A stretch of DNA of 64,000 bases from Spirosoma linguale DSM 74 (GTDB taxonomy: Bacteria > Bacteroidota > Bacteroidia > Cytophagales > Spirosomataceae), in the NCBI GenBank assembly GCA_000024525.1, contig CP001769.1, forward strand, positions 930,001 to 994,000. Reading direction: 5' to 3'. The notes beneath the pieces are model-generated. The model searched no databases. It worked only from the letters and a program-made list of their open reading frames with translations, and had not been told where the DNA came from. Position numbers and translations under genes: made by a program. Shown here in pieces: positions 1 through 64,000 of this stretch (within the stretch, counting starts at the first letter, position 1; the number at the start of each line of letters is the position of its first letter).

Positions 1-26
1 CCCACAGCTAATTTATGTTAGAAAAA

Positions 27-2984
27 TCAGTACTTCATTTCACCCCGGTCTTTCTCTACCGCGCTCCGGCCTTCTTTCATCCAGACCGGCATGGGGGCAT
101 CTTTCAGGTAGTAATCGAAATACTGGTATAACCGAATACTCAGGTCCTTGGCGTTATGCCGTTGGGTCAGGTTATGGCCTTCCCCGTTATAGACCAGCAT
201 CCAGACCGGCTTGTTCAACCGACGCAGTGCCGAGAACATTTCGATACCCTGGTACCAGGGAACGGCTCCGTCGGCGTCGTTATGGGTCATCATCAGGGGC
301 GTTTCAATTCGGTTGGCGAAGAAAAGTGGCGAGTTTTCGATGTAGTTCATTGGTTTGTCCCACAGGGTTCCACCAATGCGGCTCTGTGTTTTTTCGTACT
401 GGAACGCCCGGCTGATGCCCGTTTCCCACCGAATACCGCCGTAAGCTGATGTCATGTTTGCCACTGGCGCACCGGCTTCTGCCGCCCGGAAAAGATTGGT
501 CCGGGTAATAATGTAGGCGGTTTGGTAACCACCCCAGCTTTGTCCCTGAATACCCAGCCGGTCACGATCTACGAAGCCTTTGTCGAGCAGGCTCAACACG
601 CCGGGAACAACACAGTCGTAGGCATTGGGGCCCGGCTGCCCGGTTGTGTACACGATGTCCGGTACGAAAACCAGATACCCGTTCGAAACGCAGTACGGAA
701 TATTGATGGTCGACCGGCTTGGCGAAGGAGCCCGGTAGTCGTTCAGGGTTTCGGCGTTGCGCTCGTAGAAATACGTCAGCATGGGGTATTTCTTGGTCGG
801 GTCGAAGCCCTCCGGTTTAAAGAGCAAGCCTTCCAGCTTGATACCGTTTGTACCAATCCAGCTCACAATTTCGGCACTTCCCCACCGAACGCTGTCCTGT
901 TGGGGATTCGTTCGGGTCAGCTGAACTGGAGCCGCAAGGGTCGTATCCGTCAGGAAAAGGTTGGTCGACTCTTTGTAATTACCCCGATAAAACGTCATAA
1001 CGGAGGCATTTTTTGCTTTGTTCAGCCCAAAATAACGGTGGTTGCTTCGGGTCAATACAGTGGGCTCAGCAACGGCCAGACCGTTCTTACTCTTTAAAAT
1101 GCCGGTCGCTTTATCGCTTTCCCAGATACCCGTCAGAAATAGTTCAGCTTTGGGGTCGATGGCTTTTTCAGCCGCTCCCGACCGTCGGCCGGGGGTATCG
1201 TCATCGTTTTCTACTTCAGCCCGGCGCAGGCGAATTTTATTTTTGCGCCCCCAGCCAGCCGTCAGATTGGTTGGCTTTTCCTTACCGGTTGGGTCAAACT
1301 GCCAGATATCGTAGCGGTCGTAAAGCCACAGGTAACGATCGCCGGTTGTCCAGCCAGCCGAGCCATAAGCACCGGGTAAATTAGGTGTGTCGTGTTCTTC
1401 ATCGAAAAACTTGCTTGGCAAGCCACGGGTCAGATCCAGCCGTCGACTATCGGCTATCGACCACGCCCGCCAGAGCGAGTCGCGCTCATCGAACCAGTAA
1501 GCGTACTTGCCTTCGGGCGATAATTTGGGTTGCGACGCCATAATATCATTGGCAATTCGCTTCTTTTCGCCCGTTTGCGTGTCGATCAGATACAGGTCGG
1601 TATGGCCGGGGTCCCAGGAGGCCTGAACCTGATAGGGCAGATCACTCAGGCCCAACAAGTAGCGAGAGTTTGTCTTGGCATCAAAGCTCACCGTTGGGGC
1701 TTCCCGGCTGGCCAGGGGCGTAACTTTTCCGCTTGCCATGTCATACACCGTCAGAAAGCCACGTTCCTTTTCTTCCTTGAGCCGCCGTTGCTGCATGGGC
1801 TGCAACCGGGTGTCGGTCCAGGTCCATATATCCATTTTAACTTTTTCATCCTCGGGTGTCAGGGTGTCTTTGGTTGGTTTGGGCGCAATGGGTGACGTGG
1901 AGAAATAAAGCCGTTTGCCATCGTCCGAGAATTTTGGCTCCCGATACTCATTCACCGACCACCGTTTGGGTAAGGCTGCCGTCAATGTATCGGCAATTAC
2001 TTTGAAAGGTGCTTCGGGGGCTGCTGTTTTCGACTTTTTGCCTTTGGCAGCGACCACTGGCGCTAGGTTCTTATAATAGAGCGAGAATACTTTTACATCA
2101 CTACCGGCGCTATCGGCGGAAGCCATCCAGGTAAGTTGCTGGCCGACTTTATCGATAGCCAGTCCTTTGTATATTTTTCGTTTTGAACTGGTGTCAACGA
2201 GCATGGTCTGCCCATTGGCCGTATTAAATATAAACACGCCGGGAACGCTTGATTCGCCTGTTTTTAAGGAGTCGTTGGCCGACTCTTTGCTGTAAAAAAT
2301 AGCCTGGCCGTTGTCCGACATTACCACGTTCGATACATATCTAACCGTTTTGCGCGTGCCATCGGCCATGTTCAGCAGCGTTAAATCGTCGCCTTTTGGC
2401 TTTTTTACCGGTCCTTTGCGCGTGGCGATGGTGGTCGTTGAAACGGGTGCCGAGGGTGTGAGCGTATCCTTGAGCGAAGCACTTTTGGACGCTGGTGCAG
2501 CGCGTTCATCCTTCCGTTCCTGCACTACAGCCAGCCACGAACCAGCATCCTTGCCGAAGACAAACGATTTTGCATTGGGGAGTTTAGTGGGTTTGCCCGT
2601 ACTCAGATTCAGGACCAGCAAACTATCTTTAGGCAGTTCATCCGCTTTTTTCTTCTTGAGCTTAGCAGTGCGGGTGGCCATATACGGCGCTTTGAGCCGC
2701 ATCACCAGAAACTTGCTGTCGGGGGTAAACTGGGCCATATAACCCCTTGGGAAAACATACTGCTTTCGGTTTGTGTTGGCTGTAGACGATACAACTTCCA
2801 ATCGGCCATCGCCTTCCTGGGGATCGATCTGATAAGCGATCCATTGACCATCGTCCGATATTTTTTCAGACCGCACACTTTGCCAGCGATCGTAGTCGGC
2901 AGCGGTAAGGGCTCGTTTCTGGCTTTGGGCAAGGAGGGGAAAAGCAAGGAAGAAATAGAGTATTAGTTGACAGAAGTGTCTCAT
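27..2984 (-). CDS. Secreted S9 family prolyl-oligopeptidase-like peptidase
   Basis: Serine peptidase expected to cleave peptides in the periplasm or outside the cell. The ATG at 2984 is preferred over the longer in-frame start at 3032 because it opens directly into a signal peptide (MRHFCQLILYFFLAFPLLAQ). Roughly residues 40-690 are beta-propeller-like, and the last 250 residues form the alpha/beta-hydrolase domain. The nucleophile motif GQSWGGY lies near residue 816, followed by the acid in HNDADG and the His in GEGHNL, giving a complete Ser-Asp-His triad. At about 985 residues it is longer than a typical 700-800 residue S9 enzyme; the extra length is Lys/Pro/Ala-rich inserts in the propeller. 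It is divergent from the DUF6624 gene. The family call is firm; substrate is unknown. Confidence 0.9.
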   Translation of the reverse strand: MRHFCQLILYFFLAFPLLAQSQKRALTAADYDRWQSVRSEKISDDGQWIAYQIDPQEGDGRLEVVSSTANTNRKQYVFPRGYMAQFTPDSKFLVMRLKAPYMATRTAKLKKKKADELPKDSLLVLNLSTGKPTKLPNAKSFVFGKDAGSWLAVVQERKDERAAPASKSASLKDTLTPSAPVSTTTIATRKGPVKKPKGDDLTLLNMADGTRKTVRYVSNVVMSDNGQAIFYSKESANDSLKTGESSVPGVFIFNTANGQTMLVDTSSKRKIYKGLAIDKVGQQLTWMASADSAGSDVKVFSLYYKNLAPVVAAKGKKSKTAAPEAPFKVIADTLTAALPKRWSVNEYREPKFSDDGKRLYFSTSPIAPKPTKDTLTPEDEKVKMDIWTWTDTRLQPMQQRRLKEEKERGFLTVYDMASGKVTPLASREAPTVSFDAKTNSRYLLGLSDLPYQVQASWDPGHTDLYLIDTQTGEKKRIANDIMASQPKLSPEGKYAYWFDERDSLWRAWSIADSRRLDLTRGLPSKFFDEEHDTPNLPGAYGSAGWTTGDRYLWLYDRYDIWQFDPTGKEKPTNLTAGWGRKNKIRLRRAEVENDDDTPGRRSGAAEKAIDPKAELFLTGIWESDKATGILKSKNGLAVAEPTVLTRSNHRYFGLNKAKNASVMTFYRGNYKESTNLFLTDTTLAAPVQLTRTNPQQDSVRWGSAEIVSWIGTNGIKLEGLLFKPEGFDPTKKYPMLTYFYERNAETLNDYRAPSPSRSTINIPYCVSNGYLVFVPDIVYTTGQPGPNAYDCVVPGVLSLLDKGFVDRDRLGIQGQSWGGYQTAYIITRTNLFRAAEAGAPVANMTSAYGGIRWETGISRAFQYEKTQSRIGGTLWDKPMNYIENSPLFFANRIETPLMMTHNDADGAVPWYQGIEMFSALRRLNKPVWMLVYNGEGHNLTQRHNAKDLSIRLYQYFDYYLKDAPMPVWMKEGRSAVEKDRGEMKY

Positions 2985-3067
2985 GAAGGAACAGGGTTTG
3001 TGTTTCAACGAAAAATACGAAAAAGTCATCATTTGTCCATTAATGTCACTTAATCAGTCAATTAGTT

Positions 3068-3745
3068 ATGAGATACATACCATTCTTAATGCTATTTGCT
3101 TTCGGTTTGCCCTTTCATGCCTATAGCCAGCAGAATAGTCGGCTGAAGAACGAACTCGACAGCATGTATGTGCTGGACCAGCGCAACCGCGAGTGGCTCA
3201 CCAGGTTGGGGAACAATCAACCTTTAACCGACAGCCTGAGCAAAGTGTACCAGGTGGACCGGGCCAATCTGGCGGGGAGGTTATGGGCCGAGCAAACGAA
3301 AATTGATAGCAGCAATTTGGCCCGTGCCGAAGCCATTATAAAAGAAGGGGGGTATCCCGGAAAGAGCCTGGTCGGGACGCCCAGCAACGAAGCCGTCTTT
3401 TACATTATCCAGCATTCCGGCAAAATTGACACGTACTTACCTGTAATAAAAAAAGCGGCCGATGAGGGAGAATTGCCGTTTTATCAATACGCGATGATGC
3501 TCGATCGGTCTTTGATGTATAACAGGAGGCCCCAACTATACGGCACACAGGTTTCCTGCCAACCGTTAAAAAGTACGAAACAGTCACGCTGTTTTGTCTG
3601 GCCAATTGCCAATGCGAAGGATGTCAATAAGCGCCGGAAGCAGGCAGGATTCGAATTGACGGTGGAGGAAAACGCCAATCGGCTGAATGCTGCTTACGAA
3701 CCGGGCAGTACCATCGATGCCATACGGAAAATGTATGCGCTTTGA
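3068..3745 (+). CDS. Exported DUF6624-like protein
   Basis: Protein of 225 residues with a signal peptide (residues 1-20, cut after AYSQ). The central segment with GYPGKSLVGTPSNEAVF followed by HSGKIDTYLPVIKKAADEGELP resembles the DUF6624 family, whose function is unknown. There is no recognisable catalytic motif and no membrane segment after the signal peptide, so it is probably periplasmic. It starts 84 bases from the divergent S9 peptidase start and converges on the GH130 gene with a 42-base gap. The family assignment is from memory of the motif and is moderately certain. Confidence 0.7.
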   Translation: MRYIPFLMLFAFGLPFHAYSQQNSRLKNELDSMYVLDQRNREWLTRLGNNQPLTDSLSKVYQVDRANLAGRLWAEQTKIDSSNLARAEAIIKEGGYPGKSLVGTPSNEAVFYIIQHSGKIDTYLPVIKKAADEGELPFYQYAMMLDRSLMYNRRPQLYGTQVSCQPLKSTKQSRCFVWPIANAKDVNKRRKQAGFELTVEENANRLNAAYEPGSTIDAIRKMYAL

Positions 3746-3787
3746 AGACGGCGCTGCGATTTATCTTTTTCAGGAGCTGATCCGGGT

Positions 3788-4861
3788 TTAGATCTGTACC
3801 AGTTCTGCCAGACCGACGCCCGAATCGGCAGCACCGTAGTACACCCAGATTTCTCCGGCATGGTCGCTTTCGGCGGGCCATTGAACCCAGCCGTTTGCGA
3901 AAACTACATTCGGGAAAAAGCCGTCCCGTTCCCAGTCTAGTTCGGGGGTGAGCAGTGGGGTAGTTGACCGGTCAAGTACCTTCGAGGGATCGTCGCTATC
4001 AAGCAAAGCAAGCGCCAAGGCATAGGCATGGGTAGCATCGGCCCCATGATAGCAGACCAGCCAGCCCTTATCGGTTGCTATTGGTTCGGGACCGGCACCG
4101 ATTTTTCCACCTTCCCACGCAAACGGCTCATTAAGCTCTCCCGAATTTGCCTGCCCCCGGCCGCCGAACAGAAATTTATGATTCCCCCAATGAACGCCAT
4201 CGGTCGATTCGGCCAGCCATACCGATGGTTTGCCGATTTCTGAAATCATCGGGCGATGCAGCAGCATATACTTGCCGTTAATTTTTTGGGGAAACAAGGC
4301 GACATCTTTATTAGGTGGGGGCAAAATCATTCCCATCCGTTCGATCGTCTCGAAATCGGTTGTTACGGCCAGACCAACGCCCGGCCCATGTTCCGAAACG
4401 GCGGTATAGGTAATCCAGTATTTCCCCTCCAGAAACGTAATCCGGGCATCTTCGATCCCAAAAGATTCGTCCATTCGGGCCGGAAACAGGAATGGTTTTT
4501 CGTCGATGGTGAAGTGGATGCCATCGTGGCTACGGGCCAGGCGAAGGTGGCTTATAGATGTTAAATAGACCTTGCCATCTAGCGTTACTACACGAGGGTC
4601 GTAAGGCCCGGCGGGTTCCGGAAATCGTTTTATCGTCAACACAGGAACGCCGTCCTGCTCTTCGATGAGCGGTACAATAACAAACCCTTTCTCGGCGGGC
4701 GGAGCTTCGGCTACACGTAGAAGCAGGAGGATTTCACCATTGAAGTAGCAGGCCGCCGGATTGAATGCGCCCAGTACCTCAAAACCCGAAAGGCTTGGTT
4801 TAACATCACTGGTTTGAATAATGGGCAGGTCCGAAAGCCGTCGGAGTTGGTAGTGTCTCAT
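3788..4861 (-). CDS. Glycoside hydrolase family 130-like protein (glycoside phosphorylase fold)
   Basis: Cytoplasmic five-bladed propeller enzyme of 357 residues with no signal peptide. GH130 members mostly phosphorolyse beta-mannosides; some hydrolyse them. Diagnostic segments are YDPRVVTLDGKVYLTSISH, FGIEDARITFLEGKYWITYTA (the Asp in EDAR is the usual general acid position), and DVALFPQKINGKYMLLHRP. The C-terminal part contains WERDGFFPNVVFANGW and the IWVYYGAADSGVGLA blade typical of the family. The enzyme is not in a polysaccharide-utilisation operon here: its neighbours are a DUF6624 gene and small acidic proteins, so the substrate cannot be inferred from context. Confidence 0.85.
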   Translation of the reverse strand: MRHYQLRRLSDLPIIQTSDVKPSLSGFEVLGAFNPAACYFNGEILLLLRVAEAPPAEKGFVIVPLIEEQDGVPVLTIKRFPEPAGPYDPRVVTLDGKVYLTSISHLRLARSHDGIHFTIDEKPFLFPARMDESFGIEDARITFLEGKYWITYTAVSEHGPGVGLAVTTDFETIERMGMILPPPNKDVALFPQKINGKYMLLHRPMISEIGKPSVWLAESTDGVHWGNHKFLFGGRGQANSGELNEPFAWEGGKIGAGPEPIATDKGWLVCYHGADATHAYALALALLDSDDPSKVLDRSTTPLLTPELDWERDGFFPNVVFANGWVQWPAESDHAGEIWVYYGAADSGVGLAELVQI

Positions 4862-5023
4862 TTATACTGAATTAACGCGGCGCGTAGAACGCACATACTC
4901 AGTAACTCATAAAAAGAAGGCAGTGTTCGGCGGCAAAAAGTCCAGGAAGTTTGTAAAATGACTAAACCTTCCGGGAAATTGACGCGTTATGAGGGGTGAA
5001 CTAACTTTTATACTCTGTTGACC

Positions 5024-5287
5024 ATGATTTACGAGCCAGCATTTGATCAGGACGAAGATGTTCTGATGCTTAACCCAGATCCAGAAACAGCCGCCTTCGA
5101 CGACGACGACGATGACTTCGACGACGCGGGTGCTGATTTCGATGAACTGGGCTCCGGAGCCGCCAGCGGCTATGGAGCGGATGATTTAGACGACATTGAA
5201 GAGGACTTCAATGAGGATGATCTGGATGAAGATCTGGACGACGACTCGATTGAAGATGATCTTGACGATGACGATAGTCTGGATTGA
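5024..5287 (+). CDS. Very acidic Asp/Glu-rich small protein
   Basis: About 87 residues, over half of them Asp or Glu, with runs such as FDDDDDDFDDAG and DLDDDSIEDDLDDDDSLD. The first ATG at 5024 is preferred to the TTG six bases upstream. It has no signal peptide, Cys or predicted fold and is probably disordered. Another tiny acidic gene follows 92 bases downstream on the same strand. Function is unknown; cation binding or nucleic-acid mimicry would be guesses. The Ser-rich reading frame on the opposite strand is a shadow of the GAC/GAT codons. Confidence 0.7.
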   Translation: MIYEPAFDQDEDVLMLNPDPETAAFDDDDDDFDDAGADFDELGSGAASGYGADDLDDIEEDFNEDDLDEDLDDDSIEDDLDDDDSLD

Positions 5288-5378
5288 TGCGTATCGGGTA
5301 AACCAATTGCCGGTACGCCCAGTATAGTATCGTGAGTCGTATTAATCAGTTCACTACATTTCTTACTCAATCACCAAC

Positions 5379-5558
5379 ATGGCAGATCAAGCATCGACCC
5401 CAGAACCAGAAGAAGAACCAATCGTTTCGTCGGAGGACTCCGTTACGGAAGGCACCGCACCTGATGCGGATACGCAATCGTCTGCAGCCAGTGAAGCCGG
5501 TGATCGCACTACTGAGGATGGGTCGCGCGCTCCAAACGAACCTGCCGAAGGCGCTTAA
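5379..5558 (+). CDS. Small acidic protein of 59 residues
   Basis: Short open frame starting MADQASTPEPEEEPIVSS and ending EPAEGA. It is acidic, rich in Ala, Ser, Thr and Pro, has no Cys or Trp, and is likely disordered. It sits in the same orientation as the acidic protein ending at 5287 and runs into a long stem-loop at 5571-5632. The composition resembles the acidic protein at 39384-39560, so a class of small acidic proteins may be shared across the genome. The overlapping longer frame starting at 5332 has a basic, low-complexity translation and looks like the shadow. Real-gene status rests on composition and position only. Confidence 0.5.
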   Translation: MADQASTPEPEEEPIVSSEDSVTEGTAPDADTQSSAASEAGDRTTEDGSRAPNEPAEGA

Positions 5559-5570
5559 AGAAATGTAGCC

Positions 5571-5632
5571 TGATGAATGATAAACGATGAATGATTACGC
5601 TTGTGACTCCATTCATCATTTATCATTCATCA
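5571..5632. terminator. Long stem-loop between convergent genes, likely bidirectional terminator
   Basis: Arms 5571-5594 and 5609-5632 pair at 22 of 24 positions around a 14-base loop. The element lies between the small acidic gene (plus strand) and menF (minus strand) and overlaps the last codons of menF. The arms are built from repeats of TGATGAATGATAAA-like sequence. Confidence 0.55.
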
Positions 5633-6932
5633 GTACCTGTAAGAGGGTCTGACATTTCATTTCTGTTTCAACCCATTCCCGCTCGGGTACAGAGTCCTCC
5701 GTGAGGCCTGCACCGGCATAAAGAGTGGCCTTGTTCCCTTCCAGCTTCATACAACGGATATGAACGAACAGGTCACTTTCAGCTCCTTCATTATCTACGC
5801 TGACATTAACCGGTCCCAGAAAACCGCTGTAGAACTCCCGGTCGTGTGTTTCGTACTGGCTGATAAAGTTAAAAGCGGCATCGCGTGGCATGCCACAAAC
5901 GGCGGAGGTGGGGTGCAGCAGACGGAGCATCACCGTTCCCAGCTGCGGGTACCGAACAGCTTGCGTATCCACGGTAAAATAGGTGCTTAAATGCATCAAA
6001 TTACCGGCAATAACCGTTTTCGGGCCTTCTTCTAGGTATTCGCGCAAGCGTATCTTTTTAAAGCACTCGATGATATAGCGGCTCACCAGGGCCTGCTCTT
6101 CAATCTCTTTCTGCGACCACATGGCTTCGGCAGGCCGCTTGGGCGTTCCATCTGCCTCAAAAGCCGATTGCGTTCCTGCGAGTGATGCCGTTCTGAACAA
6201 GCCAGCAGCATCGACACTAACGAGCCGTTCGGGCGTGGCACTGACCCATATCTGTCCTCTTTCGGGAATCGACACGGCCGATATAAATGCGGTTGGATAA
6301 GCCGTGCAGAGCTTGTCGAATAAAGCGACGGCGTTGGGCGCATCAGCAAACTGTACCTGCTTCGTTCTTGATAGCACCACTTTCCGAAACTCACCCCGCT
6401 GCATGGCTTCTACGGCCAGGCCTACATTTCGTACATAAGTAGCCTGGGCTTCCAGATCGGAGAGTGGAGTGACCGTCTGCGGAGTTTTTTCAGGCGTCTT
6501 GTTTGTCATCTGCTCACGCAAAGCCTGCCGAAACGTGTCGGCCGGGGCATTTGCTGTAATACTGACATCGCTTTTACCAGCCCGTTCTGAAAAGGAAGCC
6601 TGGAGGTCGGCCCGTAAAAAAAGCGATTGTGTGCTGATGCTAGTACCCGTTGTTGCCCCGGATGACATGTTGGTGGGGGCGGTGCTGGCCAGATTATCGA
6701 AAGGGCTAATCAGAAAGCCAGCCGGTAATTCGTCTAGATCCGCCGATACGCGCGGCAGTACCTCATCGAAAGAGACGATCAGGTGCTTGTCGCGCTTATT
6801 GGGCAATCGCCAGAGGGCTGCCGGAAAACCGAGCTGATGAGCCGTTTCCCAGAGCTGACCGGCGCTGGGTTTGCTGGTTCGAGTGTATGATTCAGTAGTT
6901 GATGAAGCTGTACTAAAATAATCAGATTGCAT
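5616..6932 (-). CDS. menF: Isochorismate synthase
   Basis: Converts chorismate to isochorismate, normally the first committed step of menaquinone synthesis, which fits an aerobic Bacteroidota using menaquinone. The protein has 438 residues. The chorismate-binding domain occupies about residues 170-430: VVLSRTKQVQF, SATPERLVSV, the Lys/Glu-containing SQKEIEEQALV, then LHPTSAVCGMPRDAA, and YETHDREFYSGFLGPV near the C terminus. The N-terminal 150 residues are variable, as usual for the family. No other men gene is adjacent, so a role in a siderophore pathway cannot be excluded, although no siderophore genes are visible either. It is divergent from the amidase gene with a 246-base gap. Confidence 0.9.
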   Translation of the reverse strand: MQSDYFSTASSTTESYTRTSKPSAGQLWETAHQLGFPAALWRLPNKRDKHLIVSFDEVLPRVSADLDELPAGFLISPFDNLASTAPTNMSSGATTGTSISTQSLFLRADLQASFSERAGKSDVSITANAPADTFRQALREQMTNKTPEKTPQTVTPLSDLEAQATYVRNVGLAVEAMQRGEFRKVVLSRTKQVQFADAPNAVALFDKLCTAYPTAFISAVSIPERGQIWVSATPERLVSVDAAGLFRTASLAGTQSAFEADGTPKRPAEAMWSQKEIEEQALVSRYIIECFKKIRLREYLEEGPKTVIAGNLMHLSTYFTVDTQAVRYPQLGTVMLRLLHPTSAVCGMPRDAAFNFISQYETHDREFYSGFLGPVNVSVDNEGAESDLFVHIRCMKLEGNKATLYAGAGLTEDSVPEREWVETEMKCQTLLQVLMNDK

Positions 6933-7178
6933 AGCCGATAACCGGGCGGGTTAGGCCCCGTTGTAGAGATAACAGTTTGTACATGAAATTTGTGCGTAAA
7001 AACGTAAAACAGTTCTACGCCAGGCTTAACATACAGATAATCAGTTGGCCAAGTCGGCTGTTTCTGATGCAGGTGTGGTTGAGTAGACGGGAAAATCACC
7101 CAATTTTGCAGCGGTAAAAAAGAAAAGTCGCTTAGGTAGTACAGAGTTTCTTTTTTTGTGTTCTCAAGTCGTTCAATC

Positions 7179-7868
7179 ATGAAAGCGCTTTTCTCTCTCC
7201 CAAAACTACGCTGCCAGCTTGCATGTATAGCGGCTTTTTTGTCTCTGACTGTCTGCTCTGCCCAGCCGCCCGTTTTCCGAATAATTGAGAAACCAATCGT
7301 TTTTGATGAAGAACGAAAGCAGTTATCGCTCGACTATCTGGCCAGACGGCATGGTGTTCAACAAGCTGAGCCGTACATAAAACCGAAAATGATCGTGCTG
7401 CACTGGACGGCCGTACCAACCCTTCGGGCCGCCTTCGATCTGTTTAACCCGAGTGTATTGACGGGCCGTGCCGATCTTCAGGCGGCTAGCCGATTAAATA
7501 TATCCGTTCCGTTTCTGGTTGATCGCGATGGTACAATTTACCGACTTCTGCCCGATACGGTTTTTGCCCGACACTGTATTGGGCTGAACCACTGCGCTAT
7601 TGGTATCGAAAACGTCGGGAATGATAACCTGACCGACGCACAACTTGATGCCAATGTGCAGTTGGTGCGTTACCTGAAGCAACGCTACGCCATTGAATAC
7701 CTGATTGGTCATTACGAATACAAAGATTTTATCGGTACCCCGCTCTGGAAAGAAACCGACTCGACTTACCTGACCGGTAAAACCGACCCCGGAAGAGAAT
7801 TTATGAAGAATGTACGGAAGCGGGTGAAAGAACTGAACTTAAAAGGAAGCCCGTTGCAGGGCGAGTGA
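7179..7868 (+). CDS. Secreted N-acetylmuramoyl-L-alanine amidase (Amidase_2 type)
   Basis: Zinc amidase that cuts the bond between N-acetylmuramic acid and the peptide stem of murein. The ATG at 7179 gives a clean signal peptide ending CSAQ; the upstream GTG at 7158 does not. The domain spans about residues 65-220. The first metal His is in MIVLHWTAV, the second in the HCIGLNHCAIGIENVG region, and the third is probably in LIGHYEY, with TGKTDPGREF forming the C-terminal active-site loop. The protein has 229 residues and is a single-domain enzyme without a cell-wall binding module. It faces the XRE regulator tail to tail with a 29-base gap. Confidence 0.87.
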   Translation: MKALFSLPKLRCQLACIAAFLSLTVCSAQPPVFRIIEKPIVFDEERKQLSLDYLARRHGVQQAEPYIKPKMIVLHWTAVPTLRAAFDLFNPSVLTGRADLQAASRLNISVPFLVDRDGTIYRLLPDTVFARHCIGLNHCAIGIENVGNDNLTDAQLDANVQLVRYLKQRYAIEYLIGHYEYKDFIGTPLWKETDSTYLTGKTDPGREFMKNVRKRVKELNLKGSPLQGE

Positions 7869-7897
7869 GGGAGGACGTGATAAACTTATAAGGCTTC

Positions 7898-8269
7898 TCA
7901 AAACCTTTTTGATTTGCTATCATCCTTTATGGGTAAGTCGCCCTTGCCATATGCCTTCCAGGTTGCCTGCAAATAGCGAATATAACGGCTTAAAAAAGTA
8001 ATCTTTACTTCCTGTTCCTGTATTAGTCTGTCTTTTTCTTCGGCCTCTGTAGCGTGCGTATCCGGCTCATTGATTAGATGGTAGTTTGCCAGCGTCTCGG
8101 GCGTAGTGCCCAGGGCATCGGCCAGTTGTGCTAACCGCTTAACGCAGGCGAGGCTATTGCGTTCGAGCCGGTTGTAGGTAGGCTGGCTCATGCAAAGCCT
8201 ATCGGCCATATATTCCTGAGATAGGCCTTTCTCTTTTCGAACTTGTTTGACGTTAGCGGATAGAGTCAT
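7898..8269 (-). CDS. XRE-family helix-turn-helix regulator
   Basis: DNA-binding protein of 123 residues. An HTH_3 domain fills residues 5-62 (VRKEKGLSQEYMADRL, then SQPTYNRLERN as recognition helix region). It is followed by a charged segment that is probably helical (EAEEKDRLIQEQEVKITFLSRYIRYL), likely for dimerisation. It is divergent from the peptide-export locus. The 268-base gap between them holds a helically phased repeat array at 8441-8489, so this protein is the obvious candidate regulator of that locus or of itself. That link is inference. Confidence 0.85.
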   Translation of the reverse strand: MTLSANVKQVRKEKGLSQEYMADRLCMSQPTYNRLERNSLACVKRLAQLADALGTTPETLANYHLINEPDTHATEAEEKDRLIQEQEVKITFLSRYIRYLQATWKAYGKGDLPIKDDSKSKRF

Positions 8270-8410
8270 AGTACTGGCAGGTGTACAGATTTAATTTGTA
8301 CGGTGAGGTCGTGACAAATAAACGCTAAATTTTTTTAAACTATATATTTTTCTATTTTTGGAGACAAAATTAGTATTATTGTTAAACTATTGACTTTTAG
8401 TGTGTTAGGC

Positions 8411-8425
8411 GGGGGGGGGAGGGGG
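8411..8425. repeat. Poly-G tract
   Basis: Nine consecutive G, one A, then five more G, in the AT-rich gap between the XRE gene and the peptide-export locus. Such tracts can change length by slipped-strand mispairing. The tract is 16 bases upstream of the TGAATAA array. Confidence 0.8.
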
Positions 8426-8440
8426 TATTGGCTATACTTA

Positions 8441-8489
8441 TGCATAAAATTGAATAAAAAATGAATAAAGTTGAATAAAAAGTGAATAA
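8441..8489. promoter_or_regulatory. Five helically phased TGAATAA repeats, putative operator array
   Basis: Heptamers start at 8441 (TGCATAA, one mismatch), 8451, 8462, 8472 and 8483 (all TGAATAA). The spacing of 10, 11, 10 and 11 bases puts every copy on the same face of the helix. The array ends 48 bases before the first gene of the peptide locus and lies next to a divergent XRE regulator. A CACCTTTG at 8510-8517 is one base off the Bacteroidota -7 consensus TAnnTTTG and could be the promoter served by the array. Confidence 0.6.
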
Positions 8490-8537
8490 CAATTAGCCAG
8501 TTATTACTGCACCTTTGAGCCATCAACTGCTTTAGGC

Positions 8538-9053
8538 ATGGCTTTCTTCGATACATTTTTTACGCCAACAGACGAGAATGCAAGTGCTTCGCTTTACGCA
8601 CTCCTGAAAAGATTACGGGTTAAGGTAACGCGGGCAACGGTGCGGGAGTCGCTGGAGCAACACCCTGACTTCCCTAGCTTACTGAGCCTGAGTGATGTGC
8701 TCAATGACTGGCAGGTTGAGAGTATGGGCTTACAACTCAACACCGTCGAACAACTCCGCGAACTTACTCTGCCGTTTATAGCTCATCTGCGAAAAAACAA
8801 TGGCTGGTATGTGCTGGTAACAGCCCTGCAAGGTGATACAATTACCTATACTGATAATGAACAGGGACGAAGGGCTGAATCACTCACGGATTTTGAAAAG
8901 AACTGGTCGGGAGTCGTATTGCTGGCAGAATACCGCCCAGCAGAGTTCGACCCTGCCGAGAAGAATCAACAAGCTGGTGAAGTGGATTATGCCGAAAAGC
9001 ATAAACTGGAACTACTGGAAAATCTGCGTGGCCCGTTTGTACTGGCTGGCTAG
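8538..9053 (+). CDS. C39-peptidase-like protein lacking catalytic Cys; probably the split N-terminal half of a VKOR fusion
   Basis: The protein has 171 residues. Residues 10-130 resemble a C39-type papain fold (LYALLKRLRVKVTRATVRESL, HPDFPSLLSLSDVL, LPFIAHLRKNNGWYVLV), but there is no Cys anywhere, so it cannot be an active C39 peptidase and may only bind leaders. The frame ends FVLAG-stop. Skipping the single T at 9051 would continue directly into the transmembrane helix of the next frame (FVLAG-SLLLITGLVLLS). As I recall, homologous proteins of this type are one continuous chain of C39-like, VKOR and thioredoxin domains. This is therefore an authentic frameshift, a sequence error, or a split gene pair. 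Confidence 0.75.
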   Translation: MAFFDTFFTPTDENASASLYALLKRLRVKVTRATVRESLEQHPDFPSLLSLSDVLNDWQVESMGLQLNTVEQLRELTLPFIAHLRKNNGWYVLVTALQGDTITYTDNEQGRRAESLTDFEKNWSGVVLLAEYRPAEFDPAEKNQQAGEVDYAEKHKLELLENLRGPFVLAG

Positions 9054-10230
9054 CCTGCTGCTCATTACTGGGCTTGTACTCTTGAGTATAAGGCAAAATC
9101 TTACATGGCCAGATTGTTTTCTGCTGCTAACAAAAACGATTGGCTTTACACTCAGTGGCTTATTAGTAGCCAAACAGCTAGGCAGTAAAAATGCCTTCAC
9201 CGACCGCTTATGCCGGATCAATAGCAAAACCAGTTGCGACAATGTTCTGAACTCACCAGCCGCCAAACTCTGGGGCTGGCTTAGCTGGGCCGACATCGGC
9301 TTGCTCTACTTTGCGGGTGGCCTGCTCACCCTATTGGTGAGCCCCCTAGATCCCAAAGGGGGTGTTTTCTTCCCGACGAGTAGACCCTTGTTAAATGGGC
9401 TTGCGTTATTGGCCGTTCCGTATACCTTGTTTTCGGTTTATTATCAGGCCCGTGTGGTGCGGCAGTGGTGCTCCCTGTGTTTGGGTGTACAGGTAATCTT
9501 GTTGGGTGAGGGCATAATAGCCATCTCCGAACGAAGCACACTACCTACGGTTGTAGCCCCTTACTTGCTCCTGATGACCGCTTTTCTGCTACCGATAATA
9601 GCCTGGGTGCTTATTAAACCGGTATTGTTAACCGCTCAAAAAAGCCGCCGGGAACATGACGAACTGATGCGTTTTAAGCGTAATCCTGCGTTGTTCCGGG
9701 CTATGCTGATGCAACAGCCCCAAATGCCGCCCATTCCTGCCGACCTGAACCCGATTTTGCTAGGCAACCCCAATGCCGAGCATACAATTACGGTAGTCAC
9801 GAATCCGTATTGTGGCCCTTGCGCTAAAACGCATAAAGACGTAGTGAAACTGCTTGACCGAAACAACAACCTGAACGCCAGAATTCTTTTTACCTGCGAT
9901 GGGGCCGATGGCCTTACAACTCAGGTGGCCATATACACAATGGCGCTGGCCGAACAGGGAAATGAATCAGTTGCGTTAACAGATTGGTATGAGCAGCCTG
10001 AAAAGAATGTTGATGCCTGGGCTAAAAAATATCCGGTAATAACCGATGCTGCGCGTTGGGTCGATGCGGCTAACCAGCAAAGAGACTGGTGTATGATGGC
10101 TGGCATTGTGGCTACGCCGACGGTGTATATAGACAGCTACCAACTGCCGACATTATATAAGCTGGATAGACTACAGTGGCTGATTAACGAGCTTGAACCG
10201 GTGCTTGATAACCAGCAACTACCTGTATGA
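8989..10230 (+). CDS. Membrane VKOR domain fused to a thioredoxin-like domain (disulfide formation)
   Basis: Predicted quinone-linked thiol oxidase. The ATG at 8989 is the best independent start; an in-frame GTG at 8833 lies deep inside the preceding gene. Counted from 8989 (413 residues), several membrane segments fill residues 12-220. VKOR-type cysteines are C75 and C83 (LCRINSKTSC) plus CSLC at 161-164. The thioredoxin domain follows with CGPC at 275-278 (NPYCGPCAKTHKD). The domain order is that of bacterial VKOR-Trx proteins, in which the VKOR oxidises the attached thioredoxin. It overlaps the upstream frame by 65 bases and the glycosyltransferase start by four (ATGA), implying translational coupling. 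Likely substrates are the exported Cys-containing peptides. Confidence 0.85.
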   Translation: MPKSINWNYWKICVARLYWLASLLLITGLVLLSIRQNLTWPDCFLLLTKTIGFTLSGLLVAKQLGSKNAFTDRLCRINSKTSCDNVLNSPAAKLWGWLSWADIGLLYFAGGLLTLLVSPLDPKGGVFFPTSRPLLNGLALLAVPYTLFSVYYQARVVRQWCSLCLGVQVILLGEGIIAISERSTLPTVVAPYLLLMTAFLLPIIAWVLIKPVLLTAQKSRREHDELMRFKRNPALFRAMLMQQPQMPPIPADLNPILLGNPNAEHTITVVTNPYCGPCAKTHKDVVKLLDRNNNLNARILFTCDGADGLTTQVAIYTMALAEQGNESVALTDWYEQPEKNVDAWAKKYPVITDAARWVDAANQQRDWCMMAGIVATPTVYIDSYQLPTLYKLDRLQWLINELEPVLDNQQLPV

Positions 10231-11561
10231 AAACGGCCCTGTTTATCATGTTTCCAGTGCCAAGCCATTACAACATTTGTTTTGGTTTTGCCGACAGTTT
10301 ACGCAAACAAGGGTATCGGGTCGTGTTCGCGGGTACGCCAAACTTACAAACACACATCGAAAGCCAGACATTCGAGTTCGTCAAGCTACCTTACATGCAG
10401 GAAATTGTTGTTGCTAACTGGCGTGTAGCCTTAGGGCTATTTATTGTAAGTAAGTTCGAGAAAAAAGATAAAAGGGTTCGTTACAGGGAATTTCTGACTT
10501 CGATTGATGCAGTTCAATACGTTTGCAAAACCATTTTGCCGAATGAGATTTATATTGATGAGCACTTAAACGTTTATTACTTACTACTCAAAGCAACCTA
10601 TCCGAATTGCACACTTGTCAATACAAAATTGCCTACGCATCGGGTGCTGGGCATACCGCCATTAACCTGTTCTCACCCCTTTCAGGATACTGCCAGGCAT
10701 CGACTTTATGCCTGGTGGCTGTGGCAACTGTTTATGTTAAAGTACTACTACGGAAGCTGGCGAAAGAAAATAGCCTTGCTGGGCGTCGATGAGCAACTTT
10801 TTTTACGGCGAGTTACGGCCAAAATGGGTATTCAACTCAATGCATACATCAATCCGTATAACCTGTTGCACGATGGGTTGGTGGATGTGCCGATCATTCA
10901 CCTGGTGCCGCGCGAACTGGAATATAGCTGGTACAAAATGGGGGCGAACGAGCAGTTTTTCTATCAGCCTTACCAACGTAAACCAGATCGAGACGATTCT
11001 CTATTTTGGGAACAAATAAAGCCCCTCTTAGACAAACGGGAAAGAGGAGAAATTCAATTGGTTTATGCCTCATTGGGTACACTAAGCGAAGGAAACACAA
11101 AGCCAGCTACCCTCTTTTTAAATAGATTGATTGCCGCTTTTAACGATTTGCCAACTACGCACCTGATCGTAGCAGATAAACGACTATTTGCAAATAAGCC
11201 CGAAAACAGTCCAGCCAATGTGCATATAGTTGACTGGGCACCGCAAACAGAGTTACTACCCTACTGCGATTTGATGATTACACACGGTGGTACAAACTCT
11301 ATTTTAGAATGTGTTCAAGCGGGTGTACGACTAGTAGCGTACCCGCTAAACCTAACTGCCGATCACCCTGGAAATACAGCCCGAATGGTGTCGAATGGTT
11401 GGGGAGAACAGGGAAACCTGCGTGGAGCAACTCAGTCAACAATCCGGCAGAAAATCAGCCAAATGCTGTCAGACTCCTCCTCAATTGAAAAGAGAAAACA
11501 AATACTAATGCCGCCGATCAATGATTGGCAACCGAAGATGGATTTGGCCAAATCAAGATAA
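10227..11561 (+). CDS. GT1-type (UDP-glycosyltransferase-like) glycosyltransferase
   Basis: GT-B fold enzyme of 444 residues with no signal peptide, so cytoplasmic. The N-terminal acceptor half begins ALFIMFPVPSHYNICFGFADSL, the usual opening of UGT/MGT enzymes. The C-terminal nucleotide-sugar half has DWAPQTELLPYCD from residue 336 and HGGTNSILE from residue 353, the core of the UGT signature. It is translationally coupled to the VKOR-thioredoxin gene and is followed 34 bases later by the first precursor peptide. In this context it may glycosylate the precursors, but a lipid or small-molecule acceptor is possible. Its last 17 codons are duplicated as untranslated remnants upstream of precursors 2 and 3. 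Confidence 0.82.
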   Translation: MKTALFIMFPVPSHYNICFGFADSLRKQGYRVVFAGTPNLQTHIESQTFEFVKLPYMQEIVVANWRVALGLFIVSKFEKKDKRVRYREFLTSIDAVQYVCKTILPNEIYIDEHLNVYYLLLKATYPNCTLVNTKLPTHRVLGIPPLTCSHPFQDTARHRLYAWWLWQLFMLKYYYGSWRKKIALLGVDEQLFLRRVTAKMGIQLNAYINPYNLLHDGLVDVPIIHLVPRELEYSWYKMGANEQFFYQPYQRKPDRDDSLFWEQIKPLLDKRERGEIQLVYASLGTLSEGNTKPATLFLNRLIAAFNDLPTTHLIVADKRLFANKPENSPANVHIVDWAPQTELLPYCDLMITHGGTNSILECVQAGVRLVAYPLNLTADHPGNTARMVSNGWGEQGNLRGATQSTIRQKISQMLSDSSSIEKRKQILMPPINDWQPKMDLAKSR

Positions 11562-11667
11562 ATAAAGGTGTTTCATTTAAACAAAATTTTCAGTCATGAA
11601 AAAAGTCTTAATGCAATTTGCAGGAAATCTGCTTTCAAAAGAGCAAATGAAGGTTGTTAAAGGTGGA
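11511..11667 (+). repeat. Precursor cassette repeat, copy 1 (glycosyltransferase 3' end through peptide leader)
   Basis: The segment covers the last codons of the glycosyltransferase (PPINDWQPK...LAKSR-stop), the 34-base gap and the 24-codon leader of peptide 1. Near-identical copies lie at 12737-12892 and 13643-13793. It contains two palindromes: GCCGATCA-A-TGATTGGC at 11513-11529 and GATTTGGCCAAATC about 12 bases later. Confidence 0.9.
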
Positions 11668-11874
11668 GGAGATACCTATGGGGGTAGTTATAGTGGGGAA
11701 AGCAATGGTAGTAGTAGTGGTGCTGCATTTTGTGTACGATTCGACACTAGTGATGGATGTGGATCTACTACAGTAAATTTTTCGGGAACTCAAGCTCAAG
11801 CGGTTAGTTACGCCGATCATCAAGTTGGAACTTCAGGTAATTACGGGTATAATATTACTTACGGAAAATGTTAA
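11596..11874 (+). CDS. Double-glycine leader precursor peptide 1
   Basis: Peptide of 92 residues. The leader is residues 1-24, ending LSKEQMKVVKGG, the double-glycine signal expected for the C39 exporter encoded downstream; it resembles the Bacteroidota GG-leader natural-product precursors. The predicted 68-residue core starts GDTYGGSYSG, continues Ser/Gly-rich, and has three Cys (AAFCV, DGCGS, and the last residue). The odd Cys count allows one disulfide plus one free thiol, or intermolecular pairing. No lanthipeptide, radical-SAM or cyclodehydratase gene lies nearby, so the plausible modifications are disulfides and perhaps sugar. The leader is shared with the precursors at 12821 and 13722, while the cores differ. 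Confidence 0.85.
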   Translation: MKKVLMQFAGNLLSKEQMKVVKGGGDTYGGSYSGESNGSSSGAAFCVRFDTSDGCGSTTVNFSGTQAQAVSYADHQVGTSGNYGYNITYGKC

Positions 11875-11960
11875 TTCTACTAGTACTCTTAGAGTTTTTT
11901 AGAGAATATAATTGTTGCTTATTTTAAAATACTAAGTGTAATATTCAGCATTTTGCTTTA

Positions 11961-12070
11961 ACTCTAAATATTTTTAAAATATTTAGAGTATCAATTTTGT
12001 TTTTTTAGATAAATTTTAAGTTAGATACCTTTCTATTGAAACTAATTTGTATTAGTTTCAATAGAAAGGT
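11961..12070 (+). terminator. Two consecutive stem-loops after precursor 1
   Basis: First hairpin: arms 11961-11973 and 11977-11989, 13 bp perfect, loop TTA, AT-rich. Second hairpin: arms 12027-12046 and 12051-12070, 20 bp perfect, loop TTGT, ending 18 bases before the start of the next gene. They probably terminate or stabilise the peptide mRNA and limit read-through into the thioredoxin-like gene. The rest of the 213-base gap is AT-rich without other signals I can see. Confidence 0.6.
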
Positions 12071-12088
12071 AAATTATGATATTGACTT

Positions 12089-12676
12089 ATGAGAATAACA
12101 TTGTTTTATCAACTGTTGTTAGGTTTACTCTTAGCGCTAAGCACTATAGAGAATTTAGCACTAGGACAGCAAAAAAAGCCAACCATTGTTTTTGTTGACC
12201 CTAATATATCAATCCAAAAGTGGATTGGAAAAAAAATGCCAATATTTAGACTTCAGGATAAACAAGGTAATGTTTATGATAATAAGTCTATTTTAGGAAA
12301 AGTGACTGTCTTTAATTTGTGGTCTATTCATTGTCATCCGTGTATAGTTGAATTTCCTATGCTGAACGGTTTAGTTGGTAAGTATTCTAAAGATAATATT
12401 ATTTTTTTAGCTCCAGCGCCTGAGTCAAGCGAACAGATAAATAATGCGATTAGTGTGGATAGTTTTAATTATACAGTTTTACCTGATGCCCAATCATTTT
12501 TTGATATAATGGGATTGGTTGGTTATCCTTATCATATCCTTGTAGATCGTAACGGTTTTATTCGATATATTCATATGGGAATCAAGAATCGAAAATCTGG
12601 AAAGGAAATAGCAATAACCGAGCTTCCACAAGTTATAGAGCATGAATTAAACGAGAAGGAGGCTGAGCAGAAATAG
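12089..12676 (+). CDS. Exported TlpA/redoxin-like thioredoxin-fold protein
   Basis: The protein has 195 residues. An N-terminal hydrophobic signal or anchor (FYQLLLGLLLALSTIENLALG) is followed by a TlpA-like domain at residues 45-180. The active-site motif is CHPC in FNLWSIHCHPCIVEFPML, and the cis-Pro loop is probably VGYPYHILVDRNGFI. CHPC is unusual: TlpA proteins mostly have CxPC with W before the first Cys, and here the preceding residues are SIH. The gene is much more AT-rich than the flanking backbone. Lying between precursors 1 and 2, it may reduce, isomerise or oxidise the exported peptide. It could alternatively be an immunity or partner protein of peptide 1. Confidence 0.78.
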   Translation: MRITLFYQLLLGLLLALSTIENLALGQQKKPTIVFVDPNISIQKWIGKKMPIFRLQDKQGNVYDNKSILGKVTVFNLWSIHCHPCIVEFPMLNGLVGKYSKDNIIFLAPAPESSEQINNAISVDSFNYTVLPDAQSFFDIMGLVGYPYHILVDRNGFIRYIHMGIKNRKSGKEIAITELPQVIEHELNEKEAEQK

Positions 12677-12736
12677 GAAAGTAGGCCATTGCTGACAAAA
12701 CCTTTTTTCTCTTAATCTGTAGTTAAGAGTATTTTT

Positions 12737-12892
12737 CTGCCAATCAATGATTGGCAACCGAAGACGTATTTGGCCAAATCAAGATAAATAAAGGCGTTTC
12801 ATTTAAACAAAATTTCAATCATGAAAAAATTCTTAATGCAGTTTGCAGGAGATCTGCTTTCAAAAGAACAAATGAAAGTAGTGAAGGGTGGT
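12737..12892 (+). repeat. Precursor cassette repeat, copy 2
   Basis: The copy starts with a remnant of the glycosyltransferase 3' end that still reads in frame as LPINDWQPKTYLAKSR-stop but has no start codon. It continues through the spacer and leader of peptide 2. It includes a 9-bp inverted repeat TGCCAATCA-A-TGATTGGCA at 12738-12756. Identity with copy 1 is high over about 155 bases. Confidence 0.9.
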
Positions 12893-13048
12893 GATAGTTA
12901 TGGGGGTACGTATGATGGAACGGGTCCAAGAATGATGTATTGCCGTTGTAATAATGGAACAACAATTACAACGGATACTTCCGCAACAGGTACTGACATA
13001 AGTAGTATTTGTGGTAATGCTGGCGTTTCTTACTGTACTACTGGATAA
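12821..13048 (+). CDS. Double-glycine leader precursor peptide 2
   Basis: Peptide of 75 residues. The leader (residues 1-24) differs from that of peptide 1 at two positions (V4F, N11D) and ends KVVKGG. The predicted 51-residue core begins DSYGGTYDGTG and carries four Cys, in YCRC, SICGNAG and SYCTTG, enough for two disulfides. The second half is Thr/Ser-rich (NNGTTITTDTSATGTD), offering hydroxyls to a glycosyltransferase. Its own upstream copy of the duplicated cassette may supply a promoter. A 12-bp stem-loop follows 20 bases after the stop. Confidence 0.85.
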   Translation: MKKFLMQFAGDLLSKEQMKVVKGGDSYGGTYDGTGPRMMYCRCNNGTTITTDTSATGTDISSICGNAGVSYCTTG

Positions 13049-13068
13049 TATGAGAGATATTATGGAAC

Positions 13069-13108
13069 CTATTTGCCTAACAGTAATCAATACTTTTTAG
13101 GCAAATAG
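13069..13108 (+). terminator. Stem-loop after precursor 2
   Basis: Arms CTATTTGCCTAA (13069-13080) and TTAGGCAAATAG (13097-13108) are perfectly complementary around a 16-base loop. It lies 20 bases past the stop of peptide 2 and 55 bases before the next start. There is no clear T run after it, so it may be an mRNA stabiliser or attenuator. Confidence 0.5.
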
Positions 13109-13163
13109 ACTCATTCTTTTAAAACAAAAAAATAGTGCTCTATTTAACTTAGTTTTTAAGATT

Positions 13164-13622
13164 ATGAAAAAGACGATTTTGTTGTTTGCTCTACTTTTTA
13201 GCCCTTCAATAGGCCTACTCTGGGCAAAAACAATCCAGAAAGATTCATTATCCAAGGACATTGGTAAGTTAGCGCCCATAGTTTTTCTCCATCAAAAGCG
13301 ATTGATGAACTGGCAGTCAGTCGATAGGAATACAAAATTAAAAGAATTTGAAATTTCTCTTGACTCAGCTCAAAAACAAATCCCACAGATAATCAGACAA
13401 AGCCTTTTTATTCAGCAAATGGAGGTTATGATTATCCGCGATGGTGATATGATTGCAAAAACATTTTGGCAAAAAGGCCAGCCCGATCCATTAAATAATT
13501 TTACTCAACTGATTAAGAAAGGAGACCGATATATTATTGAGTTTACATTTGCTATGGAAGACAGTAGTGGTAATATAATTGCTTTAAAGAATAAGCCGGT
13601 ATTTAATCTTCCATTGCTTTGA
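13164..13622 (+). CDS. Exported protein of unknown function, weak resemblance to a GldM C-terminal domain
   Basis: The protein has 152 residues with a clear signal peptide (KKTILLFALLFSPSIGLLWA). The mature part has no Cys. Segments DIGKLAPIVFLHQKRLMNW, LKEFEISLDSA and NFTQLIKKGDRYIIEFTFAMEDSSGN recall the C-terminal beta-domain of the gliding/type IX secretion protein GldM (basic-GD-hydrophobic motif before a variable loop, then a final Leu-rich strand). That resemblance is weak and from memory. It sits alone between precursor 2 and precursor 3 in an AT-rich stretch, so it could be a periplasmic partner or immunity protein for peptide 2. Confidence 0.6.
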   Translation: MKKTILLFALLFSPSIGLLWAKTIQKDSLSKDIGKLAPIVFLHQKRLMNWQSVDRNTKLKEFEISLDSAQKQIPQIIRQSLFIQQMEVMIIRDGDMIAKTFWQKGQPDPLNNFTQLIKKGDRYIIEFTFAMEDSSGNIIALKNKPVFNLPLL

Positions 13623-13642
13623 AAGAAAAAACAAGTGATAAC

Positions 13643-13793
13643 GCGCCGATCATTGATTGGCAACTGAAACCGGATTTGGCCGAATCATAATAGATTAATC
13701 ATTTTTAAACATATTTCAGTCATGAAAAAAGTCTTAATGCAATTTGCAGGAAATCTGCTTTCAAAAGAGCAAATGAAGGTTGTTAAAGGGGGG
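13643..13793 (+). repeat. Precursor cassette repeat, copy 3
   Basis: The glycosyltransferase 3' remnant reads APIIDWQLKPDLAES-stop in frame but has no start codon. It is followed by a slightly shortened spacer and a leader identical in protein sequence to that of peptide 1. The palindrome here is GCCGATCA-T-TGATTGGC at 13645-13661: the centre base differs from copies 1 and 2 but both arms are kept. Confidence 0.9.
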
Positions 13794-13979
13794 ACAGATA
13801 CTTATGGCGGTATCTATAGCGGAGATAGTAGTGGAAGCGGTAGTTGCGGAGCAAAATGCTATTGGCCTGGTGGTGGTGGTGATTCACAATGGAACCTGTC
13901 TATGGAAAAGGCTAAAAATGCTGCGCTCGATTGTGCCCTAAGTGGAGGCCGAGGTTATTGGTGTTGTGCTTCTTGTTAA
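13722..13979 (+). CDS. Double-glycine leader precursor peptide 3
   Basis: Peptide of 85 residues. The leader is identical to that of peptide 1. The predicted 61-residue core begins TDTYGGIYSGDSSGSG and contains six Cys: GSCGAKC, one in ALDCAL, and a C-terminal cluster WCCASC, enough for three disulfides. A Gly run (PGGGGDSQW) and an amphipathic Ala/Lys segment (MEKAKNAALDCAL) precede the Cys cluster, giving it a bacteriocin-like look. A GC-rich stem-loop follows eight bases after the stop. It is the last precursor before the 471-residue thioredoxin-like gene and the exporter. Confidence 0.87.
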   Translation: MKKVLMQFAGNLLSKEQMKVVKGGTDTYGGIYSGDSSGSGSCGAKCYWPGGGGDSQWNLSMEKAKNAALDCALSGGRGYWCCASC

Positions 13980-13987
13980 AGTTTAAC

Positions 13988-14009
13988 AGCCGCCCTTAAT
14001 TGGGCGGCT
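13988..14009 (+). terminator. GC-rich stem-loop after precursor 3
   Basis: Arms AGCCGCCC and GGGCGGCT pair perfectly around TTAATT, in an otherwise AT-rich stretch. It is eight bases after the peptide 3 stop and ten bases before the next ATG. It probably reduces transcription of the downstream export genes relative to the peptide. Confidence 0.65.
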
Positions 14010-14019
14010 ATTTACAATT

Positions 14020-15435
14020 ATGAAAATAGATATATCAAATCCCTACCCATTAATATTGGCTTACTTACTCTATATAGGCCACCAAAACTTAAGCGCCAAA
14101 AATATTATTCCTCATCCAGAGGAGCCTAATTGTTATTTGGATTCGATTAAAATTATTGTAAATAAAAAGAAACAGAAGAGTCAGTTAGAGTTTGAAGATT
14201 ATTTCGGAAATAAACTAACGTTACAAAAAGGTGAAAATGTACTATTTGCGCCACTAATAATAAAAGATGTAGATTGGCGTCATCAAACTAAATTTATTTT
14301 TGATAAACCAATAGCATTAATGCAGTTTATTCAGAATGATCAGGGGTATTGGTGCATTAAAGCCGGGAATGATAATCTTGATAAAGAATTTAATTTTGAC
14401 GTACATTATAGACAAGAAATTTCTCCAATTTTAACTAGTGGATGGGCTAGGTTGAAGTTTGTCAATGCAAACTACATGCAAGATGTACAAAAAAGAAAAA
14501 ATGATATTGATAAGTACTTTAGTGTAAAAGGCGATTATTTAAATTCTTATGCTAGTAAGTATGGATTATCTCGTAGTTTTATTACAAAATGGCAAACTAT
14601 AATTAAATACGAGAAGCTATCTAGTATGCTTTTTGTTGGGAGTAATTATCAAAAATGGCCTAAATTGTATTTGACGGAATTAAATAAAATCATTTATGAG
14701 TTTAATGACGATTACTTATACTTGTCTGATTACAGAGAGGGATGTATACAGTTGCTTCACTTGAAAGCCTTTTTAATGCTGGGTAAAGATGTTACATTAA
14801 GCCAATACTATGAACTTGCCGAACGAAGCTATACGGGAAAAACTAAAGAATATATATTGCTTACACTTTTGTTACAATCGCAAGATAAGTATTCAGATAT
14901 TAAAACAACTAACTTTGAATACGGCAAATTGGTTAAGAAGTATTTAGGTAGTTGTCAAGTAAAAGAATTCTGTGAGTATTTGTCTAAAAGTAAATTGCCC
15001 AATAAAATAAATACTTACAATTATCAGCTATTAAATATTGATAGAAAACAAGTTGACTTTTCGGAAATTACTAAACAAGCCACTATTAATTATATTGATT
15101 TTTGGGCTTCGTGGTGTGTGCCTTGTCGGGCTGAAATGCCTGATTCTAAAAAGCTAAGTGAAGAATATACGGCTAAAGGGATAAACTTTATTTATATATC
15201 AATAGATGAAAATTCGGCTGCCTGGGAGCGAGCAATGAATCAGATCGGTCTGCCAAAGAAAAATAGCTTTTTATTGCCTTACTTTAAGAAATCGCAGCTA
15301 TATAAAAAATATAATATTTCTACTATTCCCCGCTATTTATTGATTGATAAACAGGGGAATTTAATTAGTGATGATGCACCTCGCCCAAGTGATCCAAAGA
15401 TTAGAGAAAAACTTAATAACCTATTGAAAAAGTAG
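14020..15435 (+). CDS. Exported protein with C-terminal TlpA-like thioredoxin domain
   Basis: The protein has 471 residues. A short hydrophobic N terminus (PLILAYLLYIGHQNLSA) may be a signal peptide. Residues 40-330 have no recognised domain, are Lys/Tyr-rich and probably helical in the second half. The thioredoxin domain covers about residues 340-470, with CVPC in YIDFWASWCVPCRAEMP and the cis-Pro loop IPRYLLIDKQGNL. This layout matches Bacteroidota TlpA-like lipoproteins with long N-terminal regions, although no lipobox is seen. The gene is strongly AT-rich and five bases upstream of the exporter, so it is co-transcribed with it. The likely role is thiol-disulfide exchange on exported peptides. 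Confidence 0.8.
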   Translation: MKIDISNPYPLILAYLLYIGHQNLSAKNIIPHPEEPNCYLDSIKIIVNKKKQKSQLEFEDYFGNKLTLQKGENVLFAPLIIKDVDWRHQTKFIFDKPIALMQFIQNDQGYWCIKAGNDNLDKEFNFDVHYRQEISPILTSGWARLKFVNANYMQDVQKRKNDIDKYFSVKGDYLNSYASKYGLSRSFITKWQTIIKYEKLSSMLFVGSNYQKWPKLYLTELNKIIYEFNDDYLYLSDYREGCIQLLHLKAFLMLGKDVTLSQYYELAERSYTGKTKEYILLTLLLQSQDKYSDIKTTNFEYGKLVKKYLGSCQVKEFCEYLSKSKLPNKINTYNYQLLNIDRKQVDFSEITKQATINYIDFWASWCVPCRAEMPDSKKLSEEYTAKGINFIYISIDENSAAWERAMNQIGLPKKNSFLLPYFKKSQLYKKYNISTIPRYLLIDKQGNLISDDAPRPSDPKIREKLNNLLKK

Positions 15436-15440
15436 CCCTT

Positions 15441-17924
15441 ATGCCCACCTTCCCTCATTACACCCAACTCGACCAAATGGACTGCGGCCCTACCTGCCTG
15501 CGCATGGTGGCCAAGCACTATGGTCGCTCGTACAGCGTGCAGAGCTTGCGCGCGAAATCGCAGATTGGGAAAGAGGGGGTGTCGTTGTTGGGGATTTCGG
15601 AAGCGGCTGAGGCTATTGGTTTCAGAACGATGGGCGTTAAGATCCCGTTTGAGAAACTGGTTTCAGAAGCTCCGTTACCCTGTGTGGTGCATTGGGACCA
15701 GAATCATTTTGTGGTGGTTTATGCCATTAAAGGGGGGGCGGGCGGGTGGATGAGCCGAATTAAAGGGGGACGAACAAGCCCCCCGCGGCAAGCTGAAAAT
15801 CCGCTGGTTTTGGATAATGATGCAAGACATCAGCCGCTCATTCAGGATTTTCGAATACAGGAAGGGGAGCTTATCATTCCGCCTAAAGAATGGACCGAGT
15901 CTCCACCGTCAGGACACCTGGCTACCTCCACTACGCCTAAAGGCACCGTTTATGTAGCCGACCCCGGCAAAGGGCTGGTGACCTATTCGGCAGCGGAGTT
16001 TTGCCAACACTGGCTGTCGTCGCAGGCAATGGGAGCAGCGGAAGGGGTTGTTCTCTTGCTGGAGCCCACACCGGCTTTTTTTGAGCAGGACGATGAGCCT
16101 GCGCCAACCTATAGTTTTGAGCGGGTAGGGGCCTATCTCTGGCAATACAAACGCCTGCTGGCGCAGCTCGCGCTGGGGCTGGCTGTTGGGAGTGGGTTGC
16201 AACTGTTGTTCCCGTTCCTGACCCAGTCGGTAGTGGATGTGGGCGTCAATACGCACAACCTGCCGTTTGTGTACCTGGTGCTGGGTGCTCAACTCATGCT
16301 CATGGGCGGGCGGCTATCGGTCGAGTTTATCCGAAGCTGGATTCTGCTGCACATTAGTACCCGTGTTAACCTCAGCATCCTGTCCGATTTTCTGATCAAG
16401 CTCATGAAGTTGCCTGTGTCGTTTTTCGATAGCAAGCAGTTTGGCGACATCATGCAGCGCATTGGTGACCACCATCGGATTGAAAGCTTTTTGACCGGAC
16501 AAACGCTGTCGGTGCTGTTTTCGATGGTTAATCTCCTGGTCTTTGGGGTGGTGCTGGCGCTATATAACCTGTCTATTTTTAGCATTTTCCTGCTGTCGAG
16601 TGTGCTGTATATGGGTTGGGTAATGCTGTTTCTGCGCCAACGCCGGAAACTGGATTATAAACGATTTGATGTGTCGGCCAAAAACCAGAGTAGCCTGGTG
16701 CAACTCATTCAGGGTATGCAGGAAATCAAGCTGGCCGGGGCCGAGCGGCCCATGCGCTGGGCGTGGGAGCGGCTACAGGCAAGGTTATTTCGTTTGCAAA
16801 TGAAGGGCATGGCCCTGAGTCAATATCAACAGGCGGGGGCTTTTGCCATCAACGAGGGTAAAAACATCTTCATCACGTTTCTGGCAGCACAGTCGGTTAT
16901 TAACGGGCAATTATCGCTGGGGGCCATGCTGGCTATGCAGCAAATTATTGGTCAATTAAACAGCCCCATTGAGCAGTTGATAGGTTTCGTACAGAGCTTG
17001 CAGGATGCCAAAATCAGCCTTGAGCGACTTAACGAAATTCATACCCTCGATGACGAAGAGCCTCCGGTCAACCCGTCGGATCGCTCCAACGGGCTAGTGT
17101 CAACTGCCAGTAACTTCCCTTTTGGAGCGGCCCGACGGGTCGGTGGGGGAACGTTACAACTAAACAACCTGTCGTTCCAGTATCCGGGGGCGGGCAATGA
17201 ACCCGTTTTGCAGGGTATCGACCTGGTTATTCCCGAGGGGAAAACAACGGCTATTGTGGGTATGAGCGGAAGTGGTAAAACTACCTTACTCAAACTATTG
17301 CTTCGTTTTTACGAACCCACCAAAGGTGACATTCGGGTAGGGGAGGGTGCCTTACGAAACATCAGTCACTCGTTTTGGCGAAGTCAGTGCGGAGTCGTCA
17401 TGCAGGATGGCTTTCTGTTTTCGGATACCATTGCCCGCAACATTGCCGTGGGTGCCGAGCGAATTGATGCCCGGAAGTTAGACCATGCCGTACAGGTGGC
17501 CAATCTGAGTACGTTTATCGACTCGTTACCATCAGGGCTACATACCAAAATCGGAGCTGAGGGTAGCGGCATCAGTCAGGGGCAGCGGCAACGGATTTTA
17601 ATTGCGCGAGCAGTTTATAAAGACCCGCACTATATTTTTTTCGACGAAGCCACCAACGCCTTAGACGCCAATAACGAAGCTACGATAGTGCAGAATCTGA
17701 ATGAATTTTTCCAGAGTAGCGCGGCCGATAAGCACTCCGAAACAAGCCAAACCCGGCGCACGGTGGTCATCGTAGCACACCGGCTCAGCACCGTTCGTCA
17801 CGCCAATCAGATCGTTGTGTTGGCAAAAGGCCATATTACCGAAGTGGGCACTCATGCCGAGCTGGTAGCCAATCGGGGTGATTACTGGCAACTGGTAAAG
17901 AATCAACTTGAGTTGAGTGTGTGA
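15441..17924 (+). CDS. Peptidase-containing ABC exporter (C39 domain, PCAT)
   Basis: Bifunctional inner-membrane exporter of 827 residues that cuts GG leaders and exports the cores. C39 domain: Cys15 in QMDCGPTC, His89 in QNHFVVVY, Asp174 in YVADPGKG, so all three catalytic residues are present. His and Asp are about 85 residues apart instead of the usual 16 or so, owing to an insert of roughly 68 residues (97-166) rich in Gly, Arg and Pro. The membrane domain spans about residues 235-520. The nucleotide-binding domain has Walker A GMSGSGKTT at 607, signature ISQGQRQR near 710 and Walker B IIFFDEATNALD-like sequence near 735. GC content returns to backbone level here. Confidence 0.93.
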   Translation: MPTFPHYTQLDQMDCGPTCLRMVAKHYGRSYSVQSLRAKSQIGKEGVSLLGISEAAEAIGFRTMGVKIPFEKLVSEAPLPCVVHWDQNHFVVVYAIKGGAGGWMSRIKGGRTSPPRQAENPLVLDNDARHQPLIQDFRIQEGELIIPPKEWTESPPSGHLATSTTPKGTVYVADPGKGLVTYSAAEFCQHWLSSQAMGAAEGVVLLLEPTPAFFEQDDEPAPTYSFERVGAYLWQYKRLLAQLALGLAVGSGLQLLFPFLTQSVVDVGVNTHNLPFVYLVLGAQLMLMGGRLSVEFIRSWILLHISTRVNLSILSDFLIKLMKLPVSFFDSKQFGDIMQRIGDHHRIESFLTGQTLSVLFSMVNLLVFGVVLALYNLSIFSIFLLSSVLYMGWVMLFLRQRRKLDYKRFDVSAKNQSSLVQLIQGMQEIKLAGAERPMRWAWERLQARLFRLQMKGMALSQYQQAGAFAINEGKNIFITFLAAQSVINGQLSLGAMLAMQQIIGQLNSPIEQLIGFVQSLQDAKISLERLNEIHTLDDEEPPVNPSDRSNGLVSTASNFPFGAARRVGGGTLQLNNLSFQYPGAGNEPVLQGIDLVIPEGKTTAIVGMSGSGKTTLLKLLLRFYEPTKGDIRVGEGALRNISHSFWRSQCGVVMQDGFLFSDTIARNIAVGAERIDARKLDHAVQVANLSTFIDSLPSGLHTKIGAEGSGISQGQRQRILIARAVYKDPHYIFFDEATNALDANNEATIVQNLNEFFQSSAADKHSETSQTRRTVVIVAHRLSTVRHANQIVVLAKGHITEVGTHAELVANRGDYWQLVKNQLELSV

Positions 17925-18053
17925 GTTTTTTTTGTCATGCTGGAACGCCAGCCCGGTGCCGAAGGAAGCATCTTCGGTAGCTAGCGTTAAATCTGCTGTA
18001 CCGAAGATGCTTCCTTCGGCACCGGGCTGGCGTTCCAGCATGATAAAAAAAAC
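17925..18053. repeat. Long near-perfect extragenic palindrome
   Basis: Arms 17935-17979 and 17999-18043 are perfectly complementary over 45 bp. After one mismatch they extend through eight T / eight A and one more pair, to about 55 bp. The loop is 19 bases. The element fills the whole gap between the exporter gene and the HlyD gene, its right end abutting the HlyD ATG. Each arm also contains a smaller nested inverted repeat (CCGAAG...CTTCGG). Confidence 0.95.
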
Positions 18054-19349
18054 ATGAATCCTGGTTCAGACTACTTTACCGAACTCCGCTCAGAGGAGGT
18101 GCAGGAACTTATGGCACGTTCGCCAGCCTGGCTACTTCGCTGGGGCATTCTGGTCGTGCTGTTGGTTGTCGCTCTGATCTTTTCAGGTGCCTGGGTGGTA
18201 CACTACCCTGATCTGGTACACGCGTCGTTTAAACTAACATCGACCAACGCACCCAAAGCCGTTTTAACCCATACCGATGGCAAGCTGGTTCGGTTGCTGG
18301 TGCAGGATGGGCAGCTTGTTGGGGCGGGCGATCAGGTAGCGTACCTCGAAAGCACAGCCAATCATGCCGATATTGTACGACTCTCTCAGGAATTGGCTAA
18401 GGCTTGGGGGTTGGCCAGTCGGGGCCACCTGGAAGCGTTAAACCAGTTGACGTTATCGAACTATAGCCAACTCGGTGAACTGCAAAATGCCTATCAGACC
18501 TTTGAACAGGCCCATATTCAGTTGAGGGCTTATCTGGCCAATGGATTTTATAGCCAGAAAAAGAAGTTGCTTCAACAGGAAATCGTTGATCTAACTTTAT
18601 TGGCCGACAACTTACGGACACAGCACCAGATTCAGGCACGCGATATGGCACTGGCGCAACAGGATTACGATATTCAGGCTCAACTGGCCCGTGATAAGGT
18701 TATTGCCCCGCTTGAGTTGACCCGCGAAGAGAGTAAAAATAATGCCCGAAAACTGCCGTTTCAGCAAACGGCGTCGGCCTTGATCAGTAACCTCACGGCC
18801 CAACGGGCTAAACAGAAAGAAATTCTGGAGTTAGACAAGCAGGTAGCCGAAGAGCGCGACAAGTTTCTACAGGCACTAAACACGCTGCAAAGTGCTGCCG
18901 ATGCCTGGAAACACAAATACATAGTAACGGCTCCGGTGAGTGGACGCCTTTCGTTTCAGGGAATGTTACAGGAAAATCAGTCTGTTTCGCTTAATCAGGA
19001 GCTATTCTACGTATCTCCGCTGAGCACCCACTACTACGGCGAACTACGTATTCCACAGCACAATTCAGGAAAAGTGGTGGTTGGGCAATCGGTATTGATA
19101 AAATTTAGCGGCTACCCCTATCAGGAGTTTGGGGCGGTACGGGGCCGCATTACCAAAATTGCCGATGTATCGCTTAAAGACAGCGTCTTTCTGGCCAGAG
19201 TTGCGTTGCCAACCAGGCTGCAAACGACCTATGGGAAACAATTAGCGTATAAAACCGGTATGTCGGCCTCGGCAGAAATCATTACTGAAGACAGCCGGCT
19301 ACTCGAAAAACTATTCTACCAGCTTCGGAAGGTGGGCAACGGGCAATAA
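18054..19349 (+). CDS. HlyD-family periplasmic adaptor of the peptide exporter
   Basis: Membrane fusion protein of 431 residues linking the PCAT to an outer-membrane channel. One transmembrane helix lies at about residues 27-47 (WGILVVLLVVALIFSGAWVV). It is followed by a half-lipoyl segment (LTHTDGKLVRLLVQDGQLVGAGDQVAYLES), a long coiled coil at about 100-285, and the second half of the lipoyl/barrel region (ITAPVSGRLSFQG-like, then RITKIADVSLKDSVFLARVAL). The order ABC exporter then HlyD is standard for double-glycine peptide export. No TolC-like channel is encoded in the window. The start codon directly abuts the palindrome. Confidence 0.9.
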   Translation: MNPGSDYFTELRSEEVQELMARSPAWLLRWGILVVLLVVALIFSGAWVVHYPDLVHASFKLTSTNAPKAVLTHTDGKLVRLLVQDGQLVGAGDQVAYLESTANHADIVRLSQELAKAWGLASRGHLEALNQLTLSNYSQLGELQNAYQTFEQAHIQLRAYLANGFYSQKKKLLQQEIVDLTLLADNLRTQHQIQARDMALAQQDYDIQAQLARDKVIAPLELTREESKNNARKLPFQQTASALISNLTAQRAKQKEILELDKQVAEERDKFLQALNTLQSAADAWKHKYIVTAPVSGRLSFQGMLQENQSVSLNQELFYVSPLSTHYYGELRIPQHNSGKVVVGQSVLIKFSGYPYQEFGAVRGRITKIADVSLKDSVFLARVALPTRLQTTYGKQLAYKTGMSASAEIITEDSRLLEKLFYQLRKVGNGQ

Positions 19350-19429
19350 AGTCGGAAATAAGCGTCTGGGTGTTCGGCAGTCCGATTGTTTCTGCGAACT
19401 TCGCAGCCGGAAAATCTCCTCTCGACTTT

Positions 19430-20380
19430 ATGATCCGTATCTTTCAGCAGGACGCCACCGCCGTCCGGAAAATTCGTGATATCGACTCCTTCTCCAATAC
19501 AGAGCGGACGCTCTGGGTGGATTTGCAAAACCCTACACCCGCCGAGATCAAAAGTGTTGAGGAGAAGTTCGATGTCGATTTTCTGAGCCAGCAGGAGCAA
19601 CTGGAAATTGAAAGTAGCTCACGCTATATTGAAGAAGACGATTACCTGATTGCTAACTCCAACTTTTTGGTGCCTGATGCGGAGCAGCGGTATATCAACG
19701 TGCCCGTAAGTTTCCTGCTCAAAGATGACACGCTGTTTACCTACCGCAACGCCGACCTCAAATCATTTGCTGATACGGTAAAGCGTATCAAATCGCGCCG
19801 GGCTTTATTCAGCGATGGCGCACAAATCCTAATTTCGATCTTTGAGTCCCGTATTGATTACGATGCGGATTTAATTGAGCTTGTCTCCGGCGAAATCAAA
19901 GCCATCAATCGCCTGCTCGATCTCGATGCCAACCTGGACCGCGAGATGTTGCTTAATATCAACGACTATCAGGAATTAACCATGCTGATTCGGGAAAACG
20001 TGGTCGATAAGCAGCGCGTTATTACGTCCATGATTCGGTCTGACGGTTGGTTCAACGAAGCGGAGCAGCAACGACTTCGAACGCTTATCAAAGATATAAA
20101 CTCACTTATTGAACACACGAACTTCATTTTCGAGCGGCTGGAGTTCCTGCAAAATACATACCTCGGTCTGATTGACCTGGAGCAGAATAGGGTCGTGAAA
20201 ATCTTTACGGTCGTATCGCTCGTTTTCCTGCCGCCCACGTTGCTGGCCAGCATCTGGGGGATGAATTTCGACGAAATGCCCGAAGTCCACTGGAAATACG
20301 GCTACGTGTTTGCGCTCGCTATGATGGTCCTTTCATCGGCCCTTACCGTCTGGATATTCCGGCGTAAGAACTGGTTGTAA
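19430..20380 (+). CDS. corA: CorA-family divalent cation transporter
   Basis: Inner-membrane Mg2+/Co2+ channel of the CorA family. The ATG at 19430 is chosen; the upstream GTG at 19370 would add a non-conserved extension. The protein has 316 residues. The soluble N-terminal domain has WVDLQNPTPAEIKSVEE and long helices. The C-terminal end has two membrane helices, with the signature GMN at residues 277-279 (IWGMNFDEMPE) in the periplasmic loop after the first, and a basic tail (FRRKNWL). It stands alone, 80 bases after the HlyD gene, and looks like conserved backbone bordering the peptide locus. Confidence 0.92.
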   Translation: MIRIFQQDATAVRKIRDIDSFSNTERTLWVDLQNPTPAEIKSVEEKFDVDFLSQQEQLEIESSSRYIEEDDYLIANSNFLVPDAEQRYINVPVSFLLKDDTLFTYRNADLKSFADTVKRIKSRRALFSDGAQILISIFESRIDYDADLIELVSGEIKAINRLLDLDANLDREMLLNINDYQELTMLIRENVVDKQRVITSMIRSDGWFNEAEQQRLRTLIKDINSLIEHTNFIFERLEFLQNTYLGLIDLEQNRVVKIFTVVSLVFLPPTLLASIWGMNFDEMPEVHWKYGYVFALAMMVLSSALTVWIFRRKNWL

Positions 20381-20526
20381 TAACATCATCTGGTAATAAG
20401 CAAAACTGCTCTGGCGGGCTTTCGGAGTAAATGAACAACTTTGTTGAGTGACGGTTAAACGTTCGGGGGATAACCGCATCTAACCTTCGACGCGTTTCGA
20501 TACGCGGTAGATAACGACCTACTGTC

Positions 20527-21927
20527 ATGACTATCCTGAAAACAATACAGTTGCTTGGCCTGATGGCGGTACTTGCCATCGACCCAATCGCCCCCCCAAA
20601 AGCTACGGCTCAGCCGGGGATAAGTGTTCCGATACAAACTTTTTATAACGAACTGGCTCCGTACGGACAGTGGGTGCCCAATCCGGTATATGGCTCCGTC
20701 TGGCTCCCTGATGTAGGCCCGGATTTTCAGCCTTATGCAACCGACGGCCACTGGGTCGTAACGGAGTTCGGTAATACCTGGGTATCCGATTATGCCTGGG
20801 GATGGGCACCGTTTCACTACGGACGGTGGTTTTTCGACAGCCAGTACGGTTGGGCGTGGGTGCCGGGCAACGACTGGGGGCCAGCCTGGGTATCGTGGCG
20901 CACGGGTGGCGGTTATTATGGCTGGGCACCGTTAGGCCCTGGTATCGATATTAACGTAAACGTCAATATTCCGGCCCCGTACTGGACGTTTGTGCCCCAG
21001 ATTTATATTACCAGTCCAAGGCTTTACAGCTACCGGGTGGCGCGGCCAAACGTTATAAATATCTATCAGAACACAACCATTATCAATAATGTGTACCGGT
21101 CAAACAACCGGGCCTATGTGTACGGTCCTAACCGGTATGAAATTGAGCGCGTAACCCGCCAGCGTGTTCCGGTCTACCGGATCGATCCGTTGGACCGGCC
21201 GGGCCGGTCTGTAGTAGGCAACGGCTCCGTAGGCTTTTATCGCCCCGGTCAATCATCGGGTTACGGACAGAATTACGGGCGTTATGATCGGAATGATCGT
21301 GACCGATATAACGATCGTTACGACAACCGGCGTCCGGATAATAGCAATTACAACACCCCCGGCCGTGACCCGTACAATGGCGGCAACGTTCCTAATCGGG
21401 AATACAACGGCAACAACTCGCCTGGTCGTCCTTATGAAGGAAACGCAACTACGCCGGGTCGGGAGTATAACGGCACCCCTAACCGGGGTGGAACTTACAA
21501 CGGCGACTTTAACAACAACCCATCGTCGCCAAACCGCAGCAGGTATAATAGCACACCGACACAGGGAAATAATAACCCGCCTGCGCCCACACCTGCCCCC
21601 GCTGAACCTAGTCGCGGGTCATACTCACCGGGTAACGCCCAGTCCCAGCAGCCGGGAGGAGGTTTTCCCCGAAGAGATGATCAGCCTGCCGGTTATCAGC
21701 AGCCGTCACCTGGCTATCAGCAGGCGCCACCTGGCCGGGCTTACGAACAGCGAATGGAGCGCCCTGCTCAGAGCCCTGCCAATGTGCCTTCTGCACCAGG
21801 GGCACGTGAAAACGGTGGTGGTTTCCAGCGCCCACAGGAGAACAGGGGAGGGCAACCTCTACAGCGCATTCAGGAGCAAACACAGCGCGTGAATGGTGGA
21901 GGTGAACGCCAGCGCGGTCCCCGATAA
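20527..21927 (+). CDS. Secreted DUF6600-like protein with YxWxP repeats and Pro/Gln/Asn-rich tail
   Basis: The protein has 466 residues. A signal peptide (residues 1-30) is followed by a domain built of aromatic repeats: YNELAPYGQWVPNPVYG, WGWAPFHYGRW, YGWAWVPGNDWGPAWVSW, YYGWAPLGPG. This is the DUF6600 pattern of bacterial envelope proteins of unknown function. From about residue 230 the chain is low complexity (Arg, Tyr, Asn, Pro, Gly, Gln) and probably disordered. The other long frames in the tail region arise from its repetitive composition. No partner genes are evident; a GC-rich terminator follows. Confidence 0.8.
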   Translation: MTILKTIQLLGLMAVLAIDPIAPPKATAQPGISVPIQTFYNELAPYGQWVPNPVYGSVWLPDVGPDFQPYATDGHWVVTEFGNTWVSDYAWGWAPFHYGRWFFDSQYGWAWVPGNDWGPAWVSWRTGGGYYGWAPLGPGIDINVNVNIPAPYWTFVPQIYITSPRLYSYRVARPNVINIYQNTTIINNVYRSNNRAYVYGPNRYEIERVTRQRVPVYRIDPLDRPGRSVVGNGSVGFYRPGQSSGYGQNYGRYDRNDRDRYNDRYDNRRPDNSNYNTPGRDPYNGGNVPNREYNGNNSPGRPYEGNATTPGREYNGTPNRGGTYNGDFNNNPSSPNRSRYNSTPTQGNNNPPAPTPAPAEPSRGSYSPGNAQSQQPGGGFPRRDDQPAGYQQPSPGYQQAPPGRAYEQRMERPAQSPANVPSAPGARENGGGFQRPQENRGGQPLQRIQEQTQRVNGGGERQRGPR

Positions 21928-21950
21928 AGCAGAATCGGCATAAAGAACTG

Positions 21951-21994
21951 AAGCGGCCACCATGTGAACTCTGTTTCATTCTGGTGGCCGCTTT
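21951..21994 (+). terminator. Rho-independent terminator
   Basis: Arms AAGCGGCCACCA (21951-21962) and TGGTGGCCGCTT (21982-21993) are perfectly complementary and followed by TTG. They lie 24 bases after the DUF6600 stop. Confidence 0.8.
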
Positions 21995-22039
21995 GTCAAT
22001 TCGCTCTGGTTAATCAGTAGCTAAGTGCTGATTAAGCGG

Positions 22040-22047
22040 TACTTTTG
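22040..22047 (+). promoter_or_regulatory. Bacteroidota -7 element upstream of truA
   Basis: TACTTTTG fits TAnnTTTG exactly. No clear TTG -33 element is present at the right distance. The truA ATG is only six bases downstream, so a transcript started here would be leaderless or nearly so. Confidence 0.45.
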
Positions 22048-22053
22048 GCCGTT

Positions 22054-22812
22054 ATGCGTTATTTTATTGAGTTATCGTATCGGGGAACGGCTTATCATGG
22101 CTGGCAAACACAGGCCAACGGCATAAGCATTCAAATTACGCTGGAAGCGGCCTTGAGCCAACGGCTAGGTAAACCCGTTTACATCATGGGCAGTGGCCGA
22201 ACAGACGCCGGTGTGCATGCCAAACAGCAGTTTGCTCATTTTGACAGTGAGGAGCCACTGGATATAACCGAAAGTCTTATCTATTCGCTCAATTGTATGT
22301 TGCCAGAGGATATCGCCATTCACGCCATATTTCCGGTTTCGGACAAAACCCATGCTCGTTTTTCGGCAATTTCCCGGTATTACCAATACCACATCACCCG
22401 TCAGAAAGATGCCTTTCAGGGCACTCTCACCTATCATTTTCGGCCGCAGTTGAACGTCGATCGGATGAATGAAGCCTGTACGTTGCTGCTCCGGCATACT
22501 AACTTTCAGAGTTTCAGTAAAGCCAGGGCCAATGTGACTCACTTTCACTGTCAACTTGAGTTTGCTTATTGGCGTTATACAAATGTCGATTGTCTGACGT
22601 TTCATATTAAAGCGAATCGATTTCTGTGGGGTATGGTGCGGACCATTGTGGGCACTATGCTCGAAATAGGGCAGGAGCGGATGAGCCTTGAGCAGTTTGA
22701 GAAAATCATTTTGGCCCGGGACCGTAAAATAGCGGGCCGGGCCGCACCGGCAAACGGCTTGTATCTGGTGGAAGTCGGCTATCCGGCTGAGGTGTTTCGG
22801 GAGCGGACGTAG
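22054..22812 (+). CDS. truA: tRNA pseudouridine(38-40) synthase TruA
   Basis: Isomerises uridines at positions 38-40 of the tRNA anticodon stem. The ATG at 22054 gives MRYFIELSYRGTAYHGWQTQ, the standard TruA start; a TTG three codons upstream is less likely. The catalytic Asp is in GSGRTDAGVHAKQQ near residue 50. Other family blocks are ARFSAISRYYQYHI, FQSFSKARANVTHFHC and FLWGMVRTIVGTML. The length of 252 residues is normal. It starts the tRNA-modification and cell-envelope gene group that continues through ribF, but a separate promoter precedes ftsX. Confidence 0.95.
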   Translation: MRYFIELSYRGTAYHGWQTQANGISIQITLEAALSQRLGKPVYIMGSGRTDAGVHAKQQFAHFDSEEPLDITESLIYSLNCMLPEDIAIHAIFPVSDKTHARFSAISRYYQYHITRQKDAFQGTLTYHFRPQLNVDRMNEACTLLLRHTNFQSFSKARANVTHFHCQLEFAYWRYTNVDCLTFHIKANRFLWGMVRTIVGTMLEIGQERMSLEQFEKIILARDRKIAGRAAPANGLYLVEVGYPAEVFRERT

Positions 22813-22871
22813 TTTGCTTGCTGCCTGTATCCCTCTGCCTCTGGCTGCATTTCCCCTTAAATTTTGTTAAT

Positions 22872-22905
22872 TTGGACCGTTCCCCCGTGGAATCCATTAT
22901 TTTTG
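22872..22905 (+). promoter_or_regulatory. Probable promoter of ftsX
   Basis: TTG at 22872-22874 and TATTTTTG at 22898-22905 match the Bacteroidota -33/-7 elements, with a 23-base spacer, slightly long. The ftsX ATG is 22 bases downstream. Confidence 0.5.
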
Positions 22906-22927
22906 TCTCATAACACGAACCCCATAA

Positions 22928-23809
22928 ATGGCTCGTAACAAGAAGAAAGTAGGTGCGTATCCTAGTGGCATGATTTTATTCAGTCTGACACTGGCCTTGT
23001 TTTTGATCGGTTTTTGTGGATTGCTGGCTATACAGTCGAAAAAACTGGTGACCTATATCCGCGAGAACTACGAAGTGCGGGCATTCCTGGATAAAGACCT
23101 CGATGTAAAAAAGAGCAGCGCACTCTTTCGGGCAATTTCCGAACGGCCTTACATTCTGAAAACCAACGGGGTGGCTCAGGTTAATCTGGTTACAAAGGAG
23201 GATGCCGCTAAAGAGTTTATTGCTGAAACCAAAGAGGACTTCTCGAAATTTCTGGGCGAAAATCCACTTCATGACAGTTACCGCATCAAGCTGAACGAAG
23301 GCTACTTCGAGGAAGCCAAATTGCAGGAAGTAAAAAAGGATCTTGAAGAAATTGACGGTGTATTTGAGGTTGTTTATCAGGAGAATCTTGTTGACAATAT
23401 CAATCGAAACATCACAAAAATTTACGCCATCATGTCGGCCTTCGCCCTCATTCTGCTGCTGATTATTGTGGTGCTCATGAATAACACGATCCGGCTGGCG
23501 CTTCATTCGCAGCGGTTACTCATTCGGAGTATGCAGTTGGTAGGGGCTACAAACGGGTTTATTACCCGGCCGTTTTTAGGGCGGGGTATGTGGCAGGGTT
23601 TTCTGGCGGGCGTTATTGCCGTTATTCTGCTCATTGCCGGCTTGCAGGTCGCTATTCATAACCTACCCGAGCTGGGCGCTTTTCAGGATACCGAAAAGAT
23701 GATTTTCCTGATGGCGGGCATTGTGGGTCTGGGCGTATTGATTGGCTTCTTAAGCACATTTCAGGCTGTAAATCGGTATTTGGGCCTGACATTGGATGAG
23801 TTATATTAG
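22928..23809 (+). CDS. ftsX: Cell division permease-like protein FtsX
   Basis: Integral membrane partner of FtsE that activates murein hydrolases at the septum. It has 293 residues with a short basic N terminus, the first helix at about 16-36, a periplasmic domain to about 165 (VRAFLDKDLDVKK, then the FEVVYQENLVDNINRNI region) and three C-terminal helices. The motif IRLALHSQRLLIRSMQLVGATNGFITRPFLGRG is the typical FtsX cytoplasmic loop. FtsE is not adjacent, which is usual in Bacteroidota. The DUF3098, uppP, truB and ribF genes follow in the order conserved in this phylum. Confidence 0.93.
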   Translation: MARNKKKVGAYPSGMILFSLTLALFLIGFCGLLAIQSKKLVTYIRENYEVRAFLDKDLDVKKSSALFRAISERPYILKTNGVAQVNLVTKEDAAKEFIAETKEDFSKFLGENPLHDSYRIKLNEGYFEEAKLQEVKKDLEEIDGVFEVVYQENLVDNINRNITKIYAIMSAFALILLLIIVVLMNNTIRLALHSQRLLIRSMQLVGATNGFITRPFLGRGMWQGFLAGVIAVILLIAGLQVAIHNLPELGAFQDTEKMIFLMAGIVGLGVLIGFLSTFQAVNRYLGLTLDELY

Positions 23810-23894
23810 TTAAGATGACGTTCTTCCTCTGAAGGAAGCGCAAACTAGAGCTTGATTTTTACAGTTACACAAAAAGCATAACTGACGAACGAAT

Positions 23895-24233
23895 ATGGCA
23901 AAGGATAAACAAGCTGGCACGCCTACGCTGATGCGTGATGAACCAGTTAAAAAAATAGCCGACACAACACCGGTAGCGCCTAAAACGGCACCAACGCGGG
24001 CGTTTGCTACAGAACCCGTACGGCGCGACTCGGCGGCAGCACTTCCCTTTGGGCGGCAGAATTACACGCTTATGCTGGCGGGTATCGGCGTTATTCTGGC
24101 CGGATTCTTTATCATGAGCCTCGACAAAGAGGAATTTGGCTTTGGCTTTCTGGGCCTTACGCTGGGTCCTTTGGTAGTTATGGGAGGCTTTGTTCTTGAG
24201 TTTTTCGCGATTTTGGCTCGACCCAAAGCGTAA
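23895..24233 (+). CDS. DUF3098 small membrane protein
   Basis: Protein of 112 residues. A disordered Thr/Ala/Pro-rich N terminus (1-55) precedes two hydrophobic helices, at about 57-75 (YTLMLAGIGVILAGFFIMS) and 85-108, joined by a short loop DKEEFGFGF. This matches DUF3098, found almost only in Bacteroidota between ftsX and uppP. Its function is unknown; the conserved linkage suggests a cell-division or wall-precursor role. Confidence 0.88.
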   Translation: MAKDKQAGTPTLMRDEPVKKIADTTPVAPKTAPTRAFATEPVRRDSAAALPFGRQNYTLMLAGIGVILAGFFIMSLDKEEFGFGFLGLTLGPLVVMGGFVLEFFAILARPKA

Positions 24234-24244
24234 AAAGTTTAGTT

Positions 24245-24335
24245 GTTAATCGTTTGTTATTTGCCGTTTGATTCTGCTTGCCATAAGTTTGTCTGCTCTT
24301 GGCAACTAATTAACTGCAAACGACAAACGATTAAC
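24245..24335. repeat. Imperfect inverted repeat in the DUF3098-uppP gap
   Basis: A perfect 13-bp core, GTTAATCGTTTGT at 24245-24257 and ACAAACGATTAAC at 24323-24335, extends imperfectly inward (TTTGCCGTTT / AACTGCAAACG). It fills most of the gap between the two genes and ends eight bases before the uppP ATG. Confidence 0.7.
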
Positions 24336-24343
24336 TGTTTTTA

Positions 24344-25189
24344 ATGGAACTGATTCACGCTATTGCGCTGGCTATAATCGAAGGACTGACCGAGTTTTTA
24401 CCGGTTTCCTCTACGGGCCACATGATTATTTATTCGTCATTGGCAGGTATTGCCGGGAATGAGTTCACGAAGTTATACACGGTCGACGTTCAGTTTGGGT
24501 GTATACTGTCGGTACTGGTTATGTACCACCGGCGTTTCATGACCGATACCCGCACGGGTACGTTCGTTGTTCCCTCTTACCTGAAATCGCTGCCCGTGCG
24601 GCTTCAGCCCATGGCGGATTTCTACAGCAAAATCCTGATTGCTTTTCTGCCAGCCGCCATCATTGGTTTTCTGCTGAATGATTTTATTGACTCACTTCTC
24701 GAAAGTATTACCACCGTTGCAATCTCGCTCCTGGTAGGTGGTATTGTACTGGTTTTTATCGACCGGATTATCAATCGCCAGCCTAAAGATGGGGAGGTAA
24801 CCGTACCTGACGCTATTCGCATTGGCTTCTTTCAATGTATTGCCATGATTCCCGGAGTATCCCGGTCGGCGGCAACCATTATCGGAGGTATGTATCAGGG
24901 ATTGAGTCGGACCCAGGCGGCTGAGTTTTCGTTTTTTCTGGCCGTGCCAACTATGGCAGCCGCTTCGGGCTACAAACTGCTGAAAACCTATAAGTTGATA
25001 CAACCGGCAGACTACCAGACGCTACTGATTGGTAACGCCATTGCCTTTGTGGTTGGCTTGCTGGCCATTCGTGGGTTTGTTGGCTTTCTTAACAAGTATG
25101 GCTTCAAAGTGTTTGGGTATTACCGGATTGCGCTCGGCCTGTTGCTCCTAGGCTTAATGGCGGCTGGCGTGAAGCTGGACGTTTTGTAA
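24344..25189 (+). CDS. uppP: Undecaprenyl-diphosphatase UppP (BacA)
   Basis: Membrane phosphatase that recycles undecaprenyl pyrophosphate for wall synthesis; high activity gives bacitracin resistance. The protein has 281 residues and about eight membrane helices. The two catalytic motifs are EGLTEFLPVSSTGHMII at residues 13-29 and PGVSRSAATIIGGMYQG near 170-187. It lies downstream of ftsX and DUF3098, the usual neighbourhood in this phylum. Confidence 0.96.
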   Translation: MELIHAIALAIIEGLTEFLPVSSTGHMIIYSSLAGIAGNEFTKLYTVDVQFGCILSVLVMYHRRFMTDTRTGTFVVPSYLKSLPVRLQPMADFYSKILIAFLPAAIIGFLLNDFIDSLLESITTVAISLLVGGIVLVFIDRIINRQPKDGEVTVPDAIRIGFFQCIAMIPGVSRSAATIIGGMYQGLSRTQAAEFSFFLAVPTMAAASGYKLLKTYKLIQPADYQTLLIGNAIAFVVGLLAIRGFVGFLNKYGFKVFGYYRIALGLLLLGLMAAGVKLDVL

Positions 25190-25287
25190 TTTATTTTGCC
25201 ACAGAGATACGCGGAGAAACACAAAGATGCACGGAGGTCTTTCTCATCTTTTTTTCTGCGTATTTCTGTGCTTCTCCGTACATAGTT

Positions 25288-26013
25288 GTGTCGCAACAAA
25301 ATCAACCAACGCCCGACCCCGGTCAGGTAATTTTAATTGATAAGCCACTTACCTGGACGTCGTTCGACGTAGCTAACAAGCTTAAATACGCCTGTAAGTT
25401 CAAGAAGATTGGTCATGCTGGTACGCTGGACCCACTTGCTACTGGCTTGCTTATTCTTTGTACTGGCAAGATGACCAAGCAGATAGATCAGTACCAGGCT
25501 CAGGAAAAGGAATATACCGGAACTTTGGTTCTGGGTAAAACCACTCCCTCCGTTGATTTGGAAACAGCTTTCGACGCTGAATTCGATACAACGGGTATCA
25601 CCCCTGAGCAAATCCAGGAAGCAGCCCGGCAGCTAACGGGCGAAATTCTGCAGGTGCCGCCTATCTACTCCGCCGTTCGGGTAAATGGCGAGCGACTCTA
25701 CGAAAAAGCTCGTCGGGGCGAAACGGCCGACCGCGTTGAAGGAGGTATCAAAGCGCGTCAGGTAACGGTATCGGCTTTTGATGTCGATACAGAACGATTT
25801 CCGGAAATCGATTTCCGTATCGTATGTTCAAAAGGTACTTATATTCGTAGTCTCGTACGCGATTTGGGTTTGCTGCTGAACAATGGCGCTTACATGAGCA
25901 GCCTGCGCAGAACACGAATTGGCGAGTTTAGAGTAGATGATGCCCCAACCCTCGACGCGTTTATTGCCGCGCACCGGGCGGTATCATCAGAACCGTTATC
26001 AACAAACGAATGA
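25288..26013 (+). CDS. truB: tRNA pseudouridine(55) synthase TruB
   Basis: Makes pseudouridine 55 in the T loop of tRNAs. The start is GTG at 25288 (MSQQNQPTPDPGQVILIDKPLTW); no ATG is available before the conserved KPLTWTSFDVANKL. The catalytic Asp is in GHAGTLDPLATGLL, about residue 49. Further blocks are VPPIYSAVRVNGERLYEKARRGE and CSKGTYIRSLVRDLG. It has 241 residues and lacks a PUA extension, as is common in Bacteroidota. The stop overlaps the ribF start (ATGA). Upstream, 25196-25280 is an imperfect hairpin of the CACAGAG/CGGAGAA repeat type with no gene. Confidence 0.95.
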   Translation: MSQQNQPTPDPGQVILIDKPLTWTSFDVANKLKYACKFKKIGHAGTLDPLATGLLILCTGKMTKQIDQYQAQEKEYTGTLVLGKTTPSVDLETAFDAEFDTTGITPEQIQEAARQLTGEILQVPPIYSAVRVNGERLYEKARRGETADRVEGGIKARQVTVSAFDVDTERFPEIDFRIVCSKGTYIRSLVRDLGLLLNNGAYMSSLRRTRIGEFRVDDAPTLDAFIAAHRAVSSEPLSTNE

Positions 26014-26939
26014 TTATTTACCAAGGCCTCGATGACATTCAACCCCTACCGAATGCCGTTGTAACAAGTGGTACATTTGATGGAGTACACCGGGGTCACC
26101 AGATTATTTTGTCGCGGCTGACGGAGGTTGCGCAGGCAAGTGGGGGCGAGTCGGTCTTAATTACATATTGGCCGCATCCGCGTACCGTTGTGTCAAACGA
26201 CAGCCAGAATCTGAAGCTGTTGACAACACTGGAGGAAAAAATCGAACTCCTTGATCAGGCGGGTGTTGAGCACCTCGTTGTTATTCCCTTCACACGCTCG
26301 TTCTCCGAACTAACCTCCGAAGAGTACATCCGGCAGATTCTGCTTGATAAGATAGGGACCAAGAAGCTGGTCATTGGCTACGACCATCGGTTTGGCCGCG
26401 ACCGCGAAGGTGGGTTCGATTACATACAGGCCCATCAGAGTGAATATGGATTTGAAGTAGAGGAAATACCCCGGCAGGATGTGGAAGCGGTTGGTGTAAG
26501 CTCATCAAAAATCCGGGCCGCTCTAAACGAAGGAAATGTACATACGGCAAATCTCTTTTTGGGACGGCCCTACAACCTGACCGGAACGATTGTGAAAGGA
26601 CGCCAGCTTGGCCGCACCATTGGTTTCCCAACCGCAAACATGCAGGTCGACGATCCAGCGAAGCTTATTCCGGCCAATGGCGTTTATGCTGTCGATGTCG
26701 AATACGCCGGGCAAACCTTGGGCGGAATGCTCAATATTGGCTTCCGGCCTACCGTAGCGGGTACGCATCAGACTATAGAAACCTATATTTTTGACTTCGA
26801 CAAAGACATTTACGGCGAGCATATGACGCTCCGATTCCGGGAATTTCTGCGGCCCGAACAAAAGTTTGAGGGGTTGCCCGCTCTGGTTGCCCAGCTCAAA
26901 CGTGATGAGGAAGCCGCACGAAAAGTGCTTGGAAGTTAA
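26010..26939 (+). CDS. ribF: Bifunctional riboflavin kinase / FAD synthetase RibF
   Basis: Phosphorylates riboflavin to FMN and adenylates FMN to FAD. The N-terminal nucleotidyltransferase domain has GTFDGVHRGHQIIL and KLVIGYDHRFGRDREGG, then the SSSKIRAALNEG motif. The C-terminal kinase domain (about 183-305) has GRTIGFPTANMQVDDPAKLIP (in two blocks) and the NIGFRPTV and HMTLRFREFLRPEQKF segments. It has 309 residues. It is translationally coupled to truB by a four-base overlap and converges on the YhiN-like gene with a 21-base gap. Confidence 0.95.
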   Translation: MIIYQGLDDIQPLPNAVVTSGTFDGVHRGHQIILSRLTEVAQASGGESVLITYWPHPRTVVSNDSQNLKLLTTLEEKIELLDQAGVEHLVVIPFTRSFSELTSEEYIRQILLDKIGTKKLVIGYDHRFGRDREGGFDYIQAHQSEYGFEVEEIPRQDVEAVGVSSSKIRAALNEGNVHTANLFLGRPYNLTGTIVKGRQLGRTIGFPTANMQVDDPAKLIPANGVYAVDVEYAGQTLGGMLNIGFRPTVAGTHQTIETYIFDFDKDIYGEHMTLRFREFLRPEQKFEGLPALVAQLKRDEEAARKVLGS

Positions 26940-26960
26940 GAGGTCATAGCGGCCGGGTAA

Positions 26961-28187
26961 TTACTTGCCAATGTTCAGCCCGGCTACGTAGCCGGTTGTC
27001 CAGGCACTTTGGAAGTTGAAACCACCCGTAATGCCATCAATGTCCAGCACTTCACCAGCAAAAAATAAGCCGGGCTGCGATTTGCTTTCCAGGGTTTGTG
27101 GATTCAGGCTACCGAAGGATATGCCTCCGCAGGTCACAAACTCATCTTTAAAGGTACTCTTTCCCATTACCTGAAACTGGTTGTTCGTAAGCCGTTCCGT
27201 AAGCCGATTCAGCGGTTTAGCGGGCAAATCTGCCCAGCGCTGTGTTTCGGCGATACCGGCTTCCGTTGCCATCATCTGCCAAAGTCGGGAGGGCAATGCA
27301 AAGGGATTTTGAGAAATCACCTGTTTGCGCCCGTTCTGCTGGCGGAAATCCTGCAAAGCCACTCTGAGTTGATTCTCATTTAAATCTGGGGTCCAGTTTA
27401 TACGCAGGGTAAACTGATAGTCGAGTTCGGCCAGGTCGCGGGCGGCCCAGGCTGACAGCCGCAAGATAGCGGGGCCACTAAAGCCCCAATGGGTTATTAA
27501 CAGTGGCCCTCGTTGCTCCTGTTTAGTACCAATAATAGAGACTTTGGCATCTGGCACCGATACGCCAGCCAGCGACAAAAAAGGGTTATCCGGTACGTTG
27601 AAGGTAAATAAAGAAGGGACCGGCGACACCAGCGAATCACTTGGTTCGGGTAGCCAGCTATAGCCGTCTGCTTTGGGGTAACCGCCGGTGGCTATGAGTA
27701 CACGGTCGGCAGTAAGAACTTCATCTGTGTACAAGTGAAGAAGCCAGCGGTTTTGCTCATCGCGTGTCAATGTACTGACTCCGCAACTGGTACGAACGCT
27801 GATGCCTAACCGGCGCGCTGTGGTCAACAGGCAATCGACAATGGTATCGGACGTGTTTGTGCCGGGAAACATACGGCCGTCGGCTTCTGTCTTTAGAGGA
27901 ACTCCCCGCTTTTCGAACCATTGAACGGTAGCGGTGGCGTCGAATACATTTAGCAGTGGCCGTAGCGGTTTTTCACCCCTGGGGTAGTGTTTTACCAACT
28001 GGCGATTATCGAAGCAGGCGTGGGTAACATTACAGCGGCCTCCGCCCGAAATACGTACTTTATTGAGTACAGTACGATTCTTTTCTAAAATGGTAACGGT
28101 TGCATCCGGAAAGGTTTCGGCAGCGGTAATGGCGCTGAAGAAACCGGCGGCACCACCGCCAATGACGACAATATTCAACGAGGACAT
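26961..28187 (-). CDS. YhiN/HI0933-like flavoprotein
   Basis: NAD(P)/FAD-dependent oxidoreductase of 408 residues. An N-terminal dinucleotide-binding motif VVIGGGAAGFFSAI is followed by ISGGGRCNVTHA, the hallmark of the HI0933 family, then RVLIATGGYPKADGYSW, LFAG-type sequence in GLFFAGEVLDIDGITGGFNFQSAWTTGYVAG at the C terminus. Family function is poorly defined. It is cytoplasmic and monocistronic, divergent from the nuclease gene and convergent with ribF. Confidence 0.92.
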   Translation of the reverse strand: MSSLNIVVIGGGAAGFFSAITAAETFPDATVTILEKNRTVLNKVRISGGGRCNVTHACFDNRQLVKHYPRGEKPLRPLLNVFDATATVQWFEKRGVPLKTEADGRMFPGTNTSDTIVDCLLTTARRLGISVRTSCGVSTLTRDEQNRWLLHLYTDEVLTADRVLIATGGYPKADGYSWLPEPSDSLVSPVPSLFTFNVPDNPFLSLAGVSVPDAKVSIIGTKQEQRGPLLITHWGFSGPAILRLSAWAARDLAELDYQFTLRINWTPDLNENQLRVALQDFRQQNGRKQVISQNPFALPSRLWQMMATEAGIAETQRWADLPAKPLNRLTERLTNNQFQVMGKSTFKDEFVTCGGISFGSLNPQTLESKSQPGLFFAGEVLDIDGITGGFNFQSAWTTGYVAGLNIGK

Positions 28188-28262
28188 ACATTTTTAACAG
28201 CGGTTTATGGTTTACGGTTCACGGCTTCATGTGCATGCTAAAAACCTTGTAACTTTACTTTT

Positions 28263-29333
28263 ATGTTTTTCAACCCTCGTTTTTCGACAAAAAAGTATGC
28301 CCGCCGGGGCTTTCGGCTGCGTGGAAACACGCTCGTGCTGTTGTTTATCTTCTTTCTGATCGGGCTGTTTTTGCATTATGGTGGACAAACCAAACCCGTT
28401 GTCGCTTTCTGGAATGATTTCAGGCAGCTAATAGGGATTGGTCGTTCCCGCTCTGACGCTACAAAAGAAGATAACCCATACAAAGCACCGGAACCGGATC
28501 AGACGGATGAAGCCACTGATAACCGGCGCGGTAAATCCCGGAAGTCGGACAGGGCAGACGAGAGTGAAGCCAGTGACTACAACGGGAAACCGTCAACGGC
28601 TTCGTCGGGAAATGTTCGGTTTGATTTTGAAAAGGAAGTGGACTTCCTTCTGCCACTTGTGAAGGCCGGAGACGAAATTGTCCGGCACGAAGGGTACACG
28701 CTCCGGTATCGTGACCAGTATAAAGACGCCGACTGGGTGGCATATCCGTTGCTGGCCTACGAAACGACGGGCGATGCTGATCGTAAAAATGAGCAGTTTA
28801 AGCCTGACCCCAACGTTGAAAACGGAACAGCTCTCCCATCCGACTATACGCGCTCGGGTTACGATCGGGGGCACTTGGCTCCGGCGGGTGACTTTAAATT
28901 CTCCCAGCGGATGATGCGCGAAACGTTTTACATGAGTAACATCACACCCCAGGCCCCCGATTTTAACCGGGGCATCTGGAAAGAACTGGAGGAGTTAATT
29001 CGAGCCTGGGCTATCCGCGATAAAGGCATTTACGTAGTAACAGGGGCCGTACTTAAGCCCGGCCTACCCACCATCGGAAAAACAACGGAAGTCAGTGTGC
29101 CGGGGAAATTTTACAAAGTGATTCTGTACTGCAACAAGCCAGAGATTCGGATGATTGGCTTTCTACTCGATAATGAGCCATCGAATCAGTCATTAAAACA
29201 GTTCGTCGTACCCGTTGACCGGATTGAGCAGCTAACCGGAATTGATTTCTTTCCGAAGATTCCTGACGATCTAGAGCGTAAGCTGGAAAGTAAAGGCCGG
29301 GATGAAATGGTATTGGAGTGGTTTTCTTATTAG
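28263..29333 (+). CDS. Exported DNA/RNA non-specific endonuclease (NUC1 family)
   Basis: Sugar-non-specific endonuclease with a beta-beta-alpha-metal fold. The protein has 356 residues with an N-terminal hydrophobic segment (TLVLLFIFFLIGLFLHYGG) acting as anchor or signal, then a charged disordered linker to about residue 115. The catalytic motif DRGHLAPAGDF places the general-base His at 204. Metal-binding Asn is in FYMSNITPQAPDFNRGIW, and the FYKVILYC and AIRDKGIYVVTGAVL blocks support the family. It is presumably active in the periplasm or at the surface, in nutrient scavenging or defence. The short gap upstream has a TAACTTTA just before the ATG, a weak -7-like element. Confidence 0.9.
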   Translation: MFFNPRFSTKKYARRGFRLRGNTLVLLFIFFLIGLFLHYGGQTKPVVAFWNDFRQLIGIGRSRSDATKEDNPYKAPEPDQTDEATDNRRGKSRKSDRADESEASDYNGKPSTASSGNVRFDFEKEVDFLLPLVKAGDEIVRHEGYTLRYRDQYKDADWVAYPLLAYETTGDADRKNEQFKPDPNVENGTALPSDYTRSGYDRGHLAPAGDFKFSQRMMRETFYMSNITPQAPDFNRGIWKELEELIRAWAIRDKGIYVVTGAVLKPGLPTIGKTTEVSVPGKFYKVILYCNKPEIRMIGFLLDNEPSNQSLKQFVVPVDRIEQLTGIDFFPKIPDDLERKLESKGRDEMVLEWFSY

Positions 29334-29350
29334 CGTCAGGAAGACCACTT

Positions 29351-30613
29351 CTAGGTCTTCTGCTTCTTCTTCTTGGCTGCGGGGAAGAGTATGTTATTGA
29401 GGATAAGACGATAGCCGGCGGAGTTGGGGTGAAGGTTGAGGTCTGTGGGCTCTTCACCTATTTCGTGTCGGTAGTCCTCTGGATCGTGTCCGCCGTAAAA
29501 CGTAAAGAAACCCCGGCCATAGGGTGAGTGTATGTAACGGGCTTCACCAGCCGCCCGATTTTCGGCCAGGATCACTACCTCAGGTTTGATATAATTTTTC
29601 TTGAATGCCGTTGTCTGTCCCATAAATCCTTTAATGACGTTGGCATGGTTCTGCGTCAGCATTGTTGGAATAGGGTCGTACTTGGCCGAAAACTGGAACA
29701 GAGTGAAATAATCGTTATGCTCACTCAAGCCCCGCTCTTCGGGCTGATTGTCGATGTTGGAGAACTCGATCAGGAACGGGTTTGTATAAACCTGAAAGTT
29801 TCGGAACGCCATGGTCTGGCTATAATCCAGCTTATTATTCGCGTTCGGATCTGCGCCGTCACCGTCGTAGAACGAGTCGACAATGTCGGTGTTGTGCGCT
29901 GAGAGGGCAATGTCGTAAGTATCTGTCGCATTGCACATGGCAAATAGATAACCGCCACCCAGCACGAAATCACGGATTTTCTGGCTGACAGCCAGCTTTA
30001 ACTGGGGCACTTTGGTTAAGCCAAATTTGCGGGTAATGTTTTCGGCTTCCTGCTTTTGGGCAATGTACCAGGGCTGGTCTTTGAAATGGAAAAACTTACC
30101 ATACTGGCCCGTAAAGTCTTCGTGGTGTAAGTGAAGCCAGTCGTATTCAGGTAGTTTGCCGTTCATGACCTCCTCATCAAAAACGACATCGTACGGTATT
30201 TCGGCATAGGTCATGACCATTGTTACCGCATCATCCCAGGGCTGTTTTGTTTTCGGGGAGTAAACCGCCACTTTGGGAGGTTTTTGGAGTTTCACCGCAT
30301 CCATATTGGCATCGGCTGCTGTAACTTCCGATAGGATCTGAGCGGATTGAGCGTCGGAAATGACTTCGTAACTAACCCCCCGTATGACCATTTCATTGAT
30401 GAATGACTGGCTTTGCGGCATCATGAAGGAACCGCCCCGGTAATTGAGCAGCCAGTCTATTTCTGTATCGTGGGTTTTGAGTACCCAATAAGCAATACCA
30501 TAGGCTTTCAAATGATTCTTCTGGGTATCATCCATGGGAATCAGAATTTTAGAGGCCCATACATGCCCCGTCAGCGTGAGAAAAAGGATGAGCGGTAACA
30601 GCAGACGTTTCAT
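29351..30613 (-). CDS. Conserved secreted Bacteroidota protein of unknown function (often mislabelled asparagine synthetase B)
   Basis: The protein has 420 residues and a signal peptide (residues 1-20, ending VWA). Residues KILIPMDDTQKNHLKAYGIAYWVL, YRGGSFMMPQS, WLHLHHEDFTGQYGKF and GGGYLFAMCNATDTYDIAL are highly distinctive. I recall this family being annotated as asparagine synthetase B, but there is no N-terminal Cys2 glutaminase and no PP-loop, so that name is not supported. The Rossmann-like pattern and the ThuA/DUF4159-like FTFYGGHDPEDY end suggest a class I glutamine-amidotransferase-like fold; this is inference. It has a Lys-rich C-terminal tail. Confidence 0.7.
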   Translation of the reverse strand: MKRLLLPLILFLTLTGHVWASKILIPMDDTQKNHLKAYGIAYWVLKTHDTEIDWLLNYRGGSFMMPQSQSFINEMVIRGVSYEVISDAQSAQILSEVTAADANMDAVKLQKPPKVAVYSPKTKQPWDDAVTMVMTYAEIPYDVVFDEEVMNGKLPEYDWLHLHHEDFTGQYGKFFHFKDQPWYIAQKQEAENITRKFGLTKVPQLKLAVSQKIRDFVLGGGYLFAMCNATDTYDIALSAHNTDIVDSFYDGDGADPNANNKLDYSQTMAFRNFQVYTNPFLIEFSNIDNQPEERGLSEHNDYFTLFQFSAKYDPIPTMLTQNHANVIKGFMGQTTAFKKNYIKPEVVILAENRAAGEARYIHSPYGRGFFTFYGGHDPEDYRHEIGEEPTDLNLHPNSAGYRLILNNILFPAAKKKKQKT

Positions 30614-30775
30614 TGGCTTCCCGGATAAAAATGCTTATGGTAGTTTTGTTATAACGAAAGATACACAAATATTGTGCGAGAATTTAACTGTGAATGAGTG
30701 AATGCGTGAATTAGTGAATGTTGGTAGACCAATCGTTCACGGATTCGCCAATGAACTCATTTACTCATTCGATAA

Positions 30776-32014
30776 ATGAATTTACTTGAAAACATACGGG
30801 AAGGTTTACGTTCTATTGCTGGCAATCGCTTGCGGACCATCCTGACCTCCCTTATTATCGCTATTGGTATTACGTCGCTGGTTGGCATTCTGACGGCTAT
30901 TGACGGTATTCAAAGCTCGGTCAACAGTAGTTTTGCCGGTCTGGGGGCCAATACATTCAGCATTGTGGCCCGGCAGGATGCCTTTCGGCGGGGTGGGCGC
31001 ATACAACGGCAGGATGCCCCTATTGACTATTTTGACGCTATTAGCTTTAAACGGCGGTTTCCCTACGGAGCTACAATTGCTGTTTCGAGTGTAGTAACGG
31101 GGGCTGCACAAGCCAAATTTGGCTCGAAGAAGACAAACCCGAATGTGCAGCTAATTGGCGTCGATGATGTTTTCCTATCGGTAAAAGGATATACGCTACA
31201 GAGTGGTCGTAATTTGACGCAAAACGAGCTACAGTTCGCACGTAACGTGGCTATAATCGGCAGCGAATTGGCCGGTACGTTATTTGAAAAAAAGGTCAAT
31301 CCACTTAATCAACTGATCCGGGTATCGGGTGCTCAATATAAAATTGTAGGTGTACTGGAAAAGAAAGGTGGGTTTTCGGGAGGGGGCGACGACCGGCTGA
31401 TTCTAATACCACTCGATAACGCCCGTGCTCTGGCAGGAACCCGTAAACTGTCGTTTGATATTACGGCTTCGGTACCTACCGTTGCAGACCAGGACGAAGC
31501 CGTTGGCGAAGCCCGTGGCACAATGCGGTTGGTACGGCAGGACCCGCTGGGGCAACCTGATTCGTTCGATATTGAGCGGGCCGACGAATTGGCCAAAGAA
31601 ACGGCGAATATTACCGGTTACCTGCGCATCGGTGGCTTTGGCATCGGGTTTATTACCCTCCTGGGAGCTGCCATTGCCCTGCTCAACATCATGCTGGTGT
31701 CGGTTACCGAACGAACCCGCGAAATCGGCATCAGAAAATCGCTCGGAGCTACGCCCAAACGTATTCGGGAGCAGTTTCTGATCGAGGCTATTGTTATCTG
31801 TATTCTGGGCGGTCTGGGAGGAATTATTCTTGGACTGGGCATTGGCAACCTGATTGCCACGCTTGTCAGCCAGGGCAAAGGTGGCTTTGTCGTGCCCTGG
31901 CTATGGATGGGATTGGGAATCGTTGTTTGCGTTACCGTTGGTCTTTTTGCTGGTATTTATCCAGCCGTGCGGGCGTCTAAACTTGATCCCATCGAAGCAT
32001 TACGATACGAGTAG
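30776..32014 (+). CDS. MacB-type ABC transporter permease
   Basis: The protein has 412 residues. The N terminus NIRE..RSIAGNRLRTILTSLIIAIGITSLV contains the first helix, followed by a MacB periplasmic core domain (about 45-250) and three C-terminal helices beginning near 285. The FtsX-like block MLVSVTERTREIGIRKSLGATPKRIREQFLIEAIVI and the end FAGIYPAVRASKLDPIEALRYE are diagnostic. Members work as mechanotransmission exporters or lipoprotein extractors with an ATPase, but no ATPase gene is adjacent. It converges on the histidine kinase gene. Confidence 0.93.
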   Translation: MNLLENIREGLRSIAGNRLRTILTSLIIAIGITSLVGILTAIDGIQSSVNSSFAGLGANTFSIVARQDAFRRGGRIQRQDAPIDYFDAISFKRRFPYGATIAVSSVVTGAAQAKFGSKKTNPNVQLIGVDDVFLSVKGYTLQSGRNLTQNELQFARNVAIIGSELAGTLFEKKVNPLNQLIRVSGAQYKIVGVLEKKGGFSGGGDDRLILIPLDNARALAGTRKLSFDITASVPTVADQDEAVGEARGTMRLVRQDPLGQPDSFDIERADELAKETANITGYLRIGGFGIGFITLLGAAIALLNIMLVSVTERTREIGIRKSLGATPKRIREQFLIEAIVICILGGLGGIILGLGIGNLIATLVSQGKGGFVVPWLWMGLGIVVCVTVGLFAGIYPAVRASKLDPIEALRYE

Positions 32015-32068
32015 ATTAATTAGTTCGGATGCCGGAATATGGGTTAGCTGTAGCTGATAAGTCAGTAA

Positions 32069-34804
32069 TTAATCGACCGTTGGCAAAAATACCGTAAACG
32101 TAGAGCCAGCTCCCTTTTGGCTTTTCGCGACAATGGTACCGCCATGATTTTCGGCCACTTTTCGGCAGATCGCCAGCCCGATACCCGTACCTGAGTAGTC
32201 ATTCCGGCCGTGCAGACGTTCGAATAGATGAAAGATTTGCTCCTGGTATTTTTCATCGAAGCCAATACCGTTATCGGTAATATCGACGGCAATCCACGAC
32301 GACTTTTCCCGGTTTGGAACCAGTGCAGGAACTTCTTCGAAAGAAACGGTCCGTACCTGAAAAGTCACTTCCGGAGTGCTGTCTGGGGATACGAATTTGA
32401 GCGCGTTGCTCAGCAGGTTCTGAAACAACTGCCGCAACTGACTTCGGTTGCCGTTGATGTAAATCAAGGCGTGAGCGGATTGGTTCGGGATGGTTAGACG
32501 GGCCTTTTTCTCCTGAATAACCAGTTCAAGGTCACTTAAAATTTCGGCCAAGATTCGCTGCATGCTAACCGGCTGAAAAGGCTCCTGTTCACTGCTTAAA
32601 CGGGAGTAGGCGAGCAAATCCCGGATTAGCTGACTCATTCGCTCGGCTGCCGATTGCATTCGCCGGAGCATTACCCGCCCGTCTTCCGGCAGCAAATTTC
32701 CGTATTGGTCGATCAGCAGATTTCCGAATGATTGAATCTTGCGTAGGGGTTCCTGTAAATCATGGCTGGCAATGTAGGCGAACTGTTCCAGATTATGGTT
32801 CGACTGGCGTAGATTGATCACCAGTTGTTCCGCGTGTTTAAGCGTTCGGCGCAGAAGCGTATTGTCATGCGCTACGACAACTATGCCGTCATCCTGTTTA
32901 ACAACGGAGATGTCGAACCAGCCTTCTACAGAACCATCATTATAGTACTGCTCGAACCGTTGAGGCTGGCCGGTTTCTACGGCGGTAACATACCGTTCAA
33001 AAATACCGGATGGTACTAAATAGGGGAGTACTTCAAGCATAGTCCTCGACTGAGTCTCAGCCAAAGGGTGGTTTACCAGACGGGCATTTGCTTCGTTTTG
33101 AACCAGGTACCGAAAGTCGACAATTTGTCCGGCTTCGTTTCTTATAGCCTCAAACAGGACAATGGAGGTTTGGCAACTATCCAGAACACTTTGTAAGATA
33201 GATGCCCGTTGTTTTGCCAACGATTCTGCCTGTTTCTGTTCATTCGTTATTAGATATACAGAAACGAGCCTGTTTTCGTCGAGTCGATTGATCCAGTTGT
33301 CTGTATAGGTATTCGTCCCAGCCAACGTATAAAGCCATTCGAAGTGCTTCGGTACGCCGGTCGACAGCGTATCAATAAAGGCGTCCCAATGGGGCATTTG
33401 CTTAGCGCCGGGAAAAATGGAAAGTAGAGACTTCCCGATTAATTGCTCGCTAGTAAGGCGTGTATCTCGTAAGACAGCTTCACTGACCCGAACAAATAGG
33501 AAGTCGATTGGATTACCATCCGAATCCCGTATGGCCTCCAGTACGGATAGACCATTTGTCATGTTTTTCAGCACGCCGTCAAAAAGCTGTGCCTGCTCTT
33601 CTATCTGCCGGTTTACAGAGTATACATGGGTGATGTCGTTAAAGGTGGTTACCAGTCCATCACCAAGTTTGCTGATTGTTGCATCAAACCACTTGTCTAA
33701 AGTGGGGAAATAATGTTTACCCTGAAAAATTTCACCCGACTCGTAAACAGCCACGTATTGATCCCAAAGGCCGGTAGTCCTGGTTTCGGGGTTAAGTGAT
33801 GTTAACAGCTTGCCAATGATGTTTTCATTTCTACGGTGAGAAGCCCGCAACGACGCTTCATTGGTCAATACAACCCGAAGGTCAGCCAGTTGCCCTGATA
33901 CATCATGAACCGCTTCGTAAACCATGATCGAACTTAATGATGTACGTAGTACACCGTCCAGTAGTTCGTTCTTTTCTCGTAAGGTTTTTGCATCAACCCG
34001 GATCTGCGTAACATCATCGAACAAAACAATGATTTGGTCGCGATCCATTCGGGTAACCGTCAGTGCCAGATGTTTATGCAACTGAGGTGCGAATATTTCG
34101 GTCTGAAAAGGCTGTCCTGTTGCCAGAACGTTGCTATAAGCTGCCATCAGGCCCGATGAAACGAAGTTGGGATTCAGCTCACTAATCCGTTTTTTTGCTA
34201 ATTCCGTTGATGAGTAGAACCCCAGTCGTAGCGCTGCCTGGTTGAACAGGACGACCTGAAAGTCTATAATCGCACCCTGTTCATCCCGAATCGCCCGCTC
34301 AAGCATGATGCTGTTTGGCGAGGTGTCGAGCACACTTTTAAGCAGTAGTTGCTGTTCTTTGGTACGGCTGATCGTTTCTTCTAGTACTTTATTTTGTTGT
34401 TCCAGTTGCTGCTCCGCTCGTTTAAGGTCGTCTATGTCGCGAATGGTTGTAAAAAAACCATTATCCAACTGACGGTTTTCAAACGAAAACCATCGGTTTC
34501 TTTCGGGAATGACGTGCTCAACATCAAATGGAATTTGCGCTTCTACCAACTGCCTAAAACTTTCTTCCTGTGCCCGTGCGTAAGGTGCCCGCTGAAATAG
34601 GCACAGGGTCATCATTTCCTCATGCGTATGCCCCGTGATTTGTATTGCCTTCTGATTGTAATACACCGTCCGATAATCCGTAATCACATTTGATTCGTTG
34701 CGCACTGGTTCATAGACAATTATTCCATTTGGTGAATGGTCTACTAAGCTGGCGAAAAGGTTCAAAGGGGTAGCAGAGGAAGATACGCTCGTTGGGGTAG
34801 TCAT
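32069..34804 (-). CDS. Soluble multi-PAS sensor histidine kinase
   Basis: The protein has 911 residues and no membrane segment. Five PAS-like modules fill about residues 15-650; repeated hallmarks are the FEAIRNEAGQIVDFR-type strand and GxxxLxxxP turns. A coiled coil then leads into the HisKA box with phospho-His in FAYIASHDLQEPLRKIQSF near residue 685. The ATPase domain has the N box FQNLLSNALKFV, then DNGIGFDEKYQEQIF, GTGIGLAICRKV and GAGSTFTVFLP. It resembles phytochrome-like or bacteriophytochrome-class kinases without a GAF/PHY module. No output regulator is adjacent on the same strand; the lone receiver at 35413 is the nearest candidate partner. Confidence 0.93.
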   Translation of the reverse strand: MTTPTSVSSSATPLNLFASLVDHSPNGIIVYEPVRNESNVITDYRTVYYNQKAIQITGHTHEEMMTLCLFQRAPYARAQEESFRQLVEAQIPFDVEHVIPERNRWFSFENRQLDNGFFTTIRDIDDLKRAEQQLEQQNKVLEETISRTKEQQLLLKSVLDTSPNSIMLERAIRDEQGAIIDFQVVLFNQAALRLGFYSSTELAKKRISELNPNFVSSGLMAAYSNVLATGQPFQTEIFAPQLHKHLALTVTRMDRDQIIVLFDDVTQIRVDAKTLREKNELLDGVLRTSLSSIMVYEAVHDVSGQLADLRVVLTNEASLRASHRRNENIIGKLLTSLNPETRTTGLWDQYVAVYESGEIFQGKHYFPTLDKWFDATISKLGDGLVTTFNDITHVYSVNRQIEEQAQLFDGVLKNMTNGLSVLEAIRDSDGNPIDFLFVRVSEAVLRDTRLTSEQLIGKSLLSIFPGAKQMPHWDAFIDTLSTGVPKHFEWLYTLAGTNTYTDNWINRLDENRLVSVYLITNEQKQAESLAKQRASILQSVLDSCQTSIVLFEAIRNEAGQIVDFRYLVQNEANARLVNHPLAETQSRTMLEVLPYLVPSGIFERYVTAVETGQPQRFEQYYNDGSVEGWFDISVVKQDDGIVVVAHDNTLLRRTLKHAEQLVINLRQSNHNLEQFAYIASHDLQEPLRKIQSFGNLLIDQYGNLLPEDGRVMLRRMQSAAERMSQLIRDLLAYSRLSSEQEPFQPVSMQRILAEILSDLELVIQEKKARLTIPNQSAHALIYINGNRSQLRQLFQNLLSNALKFVSPDSTPEVTFQVRTVSFEEVPALVPNREKSSWIAVDITDNGIGFDEKYQEQIFHLFERLHGRNDYSGTGIGLAICRKVAENHGGTIVAKSQKGAGSTFTVFLPTVD

Positions 34805-34878
34805 GAGTAACGTTGTAGTATCGTAAATTTATGAAAACTCTAAGAAACCTACTACCTGATTTTATATCTGATTTTTAT

Positions 34879-34909
34879 TTGCAAAAGCCACATAATCGTC
34901 CTACTTTTG
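34879..34909 (+). promoter_or_regulatory. Bacteroidota promoter of tRNA-Leu
   Basis: TTG at 34879-34881 and TACTTTTG at 34902-34909 with a 20-base spacer match the consensus well. The tRNA starts 47 bases after the -7 element. Confidence 0.75.
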
Positions 34910-34956
34910 CACCCACGTTTGACAAACGCATCACGCTTTGGCGTGACGATTCTGTC

Positions 34957-35040
34957 GCCGGGATGGCGGAATCGGTAGACGCGATGGTCTCAAACACCAT
35001 TGTCTGCAAGGACATGCCGGTTCGAGTCCGGCTCCCGGTA
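34957..35040 (+). tRNA. tRNA-Leu (CAA)
   Basis: It folds as a class II tRNA: acceptor GCCGGGA with TCCCGGT (first pair G-T), anticodon stem ATGGT/ACCAT with loop CTCAAAC (anticodon CAA), a long variable arm TGTC-TGCAA-GGACA and a T arm GCCGG-TTCGAGT-CCGGC. The discriminator base is A; CCA is not encoded (CTA follows). It decodes UUG. Confidence 0.95.
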
Positions 35041-35046
35041 CTATAT

Positions 35047-35090
35047 AAAGGCTTTAGATACTTGCTTGACAGGTGTTTAAAGCCTTTTTT
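35047..35090 (+). terminator. Terminator of tRNA-Leu
   Basis: AAAGGCTTTA (35047-35056) pairs with TAAAGCCTTT (35078-35087), followed by TTT. It starts seven bases after the tRNA. Confidence 0.8.
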
Positions 35091-35412
35091 GCTTGTAAGT
35101 CATTCTGCTGTATTATGATACGAATGGCTGTTTGTCGAATTCCTGATTTTGCTAACTGACGGCTGTAGTCCTATTTAAGATAAATTACCAAAGTGGCGTT
35201 TGGCTCTAACTACTAACAGTGCCTATATTTCCAGGACAGTGATTGAACGAAGGTTATTTTCCTTCAGAATTCCTTCAGAATTATAAAATACTTTTGAAGC
35301 CCAGTTAAACCATTGTGTCGCTATACTAATCTCACTACTTCGAAAGCCTGTTAAGTATTAACGGGTTATTTTTTTGTCGTTTTATCCGTTTTAGCTACAA
35401 ATTAATCAATTG
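35091..35412. other. Gene-free gap between tRNA-Leu and the receiver gene
   Basis: No convincing open frame. The only structure seen is an 8-bp hairpin CCTGTTAA-GTA-TTAACGGG at 35347-35365 followed by GTTATTTTTTT, which looks like a terminator or leader attenuator upstream of the receiver gene. Short direct repeats of CTTCAGAAT lie near 35263-35281. Confidence 0.5.
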
Positions 35413-35838
35413 GTGAATCGATCCTTATCAATGCTGGTTGTGGAAGCCAATCCCGATCATCATTTACTTATTGGCTATAGTTGTCAAGTAAATAAGTTTC
35501 AGGTAAAGCCTGTCTTTGCTACAACCGCTGAAGAAGCACTAGAGTACCTTGAAATATACGCCAATGACAAACAGTTGTTTCCCCAGCTAGTCCTGCTTGA
35601 CCTTCTTGTGCCCCGTCCTGAAAAAGGACTGCAATTAATTAAGGATATCAGAGCTGTCTATCCTCGCCTGCCTGTTGTAGTGTTGAGTCAGCACCAGGAT
35701 CATGACGATATTCAGCGTGCCTATGATATGGGTGCCAATTCGTTTATTGCCAAGCCACTTAACTTACTGGATTGGGAAGAGCATTTTCAAATATTGCTTT
35801 CTTACTGGTTAACGGTAGTGACTCTGTCGCCCGCTTAA
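35413..35838 (+). CDS. Stand-alone response-regulator receiver domain
   Basis: Single CheY-like domain of about 141 residues without an output domain. The phospho-acceptor Asp is in LVLLDLLVPRPEKG, the switch Thr/Ser in VVVLSQHQ and the conserved Lys in FIAKPLN. The acidic pocket reads VEANPDHH, with one of the usual two adjacent acids replaced. The start is uncertain: TTG 35410, GTG 35413 and ATG 35431 are all in frame. GTG is preferred because it leaves the usual few residues before the first strand. It may pair with the PAS kinase transcribed away from it at 32069-34804; the tRNA gene lies between them. Confidence 0.85.
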   Translation: MNRSLSMLVVEANPDHHLLIGYSCQVNKFQVKPVFATTAEEALEYLEIYANDKQLFPQLVLLDLLVPRPEKGLQLIKDIRAVYPRLPVVVLSQHQDHDDIQRAYDMGANSFIAKPLNLLDWEEHFQILLSYWLTVVTLSPA

Positions 35839-35863
35839 CTAATTATTGATCAGTAAATACACC

Positions 35864-35902
35864 AAAAAGCCAGAGATGACTGAATGTCGTCTCTGGCTTT
35901 TT
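35864..35902. terminator. Bidirectional terminator
   Basis: AAAAAGCCAGAGATGAC (35864-35880) pairs with GTCGTCTCTGGCTTTTT (35886-35902) with one G-T pair. A-run and T-run flank the stem, so it can serve both the receiver gene and the small minus-strand gene that follows. Confidence 0.85.
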
Positions 35903-35924
35903 AGCATTACCTGGAAGAGTTAAC

Positions 35925-36092
35925 TCACACTCCCCGTCCTTGAATAAGACGCAGAATTATAGCAATAACTGCAATGACCAGCAAGACGTGAATCAGGCCG
36001 CTCGAAGCAATACCCGTTCCTAAAACGCCTAAAAATCCTAGTAGCCAGATGATGATTAAAATCACTGCAATGGTGTATAATAAGTTGCCCAT
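35925..36092 (-). CDS. Small lmo0937/DUF5670-type membrane protein (55 residues)
   Basis: Very short gene that is easily missed. The translation begins MGNLLYTIAVILIIIWLLGF and ends LRLIQGRGV. Two hydrophobic helices (about 3-25 and 32-50) are separated by GTGIASSG. The pattern is that of the lmo0937/DUF5670 family of tiny membrane proteins common in Bacteroidota; their function is unknown, though they often appear among stress-induced genes. It is convergent with the receiver gene across the shared terminator. Confidence 0.85.
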   Translation of the reverse strand: MGNLLYTIAVILIIIWLLGFLGVLGTGIASSGLIHVLLVIAVIAIILRLIQGRGV

Positions 36093-36611
36093 GGTATTTA
36101 TTTAATTAGTAGATGTTCGGAGTTCTAACTCGGAGTTTTTACAAACGTTTAGAAAATTGAGTGAACGGGCTAATCAATGCGGAGCAATTCAGTGAACAGA
36201 ATGCTTAAACACTCAAACTATTCGACGTTAAAAGAATACCTGAGTCCGAAAGTGGCCCGGGCAGAATAAGCCTTTTTACGCCTTAAAGGTCAAATCGGTC
36301 CAGTAACGCTTAAATGGCTGGTTATGAATTAGTCAGAGGTGATTTGTAACCGAAATGTTTATCATAAAAATGGGCTATATTCCCCTTGAAACCAGCCGAT
36401 AATGCCTGCATTATTGGTGTGATCAGCAGTTTAGACGGCTGAAAGAGAAGAGGGCAGGGGCAAGAAATACGTTTTATCAAAAGGTTCAGGGTGTGCTTTA
36501 CTGTTATCGACCCCTGATAACAACTCCCCAACTTTGTTTTCGGCAGGGTTGCAATTCGGCGAATGAATGGCGACGTTTGCCTCCGTTTCTTTTCCATCTT
36601 TCTCCTCTACA
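36093..36611. other. Gene-free gap upstream of the GapN-like gene
   Basis: No supported gene. The minus-strand frame at 36322-36597 has no homology I can recognise and no family-like features. A small inverted repeat GTTATC-N7-GATAAC at 36503-36521 and a CAACTTTG near 36528, one base off the -7 consensus, may belong to the promoter of the following gene. Confidence 0.45.
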
Positions 36612-38234
36612 ATGACTAATTCAACGCTTTTTCAACTCTTCCCGTCGGAAGATCAGATTCCTGCCGATTATCGTATCGAACCCATTCACCAGCGTGAATA
36701 CCTGCTTAATGGCGAGATGCGCCAATGGGATGGCCCTGTGTCTGACGTTTATTCGCCGGTCTGTATCCCCGACCAAAATGGAGTATTGCAGCGCCAATTG
36801 GTAGGCAGCTTTCCCGTTACGGGACCTAAAGAAGCCGTAGAAGCGCTGGATGCGGCTGTTGCTGCCTACGACAACGGACGGGGCGAGTGGCCCCAAATGT
36901 CAGTAGCCGGTCGCATTGCCTGCATGGAAACCTTTGTCGGGAAGATGCTCGAACAGAAAAAACTGGTTGTTAATCTGATCATGTGGGAAATCGGCAAAAA
37001 CCTTGCTGATGCTACTAAGGAGTTTGACCGAACGGTAACCTACATCTACGATACCATCGATACCCTGAAAACAATGGACCGGAATTCGTCGCGGTTCCGG
37101 ATTGAAGAAGGTATTATTGGCCAGATTCGGCGGTCGCCGTTGGGCGTGGTGCTGGCTATGGGCCCGTTTAATTATCCGCTCAACGAGACCTATACAACGC
37201 TCATTCCGGCTATTCTGATGGGCAATACGATTCTGTTCAAAACACCCAAGCACGGCTCTCTGTTGCATTATCCCCTGCTGGAAGCATTCCGTACCAGTTT
37301 TCCCAAAGGCGTCGTCAATTCGCTGTATGGCCGGGGAGCCAACGTAATTCCGCCTGTCATGCAGTCGGGAAAGGTAAATGTACTGACGCTTATTGGCTCC
37401 AGCCGCGTAGCCGATGAACTCCAGCGACAACACCCGAAACTCAATCGGCTGCGGTCGATCATGAGTCTGGATGCCAAAAATGCCGCCATTATTTTACCCG
37501 ATGCCGACCTGGATGTTGCCGTCAAAGAATGTCTTTTGGGGACGCTTTCGTTCAATGGGCAGCGGTGTACCGCCATCAAGATTATCTGGGTACACCGTTC
37601 GGTTGCCGATGCGTTTCTGAAGCGCTTCGCTCCGGAAGTGAGCAAGCTGAAACCCGGAATGCCCTGGGAAGCCGGTGTACAGATTACCCCGCTTCCCGAA
37701 CCAAACAAGACCCAGTACCTGACGGATATTATTACCGATGCCAAAGCGGGTGGTGCGTCTATTGTCAATGAAGGCGGGGGCGAAACCGTGGCATCGTTGT
37801 TTGTACCGGCAGTTGTTGCACCCGTTAAAGAAGGGATGCGGTTGTACCGTGAAGAACAGTTTGGCCCCGTTATTCCGGTGGTGGTCTTTGATGATAATGA
37901 GGAGTTTATCGACTACCTCATTACGGACGATCATGGTATGCAGGCGAGTATTTTCGGCACCGAAACGGAAGGAATTTCCCGATTAATCGACCCACTGGTG
38001 AATCTGGTGAGCCGGGTAAACATCAATGCTCAATGCCAGCGGGGGCCGGACACGTTTCCGTTTACGGGCCGTAAGGATTCCGCTGAGGGAACTCTGTCGG
38101 TTGAAGATGCCCTGCGGTCATTCTCCATCCGGTCGGCGGTGGCTACCAAAGATACAGCTGCCAATAAAGCGATTTTGAATGACATTGTGGAGCATCATAA
38201 ATCGACATTCTTAAGTACAAATTTTATTTTTTAA
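36612..38234 (+). CDS. NADP-dependent glyceraldehyde-3-phosphate dehydrogenase-like aldehyde dehydrogenase
   Basis: Aldehyde dehydrogenase superfamily, closest by pattern to non-phosphorylating NADP-GAPDH (GapN). The ATG at 36612 begins MTNSTLFQLFPSEDQIP; an in-frame ATG 15 codons upstream is less likely. It has 540 residues. PLGVVLAMGPFNYPLNETYTTLIPA-type cofactor region lies near 175-200, and the catalytic Cys is in SFNGQRCTAIKI. The usual general-base motif ELGGK reads SLDAK (MSLDAKNAAIILPDADLD), so the normal Glu is missing, with an Asp two residues later. I recall a similar shift in related bacterial sequences. The C-terminal block FPFTGRKDSAEGTLSVEDALRSFSIR (in two parts) is complete. 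Confidence 0.87.
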   Translation: MTNSTLFQLFPSEDQIPADYRIEPIHQREYLLNGEMRQWDGPVSDVYSPVCIPDQNGVLQRQLVGSFPVTGPKEAVEALDAAVAAYDNGRGEWPQMSVAGRIACMETFVGKMLEQKKLVVNLIMWEIGKNLADATKEFDRTVTYIYDTIDTLKTMDRNSSRFRIEEGIIGQIRRSPLGVVLAMGPFNYPLNETYTTLIPAILMGNTILFKTPKHGSLLHYPLLEAFRTSFPKGVVNSLYGRGANVIPPVMQSGKVNVLTLIGSSRVADELQRQHPKLNRLRSIMSLDAKNAAIILPDADLDVAVKECLLGTLSFNGQRCTAIKIIWVHRSVADAFLKRFAPEVSKLKPGMPWEAGVQITPLPEPNKTQYLTDIITDAKAGGASIVNEGGGETVASLFVPAVVAPVKEGMRLYREEQFGPVIPVVVFDDNEEFIDYLITDDHGMQASIFGTETEGISRLIDPLVNLVSRVNINAQCQRGPDTFPFTGRKDSAEGTLSVEDALRSFSIRSAVATKDTAANKAILNDIVEHHKSTFLSTNFIF

Positions 38235-38235
38235 C

Positions 38236-38307
38236 GTCTGGGCCAAGCTCCTGCTTGGCCTTATGCCTGGCAGAATTCAACAGGCCAAGCGGGAGTTTGG
38301 CCCAGAC
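38236..38307. repeat. Extragenic palindrome between dehydrogenase and ABC ATPase genes
   Basis: Arms 38236-38261 and 38282-38307 match at 24 of 26 positions (both mismatches would be G-T pairs in RNA). It starts one base after the dehydrogenase stop and ends three bases before the ATPase ATG. Each arm contains a nested inverted repeat GGCCAAG...CTTGGCC. Confidence 0.9.
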
Positions 38308-38310
38308 TAC

Positions 38311-39324
38311 ATGCTCACTGCTACAAAATTATCTAAAGTATACGCCGACGTTCCGGCGGTTCGTACTGTTTCGCTGACGCTGGCACCCGGCCAGATTATG
38401 GCGCTTGTGGGGGCCAGCGGTTCCGGCAAAAGCACACTGCTGAGTCTGCTGGCGGGGCTGACCGATGCGGACACCGGAGCGGTCAGCCTCAATGATGAAC
38501 GGGTAGCGGGTCCGTCGGAAGTACTGGTGCCGGGTCATAAAGACATCCGGCTCGTGCATCAGGAGTATCAGCTGATGCCCAATGTATCCGTACGGGAGAA
38601 TATCCGGTATGCGCTTCGATTTTTTGAGAAGAGCTATCGCGACTTTAGGGTCGATGAATTACTTCGGCTGTGTCGCCTGACGGAGGTACAGGACCGGGTG
38701 CCCCGCCAGATATCGGGGGGCGAAAAGCAGCGCACCGCTATTGCCCGTGCTATTGCCGATAGACCCGCTGTTCTGCTGTTGGATGAACCCTTTAGCCATC
38801 TGGACCTGCCCAACCGGCTTATCGTGCGTGATTTGCTGTTCGATATGGTTCGAGAAGAGGCTAACGGGTTGACGGGTTCACGTGCAACGTCCTGCTTGTT
38901 TGTCACCCACGATGCCACCGATGCGCTTTCCATTGCCGACTCACTGGGCATTATGCGCGATGGTAAACTGATACAGATTGGCTCGCCGGTGGCCGTTTAT
39001 CAACGGCCCTTAACGGCCTATGCCGCTCAAATGACGGGTCCTGTCAATATTCTGAAAGCCAGACACCTGCCTTTGCTGGGCTTACCCAGTTCGGCCAGTC
39101 CCAATGAGTTAATTTGTTTGCGGCCCGAGCAGATTGTACTAACCGAGGGCGGAGCCGTTGGTACCATTCGGGCGTTGTTTTTCAAGGGCAGCCATTACGA
39201 ATTGGAAATTGCGCTGTCGCGCTATGTATTGCTGCGTTTGTTAACTACCCGCACCGATTTGCACATTGGCCAGCAGGTGGGCATCGGTGTTGCCAATGAG
39301 TCCGTTTGGACACTAAAGCCTTAG
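38311..39324 (+). CDS. ABC transporter ATP-binding protein (Fe3+/spermidine/sulfate class)
   Basis: ATPase of 337 residues when started at ATG 38311. The longer frame from 38263 would translate the palindrome and is rejected. Walker A is GASGSGKSTLL near residue 40, the Q loop is in VHQEYQL, the signature is ISGGEKQR, Walker B is AVLLLDEPFSHLD, and the switch His is in LFVTHDATDA. The C-terminal 90 residues form a TOBE-like regulatory domain (ICLRPEQIVL, GTIRALFFKGSHYELEI), as in importers of the PotA/FbpC/ModC type. No permease or binding protein is adjacent, so the substrate is unknown. Confidence 0.9.
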   Translation: MLTATKLSKVYADVPAVRTVSLTLAPGQIMALVGASGSGKSTLLSLLAGLTDADTGAVSLNDERVAGPSEVLVPGHKDIRLVHQEYQLMPNVSVRENIRYALRFFEKSYRDFRVDELLRLCRLTEVQDRVPRQISGGEKQRTAIARAIADRPAVLLLDEPFSHLDLPNRLIVRDLLFDMVREEANGLTGSRATSCLFVTHDATDALSIADSLGIMRDGKLIQIGSPVAVYQRPLTAYAAQMTGPVNILKARHLPLLGLPSSASPNELICLRPEQIVLTEGGAVGTIRALFFKGSHYELEIALSRYVLLRLLTTRTDLHIGQQVGIGVANESVWTLKP

Positions 39325-39383
39325 CGGGTGTTAACCCTAATGGCTTGTTTTGCGTTGTATGGAAAACAAACCAACAACGCGTT

Positions 39384-39560
39384 ATGGAAAACAAAGAGCA
39401 ACCGCCCGGAGTGCCTCAGGCTCCCGGACAGGATGGTTATCTGGTTAGTGAAGAAACCGAAAATGTAGATGCGTCCGGCGTCGACGACAAGTCGACGGGT
39501 ATGGGCGAGGGTGATAAAGACTTCCTGGGTAAAACCAACCTCAAAGACGACGAAGACTAA
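39384..39560 (+). CDS. Small acidic hypothetical protein (58 residues)
   Basis: Begins MENKEQPPGVPQAPGQDGYL and ends LGKTNLKDDED; acidic, Gly/Asp-rich and probably disordered. A 12-base duplication of the start region (ATGGAAAACAAA) occurs 25 bases upstream, so the longer frame from 39306 is not needed. It is followed by a very strong terminator, which suggests a real, expressed transcript. Comparable small acidic proteins are at 5024-5287 and 5379-5558. Function is unknown. Confidence 0.65.
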   Translation: MENKEQPPGVPQAPGQDGYLVSEETENVDASGVDDKSTGMGEGDKDFLGKTNLKDDED

Positions 39561-39567
39561 CGTAGTA

Positions 39568-39624
39568 GTTATAAAAGAAGAACCCGGCATTCATCTTAAG
39601 AATGCCGGGTTCTTCTTTTATAAC
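39568..39624. terminator. Strong bidirectional-type terminator
   Basis: Arms 39568-39592 and 39600-39624 are perfectly complementary over 25 bp with a 7-base loop; the distal part of the stem is A-rich on the left and T-rich on the right (CTTCTTTTATAAC). Confidence 0.92.
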
Positions 39625-39996
39625 AGTCCAACTCAAATGCTCTATATGACTAATTTATGACCTAATTGTTACCTCTACCTTATGAGATGGGTTTTATTAT
39701 TTATTAAAAATTGATAAATAATAAGTTGAGCTATGTATGTATATATATTGAAATTAAAACCGAGTTAAATACGGATTAAATAGTTGATTTTCAAACTATT
39801 AAATTGACGGGATAGGCATAATGCATCGGTAAAGTTATCGTCTTATTGGGGTAAAACTACGTATCTACTTTTGCGGGAACTTAACGAGTCTTCTTAAGCC
39901 AAAGGCGGCTGCGCTCTACTTCTTCTTTGCTAAAATCTAAGCATTTTTTTAGCCGCTGATGCTGAGGTCTTCGAACGAGTATACAACCCCAATAAT
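39625..39996 (+). promoter_or_regulatory. AT-rich leader region and promoter of the susC-susD operon
   Basis: There is no gene in this 372-base gap. A promoter is visible: TTG at 39846-39848 and TACTTTTG at 39866-39873, spacer 17 bases (slightly short). It gives a leader of roughly 115 bases before the susC ATG. The segment 39660-39800 is very AT-rich. No anti-sigma/ECF pair lies nearby. Confidence 0.65.
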
Positions 39997-42900
39997 ATGA
40001 AACAAAAATCTACTTTGTACTGCCACTGCCGGGTGCACATTGGCCAATTCAGGTCAGCGTTCGGTCTGTTGCTTCTAACCTGCCTGTTGATGGGAGGTTC
40101 TGCTTTTGCCCAAAATCGGGTCGTTAGCGGGAAGGTAACGGATGCTAAAACCAATGGCCTGCCGGGTGTTAGTATCATCATCAAAGGAACCACAACCGGA
40201 ACCACAACCGATGCGAACGGCGATTATTCGCTCAGCGTACCGTCTGCTGAAGCGACCTTGACATATTCCTACATTGGGTTTGATGCACAGTCGAAAACGA
40301 TCGGTAGTCAGTCGGTTATCAACATAACACTTGTTGAAAATACGGCGCAGCTCAACGAGGTTATTGTAACGGCTCTGGGTATCAGGAAAGAAGCCCGAAC
40401 AATTGGCTATACCACGCAGGATGTAGCGGGCGATCAGCTCGTGAAGGCGCGTGAGCCAAACCCGGTTAACTCGCTGACCGGTAAAATCGCCGGTCTGACG
40501 GTCGGGCCTTCGGCCGAGATGCTGTCGAAACCCAAGCTCCTGCTGCGGGGTAACAGCGATCTGTTATTTGTCGTCGATGGTGTTCCCATCAACTCGGATA
40601 CCTGGAACGTGTCGGCCGATGACATTGAAACGTACACCGTCTTGAAAGGTCCTAACGCAGCTGCTCTTTATGGCTTCCGGGGGCAGAACGGAGCGATCAT
40701 GATTACGACCAAGAAGGGGACGAAAGACAAACGCAAAATTGCTGTCGACTTCAACACGAGTACCATGTTTGAATCGGGTTTTCTGGCTTTGCCCGACCGT
40801 CAGAGTGAATATGGATACGGGAATAACTTCAAGTATGCCTATGGCAATAAGCTCTATGACGAAGACGGTGGCTACCGCCGGACAAACCTGTGGGGCCCTC
40901 GTTTCGAAGGACAAAATGTGCCGCAATACAATAGCCCGGTAAATCCAACAACGGGTATCCGTCAGGGAACGCCCTGGCTAAATGTTGGTAAGGACAACTT
41001 CAGGAATTTTGTACAGACCGGTATCATTTCGACCAATAACGTTTCGGTATCGTCGAGTGGTGAGAAGTATGACCTGCGGATGTCGGTATCGAACAACTAC
41101 CAGCGGGGTATCTACCCAAACACACGGCTGAACATTACCAATTTCAACCTGACCACGGGTATCAATTTTACCGACAGGCTGCGGTTTGATGGTAGCTTGA
41201 ATACGAATATCCAGGCATCGCCAAATATTCCAGAATATAGCTCAGGTCCCGAGAGTTATGTGTACGCCTTTCAAGTATATGGTTCCAGTAGCTGGGACCT
41301 CGCCGATATGCGCGATTATTACAAAGGGCCACAGGGTAAGCAGGGTGTGCAGCAGTATTACGCGGAATATGGCCGGGAGAATAACCCTTATTTCGTTGCT
41401 TATGAATGGCTACGTGAGCATCGCAAAACGGATATTTACGGCTATACCCGGTTGAGCTACAAAATCAATGATTTCCTGAACCTATCTCTCCGGACACAGA
41501 TAACCACCTGGAATCAGCTGCGGACCGAAAAATTGCCCTATTCCATGATCACTTACAAATCACCTGATTTGCGGCAGGGTGATTATCGCGAAGATCGTCG
41601 GAACATGCTCGAAAACAATACGGACCTGCTGCTGACCTTCAACAAGGACGTAGCCAAAGATTTTCATATTAACGCATCGGCCGGTGCCAACGCGCGCACG
41701 TTTACTTACAATTCGAACTGGACCACAACCGACTTCCTGATTGTGCCGGGTGTGTATGCGTTTACCAACTCGAAAAACCCTGTTCGGGCCTACAGCTTCC
41801 GCTCGGATATGCGGGTTCTGAGCGCCTACGCAACCAGTGACTTTACCTACAAAAACCTGGTGACACTGGGTGTAACGGGCCGGTTTGATAAACTCTCGAC
41901 TTTGCCAAAAGAGAACAACACGTATTTCTATCCGTCTGTGGCCCTTAGTACAGTCGTATCAGACTATGTGAAAATTCCGGAAGCGATTTCATTCCTGAAA
42001 CTACGAGGTTCCTATGCCAACGTGCGTGGTGGGTTGACGCAGTCGGAAATTGGTACGGCCTACCGGGCGGTAACCGGTAGCGGTACCGATGCCTTAATAG
42101 GCTACGGTACCGACCTGACCTCCTCGTATGACGGTCCAAGCTACGCCAACCAGAACACCTACAGCATCTCAACGGGCCTTTATAACAACACCCCAATGGC
42201 CAACTATTCGGGAACGCTGGCCAACAAATCGCTGAAGGCGTATACCGTTAGCTCGTATGAGTTTGGTTTTGATGCCAAATTTTTAGGCAATCGACTGGGC
42301 TTTGACCTGACTCATTTTACCGCCGTGAACGGTCCACAGATTTTTGCCTTACCGGTGCCAAGTTCAACCGGATTCTACAATGAAAACGTAAACGGTCTGG
42401 TAACGAAACGGGACGGCTGGGAAGTGTCGGTAACGGGATCGGCCCTTAAAAATCCAAACGGTCTGAACTGGGATGTGTTGGCAAACTGGTCGACGTTTAA
42501 AGAGCGGCTGAAAGAGATATACGGTAACGAAACAAGTATATATCTCAGCGGCCCTGACCACGTCTTTACCATCGGTGACCGGCTTGACGGCTATTATAGC
42601 TACAATTTCCTGCGCGATCCAAACGGTAATATCATTAACTCAGCTACCGGACAGCCACTAACACGTCCTTCTGGAACGAACACCAAGCAGCTACTGGGCT
42701 ATACGAACCCTGATTTTGTGTGGTCGCTCAATAACCGCTTCAGTTATAAAAATTTCAACTTCAGTTTCCAGTTCGACGGCCGTGTGGGCGGTGTTATTCG
42801 CGATCAGGTATATGCCTATGCCATGAACGCGGGTAACCAAAAAGATCTGGTAACCGGAGCCTTTGGCGAAGCTCGTTTGAAGGAATGGCAGAGTACAAAT

Positions 42901-43347
42901 ACTAGCACCGTAGCGGCAACCCCCGCTTACGTTGGCCCAGGTGTGGTGACAACGGGTCAGGTTAAGTTCGACGGTCAGGGCAACATCAGTAACATGAGTG
43001 AGTTAACCTTCTCGCCGAACACCAAAGCGGTAACGGTGCAGTCATATGCTCAGGGTGTTTATAACAGCGGTATCGAAGAATCCTATATGGTTAGCAAAAC
43101 ATACGCTAAACTACGGGAGGTCATCATTGGCTACACGGTGCCCGTTACGGTGTTACCCCGGTTTATTCGGGCGGCTTCGGTATCCGTAGTAGGTCGTAAC
43201 CTGCTCTATTTCGCTCAGCGTAAGGATTTCGACCTGGACCAGTTCCCGGAAGGCTACAACGCCACATCTAACTCCACCCTGCGTAACCCTGGTTTGCAGT
43301 CGTCGACGTTACGCCGATTTGGCGTGAATCTAAATCTGACATTCTAA
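39997..43347 (+). CDS. SusC/RagA-type TonB-linked outer-membrane transporter
   Basis: TonB-dependent outer-membrane importer of 1116 residues. A signal peptide ends FAQ near residue 39, then a carboxypeptidase-regulatory-like domain (VVSGKVTDAKTNGLPGVSIIIKG, SYIGFDAQ) at 43-125. The TonB box region (LNEVIVTALGIRKEART) and the plug (NPVNSLTGKIAGLTV, LLLRGNSDLLFVVDGVPINSD, VLKGPNAAALYGFRGQNGAIMITTKKG) follow, then the 22-strand barrel ending FGVNLNLTF. It has no STN domain, so it is probably not part of an ECF trans-envelope cascade. It is paired with the SusD gene 79 bases downstream. No glycanase is in the locus; the amidohydrolase suggests a non-carbohydrate or amide ligand, but that is inference. 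Confidence 0.96.
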   Translation: MKQKSTLYCHCRVHIGQFRSAFGLLLLTCLLMGGSAFAQNRVVSGKVTDAKTNGLPGVSIIIKGTTTGTTTDANGDYSLSVPSAEATLTYSYIGFDAQSKTIGSQSVINITLVENTAQLNEVIVTALGIRKEARTIGYTTQDVAGDQLVKAREPNPVNSLTGKIAGLTVGPSAEMLSKPKLLLRGNSDLLFVVDGVPINSDTWNVSADDIETYTVLKGPNAAALYGFRGQNGAIMITTKKGTKDKRKIAVDFNTSTMFESGFLALPDRQSEYGYGNNFKYAYGNKLYDEDGGYRRTNLWGPRFEGQNVPQYNSPVNPTTGIRQGTPWLNVGKDNFRNFVQTGIISTNNVSVSSSGEKYDLRMSVSNNYQRGIYPNTRLNITNFNLTTGINFTDRLRFDGSLNTNIQASPNIPEYSSGPESYVYAFQVYGSSSWDLADMRDYYKGPQGKQGVQQYYAEYGRENNPYFVAYEWLREHRKTDIYGYTRLSYKINDFLNLSLRTQITTWNQLRTEKLPYSMITYKSPDLRQGDYREDRRNMLENNTDLLLTFNKDVAKDFHINASAGANARTFTYNSNWTTTDFLIVPGVYAFTNSKNPVRAYSFRSDMRVLSAYATSDFTYKNLVTLGVTGRFDKLSTLPKENNTYFYPSVALSTVVSDYVKIPEAISFLKLRGSYANVRGGLTQSEIGTAYRAVTGSGTDALIGYGTDLTSSYDGPSYANQNTYSISTGLYNNTPMANYSGTLANKSLKAYTVSSYEFGFDAKFLGNRLGFDLTHFTAVNGPQIFALPVPSSTGFYNENVNGLVTKRDGWEVSVTGSALKNPNGLNWDVLANWSTFKERLKEIYGNETSIYLSGPDHVFTIGDRLDGYYSYNFLRDPNGNIINSATGQPLTRPSGTNTKQLLGYTNPDFVWSLNNRFSYKNFNFSFQFDGRVGGVIRDQVYAYAMNAGNQKDLVTGAFGEARLKEWQSTNTSTVAATPAYVGPGVVTTGQVKFDGQGNISNMSELTFSPNTKAVTVQSYAQGVYNSGIEESYMVSKTYAKLREVIIGYTVPVTVLPRFIRAASVSVVGRNLLYFAQRKDFDLDQFPEGYNATSNSTLRNPGLQSSTLRRFGVNLNLTF

Positions 43348-43426
43348 CTCAGTTGATGGGTTCCGGGCGGTAGTAAGTGCGTATGCCATATCGGCCCGGA
43401 ACCTGTCAAACACAACTTTATAAGCC

Positions 43427-45043
43427 ATGAGAATCATTTTTTATAAATCATTTTTTCTGCTGCTCACGCTGCTCGTGCTGAATGGCTGCAAATCCTTCGA
43501 TTCGCTGGAGCCCAACCCAAACGTGGCCAGTGAGGACAATATCGTTCCGCCTTCGCTGCTGCTGGGCCGTATTACCTACGACATATATAGTGGCGGGGGG
43601 AATGTAGATGGTCGTCCGGGACGGGTGTATGAAGGTCCCTGGGATCAGGTCATGCGCTGGAACCAGTACATTGTTTCCAACAACCTGTATTACGGGGGTA
43701 AAAATGCTTATGACTGGACGGTATCGGCCACCCCATATAGCACCCTGAAAAACGTCAACAAAATGGACGAACTGGCTCAGAAAACCCTCGGTACAAAAAC
43801 AAACGGGTATTCGGCGCTGGCCAAATTCTTCCGGGCCTACATCTTTGTCTGGATGACACAGCGAGTTGGCGATATTCCCGTGTCGGAGGCTGGATTAGGA
43901 CTTGATAATCTTACCCCTAAATACGATAGCCAGAAAGATGTGTATCGCCAGAGTTTACAACTGCTCGAAGAGGCCAATGCTGACCTGACAACCGTTATCG
44001 CGGCCAATAGTGCCGGTACATATAATATTGATGGTGATATTCTCTTGGGGAACAATCTGACCAAGTGGCAGAAAGTAGTGAATACGTTTAAGCTGCGGGT
44101 GCTGGTTAGCCTGAGCAAACGGGCCGATGATACGGCGGATCTGGGTATCAAACAGAAGTTCGCCGATGTACTGGCCAACCCGACGAAATACCCGATCATG
44201 ACCAGCAATGCCGATAATATGGTTTTTACGTTTAATGCCGCGTATGATAACTACCCACATACCCCGAAGGACGGGAACAACAACTACCAGAATGTAGGCA
44301 GCACCCTGCTGGCCCTGACAACGACCACCCAGGACCCCCGTACCTTTGTATTCGCTACACCAGCCAAGGCTGAACTGGCCAAGGGTAAAAAAGTAGACGA
44401 TTTTTCTGCCTACGTTGGAGCCGATATTTCACTGAGTATCGACGATCTGGCAAAAAATGCATCGGCTGATAAATACTCGTTCTTTAACTACAACCGCTAT
44501 TACACGTCATATGTAGGGCCGGAGCCTTACATCATCATCGGCTATCCTGAACTGATGTTCAACATTGCCGAAGGCCTGAACCGGGGCTGGTCGACTACAG
44601 CATCGGCCAATACCTATTACCTGCGAGGTATCAATGCATCCCTGAGCTTTTTCGGTGTTACCGATGGGCAGGCGTACACAATTGGTGATCTGGGTGGAAA
44701 AACGCTGGGTACTACAACGGTATCGACGGCCAAGTTCCTGGCTGATCCGGGAGTTGCCTACAAGGGCGATAATGCCGATGGTCTGGAACAGATCCTGAAT
44801 CAGAAATACGTTGCTTTCTTCCAGAATTCAGGCTGGGAAGCACTCTACAACTGGCGTCGGACAGGCTTCCCCAAATCATTTGTCACGACTGGGGCAGGGC
44901 TGAATGCAGCCAACAAACTACCCCGCCGGTGGCAGTATCCGGTAGACGAATCTACGTTCAATCCGGTAAACTACAAATCGGCCATTACCAGCCAGTTTGG
45001 CGGTACCGACGACCTGAATATGGATACGTGGGCATTGAAGTAA
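43427..45043 (+). CDS. SusD/RagB-type substrate-capture lipoprotein
   Basis: Surface lipoprotein of 538 residues. The lipobox is VLNGC with Cys near residue 20, followed by KSFDSLEPNPN. It has the alpha-helical TPR-like SusD fold; the segment KFFRAYIFVWMTQRVGDIPVSEA and the C-terminal YVAFFQNSGWEALYNWRRTGFPK and NPNxxN-like ends are typical of the SusD_like/DUF-type subgroup. It acts with the SusC barrel as lid and ligand binder. An inverted repeat follows the gene. Confidence 0.94.
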   Translation: MRIIFYKSFFLLLTLLVLNGCKSFDSLEPNPNVASEDNIVPPSLLLGRITYDIYSGGGNVDGRPGRVYEGPWDQVMRWNQYIVSNNLYYGGKNAYDWTVSATPYSTLKNVNKMDELAQKTLGTKTNGYSALAKFFRAYIFVWMTQRVGDIPVSEAGLGLDNLTPKYDSQKDVYRQSLQLLEEANADLTTVIAANSAGTYNIDGDILLGNNLTKWQKVVNTFKLRVLVSLSKRADDTADLGIKQKFADVLANPTKYPIMTSNADNMVFTFNAAYDNYPHTPKDGNNNYQNVGSTLLALTTTTQDPRTFVFATPAKAELAKGKKVDDFSAYVGADISLSIDDLAKNASADKYSFFNYNRYYTSYVGPEPYIIIGYPELMFNIAEGLNRGWSTTASANTYYLRGINASLSFFGVTDGQAYTIGDLGGKTLGTTTVSTAKFLADPGVAYKGDNADGLEQILNQKYVAFFQNSGWEALYNWRRTGFPKSFVTTGAGLNAANKLPRRWQYPVDESTFNPVNYKSAITSQFGGTDDLNMDTWALK

Positions 45044-45065
45044 ACGAACTTGCGCTGTTATTACC

Positions 45066-45101
45066 GGGCGATCTTTATGGCTCTTACCATGAAGATCGCC
45101 C
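45066..45101 (+). terminator. Stem-loop between susD and amidohydrolase genes
   Basis: GGGCGATCTT (45066-45075) pairs with AAGATCGCCC (45092-45101), loop 16 bases, followed by a weak T-rich stretch. It may attenuate rather than block read-through into the amidohydrolase 17 bases downstream. Confidence 0.6.
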
Positions 45102-45118
45102 TCTATACTTTCTAAAAG

Positions 45119-46813
45119 ATGCCTTTTTACAGTCGACGTAAATTTATCGTACTAGTAGTCGCCGTATTGTCATTAGCGGTCTTCTCTCTACAGGCACAAC
45201 CGGCTGACCTGGTCCTCCATAACGGCACCATAATAACCATTGCTCGCCCCGGCGACCGAAGCGAAGCCATTGCTGTCCGTCAGGGTAAAATACTGGCTGT
45301 TGGGACCAATGACCGCATTAGGACCTATATTGGGAAGCAAACGAAGGTGATTAATCTTGCCGGGAAAACGGTTGTGCCCGGCTTCAACGACGCGCACCTG
45401 CACCCGTCGCCCATTTACCCCTTTGCCTCGCCCAATGCCATTGTGAATCTGGGGCCGGACTCTGTTCGGACGATGGGTGAACTCATTGCCTTGTTAAAAC
45501 GTAAAGCGGACCTGACACCGGAAGGAATGCCCATACAGGGACTTGGGTATCAGGATACGAAGCTGGGTGGCCATCCTACACGTCGGGAGCTGGATCAGGT
45601 ATCGCGTCGGCATCCGGTAATTATCCGACATTCCAGTGGGCATATTTCGGCCGTTAATTCGTTTGCCCTGGAGGCTGCTGGCGTTACAAAAACCACACCA
45701 GACCCGGCGGGTGGTGCCTTTGATCGAGACAGTCTGGGTGAGCCTAATGGTGTTTGTAGGGAGTCGGCTGCAGGCATAATCAGGTCAGCTAAATTTAAAA
45801 CGGTTTCTCCACTGGAAACTGAAACGCTGGCGGGTTATCAGCAATGTTTCGCCAACTACGTGGCTAATGGCATCACCAGTATCACCGAGGCCGGTTCGTC
45901 GTTCGATAAACGAGCCTTGTATGAGAAGTTGCAGGCGGCCGGGATGCCCATCAGGATCAACCTCCTGATGTCGGAAGGCCAGTTGGATGACGTCATTAAA
46001 CGAGGTATTCGTCGGGGTTATGGCAATGAATCCTTACGTATAAGCGGCATCAAGGTCTTTCATGGTAACTCACTCAGCGGACGAACCTGCTGGTTGAACG
46101 AGCCCTATGATCTGGTCAATCCACAGACGGGTAAAAAGGATTATTACGGCATTCCGCCTAAACGGAGTCAGGCGGAACTCGACAGCTTATTCCTGAAAAT
46201 CCACCGGAATGGGCTGCAAATTGCCTGTCATTCCAACGGCGACCGGGAGATTGAAATGGTCCTGGCAGCCTTTGAAGCCTCGCAACAATCGAATCCGTTG
46301 CCCAATCGTCGGCATCGAATCGAGCATTGCAGTGTGACAACAATGGCGTTACTGCAACGCATCAGGCGCGATAGCGCGATGGTCGTGCTGCACTCCTACA
46401 TCTACGAGCACGGCGATAAGATGCTGGCTTTTGGTACGCAGCGCTTTGGTATGATGCACCCCAATCGGACGGTTATGGAAATGGGTATTCCTATTGCCCA
46501 GCATTCGGATTCGCCCATCAGTGCCGCTATTCCGCTGTTGCGAATTCAGAGCTTAGCCACCCGACGCAGTGCCGAGGGGATCGTTATCGGTGAAAATCAA
46601 CGCATATCGGCCGAAGATGCCATTCGGTTATGGACGTATGGTGGGGCTTATGCTTCGTTTGAGGAGAAAGAAAAGGGAACACTGGAGGTCGGGAAACTGG
46701 CCGATCTGGTAGTCCTGTCCGATGATCCAACCACCGCTGACGTAAACCGGCTAAAAGACATCCAAGTCCTGAAAACAATCATCAATGGGCAAGTGGTTTA
46801 TGAGCGGCCCTAA
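45119..46813 (+). CDS. Secreted YtcJ-like amidohydrolase
   Basis: Metal-dependent hydrolase of 564 residues, amidohydrolase_3 class. A signal peptide (about 1-27, ending LQA) is followed by DLVLHNGTIITIARPGDRSEAIAVRQGKILAVG and the metal motif GFNDAHLHPS with His93 and His95. Other metal or active-site residues are in QIACHSNGDREIE, HRIEHCSV and QHSDSPIS. The C-terminal beta sandwich carries EEKEKGTLEVGKLADLVVLSDDP. The periplasmic location and position after SusC/SusD suggest that it processes whatever the pair imports. The substrate class (amide, carbamate or ester) cannot be told from sequence. Confidence 0.92.
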   Translation: MPFYSRRKFIVLVVAVLSLAVFSLQAQPADLVLHNGTIITIARPGDRSEAIAVRQGKILAVGTNDRIRTYIGKQTKVINLAGKTVVPGFNDAHLHPSPIYPFASPNAIVNLGPDSVRTMGELIALLKRKADLTPEGMPIQGLGYQDTKLGGHPTRRELDQVSRRHPVIIRHSSGHISAVNSFALEAAGVTKTTPDPAGGAFDRDSLGEPNGVCRESAAGIIRSAKFKTVSPLETETLAGYQQCFANYVANGITSITEAGSSFDKRALYEKLQAAGMPIRINLLMSEGQLDDVIKRGIRRGYGNESLRISGIKVFHGNSLSGRTCWLNEPYDLVNPQTGKKDYYGIPPKRSQAELDSLFLKIHRNGLQIACHSNGDREIEMVLAAFEASQQSNPLPNRRHRIEHCSVTTMALLQRIRRDSAMVVLHSYIYEHGDKMLAFGTQRFGMMHPNRTVMEMGIPIAQHSDSPISAAIPLLRIQSLATRRSAEGIVIGENQRISAEDAIRLWTYGGAYASFEEKEKGTLEVGKLADLVVLSDDPTTADVNRLKDIQVLKTIINGQVVYERP

Positions 46814-46865
46814 GTTAATGGCTCAATTGCCAGCCTTATTACCTACCAGTCAAAACATCCAGATC

Positions 46866-47693
46866 ATGCAAAAACTTACATTCCTGCTTTTTAGTCTTAT
46901 CTCGTTCTGTTCCTTCGGACAAACGACCGACACCCTTGTTTATAACGCAAAACGGGCTGTTCCGCTCGAAGGAGCCAGTAACTTCCGCGACCTGGGCGGC
47001 TATCCAACCAAAAATGGTCGTCGGGTAAAATGGGGGCATCTGTATCGCTCGGCTGATATTAGCAAACTGACCGATGCCGACTTACAGGTTCTGGCTGATC
47101 TTCACATTACGGCTGTTTGCGACCTGCGCGGCCCGGATGAAATTAAGACTAACCCAGACCGGCTACCAGCCGGAGCAACCTGGTACAATATGCCGGCCGG
47201 GAGCGAAAATACCAGCGCCACAACGGCGGCTTTGATGGGGGCCAAGCCCGCTAACCGGGATTCGATGATGATGGTCTTTTATGGCCGTACAGATCACCTC
47301 AAAGCAAAATACAAGCCGATGTTCGACCAATTGCTGGCCCTCAATAACGATAAAGCGTTACTTTTTCATTGCACCGCTGGTAAAGATCGGACAGGTATCG
47401 GTGCGGCTCTGATTCTATCAGCGTTGGGCGTTGACCGGGCAATAATTCTGAAAGATTACGCAGCCACTAATGAGTACTGGAAAGGTAACAGAGAGCAGCT
47501 TGTGCAGGCTATGGCCAAACAGGGAATGGACGAAAAGACCGTAAAAAGTATGCTGGCCGCAAACCCATCGTATTTACAAACTACATTCGACACCATTGAT
47601 CGGCAATACGGTTCGATGGATAAATTCTTGGCTAAGGAACTGGAGTTGACACCTAAAAAACTGGCATTGCTCCGGGCGAAATATATTCAATAG
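46866..47693 (+). CDS. Secreted tyrosine-protein phosphatase (Y_phosphatase3 type)
   Basis: The ATG at 46866 gives a clean signal peptide (MQKLTFLLFSLISFCSFGQ); the longer frame from 46785 overlaps the amidohydrolase and is rejected. The protein has 275 residues. N-terminal family blocks are LEGASNFRDLGGY and WGHLYRSADISKLT, then AVCDLRGPDEI. The phosphatase loop HCTAGKDRTGIG has nucleophile Cys169 and Arg175. Such proteins are dual-specificity or phosphoinositide phosphatases in other bacteria; here export points to an extracytoplasmic phosphate ester. It probably belongs to the SusC/SusD-amidohydrolase transcription unit. Confidence 0.92.
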   Translation: MQKLTFLLFSLISFCSFGQTTDTLVYNAKRAVPLEGASNFRDLGGYPTKNGRRVKWGHLYRSADISKLTDADLQVLADLHITAVCDLRGPDEIKTNPDRLPAGATWYNMPAGSENTSATTAALMGAKPANRDSMMMVFYGRTDHLKAKYKPMFDQLLALNNDKALLFHCTAGKDRTGIGAALILSALGVDRAIILKDYAATNEYWKGNREQLVQAMAKQGMDEKTVKSMLAANPSYLQTTFDTIDRQYGSMDKFLAKELELTPKKLALLRAKYIQ

Positions 47694-47702
47694 AAACGAA
47701 GA

Positions 47703-47757
47703 CGGGGACGACCGAAACAAAGGAAGTAATCAACTTACCTGGTTCTGGTCGTCCCCG
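47703..47757. terminator. Convergent bidirectional terminator
   Basis: CGGGGACGACC (47703-47713) pairs with GGTCGTCCCCG (47747-47757). It lies between the phosphatase and MoxR genes that converge here, with TTTATTT downstream on the plus strand. Confidence 0.7.
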
Positions 47758-47777
47758 ACTTTATTTATCTCTCGTTT

Positions 47778-48740
47778 TTACAACAGTCGTTTGATCAACT
47801 GTTCTACTGAAATACCTTCCGCTTCGGCTTTGAAGTTACGCACCACCCGGTGACGCAGAATTGGAAGTGCTACGGCCCGAACGTCTTCAATATCGGGCGA
47901 GTACTTACCCGTCAGCAGGGCATTGCATTTTGCCGCCAGAATGAGCGCTTGCGAAGCCCGTGGCCCTGCGCCCCACTCCAGATACTGATTGGCGTCGGAA
48001 GCAGCCATTTCGGTGTTTGGGCGAGTTTTATGAACAAGCTTAACGGCGTATTCAACCACATTATCGACAACCGGTACCCGACGAACGAGTTGTTGAAACT
48101 CCCGAATTTCCTCACCCGTGATAACGCGCTGGACATCGTACCGTTTGTCGGAGGTTGTGTTTTTAACGATATCCAGTTCCGACTGATACGATGGATAGTC
48201 CAGATAAATATTGAACATAAACCGGTCTAGCTGGGCTTCGGGCAGCGGGTAGGTACCTTCCTGCTCAATCGGGTTTTGAGTAGCCAGAACGAAAAACGGC
48301 CGACCTAAAGCGTATTTTTGACCGGCAATCGTGACCGAATACTCCTGCATGGCTTCCAGCAGAGCAGACTGTGTTTTGGGCGGAGTCCGGTTGATTTCGT
48401 CGGCCAGAATGATATTGGCAAATACCGGGCCTTTAATAAACTTGAAATTGCGTTCCTGATCCAGCGTTTCAGAACCCAGAATATCGGATGGCATCAGATC
48501 AGGCGTAAACTGGATTCGGTTGAAATCGAGATCTAGCGCACCGGCAATCGTTTGAATCAGCAACGTTTTGGCCAGGCCGGGTACGCCCACTAACAGGCAG
48601 TGCCCCTGGCAAAAGATGGCCGTTAGCAGCAAACGGACCGTATCGTCCTGCCCAATAACGACTTTCGAGATTTCGTTTTTTAACTTCTGATAAGAGGCAG
48701 TAAGGGCTTCGGCAGCCGCAACATCCGAGGAATAAGGCAC
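47778..48740 (-). CDS. MoxR-type AAA+ ATPase
   Basis: Chaperone-like ATPase of 320 residues. Translation starts at GTG 48740 (PYSSDVAAAEALTASYQKL); no earlier ATG is in frame. Walker A is the degenerate GVPGLAKTLL, Walker B ANIILADEINRTPPKTQSALLEAMQE, sensor 1 FVLATQNPIEQEGTYPLPEAQLDRF, and the AAA lid has GPRASQALILAAK. MoxR proteins usually act with VWA-domain proteins, but none is encoded nearby. A dispersed repeat lies just upstream of the start. Confidence 0.95.
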   Translation of the reverse strand: MPYSSDVAAAEALTASYQKLKNEISKVVIGQDDTVRLLLTAIFCQGHCLLVGVPGLAKTLLIQTIAGALDLDFNRIQFTPDLMPSDILGSETLDQERNFKFIKGPVFANIILADEINRTPPKTQSALLEAMQEYSVTIAGQKYALGRPFFVLATQNPIEQEGTYPLPEAQLDRFMFNIYLDYPSYQSELDIVKNTTSDKRYDVQRVITGEEIREFQQLVRRVPVVDNVVEYAVKLVHKTRPNTEMAASDANQYLEWGAGPRASQALILAAKCNALLTGKYSPDIEDVRAVALPILRHRVVRNFKAEAEGISVEQLIKRLL

Positions 48741-48755
48741 AGTTTTTACAATTAA

Positions 48756-48810
48756 GAATGATGAATTAAAACGGGGCCGCCCGCGCGGTGATGAAATAAA
48801 ACCGGGTCAC
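48756..48810 (-). repeat. Dispersed GC-rich repeat upstream of moxR (copy A)
   Basis: Shares TGATGAAT followed by GG(A/G)GCCGCCCGC(G/T)CGGTGAT(A/G)AA with the element at 55188-55240. Both are placed just upstream of a minus-strand start codon. This copy also has CGGTGA...TCACCG, which can fold. Confidence 0.65.
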
Positions 48811-48894
48811 CGTAAGGCTAATGAATCATAAAAGACAAAGCAGGAAAGCTGTACTTCTTAACCCATCGCCGGGCGTCCCCGTCCTGATTCTGCA

Positions 48895-50271
48895 TTAATT
48901 TCCTCCACTCAGGGTAGCGGCACTATTCTGGGTGGTGCCGAATATACGACAGCCGTGAAATTCAGGGTCAACGGTAATGTACACATCAGCAACAGATTTC
49001 TTAAACCAGTCGTCAATGGCCCGGTTCTTTTTGTTACTCAGTACAATTGCCTGCAATTTCTCGAAGTCTTTCGTGTAATCGGCCGTGTGCGGAGCAATCT
49101 TACTCTTATAGTACAATATTCGTACCGCACTCTTACCATCTTCAGTACGGTAAGGCAGGGGGACAGAAATAGCGCCAACTTTCATGGTGTCGAGCATCTG
49201 GAACAGCGCATATTCCATCGAGCCATCCATAGCCAGACGGCTGCTGCCCGACTGCCCATCGCGAAGGAGGCCACCGGCATCGGCGGTGTTTTTATCTTCC
49301 GAGTATTCTTTTGCGGCCTTATCAAACTTGAGCGAGTCAAGCTGAATCAGGGTACGCAGGCTATCCAGGTAATGCGTTGGACCTGATACATCCAGACGGT
49401 TGTAATCGGGCCGAAGCAGAATATGGCGGGCATGGTATTCAGCACCTCGGGTTTCAATAAGCTGAATCAGGTGAAGACCGAAATCCGATTCAACTACGTC
49501 AGATAGTTGATTAGGCTTCAGTTTAAGGGCGGCACCTTCAAAGGGAGCCACCATCATGCCACGTTTAGCAAACCCTAAATCGCCACCATTCTGCGCTGAA
49601 CCAACGTCTTCGGAGTTTTCTTTGGCAAGCTTGGCGAAATCTTCACCGGCTTCAACTCGCTTTTTCATGTCCAGCAGCCGTTGCCGCAACACCTCTTTTT
49701 GTTCTTTGGTTGGCTTGGCAAAACGCACAATTTGCCCTACTTCGACCTCAGCCGGAATGTATGGCAAACTGTCTTTAGGAATGCCGTCGTAGAACCGACG
49801 TACATCGCGAGGGGTTACCTTTACATCAGTCGTGATCTTTTGCTGCATTTTCTGGACAACCTTCTGGTCTTTTACCTGCGACCGAAGTTCGCTTTTCAGC
49901 ATCTCCAGGCTTTTACCGTAGGCTTCGACAATGTTTTTGTCTGACCCAAACTGCTGAACCATGTATTGCATCCGGGAGTCGAGTTCGCTGTCAACGATCT
50001 TATCGTCAACGACAACCGAGTCAATTTCGGCTTTAGCCAGCATCATTTTATTAATGACAAGGCTCTCCAGCAACTGGCATTTTTGTGGGGGCGTCTGGTT
50101 CTGGCCAACGTACGACTGGTACGCTTCTTCCAGATCAGACCGGAGCACATAGTAGTTATCGACTTTAGCGATGATTTTGTTCAGGCTAACGCCCTGGCCT
50201 TGCCCAAAGGCAGGCATGGTCAGGAACCAGCCTACCAAACCAAGGAGCACACTGCTTATTACTTTTTTCAT
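48895..50271 (-). CDS. Periplasmic SurA-like peptidyl-prolyl isomerase
   Basis: Outer-membrane-protein chaperone of 458 residues. A signal peptide (ending AFGQG) precedes a SurA_N-like helical domain (LNKIIAKVDNYYVLRSDLEEAYQSYV, then LVINKMMLAKAEIDSV) and two PpiC rotamase domains at about 175-270 and 280-385. The first is well conserved (FAKLAKENSEDVGSAQNGGDLGFAKRGMMVAPFEGAALKL); the second is degenerate. A second, larger PPIase gene lies directly upstream on the same strand, so the two may form an envelope-biogenesis operon. Confidence 0.93.
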   Translation of the reverse strand: MKKVISSVLLGLVGWFLTMPAFGQGQGVSLNKIIAKVDNYYVLRSDLEEAYQSYVGQNQTPPQKCQLLESLVINKMMLAKAEIDSVVVDDKIVDSELDSRMQYMVQQFGSDKNIVEAYGKSLEMLKSELRSQVKDQKVVQKMQQKITTDVKVTPRDVRRFYDGIPKDSLPYIPAEVEVGQIVRFAKPTKEQKEVLRQRLLDMKKRVEAGEDFAKLAKENSEDVGSAQNGGDLGFAKRGMMVAPFEGAALKLKPNQLSDVVESDFGLHLIQLIETRGAEYHARHILLRPDYNRLDVSGPTHYLDSLRTLIQLDSLKFDKAAKEYSEDKNTADAGGLLRDGQSGSSRLAMDGSMEYALFQMLDTMKVGAISVPLPYRTEDGKSAVRILYYKSKIAPHTADYTKDFEKLQAIVLSNKKNRAIDDWFKKSVADVYITVDPEFHGCRIFGTTQNSAATLSGGN

Positions 50272-50411
50272 GTTTTAAATATAAGCAGAGAATGGTTGCT
50301 ACTCTGCGTTTTAAGCATTTTTAAGACTGAAATCTATTGTGTTTACCGTCCGGATAAAGTTGTTCGGGGCGCAAAACCCTGACCTGGCTTTTCCGGGCAG
50401 TAACCCCAGAA

Positions 50412-52805
50412 TTATTTAACCAGCTTTCGAAGCTGATCTTCGTTGACTTTCACCGGGTACGTTTGCCGAAGCTGGGCCAGCCATTGCTTTTCGAGCGTTG
50501 CCTGGTATTCGTTAATGACAGCTCCCCGTGCTTCGTCGAAGGTTTTGGCGCGTGCTGGCTCAATCCGCTCAATCAGCACGGAAATCGCCTTGTTGTCGCG
50601 GTGAAGCGTGGTGGTGCCGGGTTTCCACTGACTGATGCCATCCAGAAGGGAATTTTCGCCCCGGGCAAAGAGGCCGGTAAGGATGGTAACCGGGCTTGTT
50701 TCGGACGGGCGAGCCAAGCCTTCGCTGCGGGCGGGATTAGTAGTGGCCGAATACTTACTGTTAAGTACCCTGGCAATGTCGTCTTTGGCATTGCTGAAGT
50801 ATTGAAACGATACATTTCGCTGAGCCTCTTTAACGGCTCCCGGCCGTACACCCTGAAAGTCCTTTTCCATGATGCGGCTCAAGGGGATGCCATTCTTCTG
50901 CAAATAACCAACTACCGAACGAATACGACCTGCCGAGACAGAGTCGGCTTCTGTGGCATCATGGGAGCCACTTACTTCAACGACATAGTCTGGGTTGGTG
51001 TTCATGACTACCAGTACATCGAAGAGCGATTCGCGGAGGGTTTCGCTGAGTGCTGTCTGATTTTTGGTAAACGTTACCGGGGCCGCTGAGCGCCGGAGTT
51101 GATAAGGGGGACGGCTGCTCAGCATGCTGACGGCCTGTTTTAGCAAGCTGTCATTCTGGGCGACTACCAGCGTGGCTCTGGCCCGCTCGGGAAAGCGATA
51201 TTTGTCTTTGTGCTGTTCGAAATATTGACGCTGCCCCGTCGAATCGACCATCGACCGCTCCCATACGTTCTGCTCCATAACCTGAGACAATAGAACACCG
51301 TCCCGAATTTCGGTTAACAAAGCCCGAAACTCAGGTGATTTTTTGTCCAGATTCATCTCCTCGGTGGCAATCAACTGATCCCCGATAAAACGGTCGAACA
51401 GCCGCTGCATCGCAATTGCCGACGAACCACCCAGTGTTTTTTCCATGGCCGGACTGCCCGAAGCCAGGGTCAGGGCCGGGTTTCGCTGTGGTTGCTGGCG
51501 CTGACGGACGTAGGCAAAGAACTGGTTTACCGTGTAAGGTTGTTTACCAATAGTGACCAGCGGTTTGTTTTGCAGTGGTGCCTCAAGTGGCTCAGTATAG
51601 CGCCACTGGCCGCGGAGGAGATTGCTGTCTGCTTTGGCAATTGCAATCGCCAGAAGTGGCTGGTCGGTCTGGACGGGATACTCTTTTTGCAGTCGCTGGA
51701 CCGTAACTTGTCGGAGCATATCGGCGCGGCTATCGGTTGTAACCCGTTGCCGCAGTGAAGGTGCCAGCGTTGTAAACGATTCCAGCCCTTTGCGCTCGAT
51801 GAGTTTGATGATATGCCAGCCGTAATTGGTTTTTACGGGTTTTGAGTAATCGCCGGGTTTGCTGAGGGCAAAAGCGGCATCTTCAAAAGCGGGCACCCAC
51901 CGGCCCGGTTCAAATGGGGGTAAAACACCGCCATTAGCTTTGGACGTCGCATCGTCTGATACCAGCCGACAAACCTGCTCAAAAGACTCGCCACGCTGCA
52001 ATTGGGCGTACACTTTGTTGATCCGTTCCTGGGCGGCTTTCTGCCCGGCTTCGTCGGCTGCGGGGCTCATGCGTACCAGAATATGCGCCACACGCACACG
52101 TCCCCGGCTCGGCCGACGGTTGTTTACTTTAAGAATGTGATAGCCGAATCGCGTACGAACAGGCATGGAGATTCCATTTACGGGGGTTGTGTAAGCGGCT
52201 GTTTCCAGCGGATAAACATTCTCGAAAGCCGCTATGTATCCTAAACTACCTCCATTTTGAGCCGTCTTTACATCCTTCGAATTCTCCCGCGCCAGTTTGG
52301 TGAAATCTGTTCCCTCTAACGCCTGTTTACGGAGCGACATAATTGTCTGATAGGCTACCAGTGTATCGCTGGGCTGGGCATATTCCGAAACGGGAATGAA
52401 AATGTGAGATGCATTGACATCTTCCTGCATACGCTGGTAAGCTTCAGCCGCCAGCGACTCTACCAGTACTTTGTCGGTTAAATAGGACTGCGCCAGTTGT
52501 TTGCGGTAGGTATTCATCTCCTCCCTAAACGCTTCTGTTGTGTCGCGGCCTTCCGACTCGGCCGCCAGTACTTTCAGCTTCAGGTTCGTGTAGAGATCAA
52601 AGTAATTTTTGACGTCGGTGCGTTGGGCTGAGTCGGCCGAAAGCTGATTTTTGGTAAACGACTGAAAGAAATCGTCGGTTGTAAACGCTTTATTGCCCAG
52701 CGTCAGAATAACGGGTTCCGGTGGTGTTTGCTGAACGACCGGAGCGGCTGTTTTACAGGCTGTTACAAAAAGAGCCAATAAGATGCCGCCTGTGAAATGG
52801 CGCAT
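50412..52805 (-). CDS. Lipoprotein PPIase with two PpiC domains and an OmpA-like segment
   Basis: The ATG at 52805 is chosen because it starts a lipoprotein signal (HFTGGILLALFVTACK); the longer frame to 52889 is rejected. The protein has about 797 residues. PpiC domains occur at about 110-215 (FTKLARENSKDVKTAQNGGSLGYIAAFENVYPLE, in parts) and 225-340 (RVRVAHILVRMSP, FEQVCRLVSDDATSKANGGVLPPFEPGRWVP, in parts). Around residues 600-670 the text YVVEVSGSHDATEADSVSAGRIRSVVGYL ... GIPLSRI ... QRNVSFQYF (in parts) resembles an OmpA peptidoglycan-binding fold, though the canonical Asp/Arg pair is only partly kept. A last helical segment resembles a SurA C-terminal region. Confidence 0.88.
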   Translation of the reverse strand: MRHFTGGILLALFVTACKTAAPVVQQTPPEPVILTLGNKAFTTDDFFQSFTKNQLSADSAQRTDVKNYFDLYTNLKLKVLAAESEGRDTTEAFREEMNTYRKQLAQSYLTDKVLVESLAAEAYQRMQEDVNASHIFIPVSEYAQPSDTLVAYQTIMSLRKQALEGTDFTKLARENSKDVKTAQNGGSLGYIAAFENVYPLETAAYTTPVNGISMPVRTRFGYHILKVNNRRPSRGRVRVAHILVRMSPAADEAGQKAAQERINKVYAQLQRGESFEQVCRLVSDDATSKANGGVLPPFEPGRWVPAFEDAAFALSKPGDYSKPVKTNYGWHIIKLIERKGLESFTTLAPSLRQRVTTDSRADMLRQVTVQRLQKEYPVQTDQPLLAIAIAKADSNLLRGQWRYTEPLEAPLQNKPLVTIGKQPYTVNQFFAYVRQRQQPQRNPALTLASGSPAMEKTLGGSSAIAMQRLFDRFIGDQLIATEEMNLDKKSPEFRALLTEIRDGVLLSQVMEQNVWERSMVDSTGQRQYFEQHKDKYRFPERARATLVVAQNDSLLKQAVSMLSSRPPYQLRRSAAPVTFTKNQTALSETLRESLFDVLVVMNTNPDYVVEVSGSHDATEADSVSAGRIRSVVGYLQKNGIPLSRIMEKDFQGVRPGAVKEAQRNVSFQYFSNAKDDIARVLNSKYSATTNPARSEGLARPSETSPVTILTGLFARGENSLLDGISQWKPGTTTLHRDNKAISVLIERIEPARAKTFDEARGAVINEYQATLEKQWLAQLRQTYPVKVNEDQLRKLVK

Positions 52806-52897
52806 AGCGTCTCTAATAGGTGATTTTAAACGTATTGGTAAAACAGATACGGCAGAAAAAACATTCGATATGTATACCCAACGTTGCATAAGCTACC

Positions 52898-53599
52898 TTA
52901 TTGGTGTACGGGCTGGATTTTCACGGCTTTAAGGGTAATGTCATAGTCGAGCCGGTAATCGAATGAATCCTTCAGGTTCTGTCCCGTAAAGATGGCGGGT
53001 ACCCGGATAAATTGCTGTTTTTTCTTTCGGACATCGGCTTCCCGCAGTTCTACACTGCTTTGACCCAGCAGATCGTCTTCATCGAGTTTGTCCAGCAACT
53101 GAAGCCCGACGCCCGTGGCCACCAGCCCGGCAGAAACGTATTTTAAAGGTGTTAGCAGTTCCGTAGCGGTGAGCAACAAGCCGGCGGGTAGAGCAATTAT
53201 ATTATGGATCTTCTGAATTTTTGCCATCGTTTGCCGAGCCTGGCTGTAGTCGTCCACCTCGATCAGCACCAGTGAAGCTACGATCCGACCGTTTCGGGGG
53301 AGGGTCAGGCGAATTGGTTTTGCCGGGTTATGCTCGCCCGAAGGTGCCGCCTGCAAGTCCAGTTGCTGGTCTTTCTGGATGGTTTCTACGCCCCAGCCGC
53401 CGTTCACAACGGCAACCGCTTTGTTGGCTGCGTCGTAGCTGGTCAGCGAATACGCCATCATGAGCTCATCCCGGCGCGTTATCGTCTCTTCCAGATTTAC
53501 GGCTTTAACCGATCGGGGGCTTAACTCCGCCGTGAGCACCGGCTGGCGCACGCAGGCAGTTGTCTGAATCAGGATGAAAAGAATAAAAATAATTCTCAT
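52898..53599 (-). CDS. Lipoprotein of unknown function
   Basis: The ATG at 53599 begins MRIIFILFILIQTTACVRQP, a lipobox with Cys at residue 16; the longer frame would overlap the next gene and hide it. The protein has 233 residues with a central hydrophobic stretch (IIALPAGLLLTATELLTPLKYVSAGLVATGVGLQLL) that may insert in a membrane. The end contains FTGQNLKDSFDYRLDYDITLKAVKI. I do not recognise a family. It lies 92 bases upstream of the PPIase lipoprotein start on the same strand and may be co-transcribed with it. Confidence 0.7.
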   Translation of the reverse strand: MRIIFILFILIQTTACVRQPVLTAELSPRSVKAVNLEETITRRDELMMAYSLTSYDAANKAVAVVNGGWGVETIQKDQQLDLQAAPSGEHNPAKPIRLTLPRNGRIVASLVLIEVDDYSQARQTMAKIQKIHNIIALPAGLLLTATELLTPLKYVSAGLVATGVGLQLLDKLDEDDLLGQSSVELREADVRKKKQQFIRVPAIFTGQNLKDSFDYRLDYDITLKAVKIQPVHQ

Positions 53600-53630
53600 G
53601 ATTCTTTTTTGAGATAGAAATCCGTTCAGT

Positions 53631-53969
53631 TTAGGCAGCAACTTCTTCAATTACAGACTCGCCCGAAGATTGATCACCACTGGTCCATTGCCACTGCTCG
53701 TGCAGACGAATCCGACCGTCGGGCAGCATTTCGGGAGTAGAGAGGCATTTGCCCGTCATTAATTCGCCCTCTTTATTGACGTGTTCGTAACGCATATCGA
53801 GGCTGTTGTCTGGTTGAACAACCGCAATCAGAAAGCCTTTTACAATGCTTCCACCGGCATACTCGGCCCAGACAAGTTTATCCTGCTGGTGGTAATGGAA
53901 AAGCGTTTCACTACTTACTTCGCCATTGTCGGTGTTCGTTACAGAGCGGAAGGTTTTGTTGTTGTACAT
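53631..53969 (-). CDS. Small conserved cytoplasmic protein (frequently mislabelled N-acetylglutamate synthase)
   Basis: Protein of 112 residues with the pattern FHYHQQDKLVWAEYAGGSIVKGFLIA and MRYEHVNKEGELMTGKC, then LHEQWQWTSGD and SGESVIEE. It is a compact all-beta domain found in many bacteria, which I recall carrying the name N-acetylglutamate synthase. No GNAT acetyl-CoA motif is visible, so that name is not supported. It stands 31 bases upstream of the lipoprotein start, same strand. Confidence 0.75.
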   Translation of the reverse strand: MYNNKTFRSVTNTDNGEVSSETLFHYHQQDKLVWAEYAGGSIVKGFLIAVVQPDNSLDMRYEHVNKEGELMTGKCLSTPEMLPDGRIRLHEQWQWTSGDQSSGESVIEEVAA

Positions 53970-54120
53970 CTGGACCGGGATTTTTGGGATTTAAATGATT
54001 TTCAAGATTATCGCAGAGCGAAGAACGTCATCTGAATTCTAGCTTAAAACGTAAGTTTTCATCAGAATTAATGGTTTTTGCTGGCTTAGTCAGTTCTTGT
54101 GCAGTAATCTTGTTTAATCC

Positions 54121-55182
54121 TTAAAATCCAGTAGAAATCCCGGTCAGAGGCTCCTGTTGGCTTAGGCAATGGAAACTACCCAGGCCCCAAACGATGTCTG
54201 TTGAGTCGATGCCGATGATTTTACGGTCTGGGAAGCATGTGTCGATAATGTCCAGTGCCTGCTGATCCTTGTCACACCGGAACGTAGGTACGATGACGGC
54301 TCCGTTCGTGATCAGGAAATTGGCGTAGGAGGCCGGAAGCCGCAGTCCATCGCTCTCAACCGGGTCTGGCATTGGTAGCTCGACGATGTTCAGTTGCTTG
54401 CCGTTCAGCAAGCGCATCTGCTTGAGTTCGTGGTGGATTTCCTGAAGGAATGGGTAGTTCGCGTCGTTTTTATTCGGCTCATAGGCGGCAACGACGGTGT
54501 CTTCGTTCACAAACCGAACTGTATCATCGATGTGCCCATCGGTATCGTCGCCAACGATGCCTTCCTCTACCCAAAGTACCTGCTGTACGCCGTAATAATC
54601 GCAGAGGTATTGCTCAATCTTTTCCTGTGTCAGATGGGCGTTCCGGTTTTGGTTTAACAAACAGGCGCGGCTGGTCAATACCGTGCCCGCTCCATTAAAC
54701 TCCACCGATCCGCCCTCCATAATAATGCCGGGTGTAACATACTCCAATCCCCGGTAATGCGCAATTTCCACCGGAATCAGGTCGTCTCGGTCATAAGGAG
54801 GATATTTGCCGCCCCAGGCATTATAGCCCCAGTTGACGATCATCCGTTCGTTCTTTTCCGGATTGATCAGAAAAGCCGGGCCGTGGTCGCGGCACCACGA
54901 ATCGTTGGTGGAGTGGGGTAGGAGCGTGATACGGCTCATATCGGCACCGGCCGCTAACAGCCGTAGTTTGGCTGCCTGAATGACAATATCATTGTGGGCA
55001 TTGATGCACACCTGCTCACTTTCGGCAATGGCTTTGATAAAATCGATATAGGCGGGGAACATCAGCTCCTGCCGCTCTTTGGTCCAGGAAGCTTCGGTAT
55101 GGGGCCAGCTAAGCCAGGTGGCTACGTGCGGATGCCATTCGGCGGGAAAGAAAAAGCCCTCACGGGCGGGAATGCGCGACAT
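54121..55182 (-). CDS. aguA: Agmatine deiminase (peptidylarginine-deiminase-like)
   Basis: Hydrolyses agmatine to N-carbamoylputrescine and ammonia in polyamine synthesis. Start ATG 55182 gives SRIPAREGFFFPAEWHPH; the longer frame would run through the dispersed repeat. The protein has 353 residues. Guanidine-modifying superfamily motifs are TWLSWPHTEASW, NDSWCRDHGPAFLI, EGGSVEFNGAGTVL, VGDDTDGHIDDTVRF, and the nucleophile Cys in LGSFHCLSQQEP near the C terminus. No N-carbamoylputrescine amidase gene is adjacent in this window; many Bacteroidota have it beside aguA. Confidence 0.93.
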   Translation of the reverse strand: MSRIPAREGFFFPAEWHPHVATWLSWPHTEASWTKERQELMFPAYIDFIKAIAESEQVCINAHNDIVIQAAKLRLLAAGADMSRITLLPHSTNDSWCRDHGPAFLINPEKNERMIVNWGYNAWGGKYPPYDRDDLIPVEIAHYRGLEYVTPGIIMEGGSVEFNGAGTVLTSRACLLNQNRNAHLTQEKIEQYLCDYYGVQQVLWVEEGIVGDDTDGHIDDTVRFVNEDTVVAAYEPNKNDANYPFLQEIHHELKQMRLLNGKQLNIVELPMPDPVESDGLRLPASYANFLITNGAVIVPTFRCDKDQQALDIIDTCFPDRKIIGIDSTDIVWGLGSFHCLSQQEPLTGISTGF

Positions 55183-55187
55183 GGATA

Positions 55188-55240
55188 AAAATGATGAATG
55201 CAGGCGGAGCCGCCCGCTCGGTGATAAATTAAGAAAATCG
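55188..55240 (-). repeat. Dispersed GC-rich repeat upstream of the agmatine deiminase gene (copy B)
   Basis: Matches the element at 48756-48810: TGATGAAT, then GGAGCCGCCCGCTCGGTGATAAA. On the minus strand it contains a short hairpin GGGCGG-CT-CCGCC and ends a few bases before the start codon. Confidence 0.65.
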
Positions 55241-55302
55241 GATAAGTCGGTTTGACGCAATTGATTCTCCAGTCTAAAAGTACGACTTGTAGCTAAATCC
55301 TG

Positions 55303-55980
55303 TTACGAAATCAACGCTCGAACAGCATCTACGGTTAATTCCGTAAAGTCATCAACAACCAGCGAAGCACCCGTATCGGCCAGTTCGTCGCGGGTATGAG
55401 TGGTGGCGATAGCGATTACCTTCATACCCGCCCGAAGTCCCGCTTCAACACCGGCGAAGGCATCCTCAAAGACAACGCAATGCAAAGGTGTGGCACCAAC
55501 GCGATTAGCAGCGGTGAGGTAGATTTCGGGGTCGGGTTTGCCGTGCTGAATCATGCTGGCATCGACAACAGCGTCGAAATAGGGGCGGAGCGGAAGGCCA
55601 TCCAGGGTGAACGTAACATTACTTTGCGGGGCCGATGTACCGACGGCCAGCTTAAATCCCTCGCTTTGCAAAGCCCTTAAAAAAGGCAGCAGGGCCGGAG
55701 CGGGTTGAAGGTGAGACCGGTACAAGTCGCGGTAGATCGACTCCTTTTCTTCAGTAAGTACAATCAGTTCGCCGGGCGTAATGGGGCGTTGAAAAACATA
55801 CGCCATTGCATCGGCCGATACCCGTCCATTTATGTTGTCAACGTACTGTTCCCGGGTAAGTGGTCGGTTGTGTTTCTGGGCGAATTGCAACCAGGCATTG
55901 ATATGAAAATCCGTATTGTCGATCAAAACGCCGTCCATATCAAACAGAGCGGCTAAAACTGGAGGAGTCGTTTCGGGCAT
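55303..55980 (-). CDS. HAD-family phosphatase / beta-phosphoglucomutase-like protein
   Basis: The protein has 225 residues of HAD subfamily IA. Motif I is LFDMDGVLIDNTDFH (nucleophile and acid Asp), motif II LAVGTSAPQSNV, Lys in MIQHGKPDPEIYL, and motif III CVVFEDAFAGVEAGLRAGMKVIAI. A helical cap domain sits between motifs I and II. By these motifs it resembles beta-phosphoglucomutase and small sugar-phosphate phosphatases, which cannot be separated by sequence alone. Cytoplasmic. Confidence 0.92.
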   Translation of the reverse strand: MPETTPPVLAALFDMDGVLIDNTDFHINAWLQFAQKHNRPLTREQYVDNINGRVSADAMAYVFQRPITPGELIVLTEEKESIYRDLYRSHLQPAPALLPFLRALQSEGFKLAVGTSAPQSNVTFTLDGLPLRPYFDAVVDASMIQHGKPDPEIYLTAANRVGATPLHCVVFEDAFAGVEAGLRAGMKVIAIATTHTRDELADTGASLVVDDFTELTVDAVRALIS

Positions 55981-56084
55981 GTGTAGAGACGCAACCGCAC
56001 CGGCGGCCCGGCCTTTGCGTCTGATTTAGTAGAAAAAGGTTGCTGCTACCAATAAACAGCCTTACAAAGAAAGCAGATTGCAGC

Positions 56085-56348
56085 CTAAACCGTATCGTCG
56101 GCGGATGGAGTTGATTCGTTTTCGGGTACAACATCACCTGCCAGAATAGCGGCTTCGTGCAGTAGTTCAGTTGCTACCAGCTCATCCGTTACATCTTCAA
56201 TTCGCTCGTCGAACGCGTCGAGGCTTTCGTCAACAGCTACGGAAGGGGATTTCATGCCCAGCAACAACCGCCCAACGTAGAGTAAACTAAGCGAAAAACG
56301 TAATTCAGGAAGGACCGGGCTATGGCGGGTTACGGGTTCAGGTTGCAT
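56085..56348 (-). CDS. Small acidic hypothetical protein (87 residues)
   Basis: Begins MQPEPVTRHSPVLPELRFSL, has a mid-chain amphipathic stretch (LSLLYVGRLLLGMKSP) and an acidic helical C-terminal half (VDESLDAFDERIEDVTDELVATELLHEA). Composition is protein-like and unlike the surrounding shadow frames. No family is recognised. It is 104 bases upstream of the HAD gene, same strand. Confidence 0.55.
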   Translation of the reverse strand: MQPEPVTRHSPVLPELRFSLSLLYVGRLLLGMKSPSVAVDESLDAFDERIEDVTDELVATELLHEAAILAGDVVPENESTPSADDTV

Positions 56349-56420
56349 ATAACGTGAACAACCTTCGAGGGCCGTTAGGTTCTATAAAACGTAGCACGGA
56401 CTTTGTAATGTAGCATGGAT

Positions 56421-56487
56421 TTTAGTCCGTGTAGCCGTCAGGCTAAAAAAAGGGTTGCTGGCTAGCCTGACGGCTACACGGACTAAA
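56421..56487. repeat. Extragenic palindrome
   Basis: Arms 56421-56445 and 56463-56487 are perfectly complementary over 25 bp with a 17-base loop. It lies in the gap between the DUF1080 gene and the small acidic gene (56349-56503), which otherwise holds only flanking partial repeats (GTAGCACGGACTTTGTAATG on the left, CAGTACGTTTTTACAAAGTC on the right). Confidence 0.9.
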
Positions 56488-56503
56488 GATCCGCAGTACG
56501 TTT

Positions 56504-57226
56504 TTACAAAGTCTTGATCTTCAGATTTCTAAAGTAGATGGGCGCACCGGCATGTTTGCCCTGGAGACCGATGTAGCCGCGAAGCGGTAGTTCGGCGGGG
56601 GCTTTGCTGAGCCAGGACGGCACTTCTGAACCATCGGGATTGGTCTTTGCTGATGTGAATTTCGACAGGTCGATGGTATTCACCAACTGGTTGTTGAGTA
56701 CCACATAGATCATCTTGCCCTGACAGGTAATGGTGTACCGGTTCCACTCGTCGGGCTTTTTAACGACCTGCTGCTTAACAGCGGCCTGATGCCCAAAAAA
56801 CGCGCCACACTGCCAGTTTGTGGGCGAATCGGCCCATTTTTTGGCGTAATCGTCAGCAATCTGAATCTCTACTGAGTTGGGAATCCAGTTGGTTGTATCG
56901 CTGGCATGAACTACAACGCCACTATTCGTGCCATCGGCGGTTTTAAAAAGCAGATCCAGCACAAAATCGTCGTAAGGAATGGCCGTCCAGATGGCTTTGT
57001 CGGCCGTAGCGGTCAGAACGCCCCCGTCATCAAAGCTCCAGATACCCTTTGGGAAGCCCGCATCAGACAGGTCACTGGCGAAGAGCGGTTTCCAACCCGC
57101 ACCGCTTGAGTTCGGGTGTCCTTTAGGTGGGGTAATGGGGGGTGCCGTTGTGGACGATGAGGTTTGGGCAAACAGATGAAGCGAATAGGTCAGCAATAAG
57201 CCGGTAAGTAGAGCGAGTTTTTTCAT
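56504..57226 (-). CDS. Secreted DUF1080 (3-keto-disaccharide hydrolase/LamG-like) protein
   Basis: The ATG at 57226 opens a signal peptide (MKKLALLTGLLLTYSLHLFAQ). The protein has 240 residues: Thr/Pro-rich linker, then a jelly-roll DUF1080 domain. Family blocks are GWKPLFASDLSDAGFPKGIWSFDDGGVL, FVLDLLFKTADGTNSGVVVHASD, NSVEIQIADDY, and the end LPLRGYIGLQGKHAGAPIYFRNLKIK. Some members cleave 3-keto-glycosides; most are unassigned. It lies alone after mnmA on the same strand, separated by a hairpin. Confidence 0.93.
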   Translation of the reverse strand: MKKLALLTGLLLTYSLHLFAQTSSSTTAPPITPPKGHPNSSGAGWKPLFASDLSDAGFPKGIWSFDDGGVLTATADKAIWTAIPYDDFVLDLLFKTADGTNSGVVVHASDTTNWIPNSVEIQIADDYAKKWADSPTNWQCGAFFGHQAAVKQQVVKKPDEWNRYTITCQGKMIYVVLNNQLVNTIDLSKFTSAKTNPDGSEVPSWLSKAPAELPLRGYIGLQGKHAGAPIYFRNLKIKTL

Positions 57227-57298
57227 GGAGGGGCTTTGTTGATAGAGACTATTCACAAAGAAACGCTTTTATTTTTAATGGAGAAGCCTGTTTAAAGC

Positions 57299-57348
57299 AG
57301 TAGGGCGTGTGCAGAACTTCCCGGAAGTTATTCTGTACACGCCCTACT
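57299..57348 (-). terminator. Stem-loop downstream of mnmA
   Basis: AGTAGGGCGTGTGCAGAACTTCC and its near complement at 57323-57348 form a strong hairpin with small internal differences. It lies 21 bases past the mnmA stop. Confidence 0.65.
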
Positions 57349-57369
57349 AACGCGTTCAACTAAAGTGCA

Positions 57370-58545
57370 TTATACCCTACTTGTGGTAAGTTGTGGGTGA
57401 GCCGCTGTCTCTTTGTTGCTATCCAAACGGGTGAACTCGTCGCCCTGGCGAAAGCTTTTCATGATCCAGCCGCCACCAATCACGTCGTCGCCTTCGTAGA
57501 AAACAGCCGCCTGACCGGGCGCAATGGCTGAAACACCTTCTTTAAAGAGTACTTCGATTTTGTCGCCCGACTGCGAAATGGTAGCCGCCGTGCCGGGATC
57601 TTTATACCGAACTTTCGTAACCGTTTCCATTGGGCCGTTGAGAGTAGGGTACTTTTGAAGGTTCAGTTTGCTCACGATCATGCCATCGCGGTACAGGTCT
57701 TTGTCGACGCCAAGCACCACTTCATTCGTATCTTTCCGGATTTCCGTCACGAACATCGGCTGACCGAACGCCATGCCCAGTCCTTTACGCTGGCCGATGG
57801 TGTAGAACGGATAGCCCTGATGTTTGCCCAGCACTTTTCCGGTGCCTTCCATTACGAAGTTACCCCCTGCTACTTCGGCTTCCAAACCCGGCATGCGCCG
57901 TTTCAAGAATCCCCGGTAGTCGTTGTCGGGTACGAAACAGATCTCGTACGATTCCGATTTGGTAACCAGTTCCATAAAGCCACGCTCTGTTGCCATATCC
58001 CGAATTTCGGATTTCCGCAAATGGCCGAGTGGTAATTTCGTCCGGCTCAAACTCTCCTGCGATACACCCCAGAGTACATACGATTGATCTTTTAGGGTAT
58101 CAACGCCTTTAGAAAGCACAAACCGGCCGTTGTCTTCTCGTATGTGGGCGTAATGCCCGGTGGCAATGGACTCGCAGTCGAGCCGGTCGGCCCGGCGCAG
58201 GAGGGCGTCCCATTTGATGTGGGTATTGCACATCACGCAGGGGTTGGGTGTTCGTCCTTCGAGGTATTCGCCGGTAAAATGATCGATGACCGCATCCCCA
58301 AATTCTTCCCGAATGTCCAGAATGTAGTGGGGAAAGCCGAGGCTAACGGCAATGTTGCGGGCGTCGTTGATACTGTCCAAACTACAGCAGCCCGTTTCTT
58401 TTTTTGTACCACCCGAGGAGGCATAATCCCAGGTTTTCATGGTCATGCCGATGACCTCATAGCCTTCTTCATGGAGCATGACCGCTGCCAGTGAAGAGTC
58501 GATGCCGCCACTCATGGCGACCAGAATTCGTCCGTGTTTGCTCAT
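57370..58545 (-). CDS. mnmA: tRNA-specific 2-thiouridylase MnmA
   Basis: Thiolates U34 of tRNAs for Lys, Glu and Gln. The protein has 391 residues. The ATP-pyrophosphatase loop SGGIDSSLAAV is at residue 13 onward; the catalytic pair is CVMCNTHIKW (Cys near 103) and the second Cys in SYEICFVPDNDYRGFL near 200. GQRKGLGMAFG and the C-terminal beta-barrel (ALPxGQAAVFY-like SAIAPGQAAVFYEGDDVIGGGWI) complete the family pattern. It probably has its own promoter (see 58617-58624). Confidence 0.96.
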   Translation of the reverse strand: MSKHGRILVAMSGGIDSSLAAVMLHEEGYEVIGMTMKTWDYASSGGTKKETGCCSLDSINDARNIAVSLGFPHYILDIREEFGDAVIDHFTGEYLEGRTPNPCVMCNTHIKWDALLRRADRLDCESIATGHYAHIREDNGRFVLSKGVDTLKDQSYVLWGVSQESLSRTKLPLGHLRKSEIRDMATERGFMELVTKSESYEICFVPDNDYRGFLKRRMPGLEAEVAGGNFVMEGTGKVLGKHQGYPFYTIGQRKGLGMAFGQPMFVTEIRKDTNEVVLGVDKDLYRDGMIVSKLNLQKYPTLNGPMETVTKVRYKDPGTAATISQSGDKIEVLFKEGVSAIAPGQAAVFYEGDDVIGGGWIMKSFRQGDEFTRLDSNKETAAHPQLTTSRV

Positions 58546-58616
58546 ATCTGCCGGGGTTCAAAGCCCCGCGATTTTAGTGTTATTGATTCGTGTCGACCTC
58601 ACTGAGAAACGACACA

Positions 58617-58624
58617 CAAAGATA
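58617..58624 (-). promoter_or_regulatory. Bacteroidota -7 element of mnmA
   Basis: On the minus strand TATCTTTG fits TAnnTTTG exactly, 71 bases before the mnmA ATG. A TTG at the -33 distance is not evident. Confidence 0.45.
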
Positions 58625-59033
58625 CGAACGTAAATGAGAGGGGGCTTAGTTTCGGGGCGGTAGAATTGAGTTTGATCCGAATGTAGAAAAGGAGAAAGCT
58701 ATTGCTCTATAACTACTGGGTCCGTAATGTCGTCTTGTGTTGGACGTACTGGACGTACGTTTGTAAAACTACTGCACGAACTCATCTTCGATGTTGAACA
58801 TGGGACATTGATTCTGAGATGGCAATTTGAGATTGACAAACGAGTGGAGTAGGGTTAAGATCATATGCAATCTGCTTTCTTAGTCCTGATCGGGTCGTTT
58901 TGCTCTTTTCTTAATCCTGGCACCCCTCTAAGATTAGTACTTATCAGACTTGCCAAAAGGGAAACCAGGGTAATCGATTTCGCATACCGGGTAGTGAGGA
59001 TCAGTCAAGCGCCTGGGTAAACAGATGGGCGTT
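58625..59033. other. Gene-free gap between dabA and mnmA
   Basis: No supported open frame on either strand. The only features noticed are a tandem TGGACGTACT/TGGACGTACG near 58741-58760, and in the mnmA-proximal part (58555-58570) a small inverted repeat GGGG-TTCAAA-GCCCC. No clear terminator for dabA was found. Confidence 0.5.
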
Positions 59034-61673
59034 TTACTTTGCCTTTTGCCACAGCAGGTCACGGGTTAGTAAATACGTTTGGCGATCAGTTGGCTCGATG
59101 CAGGCCAGTTGTACCCATCCGTTTCCAAACAGTTTTTGTAATACCGGTTGCGCCTGAATAATAGCATCCAGCAGCGGTCGGGGGGCATAGACAACCGTCA
59201 ATAAGCGCTGAGGCTGATGATAGGCAAGCTCGTCGCTGGCGTAGACCGATTGCAAAGGCAAACCCGTCATCAGGTCACTGCCATTCCCCTGCATAATGCC
59301 GATCTTGCCGGTGATATTCTGCGTTATTTTGCTGCCCCCGCCAAAAGCCACATTGTCCAGCGTAGAAAACAGGTACTGCGTATTGATCCACTCGGCGACG
59401 ACCATAGGAGCCGTCAGAATCGTGGTGAGCGACGAGCCCGATGGGTCCTGTGTATAATTGTATGAGTGTAGAAAAGAGCGCCCTTGCAAATTAAGGGATG
59501 CCGTCAGCTGACGCGGGCCGACAATAAAGGCCGCATTACGTGCCAGTCCCCACTCAGGACGCACCTGAGCCCAGTCCTGCGACCGCAGCCAGGTTTGCTG
59601 TGCCCCACCGCTATGATCCGCGTTTTTTTGCATCTGCCTGAGTCGCTCAAGGCTGTTGGCCTGTTGCGCTTTGGCCAGATCCCGCGTCAACTTCTTACAC
59701 GCTTCAGATGCGTCATCGCCATAGAGGGTAACTTCATCGGTGGTCGTATTGTGCTCAGCTGCGATAAACCGGGTGGTATCAGGTATCGCAATTCCTTGCT
59801 GAACGAGATAAGTTCTGACCTCAGGGTTATTCAGAATGCCCGCCAGAATACGGGCGTTTGGGGCTCCGTGTCGTCCGCCACAGGCTCCGCAGTCAAGTGC
59901 CGTTGCATAGGCGTTGTTCTGGGTCGTGCTGCCATGGCCGCAGAAAACGACCAGTGGCGCAAAATGATGAGTAAGGCCCATTACCCGCAACGCCCCTTCG
60001 GCATAGGCACACTGATCGGCAAGCGGAAGCGTTTCCAACGATGAGGCTACCGCCATCGGTTTTCTGATCGACTGGCTGACGCTGTGCTTGAGCCGGGATG
60101 CCAGGCCGGGTGCCAGGCTGCGTAATCCCATCCAGGCACCACTGGCCAGTCCCATACTTTCGACCAGCGCAAAGGGCGTCGTGAAACTATATTTCAGGGA
60201 TTGATAGAGTTGCTTGAGCTTCTTTTGACGACCATAGGCCGTGCGATCCTGGTCCGCTTCGGCGGGGCTACAGCAAGGCGATTCGTGAACCGTATGTTTA
60301 GGCGAAAGGAGCACCGGACAGGAGGCATGTGTTTCGCCCGTTACGGTATCGGTGATCTGAACCGGGACACCAAAGAAACCAGCAAACCCCAACGTCTGGT
60401 AGTCGCCCGTAGCCTCTAGTGCTCGTCGAAATGGCTCCGACCGAACATCGATGCAGAAGACAAGTTGAGCGTCGGGCGTGCGGGCTTCGGTCAGCGGTTG
60501 GGTGGCCAGTTGCTGAAGTAGCGGCAGGCGGTACGTGTCTTCGGCCTGCTGAATGTTCGCCAGCACATCTGGCTTTGATCGAGCCTGTTCCACAGCCCCC
60601 TGGTGCCAGCTTAATAACGCCTTCGCATCCGGCCACAGCACCTGGGTAATGATGAGCCGAATGGCCAGGTAGTCGATCTGGGTTACCGGATGGCGATGGT
60701 TGGCATCGAGTCCCGCCCAGTCGGTACGGTACCGGATGTAGGCTGCCCAGCCCGGCAGCGTGGTGAGCAGCAGGGTTAGGAATTGCTCGTGTTCAGAAGG
60801 GGCAATACCTGTGTGCAGTAGGTATAACTGTATGGCCTGCGCCGGATTTTCGGGCAGGGTGGTCAACCATTCCTGCTTTTGCTCATCATTCTCATGTAAG
60901 CAGGCATCATGCACGGCAAGCTGTCGCCAGGCAGCATATAACCCTTCCTGGCGCAAGGGCATAGGCAGGGTTGCCTGACCATCGTCAAAATACGCTTGTA
61001 ACCATTTGATGGTTTGACGATTGACGGCTTCCATTGGCTGCGGTAAAGAAGCCTGCTGAAAATAGGCGCTGCCCAGGGGCAGGGCTTCCTCGAAAGGTAA
61101 ATCCTCGAAGCCTTGCAGCGGATTGACCGCAATCAGATTTTTCAGGGGCCAGAAAGGCGCTATTAGTTTGAAACTTTTCGCCACCAGACCAGCTATGCGG
61201 GCAGTGCTTACGTCTTCGGATGGTTTTAAAAGCTGATAGTCTTCTTCGATTAAAACGTTCGTATCCACGACGGCTGTTTCCACGACGGCTGTTTCCACGA
61301 CGGCTGTTTCCACGACGGCTGTTTCCACGACGGCTGTTTCCACGACGGCTGTTTCCACGACGGCTGTTTCCACGACGGCTGTTTCCACGACGGCTGTTTC
61401 CACGACGGCTGTTTCCACGACGGCTGTTTCCACGACGGCTGTTTCCACGACGGCTGTTTCCACGACGGCTGTTTCCACGACGGCTGTTTCCACGACGGCT
61501 GTTTCCACGACGGCTGTTTCCACGACGGCTGTTTCCACGACGGCTGTTTCCACGACGGCTGTTTCCACGACGGCTGTTTCCACGACGGCTGTTTCCACGA
61601 CGGCTGTTTCCACGACGGCTGTATCCATTACGGTTGTATCCATTACGGTTGTATCCATTACGGTTGTATTCAT
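59034..61673 (-). CDS. dabA: DabA (DUF2309) inorganic-carbon uptake subunit with N-terminal pentapeptide repeat
   Basis: Cytoplasmic beta-carbonic-anhydrase-like subunit of the DAB system, which with DabB converts CO2 to trapped bicarbonate using the proton motive force. Residues 3-138 are about 27 tandem pentapeptides, mostly VVETA, with VMDTT variants at the start. The DUF2309 core runs from about 150 to 879. Zinc and active-site residues are present: Cys407 and Asp409 in VFCIDVRSE, His580 in FCGHGSTTQNN, and Cys595 in DCGACGGRHG. It starts 16 bases after dabB on the same strand. The repeat is absent from ordinary DabA proteins; each unit also contains a GTG, so translation might start downstream of the repeats. 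Confidence 0.94.
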   Translation of the reverse strand: MNTTVMDTTVMDTTVMDTAVVETAVVETAVVETAVVETAVVETAVVETAVVETAVVETAVVETAVVETAVVETAVVETAVVETAVVETAVVETAVVETAVVETAVVETAVVETAVVETAVVETAVVETAVVETAVVDTNVLIEEDYQLLKPSEDVSTARIAGLVAKSFKLIAPFWPLKNLIAVNPLQGFEDLPFEEALPLGSAYFQQASLPQPMEAVNRQTIKWLQAYFDDGQATLPMPLRQEGLYAAWRQLAVHDACLHENDEQKQEWLTTLPENPAQAIQLYLLHTGIAPSEHEQFLTLLLTTLPGWAAYIRYRTDWAGLDANHRHPVTQIDYLAIRLIITQVLWPDAKALLSWHQGAVEQARSKPDVLANIQQAEDTYRLPLLQQLATQPLTEARTPDAQLVFCIDVRSEPFRRALEATGDYQTLGFAGFFGVPVQITDTVTGETHASCPVLLSPKHTVHESPCCSPAEADQDRTAYGRQKKLKQLYQSLKYSFTTPFALVESMGLASGAWMGLRSLAPGLASRLKHSVSQSIRKPMAVASSLETLPLADQCAYAEGALRVMGLTHHFAPLVVFCGHGSTTQNNAYATALDCGACGGRHGAPNARILAGILNNPEVRTYLVQQGIAIPDTTRFIAAEHNTTTDEVTLYGDDASEACKKLTRDLAKAQQANSLERLRQMQKNADHSGGAQQTWLRSQDWAQVRPEWGLARNAAFIVGPRQLTASLNLQGRSFLHSYNYTQDPSGSSLTTILTAPMVVAEWINTQYLFSTLDNVAFGGGSKITQNITGKIGIMQGNGSDLMTGLPLQSVYASDELAYHQPQRLLTVVYAPRPLLDAIIQAQPVLQKLFGNGWVQLACIEPTDRQTYLLTRDLLWQKAK
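61261..61665 (-). repeat. 15-bp minisatellite at the 5' end of dabA
   Basis: On the plus strand: one GTATCCACGACGGCT, then 23 identical copies of GTTTCCACGACGGCT (61276-61620), then three copies of GTATCCATTACGGTT. The period is a multiple of three, so gain or loss of units keeps dabA in frame. Perfect identity of 23 units points to recent expansion. Confidence 0.98.
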
Positions 61674-61689
61674 GATTGGAAGGATGGGA

Positions 61690-63033
61690 TTATTGATACT
61701 GATACTGGTTACGGTGTGTAGTTATGGTGTCGGGATGTGGCTGGCTCGCATTGAGCGCTGTCACGTAACCTTTTAGCATCCAGTCGGGCGACGAGGCTGC
61801 TTTCTCGGGTGTTCGTAGGAATAGTCGGGACAGCCAGGCCAGTGTCAGGGCCAGTATGCCCGCCAGATGAAAGCCATTTAGAGGTTGTGGCTGCATCAAC
61901 GCCATCGGTGCCATAAACCAAGTAATCAGTTGTACGCTTCCGCCATAAACTACCCCAAAAAGACCTGTACCGATCAGGGCCAGGGGTAGGCTTCGTAATG
62001 GTTTCGACTGGAGCATCGGCAGGGCGAATTGACTGGCAGTCAGTAAAGCCACGACGATCAATACCAGTGTCGTGTCCCCAGCCATCCAGGCTTTACCACT
62101 CGAAACGGCGAAGCTGAAACTGCCGGTTAACCCACACAAAAGGGCACAGATAAAGGCAACCGGACTGGGCGGATAGCCCTGGTCTACTCGTTTTTCCTTG
62201 GCGGCACTGCCGCTGGACAGGAATAGGTACGCCTTGAACATACCATGCCAAACCAAATGGGCAACCGCAGCCGGGAAGAGCCCAAGTCCGCACTGCACGA
62301 ACATGAAGCCCATTTGCCCCATTGTGGAACAGGCCAGCATTCGTTTCACATCCGGTTGAATGAGCTTCCATAAGGTGCCCAGCAGCGCGGTACAAAAGCC
62401 AATGACAACCACTACATTCAGCAGGGACGGACTTTGCAGATATAGGGGTGCAAACCGGGCGAGTAAAAACCCTCCTCCGTTAATCAGCCCGGCGTGCATG
62501 ATGGCCGAAACGGGCGTTGGCGAATTGAGTGAGCTAAGCAACCAGCGGTGGAAGGGCCAGATTGCAGATTGGGTCATGGCACCGATCAGCAGGAGACCCA
62601 ATGCCAGTAGGGTGGTTGAGGAAAGCACAGGCTGCTGAATTAGGGCCTGGATGCTGGTTTCTCCGGTTGCCGTATAAAATAATACGAAGGCACTGGCTAC
62701 ACATATGGCGCCCCAGACAAAGTTTTTCGTGGCCAGCAGTCCGGCGGCTTTGGCGGCCTTCCAACTCGTTTTATAGATCATTAGGCGAACCAGCAGCGCG
62801 TTACTCAGGCACCAGGCTATCAGCAGGAGAAGCAAATGATCCGCACTGACCATAATCATGACCGAACCGATCAGTACCGCAAGCCGAACAAAAAACTGTC
62901 GGTATTGCGTATCCCCTTTCAGGTATCGGTAAGCAAAGCTGCCAACGCATATTCCAATGAAGACAACCAGCGCCATCATAATTATGGACAGTCTGTCAAT
63001 ATGGAACAGTTTATCAAGTAAAAATAGAATCAT
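61690..63033 (-). CDS. dabB: DabB, NuoL/Mrp-like proton-conducting membrane subunit
   Basis: Integral membrane partner of DabA, related to complex I antiporter subunits. The protein has 447 residues with about 12 helices. Family blocks are MIMVSADHLLLLLIAWCLSN, QSAIWPFHRWLLSSLNSPTPVSAIMHAGLINGGGFLLARF (in parts) and MLACSTMGQMGFMFVQCGLGLFPAAVAHLVWHGMFKAYLFL (in parts), with the conserved Lys and His of the proton path. It is shorter than NuoL, as expected for DabB. It is first gene of the dabBA operon, divergent from the LysR gene. Confidence 0.93.
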   Translation of the reverse strand: MILFLLDKLFHIDRLSIIMMALVVFIGICVGSFAYRYLKGDTQYRQFFVRLAVLIGSVMIMVSADHLLLLLIAWCLSNALLVRLMIYKTSWKAAKAAGLLATKNFVWGAICVASAFVLFYTATGETSIQALIQQPVLSSTTLLALGLLLIGAMTQSAIWPFHRWLLSSLNSPTPVSAIMHAGLINGGGFLLARFAPLYLQSPSLLNVVVVIGFCTALLGTLWKLIQPDVKRMLACSTMGQMGFMFVQCGLGLFPAAVAHLVWHGMFKAYLFLSSGSAAKEKRVDQGYPPSPVAFICALLCGLTGSFSFAVSSGKAWMAGDTTLVLIVVALLTASQFALPMLQSKPLRSLPLALIGTGLFGVVYGGSVQLITWFMAPMALMQPQPLNGFHLAGILALTLAWLSRLFLRTPEKAASSPDWMLKGYVTALNASQPHPDTITTHRNQYQYQ

Positions 63034-63081
63034 TAGAGCGTTACTTTATAAGTTATCTTTGTTTCAGTGCTCAAATGTATT

Positions 63082-63131
63082 AGCTTTCCTAATATTAGAA
63101 AAGCTCGAAATTCTAATACATCACATTAGAA
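63082..63131. promoter_or_regulatory. Two inverted-repeat operators between dabB and the LysR gene
   Basis: Site 1, 63082-63105: AGCTTTCCTAAT / ATTAGAAAAGCT, a 24-bp palindrome with one mismatch. Site 2, 63111-63131: TTCTAAT-N7-ATTAGAA, perfect 7-bp arms in the T-N11-A layout of LysR-type boxes. Both use the half-site ATTAGAA. Site 2 ends six bases before the LysR ATG. Confidence 0.7.
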
Positions 63132-63137
63132 ATTCTT

Positions 63138-63980
63138 ATGAATATAGATACCATCGCCTTGCAGTGTTTTATTGCCGTTGCCGAAACGGGGAGTTTTACC
63201 AAAGCCGCCGAGCGAGTAAGTCGCACTCAATCGGCTATTAGTCAGCAGATAACCAAGCTGGAATACTTATTGGGAAAGTCGTTGCTTGTGCGGGGTAAAG
63301 CCTTTACGCTGACGCCTGAGGGAGAAATTTTTCTAGGCTATGCGCGTCGAATATTTGCGCTTCATCGTGAAGCGCTGGATCGATTTAAAGATCCTGATCT
63401 CGAAGGAGAAGTACGATTTGGGCTTCCCGAGAATTTCGCCAGCGTTTATTTATCCGACGTGCTGGCCGATTTTTCCCGTATTCACCCCCGAATCCTGCTG
63501 AATATCGAATGTGATCTGACCCTCAATCTATTCGATCGTTTCAAGCAGAATGAGTTTGATCTGGTACTGGTGAAAATGAACAGGCCGGAAGACTTTCCCA
63601 ATGGTTTGGACGTATGGTCGGAGCCACTCAAATGGGTAGGTGATGCAAGTTTAATAGACCCGAAAAAACCTGTTCCGCTAGTGCTGGCTCCGCAACCCTG
63701 CGTCTATCGCGCTTCGGCTATTCAGTCCCTACAACAGGCTGGTCGTGCCTGGCGTCTTGTGTTTTCCAGTCCCAGTTATACGGGGGCCGTTGCGGCCGTA
63801 CGGGCTGGCATGGGCATTTCAGTAATGCCTCAGACGATGATCCCGGGGGATTTGCAAGCTCTGGATGCGGTTTGGCTACCTAATCTGGCCGATACACATG
63901 TATCATTGATCAAACACACGGCAAGCAATCCTGCCATCAATACGCTGGAGAAATTTGTCCTTCATAAATTGAAGCATTAA
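63138..63980 (+). CDS. LysR-type transcriptional regulator, probable regulator of dabBA
   Basis: The protein has 280 residues. The N-terminal winged HTH (IALQCFIAVAETGSFTKAAERVSRTQSAISQQITKLE, in parts) leads into a linker helix and a substrate-binding domain (VRFGLPENFASVYLSDVLADFSRIHP, then VRAGMGISVMPQTMI). It is divergent from dabB, and the gap holds two LysR-style inverted repeats, so it most likely controls dabBA and itself, as LysR proteins do at other DAB loci. The effector is unknown. The gene is complete, ending 20 bases before the window edge. Confidence 0.92.
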   Translation: MNIDTIALQCFIAVAETGSFTKAAERVSRTQSAISQQITKLEYLLGKSLLVRGKAFTLTPEGEIFLGYARRIFALHREALDRFKDPDLEGEVRFGLPENFASVYLSDVLADFSRIHPRILLNIECDLTLNLFDRFKQNEFDLVLVKMNRPEDFPNGLDVWSEPLKWVGDASLIDPKKPVPLVLAPQPCVYRASAIQSLQQAGRAWRLVFSSPSYTGAVAAVRAGMGISVMPQTMIPGDLQALDAVWLPNLADTHVSLIKHTASNPAINTLEKFVLHKLKH

Positions 63981-64000
63981 ACGGTATTGACAGGAATCAC

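Follow-up and report, generated by a model that had tools for sequence, protein, structure and literature searches.

Glycocins use a SunS-type GT2 glycosyltransferase, and in sublancin the sugar is S-linked to an unpaired cysteine. The described glycocin systems (sublancin, glycocin F and Thg) bring together a glycosyltransferase, thioredoxin-like proteins, a peptidase-containing ABC exporter (PCAT) and a cysteine-rich precursor; the part of PMC12457901 drawn on here names neither a VKOR nor a C39-like fusion among their components. Bacteroidetocins, a proposed class IIf, are encoded at one small locus that combines a GG leader and a cysteine-containing core with a thiol oxidoreductase, a PCAT and a membrane protein of unknown function for which five helices are predicted and whose deletion attenuates activity (main text of Coyne et al., 2019; PMC6671954). 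Selected Bacteroidales RiPP clusters have GG-type leaders, a PCAT in most cases, LanC-like proteins and, in two of nine clusters, glycosyltransferases; eight of the nine contain a radical SAM enzyme and the other a LanM (main text of PMC10352776).

We analyzed a 64,000-nucleotide stretch of the Spirosoma linguale DSM 74 genome (the window), in which positions 8538-19349 hold a single run of genes for a C39-like domain, a VKOR-thioredoxin (VKOR-Trx) protein, a GT1 glycosyltransferase, three precursors, two TlpA-like proteins, a PCAT and an HlyD protein (Table 1). This run shares the glycocin components listed above, including GG-leader cysteine-rich precursors and a thioredoxin-like pair (the two TlpA-like proteins), and has in addition VKOR-Trx and the C39-like domain. 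With bacteroidetocin loci it has in common the phylum, the GG leader, the cysteine-containing core, and a thiol oxidoreductase and PCAT encoded beside the peptide. It differs in leader length (24 residues, against the short 15-16-residue leaders of bacteroidetocins) and in its membrane protein (six predicted helices in the VKOR fusion, against five), and the main text of PMC6671954 does not use the words 'glycosyl', 'C39', 'VKOR' or 'HlyD'. The Bacteroidales RiPP clusters resemble the window in phylum, GG-type leaders, PCAT and glycosyltransferase, whereas the window has neither radical SAM nor LanM, and the main text of PMC10352776 mentions neither 'VKOR' nor 'vitamin K' nor 'thioredoxin'.

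Gene content and spread of the locus

Pfam and NCBIfam matches together with translations confirmed every part that a sequence-only reading had listed for this region. That reading had also reported the absence of radical SAM, LanM, YcaO and grasp enzymes, and none was matched among the 13 window proteins scanned. The same gene order was found again in several genera of the window's family, and the run is thus not a chance arrangement. We noticed no TolC in the run. The divergent HTH_3 gene is a probable local regulator (HTH families 5 and 7 occur in 15 and 9 mapped loci, respectively), and the 152-residue protein is a possible immunity or accessory protein.

Table 1. Features of the peptide locus in the window. 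The VKOR-Trx start (ATG at 8989) is inferred; the ORF listing has 8833.
Feature	Position	Strand	Support
HTH_3 (Cro/C1-type) regulator, divergent	7898..8269	-	Pfam PF01381 E 6e-13
C39-like domain ORF without catalytic Cys/His	8538..9053	+	PF03412 E 1.5e-17
VKOR-thioredoxin oxidoreductase, other frame	8989..10230	+	PF07884 E 1e-17, PF13462 E 3e-7
GT1-family (GT-B, UDPGT/MGT-like) glycosyltransferase	10227..11561	+	PF00201 E 9e-15
Repeat copy 1 (3' end of GT gene and stretch ahead of precursor A)	11513..11589	+	repeat search
Precursor A: 24-aa GG leader, 68-aa core, 3 Cys	11596..11874	+	translation
TlpA/ResA-like thiol-disulfide protein (CHPC), TlpA1	12089..12676	+	PF00578 E 7e-14
Repeat copy 2 (ahead of precursor B; 95% to copy 1)	12739..12815	+	
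Precursor B: 24-aa GG leader, 51-aa core, 4 Cys	12821..13048	+	translation
152-aa secreted-looking protein, no Pfam match	13164..13622	+	family 18, 4 loci including window
Repeat copy 3 (ahead of precursor C; 68% to copy 1)	13645..13721	+	
Precursor C: 24-aa GG leader, 61-aa core, 6 Cys, C-terminal YWCCASC	13722..13979	+	translation
TlpA-like protein, 471 aa, C-terminal thioredoxin domain (CVPC)	14020..15435	+	PF13905 E 1e-16
PCAT: C39 peptidase domain with Cys and His, plus ABC exporter	15441..17924	+	PF03412 E 4e-29, PF00664, PF00005
HlyD-family periplasmic adaptor	18054..19349	+	PF13437 E 4e-13

The idea that the glycosyltransferase and VKOR belong with such precursors is borne out by co-occurrence, as in relatives both travel with GG-leader cysteine-rich precursors, PCAT and HlyD. 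Across 222 genomes of the window's family, a glycosyltransferase match lies within 10 kb of 47 of the 82 places that encode C39-like-VKOR (leaving out second pieces of already counted genes and one thioredoxin-only row), and 35 have none within that distance. Among the 150 PCAT places listed, this glycosyltransferase lies within 12 kb of 28 of the 51 PCATs near a VKOR fusion versus 3 of the 99 without one, an association for which Fisher's test ignores shared ancestry. A contig search with five close glycosyltransferases returned two loci only, and breadth was taken from the broader genome search. The fusion occurs in 41 of 395 genomes sampled across the phylum, three of the 41 being in the window's own family, and 20 loci retrieved from outside the family showed no GT1. 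GT1 was thus seen only within the window's family, with the remaining gene set being phylum-wide. This distribution, together with the usual joining of C39-like and VKOR in one gene and the predicted inverted orientation described below, is new relative to the earlier reading.

The C39-like domain and the predicted orientation of VKOR-Trx

The C39-like domain and VKOR-Trx had been read as separate parts, which holds for the window but not for most of its relatives; the two form one gene in 14 of the 16 loci examined. Asn and Trp occupy the catalytic Cys and His sites of the window's C39-like domain, which consequently lacks the residues of an active peptidase. Neither residue is kept in any of 29 aligned rows, and Asn stands at the Cys site in 26 of these (23 of 28 in another alignment, the count being alignment-dependent). 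Among the out-of-family rows, Cys is present at the aligned site in one and His in one, in gappy columns. The catalytic His of the PCAT C39 domain is kept in 43/43 PCAT rows, which were picked by a pattern demanding CG, such that their Cys count is given by construction. We propose that the C39-like domain is a leader-docking domain.

The VKOR-Trx part retains its six redox cysteines: the loop pair, the helix-4 CxxC and the thioredoxin CxxC are all present in the window ORF, invariant in 28/28 relatives and kept in 48/48 further rows (32 distinct, as some genes were fetched twice; one, L122, is from the window's own family and lies outside the family alignment). The bacterial VKOR-Trx protein 4nv2 has the same VKOR cysteine relay and thioredoxin domain, to which the fusion adds the N-terminal C39-like domain and an extra helix ahead of VKOR helix 1. 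The VKOR of the archaeon Aeropyrum pernix is said to occur in two compartments and is an archaeal precedent for a cytosol-facing form; the fusion differs from this protein and from 4nv2 in sitting within peptide operons. Hydropathy predicts six hydrophobic segments in the fusion, with the extra helix hydrophobic in 76/76 rows (60 distinct) and segments 3 and 4 falling below 1.0 in 3% and 5% of rows.

Charge distribution sets the fusion apart from most other VKORs. When K+R in canonical-inside loops is subtracted from K+R in canonical-outside loops, the 29 fusion rows are all positive (mean +10.28, range 7 to 14), whereas 27 VKORs without a C39-like domain average -2.48 (range -7 to 7), with 5 of them positive. 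These controls are 27 of 29 fetched loci, L197 and L212 being fusions and left out, and several are close kin. One control (L206) scores 7, equal to the lowest fusion score, and also has an upstream hydrophobic stretch. In an independent set that was not used to form the idea, and that was scored with two more segments, the value is positive in 32/32 distinct proteins, with a minimum of 9. Hydropathy and charge thus predict that the VKOR-Trx active sites face the cytosol, inverted relative to known relatives. The extra helix and inverted charge pattern together lead us to predict cytosolic oxidation of the leader-bound peptide before export.

We consider it an even prospect that a VKOR turned by an added N-terminal helix, and joined to an inactive C39 protease domain, forms cytosolic disulfides on leader-held precursors before PCAT cleavage and export across the Bacteroidota, with GT1 glycosylating the same leader-held peptide in Spirosoma and its kin; the protease fold would here be reused for leader recognition. 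Export by PCAT and HlyD would skip the periplasm, which sits poorly with the ordinary orientation, in which the VKOR sites and thioredoxin would be periplasmic as in 4nv2, oxidation would follow passage of the inner membrane with the help of TlpA, and the C39-like domain would lie outside or serve as a passive tether. The VKOR part does align with 4nv2 (E 0.0012), the same run encodes a secreted-looking TlpA1 (its N-terminal hydropathy is signal-peptide-like), five of the 27 control VKORs likewise have positive scores, and bacteroidetocin loci also depend on a thiol oxidoreductase, as described in the main text of PMC6671954. Against this, the extra helix would place outside a 150-residue domain that has no signal-peptide-like start, and the fusion's charge pattern is opposite to that of most other VKORs; we regard the ordinary orientation as unlikely, though deserving real weight. 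Since TlpA1 and the 152-residue protein both look secreted, some thiol chemistry probably takes place in the periplasm.

The glycosyltransferase, the split fusion and the precursors

The window glycosyltransferase has the N-terminal His and HGG..S..E motif of the GT1 family and matches the NCBIfam MGT model at E 7e-23, yet below the model's curated cut-off. Across 25 rows, His14, His353, Gly355, Glu361 and Asp379 are invariant and Asp111 and Ser358 nearly so; we take His14 to be catalytic and HGG..S..E to bind the sugar nucleotide. The start of the gene and the stop of VKOR share 4 nt (ATGA). Among 35 same-strand glycosyltransferase-VKOR pairs, with overlaps called from longest ORFs, the two genes have 1-50 nt in common in 17 (exactly 4 nt in 8) and lie 0-100 nt apart in 12. 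A glycosyltransferase tree, which took in only four stand-alone rows, has two clades, each with its usual position downstream or upstream of the fusion.

We judge from these sequences that GT1 probably transfers sugar to the peptide. The enzyme might instead be hitch-hiking and glycosylate a lipid, a pigment or a self-protection target: its nearest named families and structures work on small molecules, zeaxanthin glucosyltransferase is the source name of 3 of 42 homologues, and four glycosyltransferases nested in the window's clade occur as solitary genes, in three genomes that have no fusion match. This seems rather unlikely given the overlap or adjacency to VKOR in two arrangements, the near absence of such genes beside PCATs that lack the fusion, and the companion genes found within runs. 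Further sugar-handling genes (GT2, GT32-like, LicD and cytidylyltransferase) occur in 15 of 35 GT-bearing runs, a count based on Pfam checks of part of the unnamed genes, in GT1-bearing and other runs alike, and they strengthen the glycopeptide reading.

The window and its nearest relative (L032, S. radiotolerans) are the two exceptions to the single-gene fusion. In both, the frame changes at the linker (near 9037-9053 in the window), and in L032 no usual start codon is apparent by eye just ahead of the first helix. Because the frame change differs in direction between the two, we dropped a programmed frameshift as the simplest reading. The breaks could mean that the window copy is decaying and that the system is non-functional in this S. 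linguale strain. We doubt this, since the VKOR part keeps 45/46 (window) and 46/46 (L032) of the columns that at least 80% of the other rows conserve (those rows themselves keep a median share of 0.90); all other genes of the run are open; and two-gene versions exist elsewhere, in P. distasonis (annotated as two overlapping CDS) and in L097 (with an ATG).

Each of the three precursors is preceded by a 77-nt repeat. The precursor A leader is related to TIGR04149, but below the cut-off (E 4e-4), and its DNA is identical to that of precursors B and C at 63/72 and 70/72 positions. The precursors probably arose by cassette duplication in which the leader was retained and the core altered. Core cysteine number is even and nonzero in 96 of 104 cores (pattern-found ORFs with cores of at least 25 residues, identical cores counted once, some of those with 0 or 1 Cys possibly not precursors), as disulfides would require; precursor A, with three, is an exception. 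For the D and U groups of GT-bearing loci, the number is even in 18/19 and 19/23 cores, respectively (two of the U cores being odd and two without Cys), or in 37/40 cores with any Cys.

Several cores have a YGGxY motif near their start, including one in L102. This locus has no glycosyltransferase, which removes the motif as a GT signature. A [WYF]CCxxC-type motif is likewise not diagnostic of GT-bearing loci, occurring in 9/23 U, 2/19 D, 0/4 opposite-strand, 1/19 no-GT and 0/39 out-of-family cores.

The proposal of a Bacteroidota glycocin counterpart is upheld in that a glycosyltransferase, VKOR, GG precursors and PCAT occur together; glycocin membership itself is not supported, on grounds of glycosyltransferase family (PF00201/MGT-like, GT-B) and cysteine parity. 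SunS-type GT2 and an S-linked sugar on an unpaired cysteine in glycocins contrast with GT1 and mostly even cysteine numbers here. Sublancin-like chemistry is improbable: the three cysteines of precursor A and the joining of glycosyltransferase, thioredoxin-like proteins and PCAT in glycocin clusters (as far as PMC12457901 was drawn on) would suit it, but the mostly even counts in GT-bearing loci speak against a sugar on a spare cysteine, and none of the 13 window proteins scanned matched GT2; GT2 genes do occur in related loci.

A proposed maturation route

We modestly favor the view that the locus makes and then exports small cysteine-rich peptides by the following mechanism as a whole. The inactive C39-like domain would dock the precursor's GG leader in the cytosol, where VKOR-Trx, here a separate gene product, would oxidize core cysteine pairs and pass electrons, presumably, to menaquinone. 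GT1, translationally coupled to VKOR, would glycosylate the peptide, with O-linkage to Ser, Thr or Tyr the most likely. The leader would next pass to the active C39 domain of the PCAT, which would cut after GG; the exporter would then move the finished core out via HlyD and a channel in the outer membrane whose gene lies elsewhere, and the TlpA-like proteins may tend disulfide quality outside the inner membrane. The most likely role of the products is antagonism between bacteria.

If true, this would give many Bacteroidota peptides a testable maturation route, extend the bacterial VKORs by a disulfide-forming member that faces the cytosol, reveal a protease domain repurposed for leader binding and supply a GT1-based route to glycosylated, disulfide-rich peptides. 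The bacteroidetocin five-helix protein would be explained too, if it is related to the fusion. C39-like-VKOR-Trx, present in about a tenth of the sampled phylum genomes (41/395), would offer a gene signature for finding such peptides.

The window locus and its precursors

Each component named by the sequence-only reading was found in its place in the window (930001-994000 of contig C1, in a genome of 8.49 Mb and 9 contigs), and a scan of 13 window proteins gave no match to a radical SAM, LanM, YcaO or grasp enzyme, as that reading had held.

Features of the operon (8538-19349) and its surroundings in the window
Feature	Position	Strand	Remarks
HTH gene	7898-8269	(-)	
G-rich stretch	8411-8425		between HTH gene and operon; nine-G run, one A, five G; possibly variable in length
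C39-like ORF of the fusion	8538-9053		
VKOR-thioredoxin (Trx) ORF of the fusion	8989-10230		
GT1-family glycosyltransferase (GT)	10227-11561		
Precursor A	11596-11874		core 68 residues, 3 Cys
Perfect inverted repeat after A	12028-12069		arms 19 nt; terminator-like
TlpA-like protein (TlpA1)	12089-12676		
Precursor B	12821-13048		core 51 residues, 4 Cys
Perfect inverted repeat after B	13069-13108		arms 12 nt; terminator-like
Precursor C	13722-13979		core 61 residues, 6 Cys
C39 peptidase-ABC exporter (PCAT)	15441-17924		
HlyD	18054-19349		

The window precursors are a duplicated cassette. They share the leader MKK(V/F)LMQFAG(N/D)LLSKEQMKVVKGG, and their family matches are weak, under curated cut-offs. 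Upstream of every precursor lies a 77-nt repeat, whose copy 1 takes in the GT gene's 3' end plus a stretch beyond it and is matched at 95% by copy 2 and 68% by copy 3. In leader DNA, B is identical to A at 63/72 positions and C at 70/72, and the cores are dissimilar. At another locus, L032, a 73-residue GT-like stretch precedes the second precursor, as expected if the GT end plus leader was duplicated there too.

Among 104 distinct cores (42 from loci with the GT downstream or upstream of the fusion, 4 from opposite-strand loci, 19 from loci without a GT and 39 from outside the family), the Cys number is even and nonzero in 96, odd in 6, including precursor A, and zero in 2. By inference, an even count suits complete pairing and favours an O-linked over an S-linked sugar. 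The motif (W/Y)CCxxC recurs in 12 of the 104 cores (one each at L051, L086, L090, L091, L092, L094, L095, L098 and L107, two at L096, and window precursor C) and marks a distinct peptide subfamily.

The C39-like-VKOR fusion and its predicted orientation

The C39-like domain and VKOR-Trx form a single ORF in 14 of the 16 loci examined. In the window and L032 the frame shifts at the linker, in different directions; more frame breaks occur in L177-L179. Of two two-gene versions, the one at L097 has an ATG and the one on a P. distasonis plasmid carries an annotation of two overlapping CDS. The window keeps 45 and L032 all 46 of the 46 VKOR columns common to at least 80% of relatives, and there is therefore no sign of decay; ATG 8989 in the window would yield a VKOR-Trx with a basic start and an intact first helix. 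The sole VKOR match in the window's genome is the window's own.

Aligned with PCAT C39 domains, the site His is present in 43/43 PCATs versus 0/29 C39-like rows. The catalytic-site Cys occurs in none of these 29 rows (26 have Asn); the PCAT rows were picked by a Cys-containing motif, which leaves their His as the sole independent control. Among 32 distinct further fusions the site columns are gappy, with Cys in one row and His in one. Judged from the 29 aligned rows, the C39-like domain is a dead protease domain.

Compared with ordinary VKOR, the fusion has one hydrophobic segment more, six in all. The added one separates the C39-like domain from VKOR helix 1 and is found in 76/76 rows (60 distinct), with segments 3 and 4 weaker in a few. 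Six helices would place the C39-like domain and Trx on the same side of the membrane. Lys plus Arg in the loops which ordinary VKOR has on the outside, minus those in inside loops, gives a mean of 10.28 (range 7 to 14) over 29/29 fusion rows including the window, and of -2.48 (range -7 to 7; positive in five) over 27 VKORs without a C39-like domain. One control, L206, scores 7 and has an upstream hydrophobic stretch. In a further set of proteins not used to form the orientation idea (32 distinct fusions, one belonging to the window's own family and 31 to different families within the phylum), where the score additionally counts the segment before and the loop after helix 1, it is positive in 32/32 (minimum 9) and all six redox Cys are kept. 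These counts point to the cytosol as the shared side, and the C39-like domain and Trx are predicted to be cytosolic. An archaeal VKOR reportedly faces the cytosol as well, a precedent for this orientation.

In the proposed mechanism, the precursor leader would dock on the C39-like domain, and the peptide would be oxidised in the cytosol, then glycosylated and finally cleaved and exported by the PCAT. A cytosolic oxidase would make sense because the PCAT-HlyD route would carry the peptide past the periplasm. TlpA1, encoded in the same run, looks secreted, which speaks for some thiol chemistry still taking place outside.

Neighbourhood and properties of the glycosyltransferase

Of 222 genomes of the window's family, 64 matched the fusion query and 59 the window GT query (both at E 1e-10), the closest GT, in G198, being 82% identical. 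At 47 of 82 fusion places the same contig has a GT match no more than 10 kb away, bearing out the expectation of the sequence-only reading that the GT and VKOR genes co-occur in other genomes. Across 60 fetched loci (55 with the fusion) and the window, the recurring order, with variations, is HTH - (GT) - C39-like-VKOR-Trx - (GT) - precursor(s) - TlpA - PCAT - HlyD, the GT mostly being directly downstream of the fusion (the window type) or directly upstream. The 35 same-strand GT-VKOR pairs overlap by 1-50 nt in 17 cases (exactly 4 nt in 8, including the window) and by 55 nt in one, are 0-100 nt apart in 12 and farther in five.

As a control, PCATs with and without a nearby fusion were compared, to see whether the GT merely accompanies PCATs. 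Among the PCAT places listed, a GT lies within 12 kb at 28/51 near a fusion versus 3/99 not near one (Fisher p 2.5e-13, in a test that ignores shared ancestry).

G195:C27, one of the three GT-bearing PCAT places without a fusion, resembles the broken-off half of a locus, the other half of which ends contig C20. At L102, a same-genus locus without a GT, TlpA is separated by two ORFs, transposase-like by eye, from a second precursor with a seemingly disrupted core. The window's genome has three more PCAT genes (C1:1062937, 1953289 and 5722150). On the 181-kb S. oryzicola plasmid unnamed5 (L034/L176) the operon adjoins a tyrosine recombinase gene, a setting in which it may be mobile.

Across 25 aligned GTs, His14, His353, Gly355, Glu361 and Asp379 are invariant and Asp111 and Ser358 occur in nearly all; the enzyme therefore looks active. 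One clade of the GT tree holds the 18 upstream rows; a second holds 13 downstream, 2 opposite-strand and 4 stand-alone rows, the last nested inside. These four stand-alone copies, from three genomes without a fusion match, count against a strictly peptide-bound role.

Of the 35 runs with a same-strand GT, 15 contain a further sugar-handling gene. These companions include GT2 families 6 and 11 (Pfam check on L090, L098 and L033, remaining members by BLAST cluster), with two GT2 genes at L035, a GT32-like gene at L095, and LicD plus a cytidylyltransferase at L042. In the 19 family loci with the fusion and without GT1, scans covering some of these runs' genes gave a GT32-like gene (L116) and a DUF6625 gene (L117), and DUF6734 genes lie near four. 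A P. distasonis plasmid carries, in a row, the VKOR fusion, a 59-aa 6-Cys protein, DUF4369, LanC-like, galactosyltransferase-related and GT family A genes, and a PCAT.

Distribution across the phylum

A fusion profile search matched 41 of 395 genomes sampled phylum-wide; the window's family accounts for 3 of the 41. Titles and abstract openings yielded no published description of a C39-like-VKOR fusion in a peptide operon; Singh and Rao 2021, on 'glycocin clusters beyond Firmicutes', may contain related clusters.

Outside the family, locus L162 (214-8220) has 16 GG-leader ORFs by pattern, all Cys-bearing, a large precursor set with one exporter. At L108, L109, L119 and L121 the fusion lies beside LanB-type family genes (Pfam on L119, BLAST cluster for the others) and clusters assigned by eye as histidine-kinase-like and LytTR-like, so that these loci may overlap with systems for class I lanthipeptides.

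Among 20 out-of-family loci, drawn from 18 genomes, 13 have GG-type precursors, 13 have a PCAT, and BLAST found GT1 in none. As far as this sample goes, GT1 is an add-on of the window's family.
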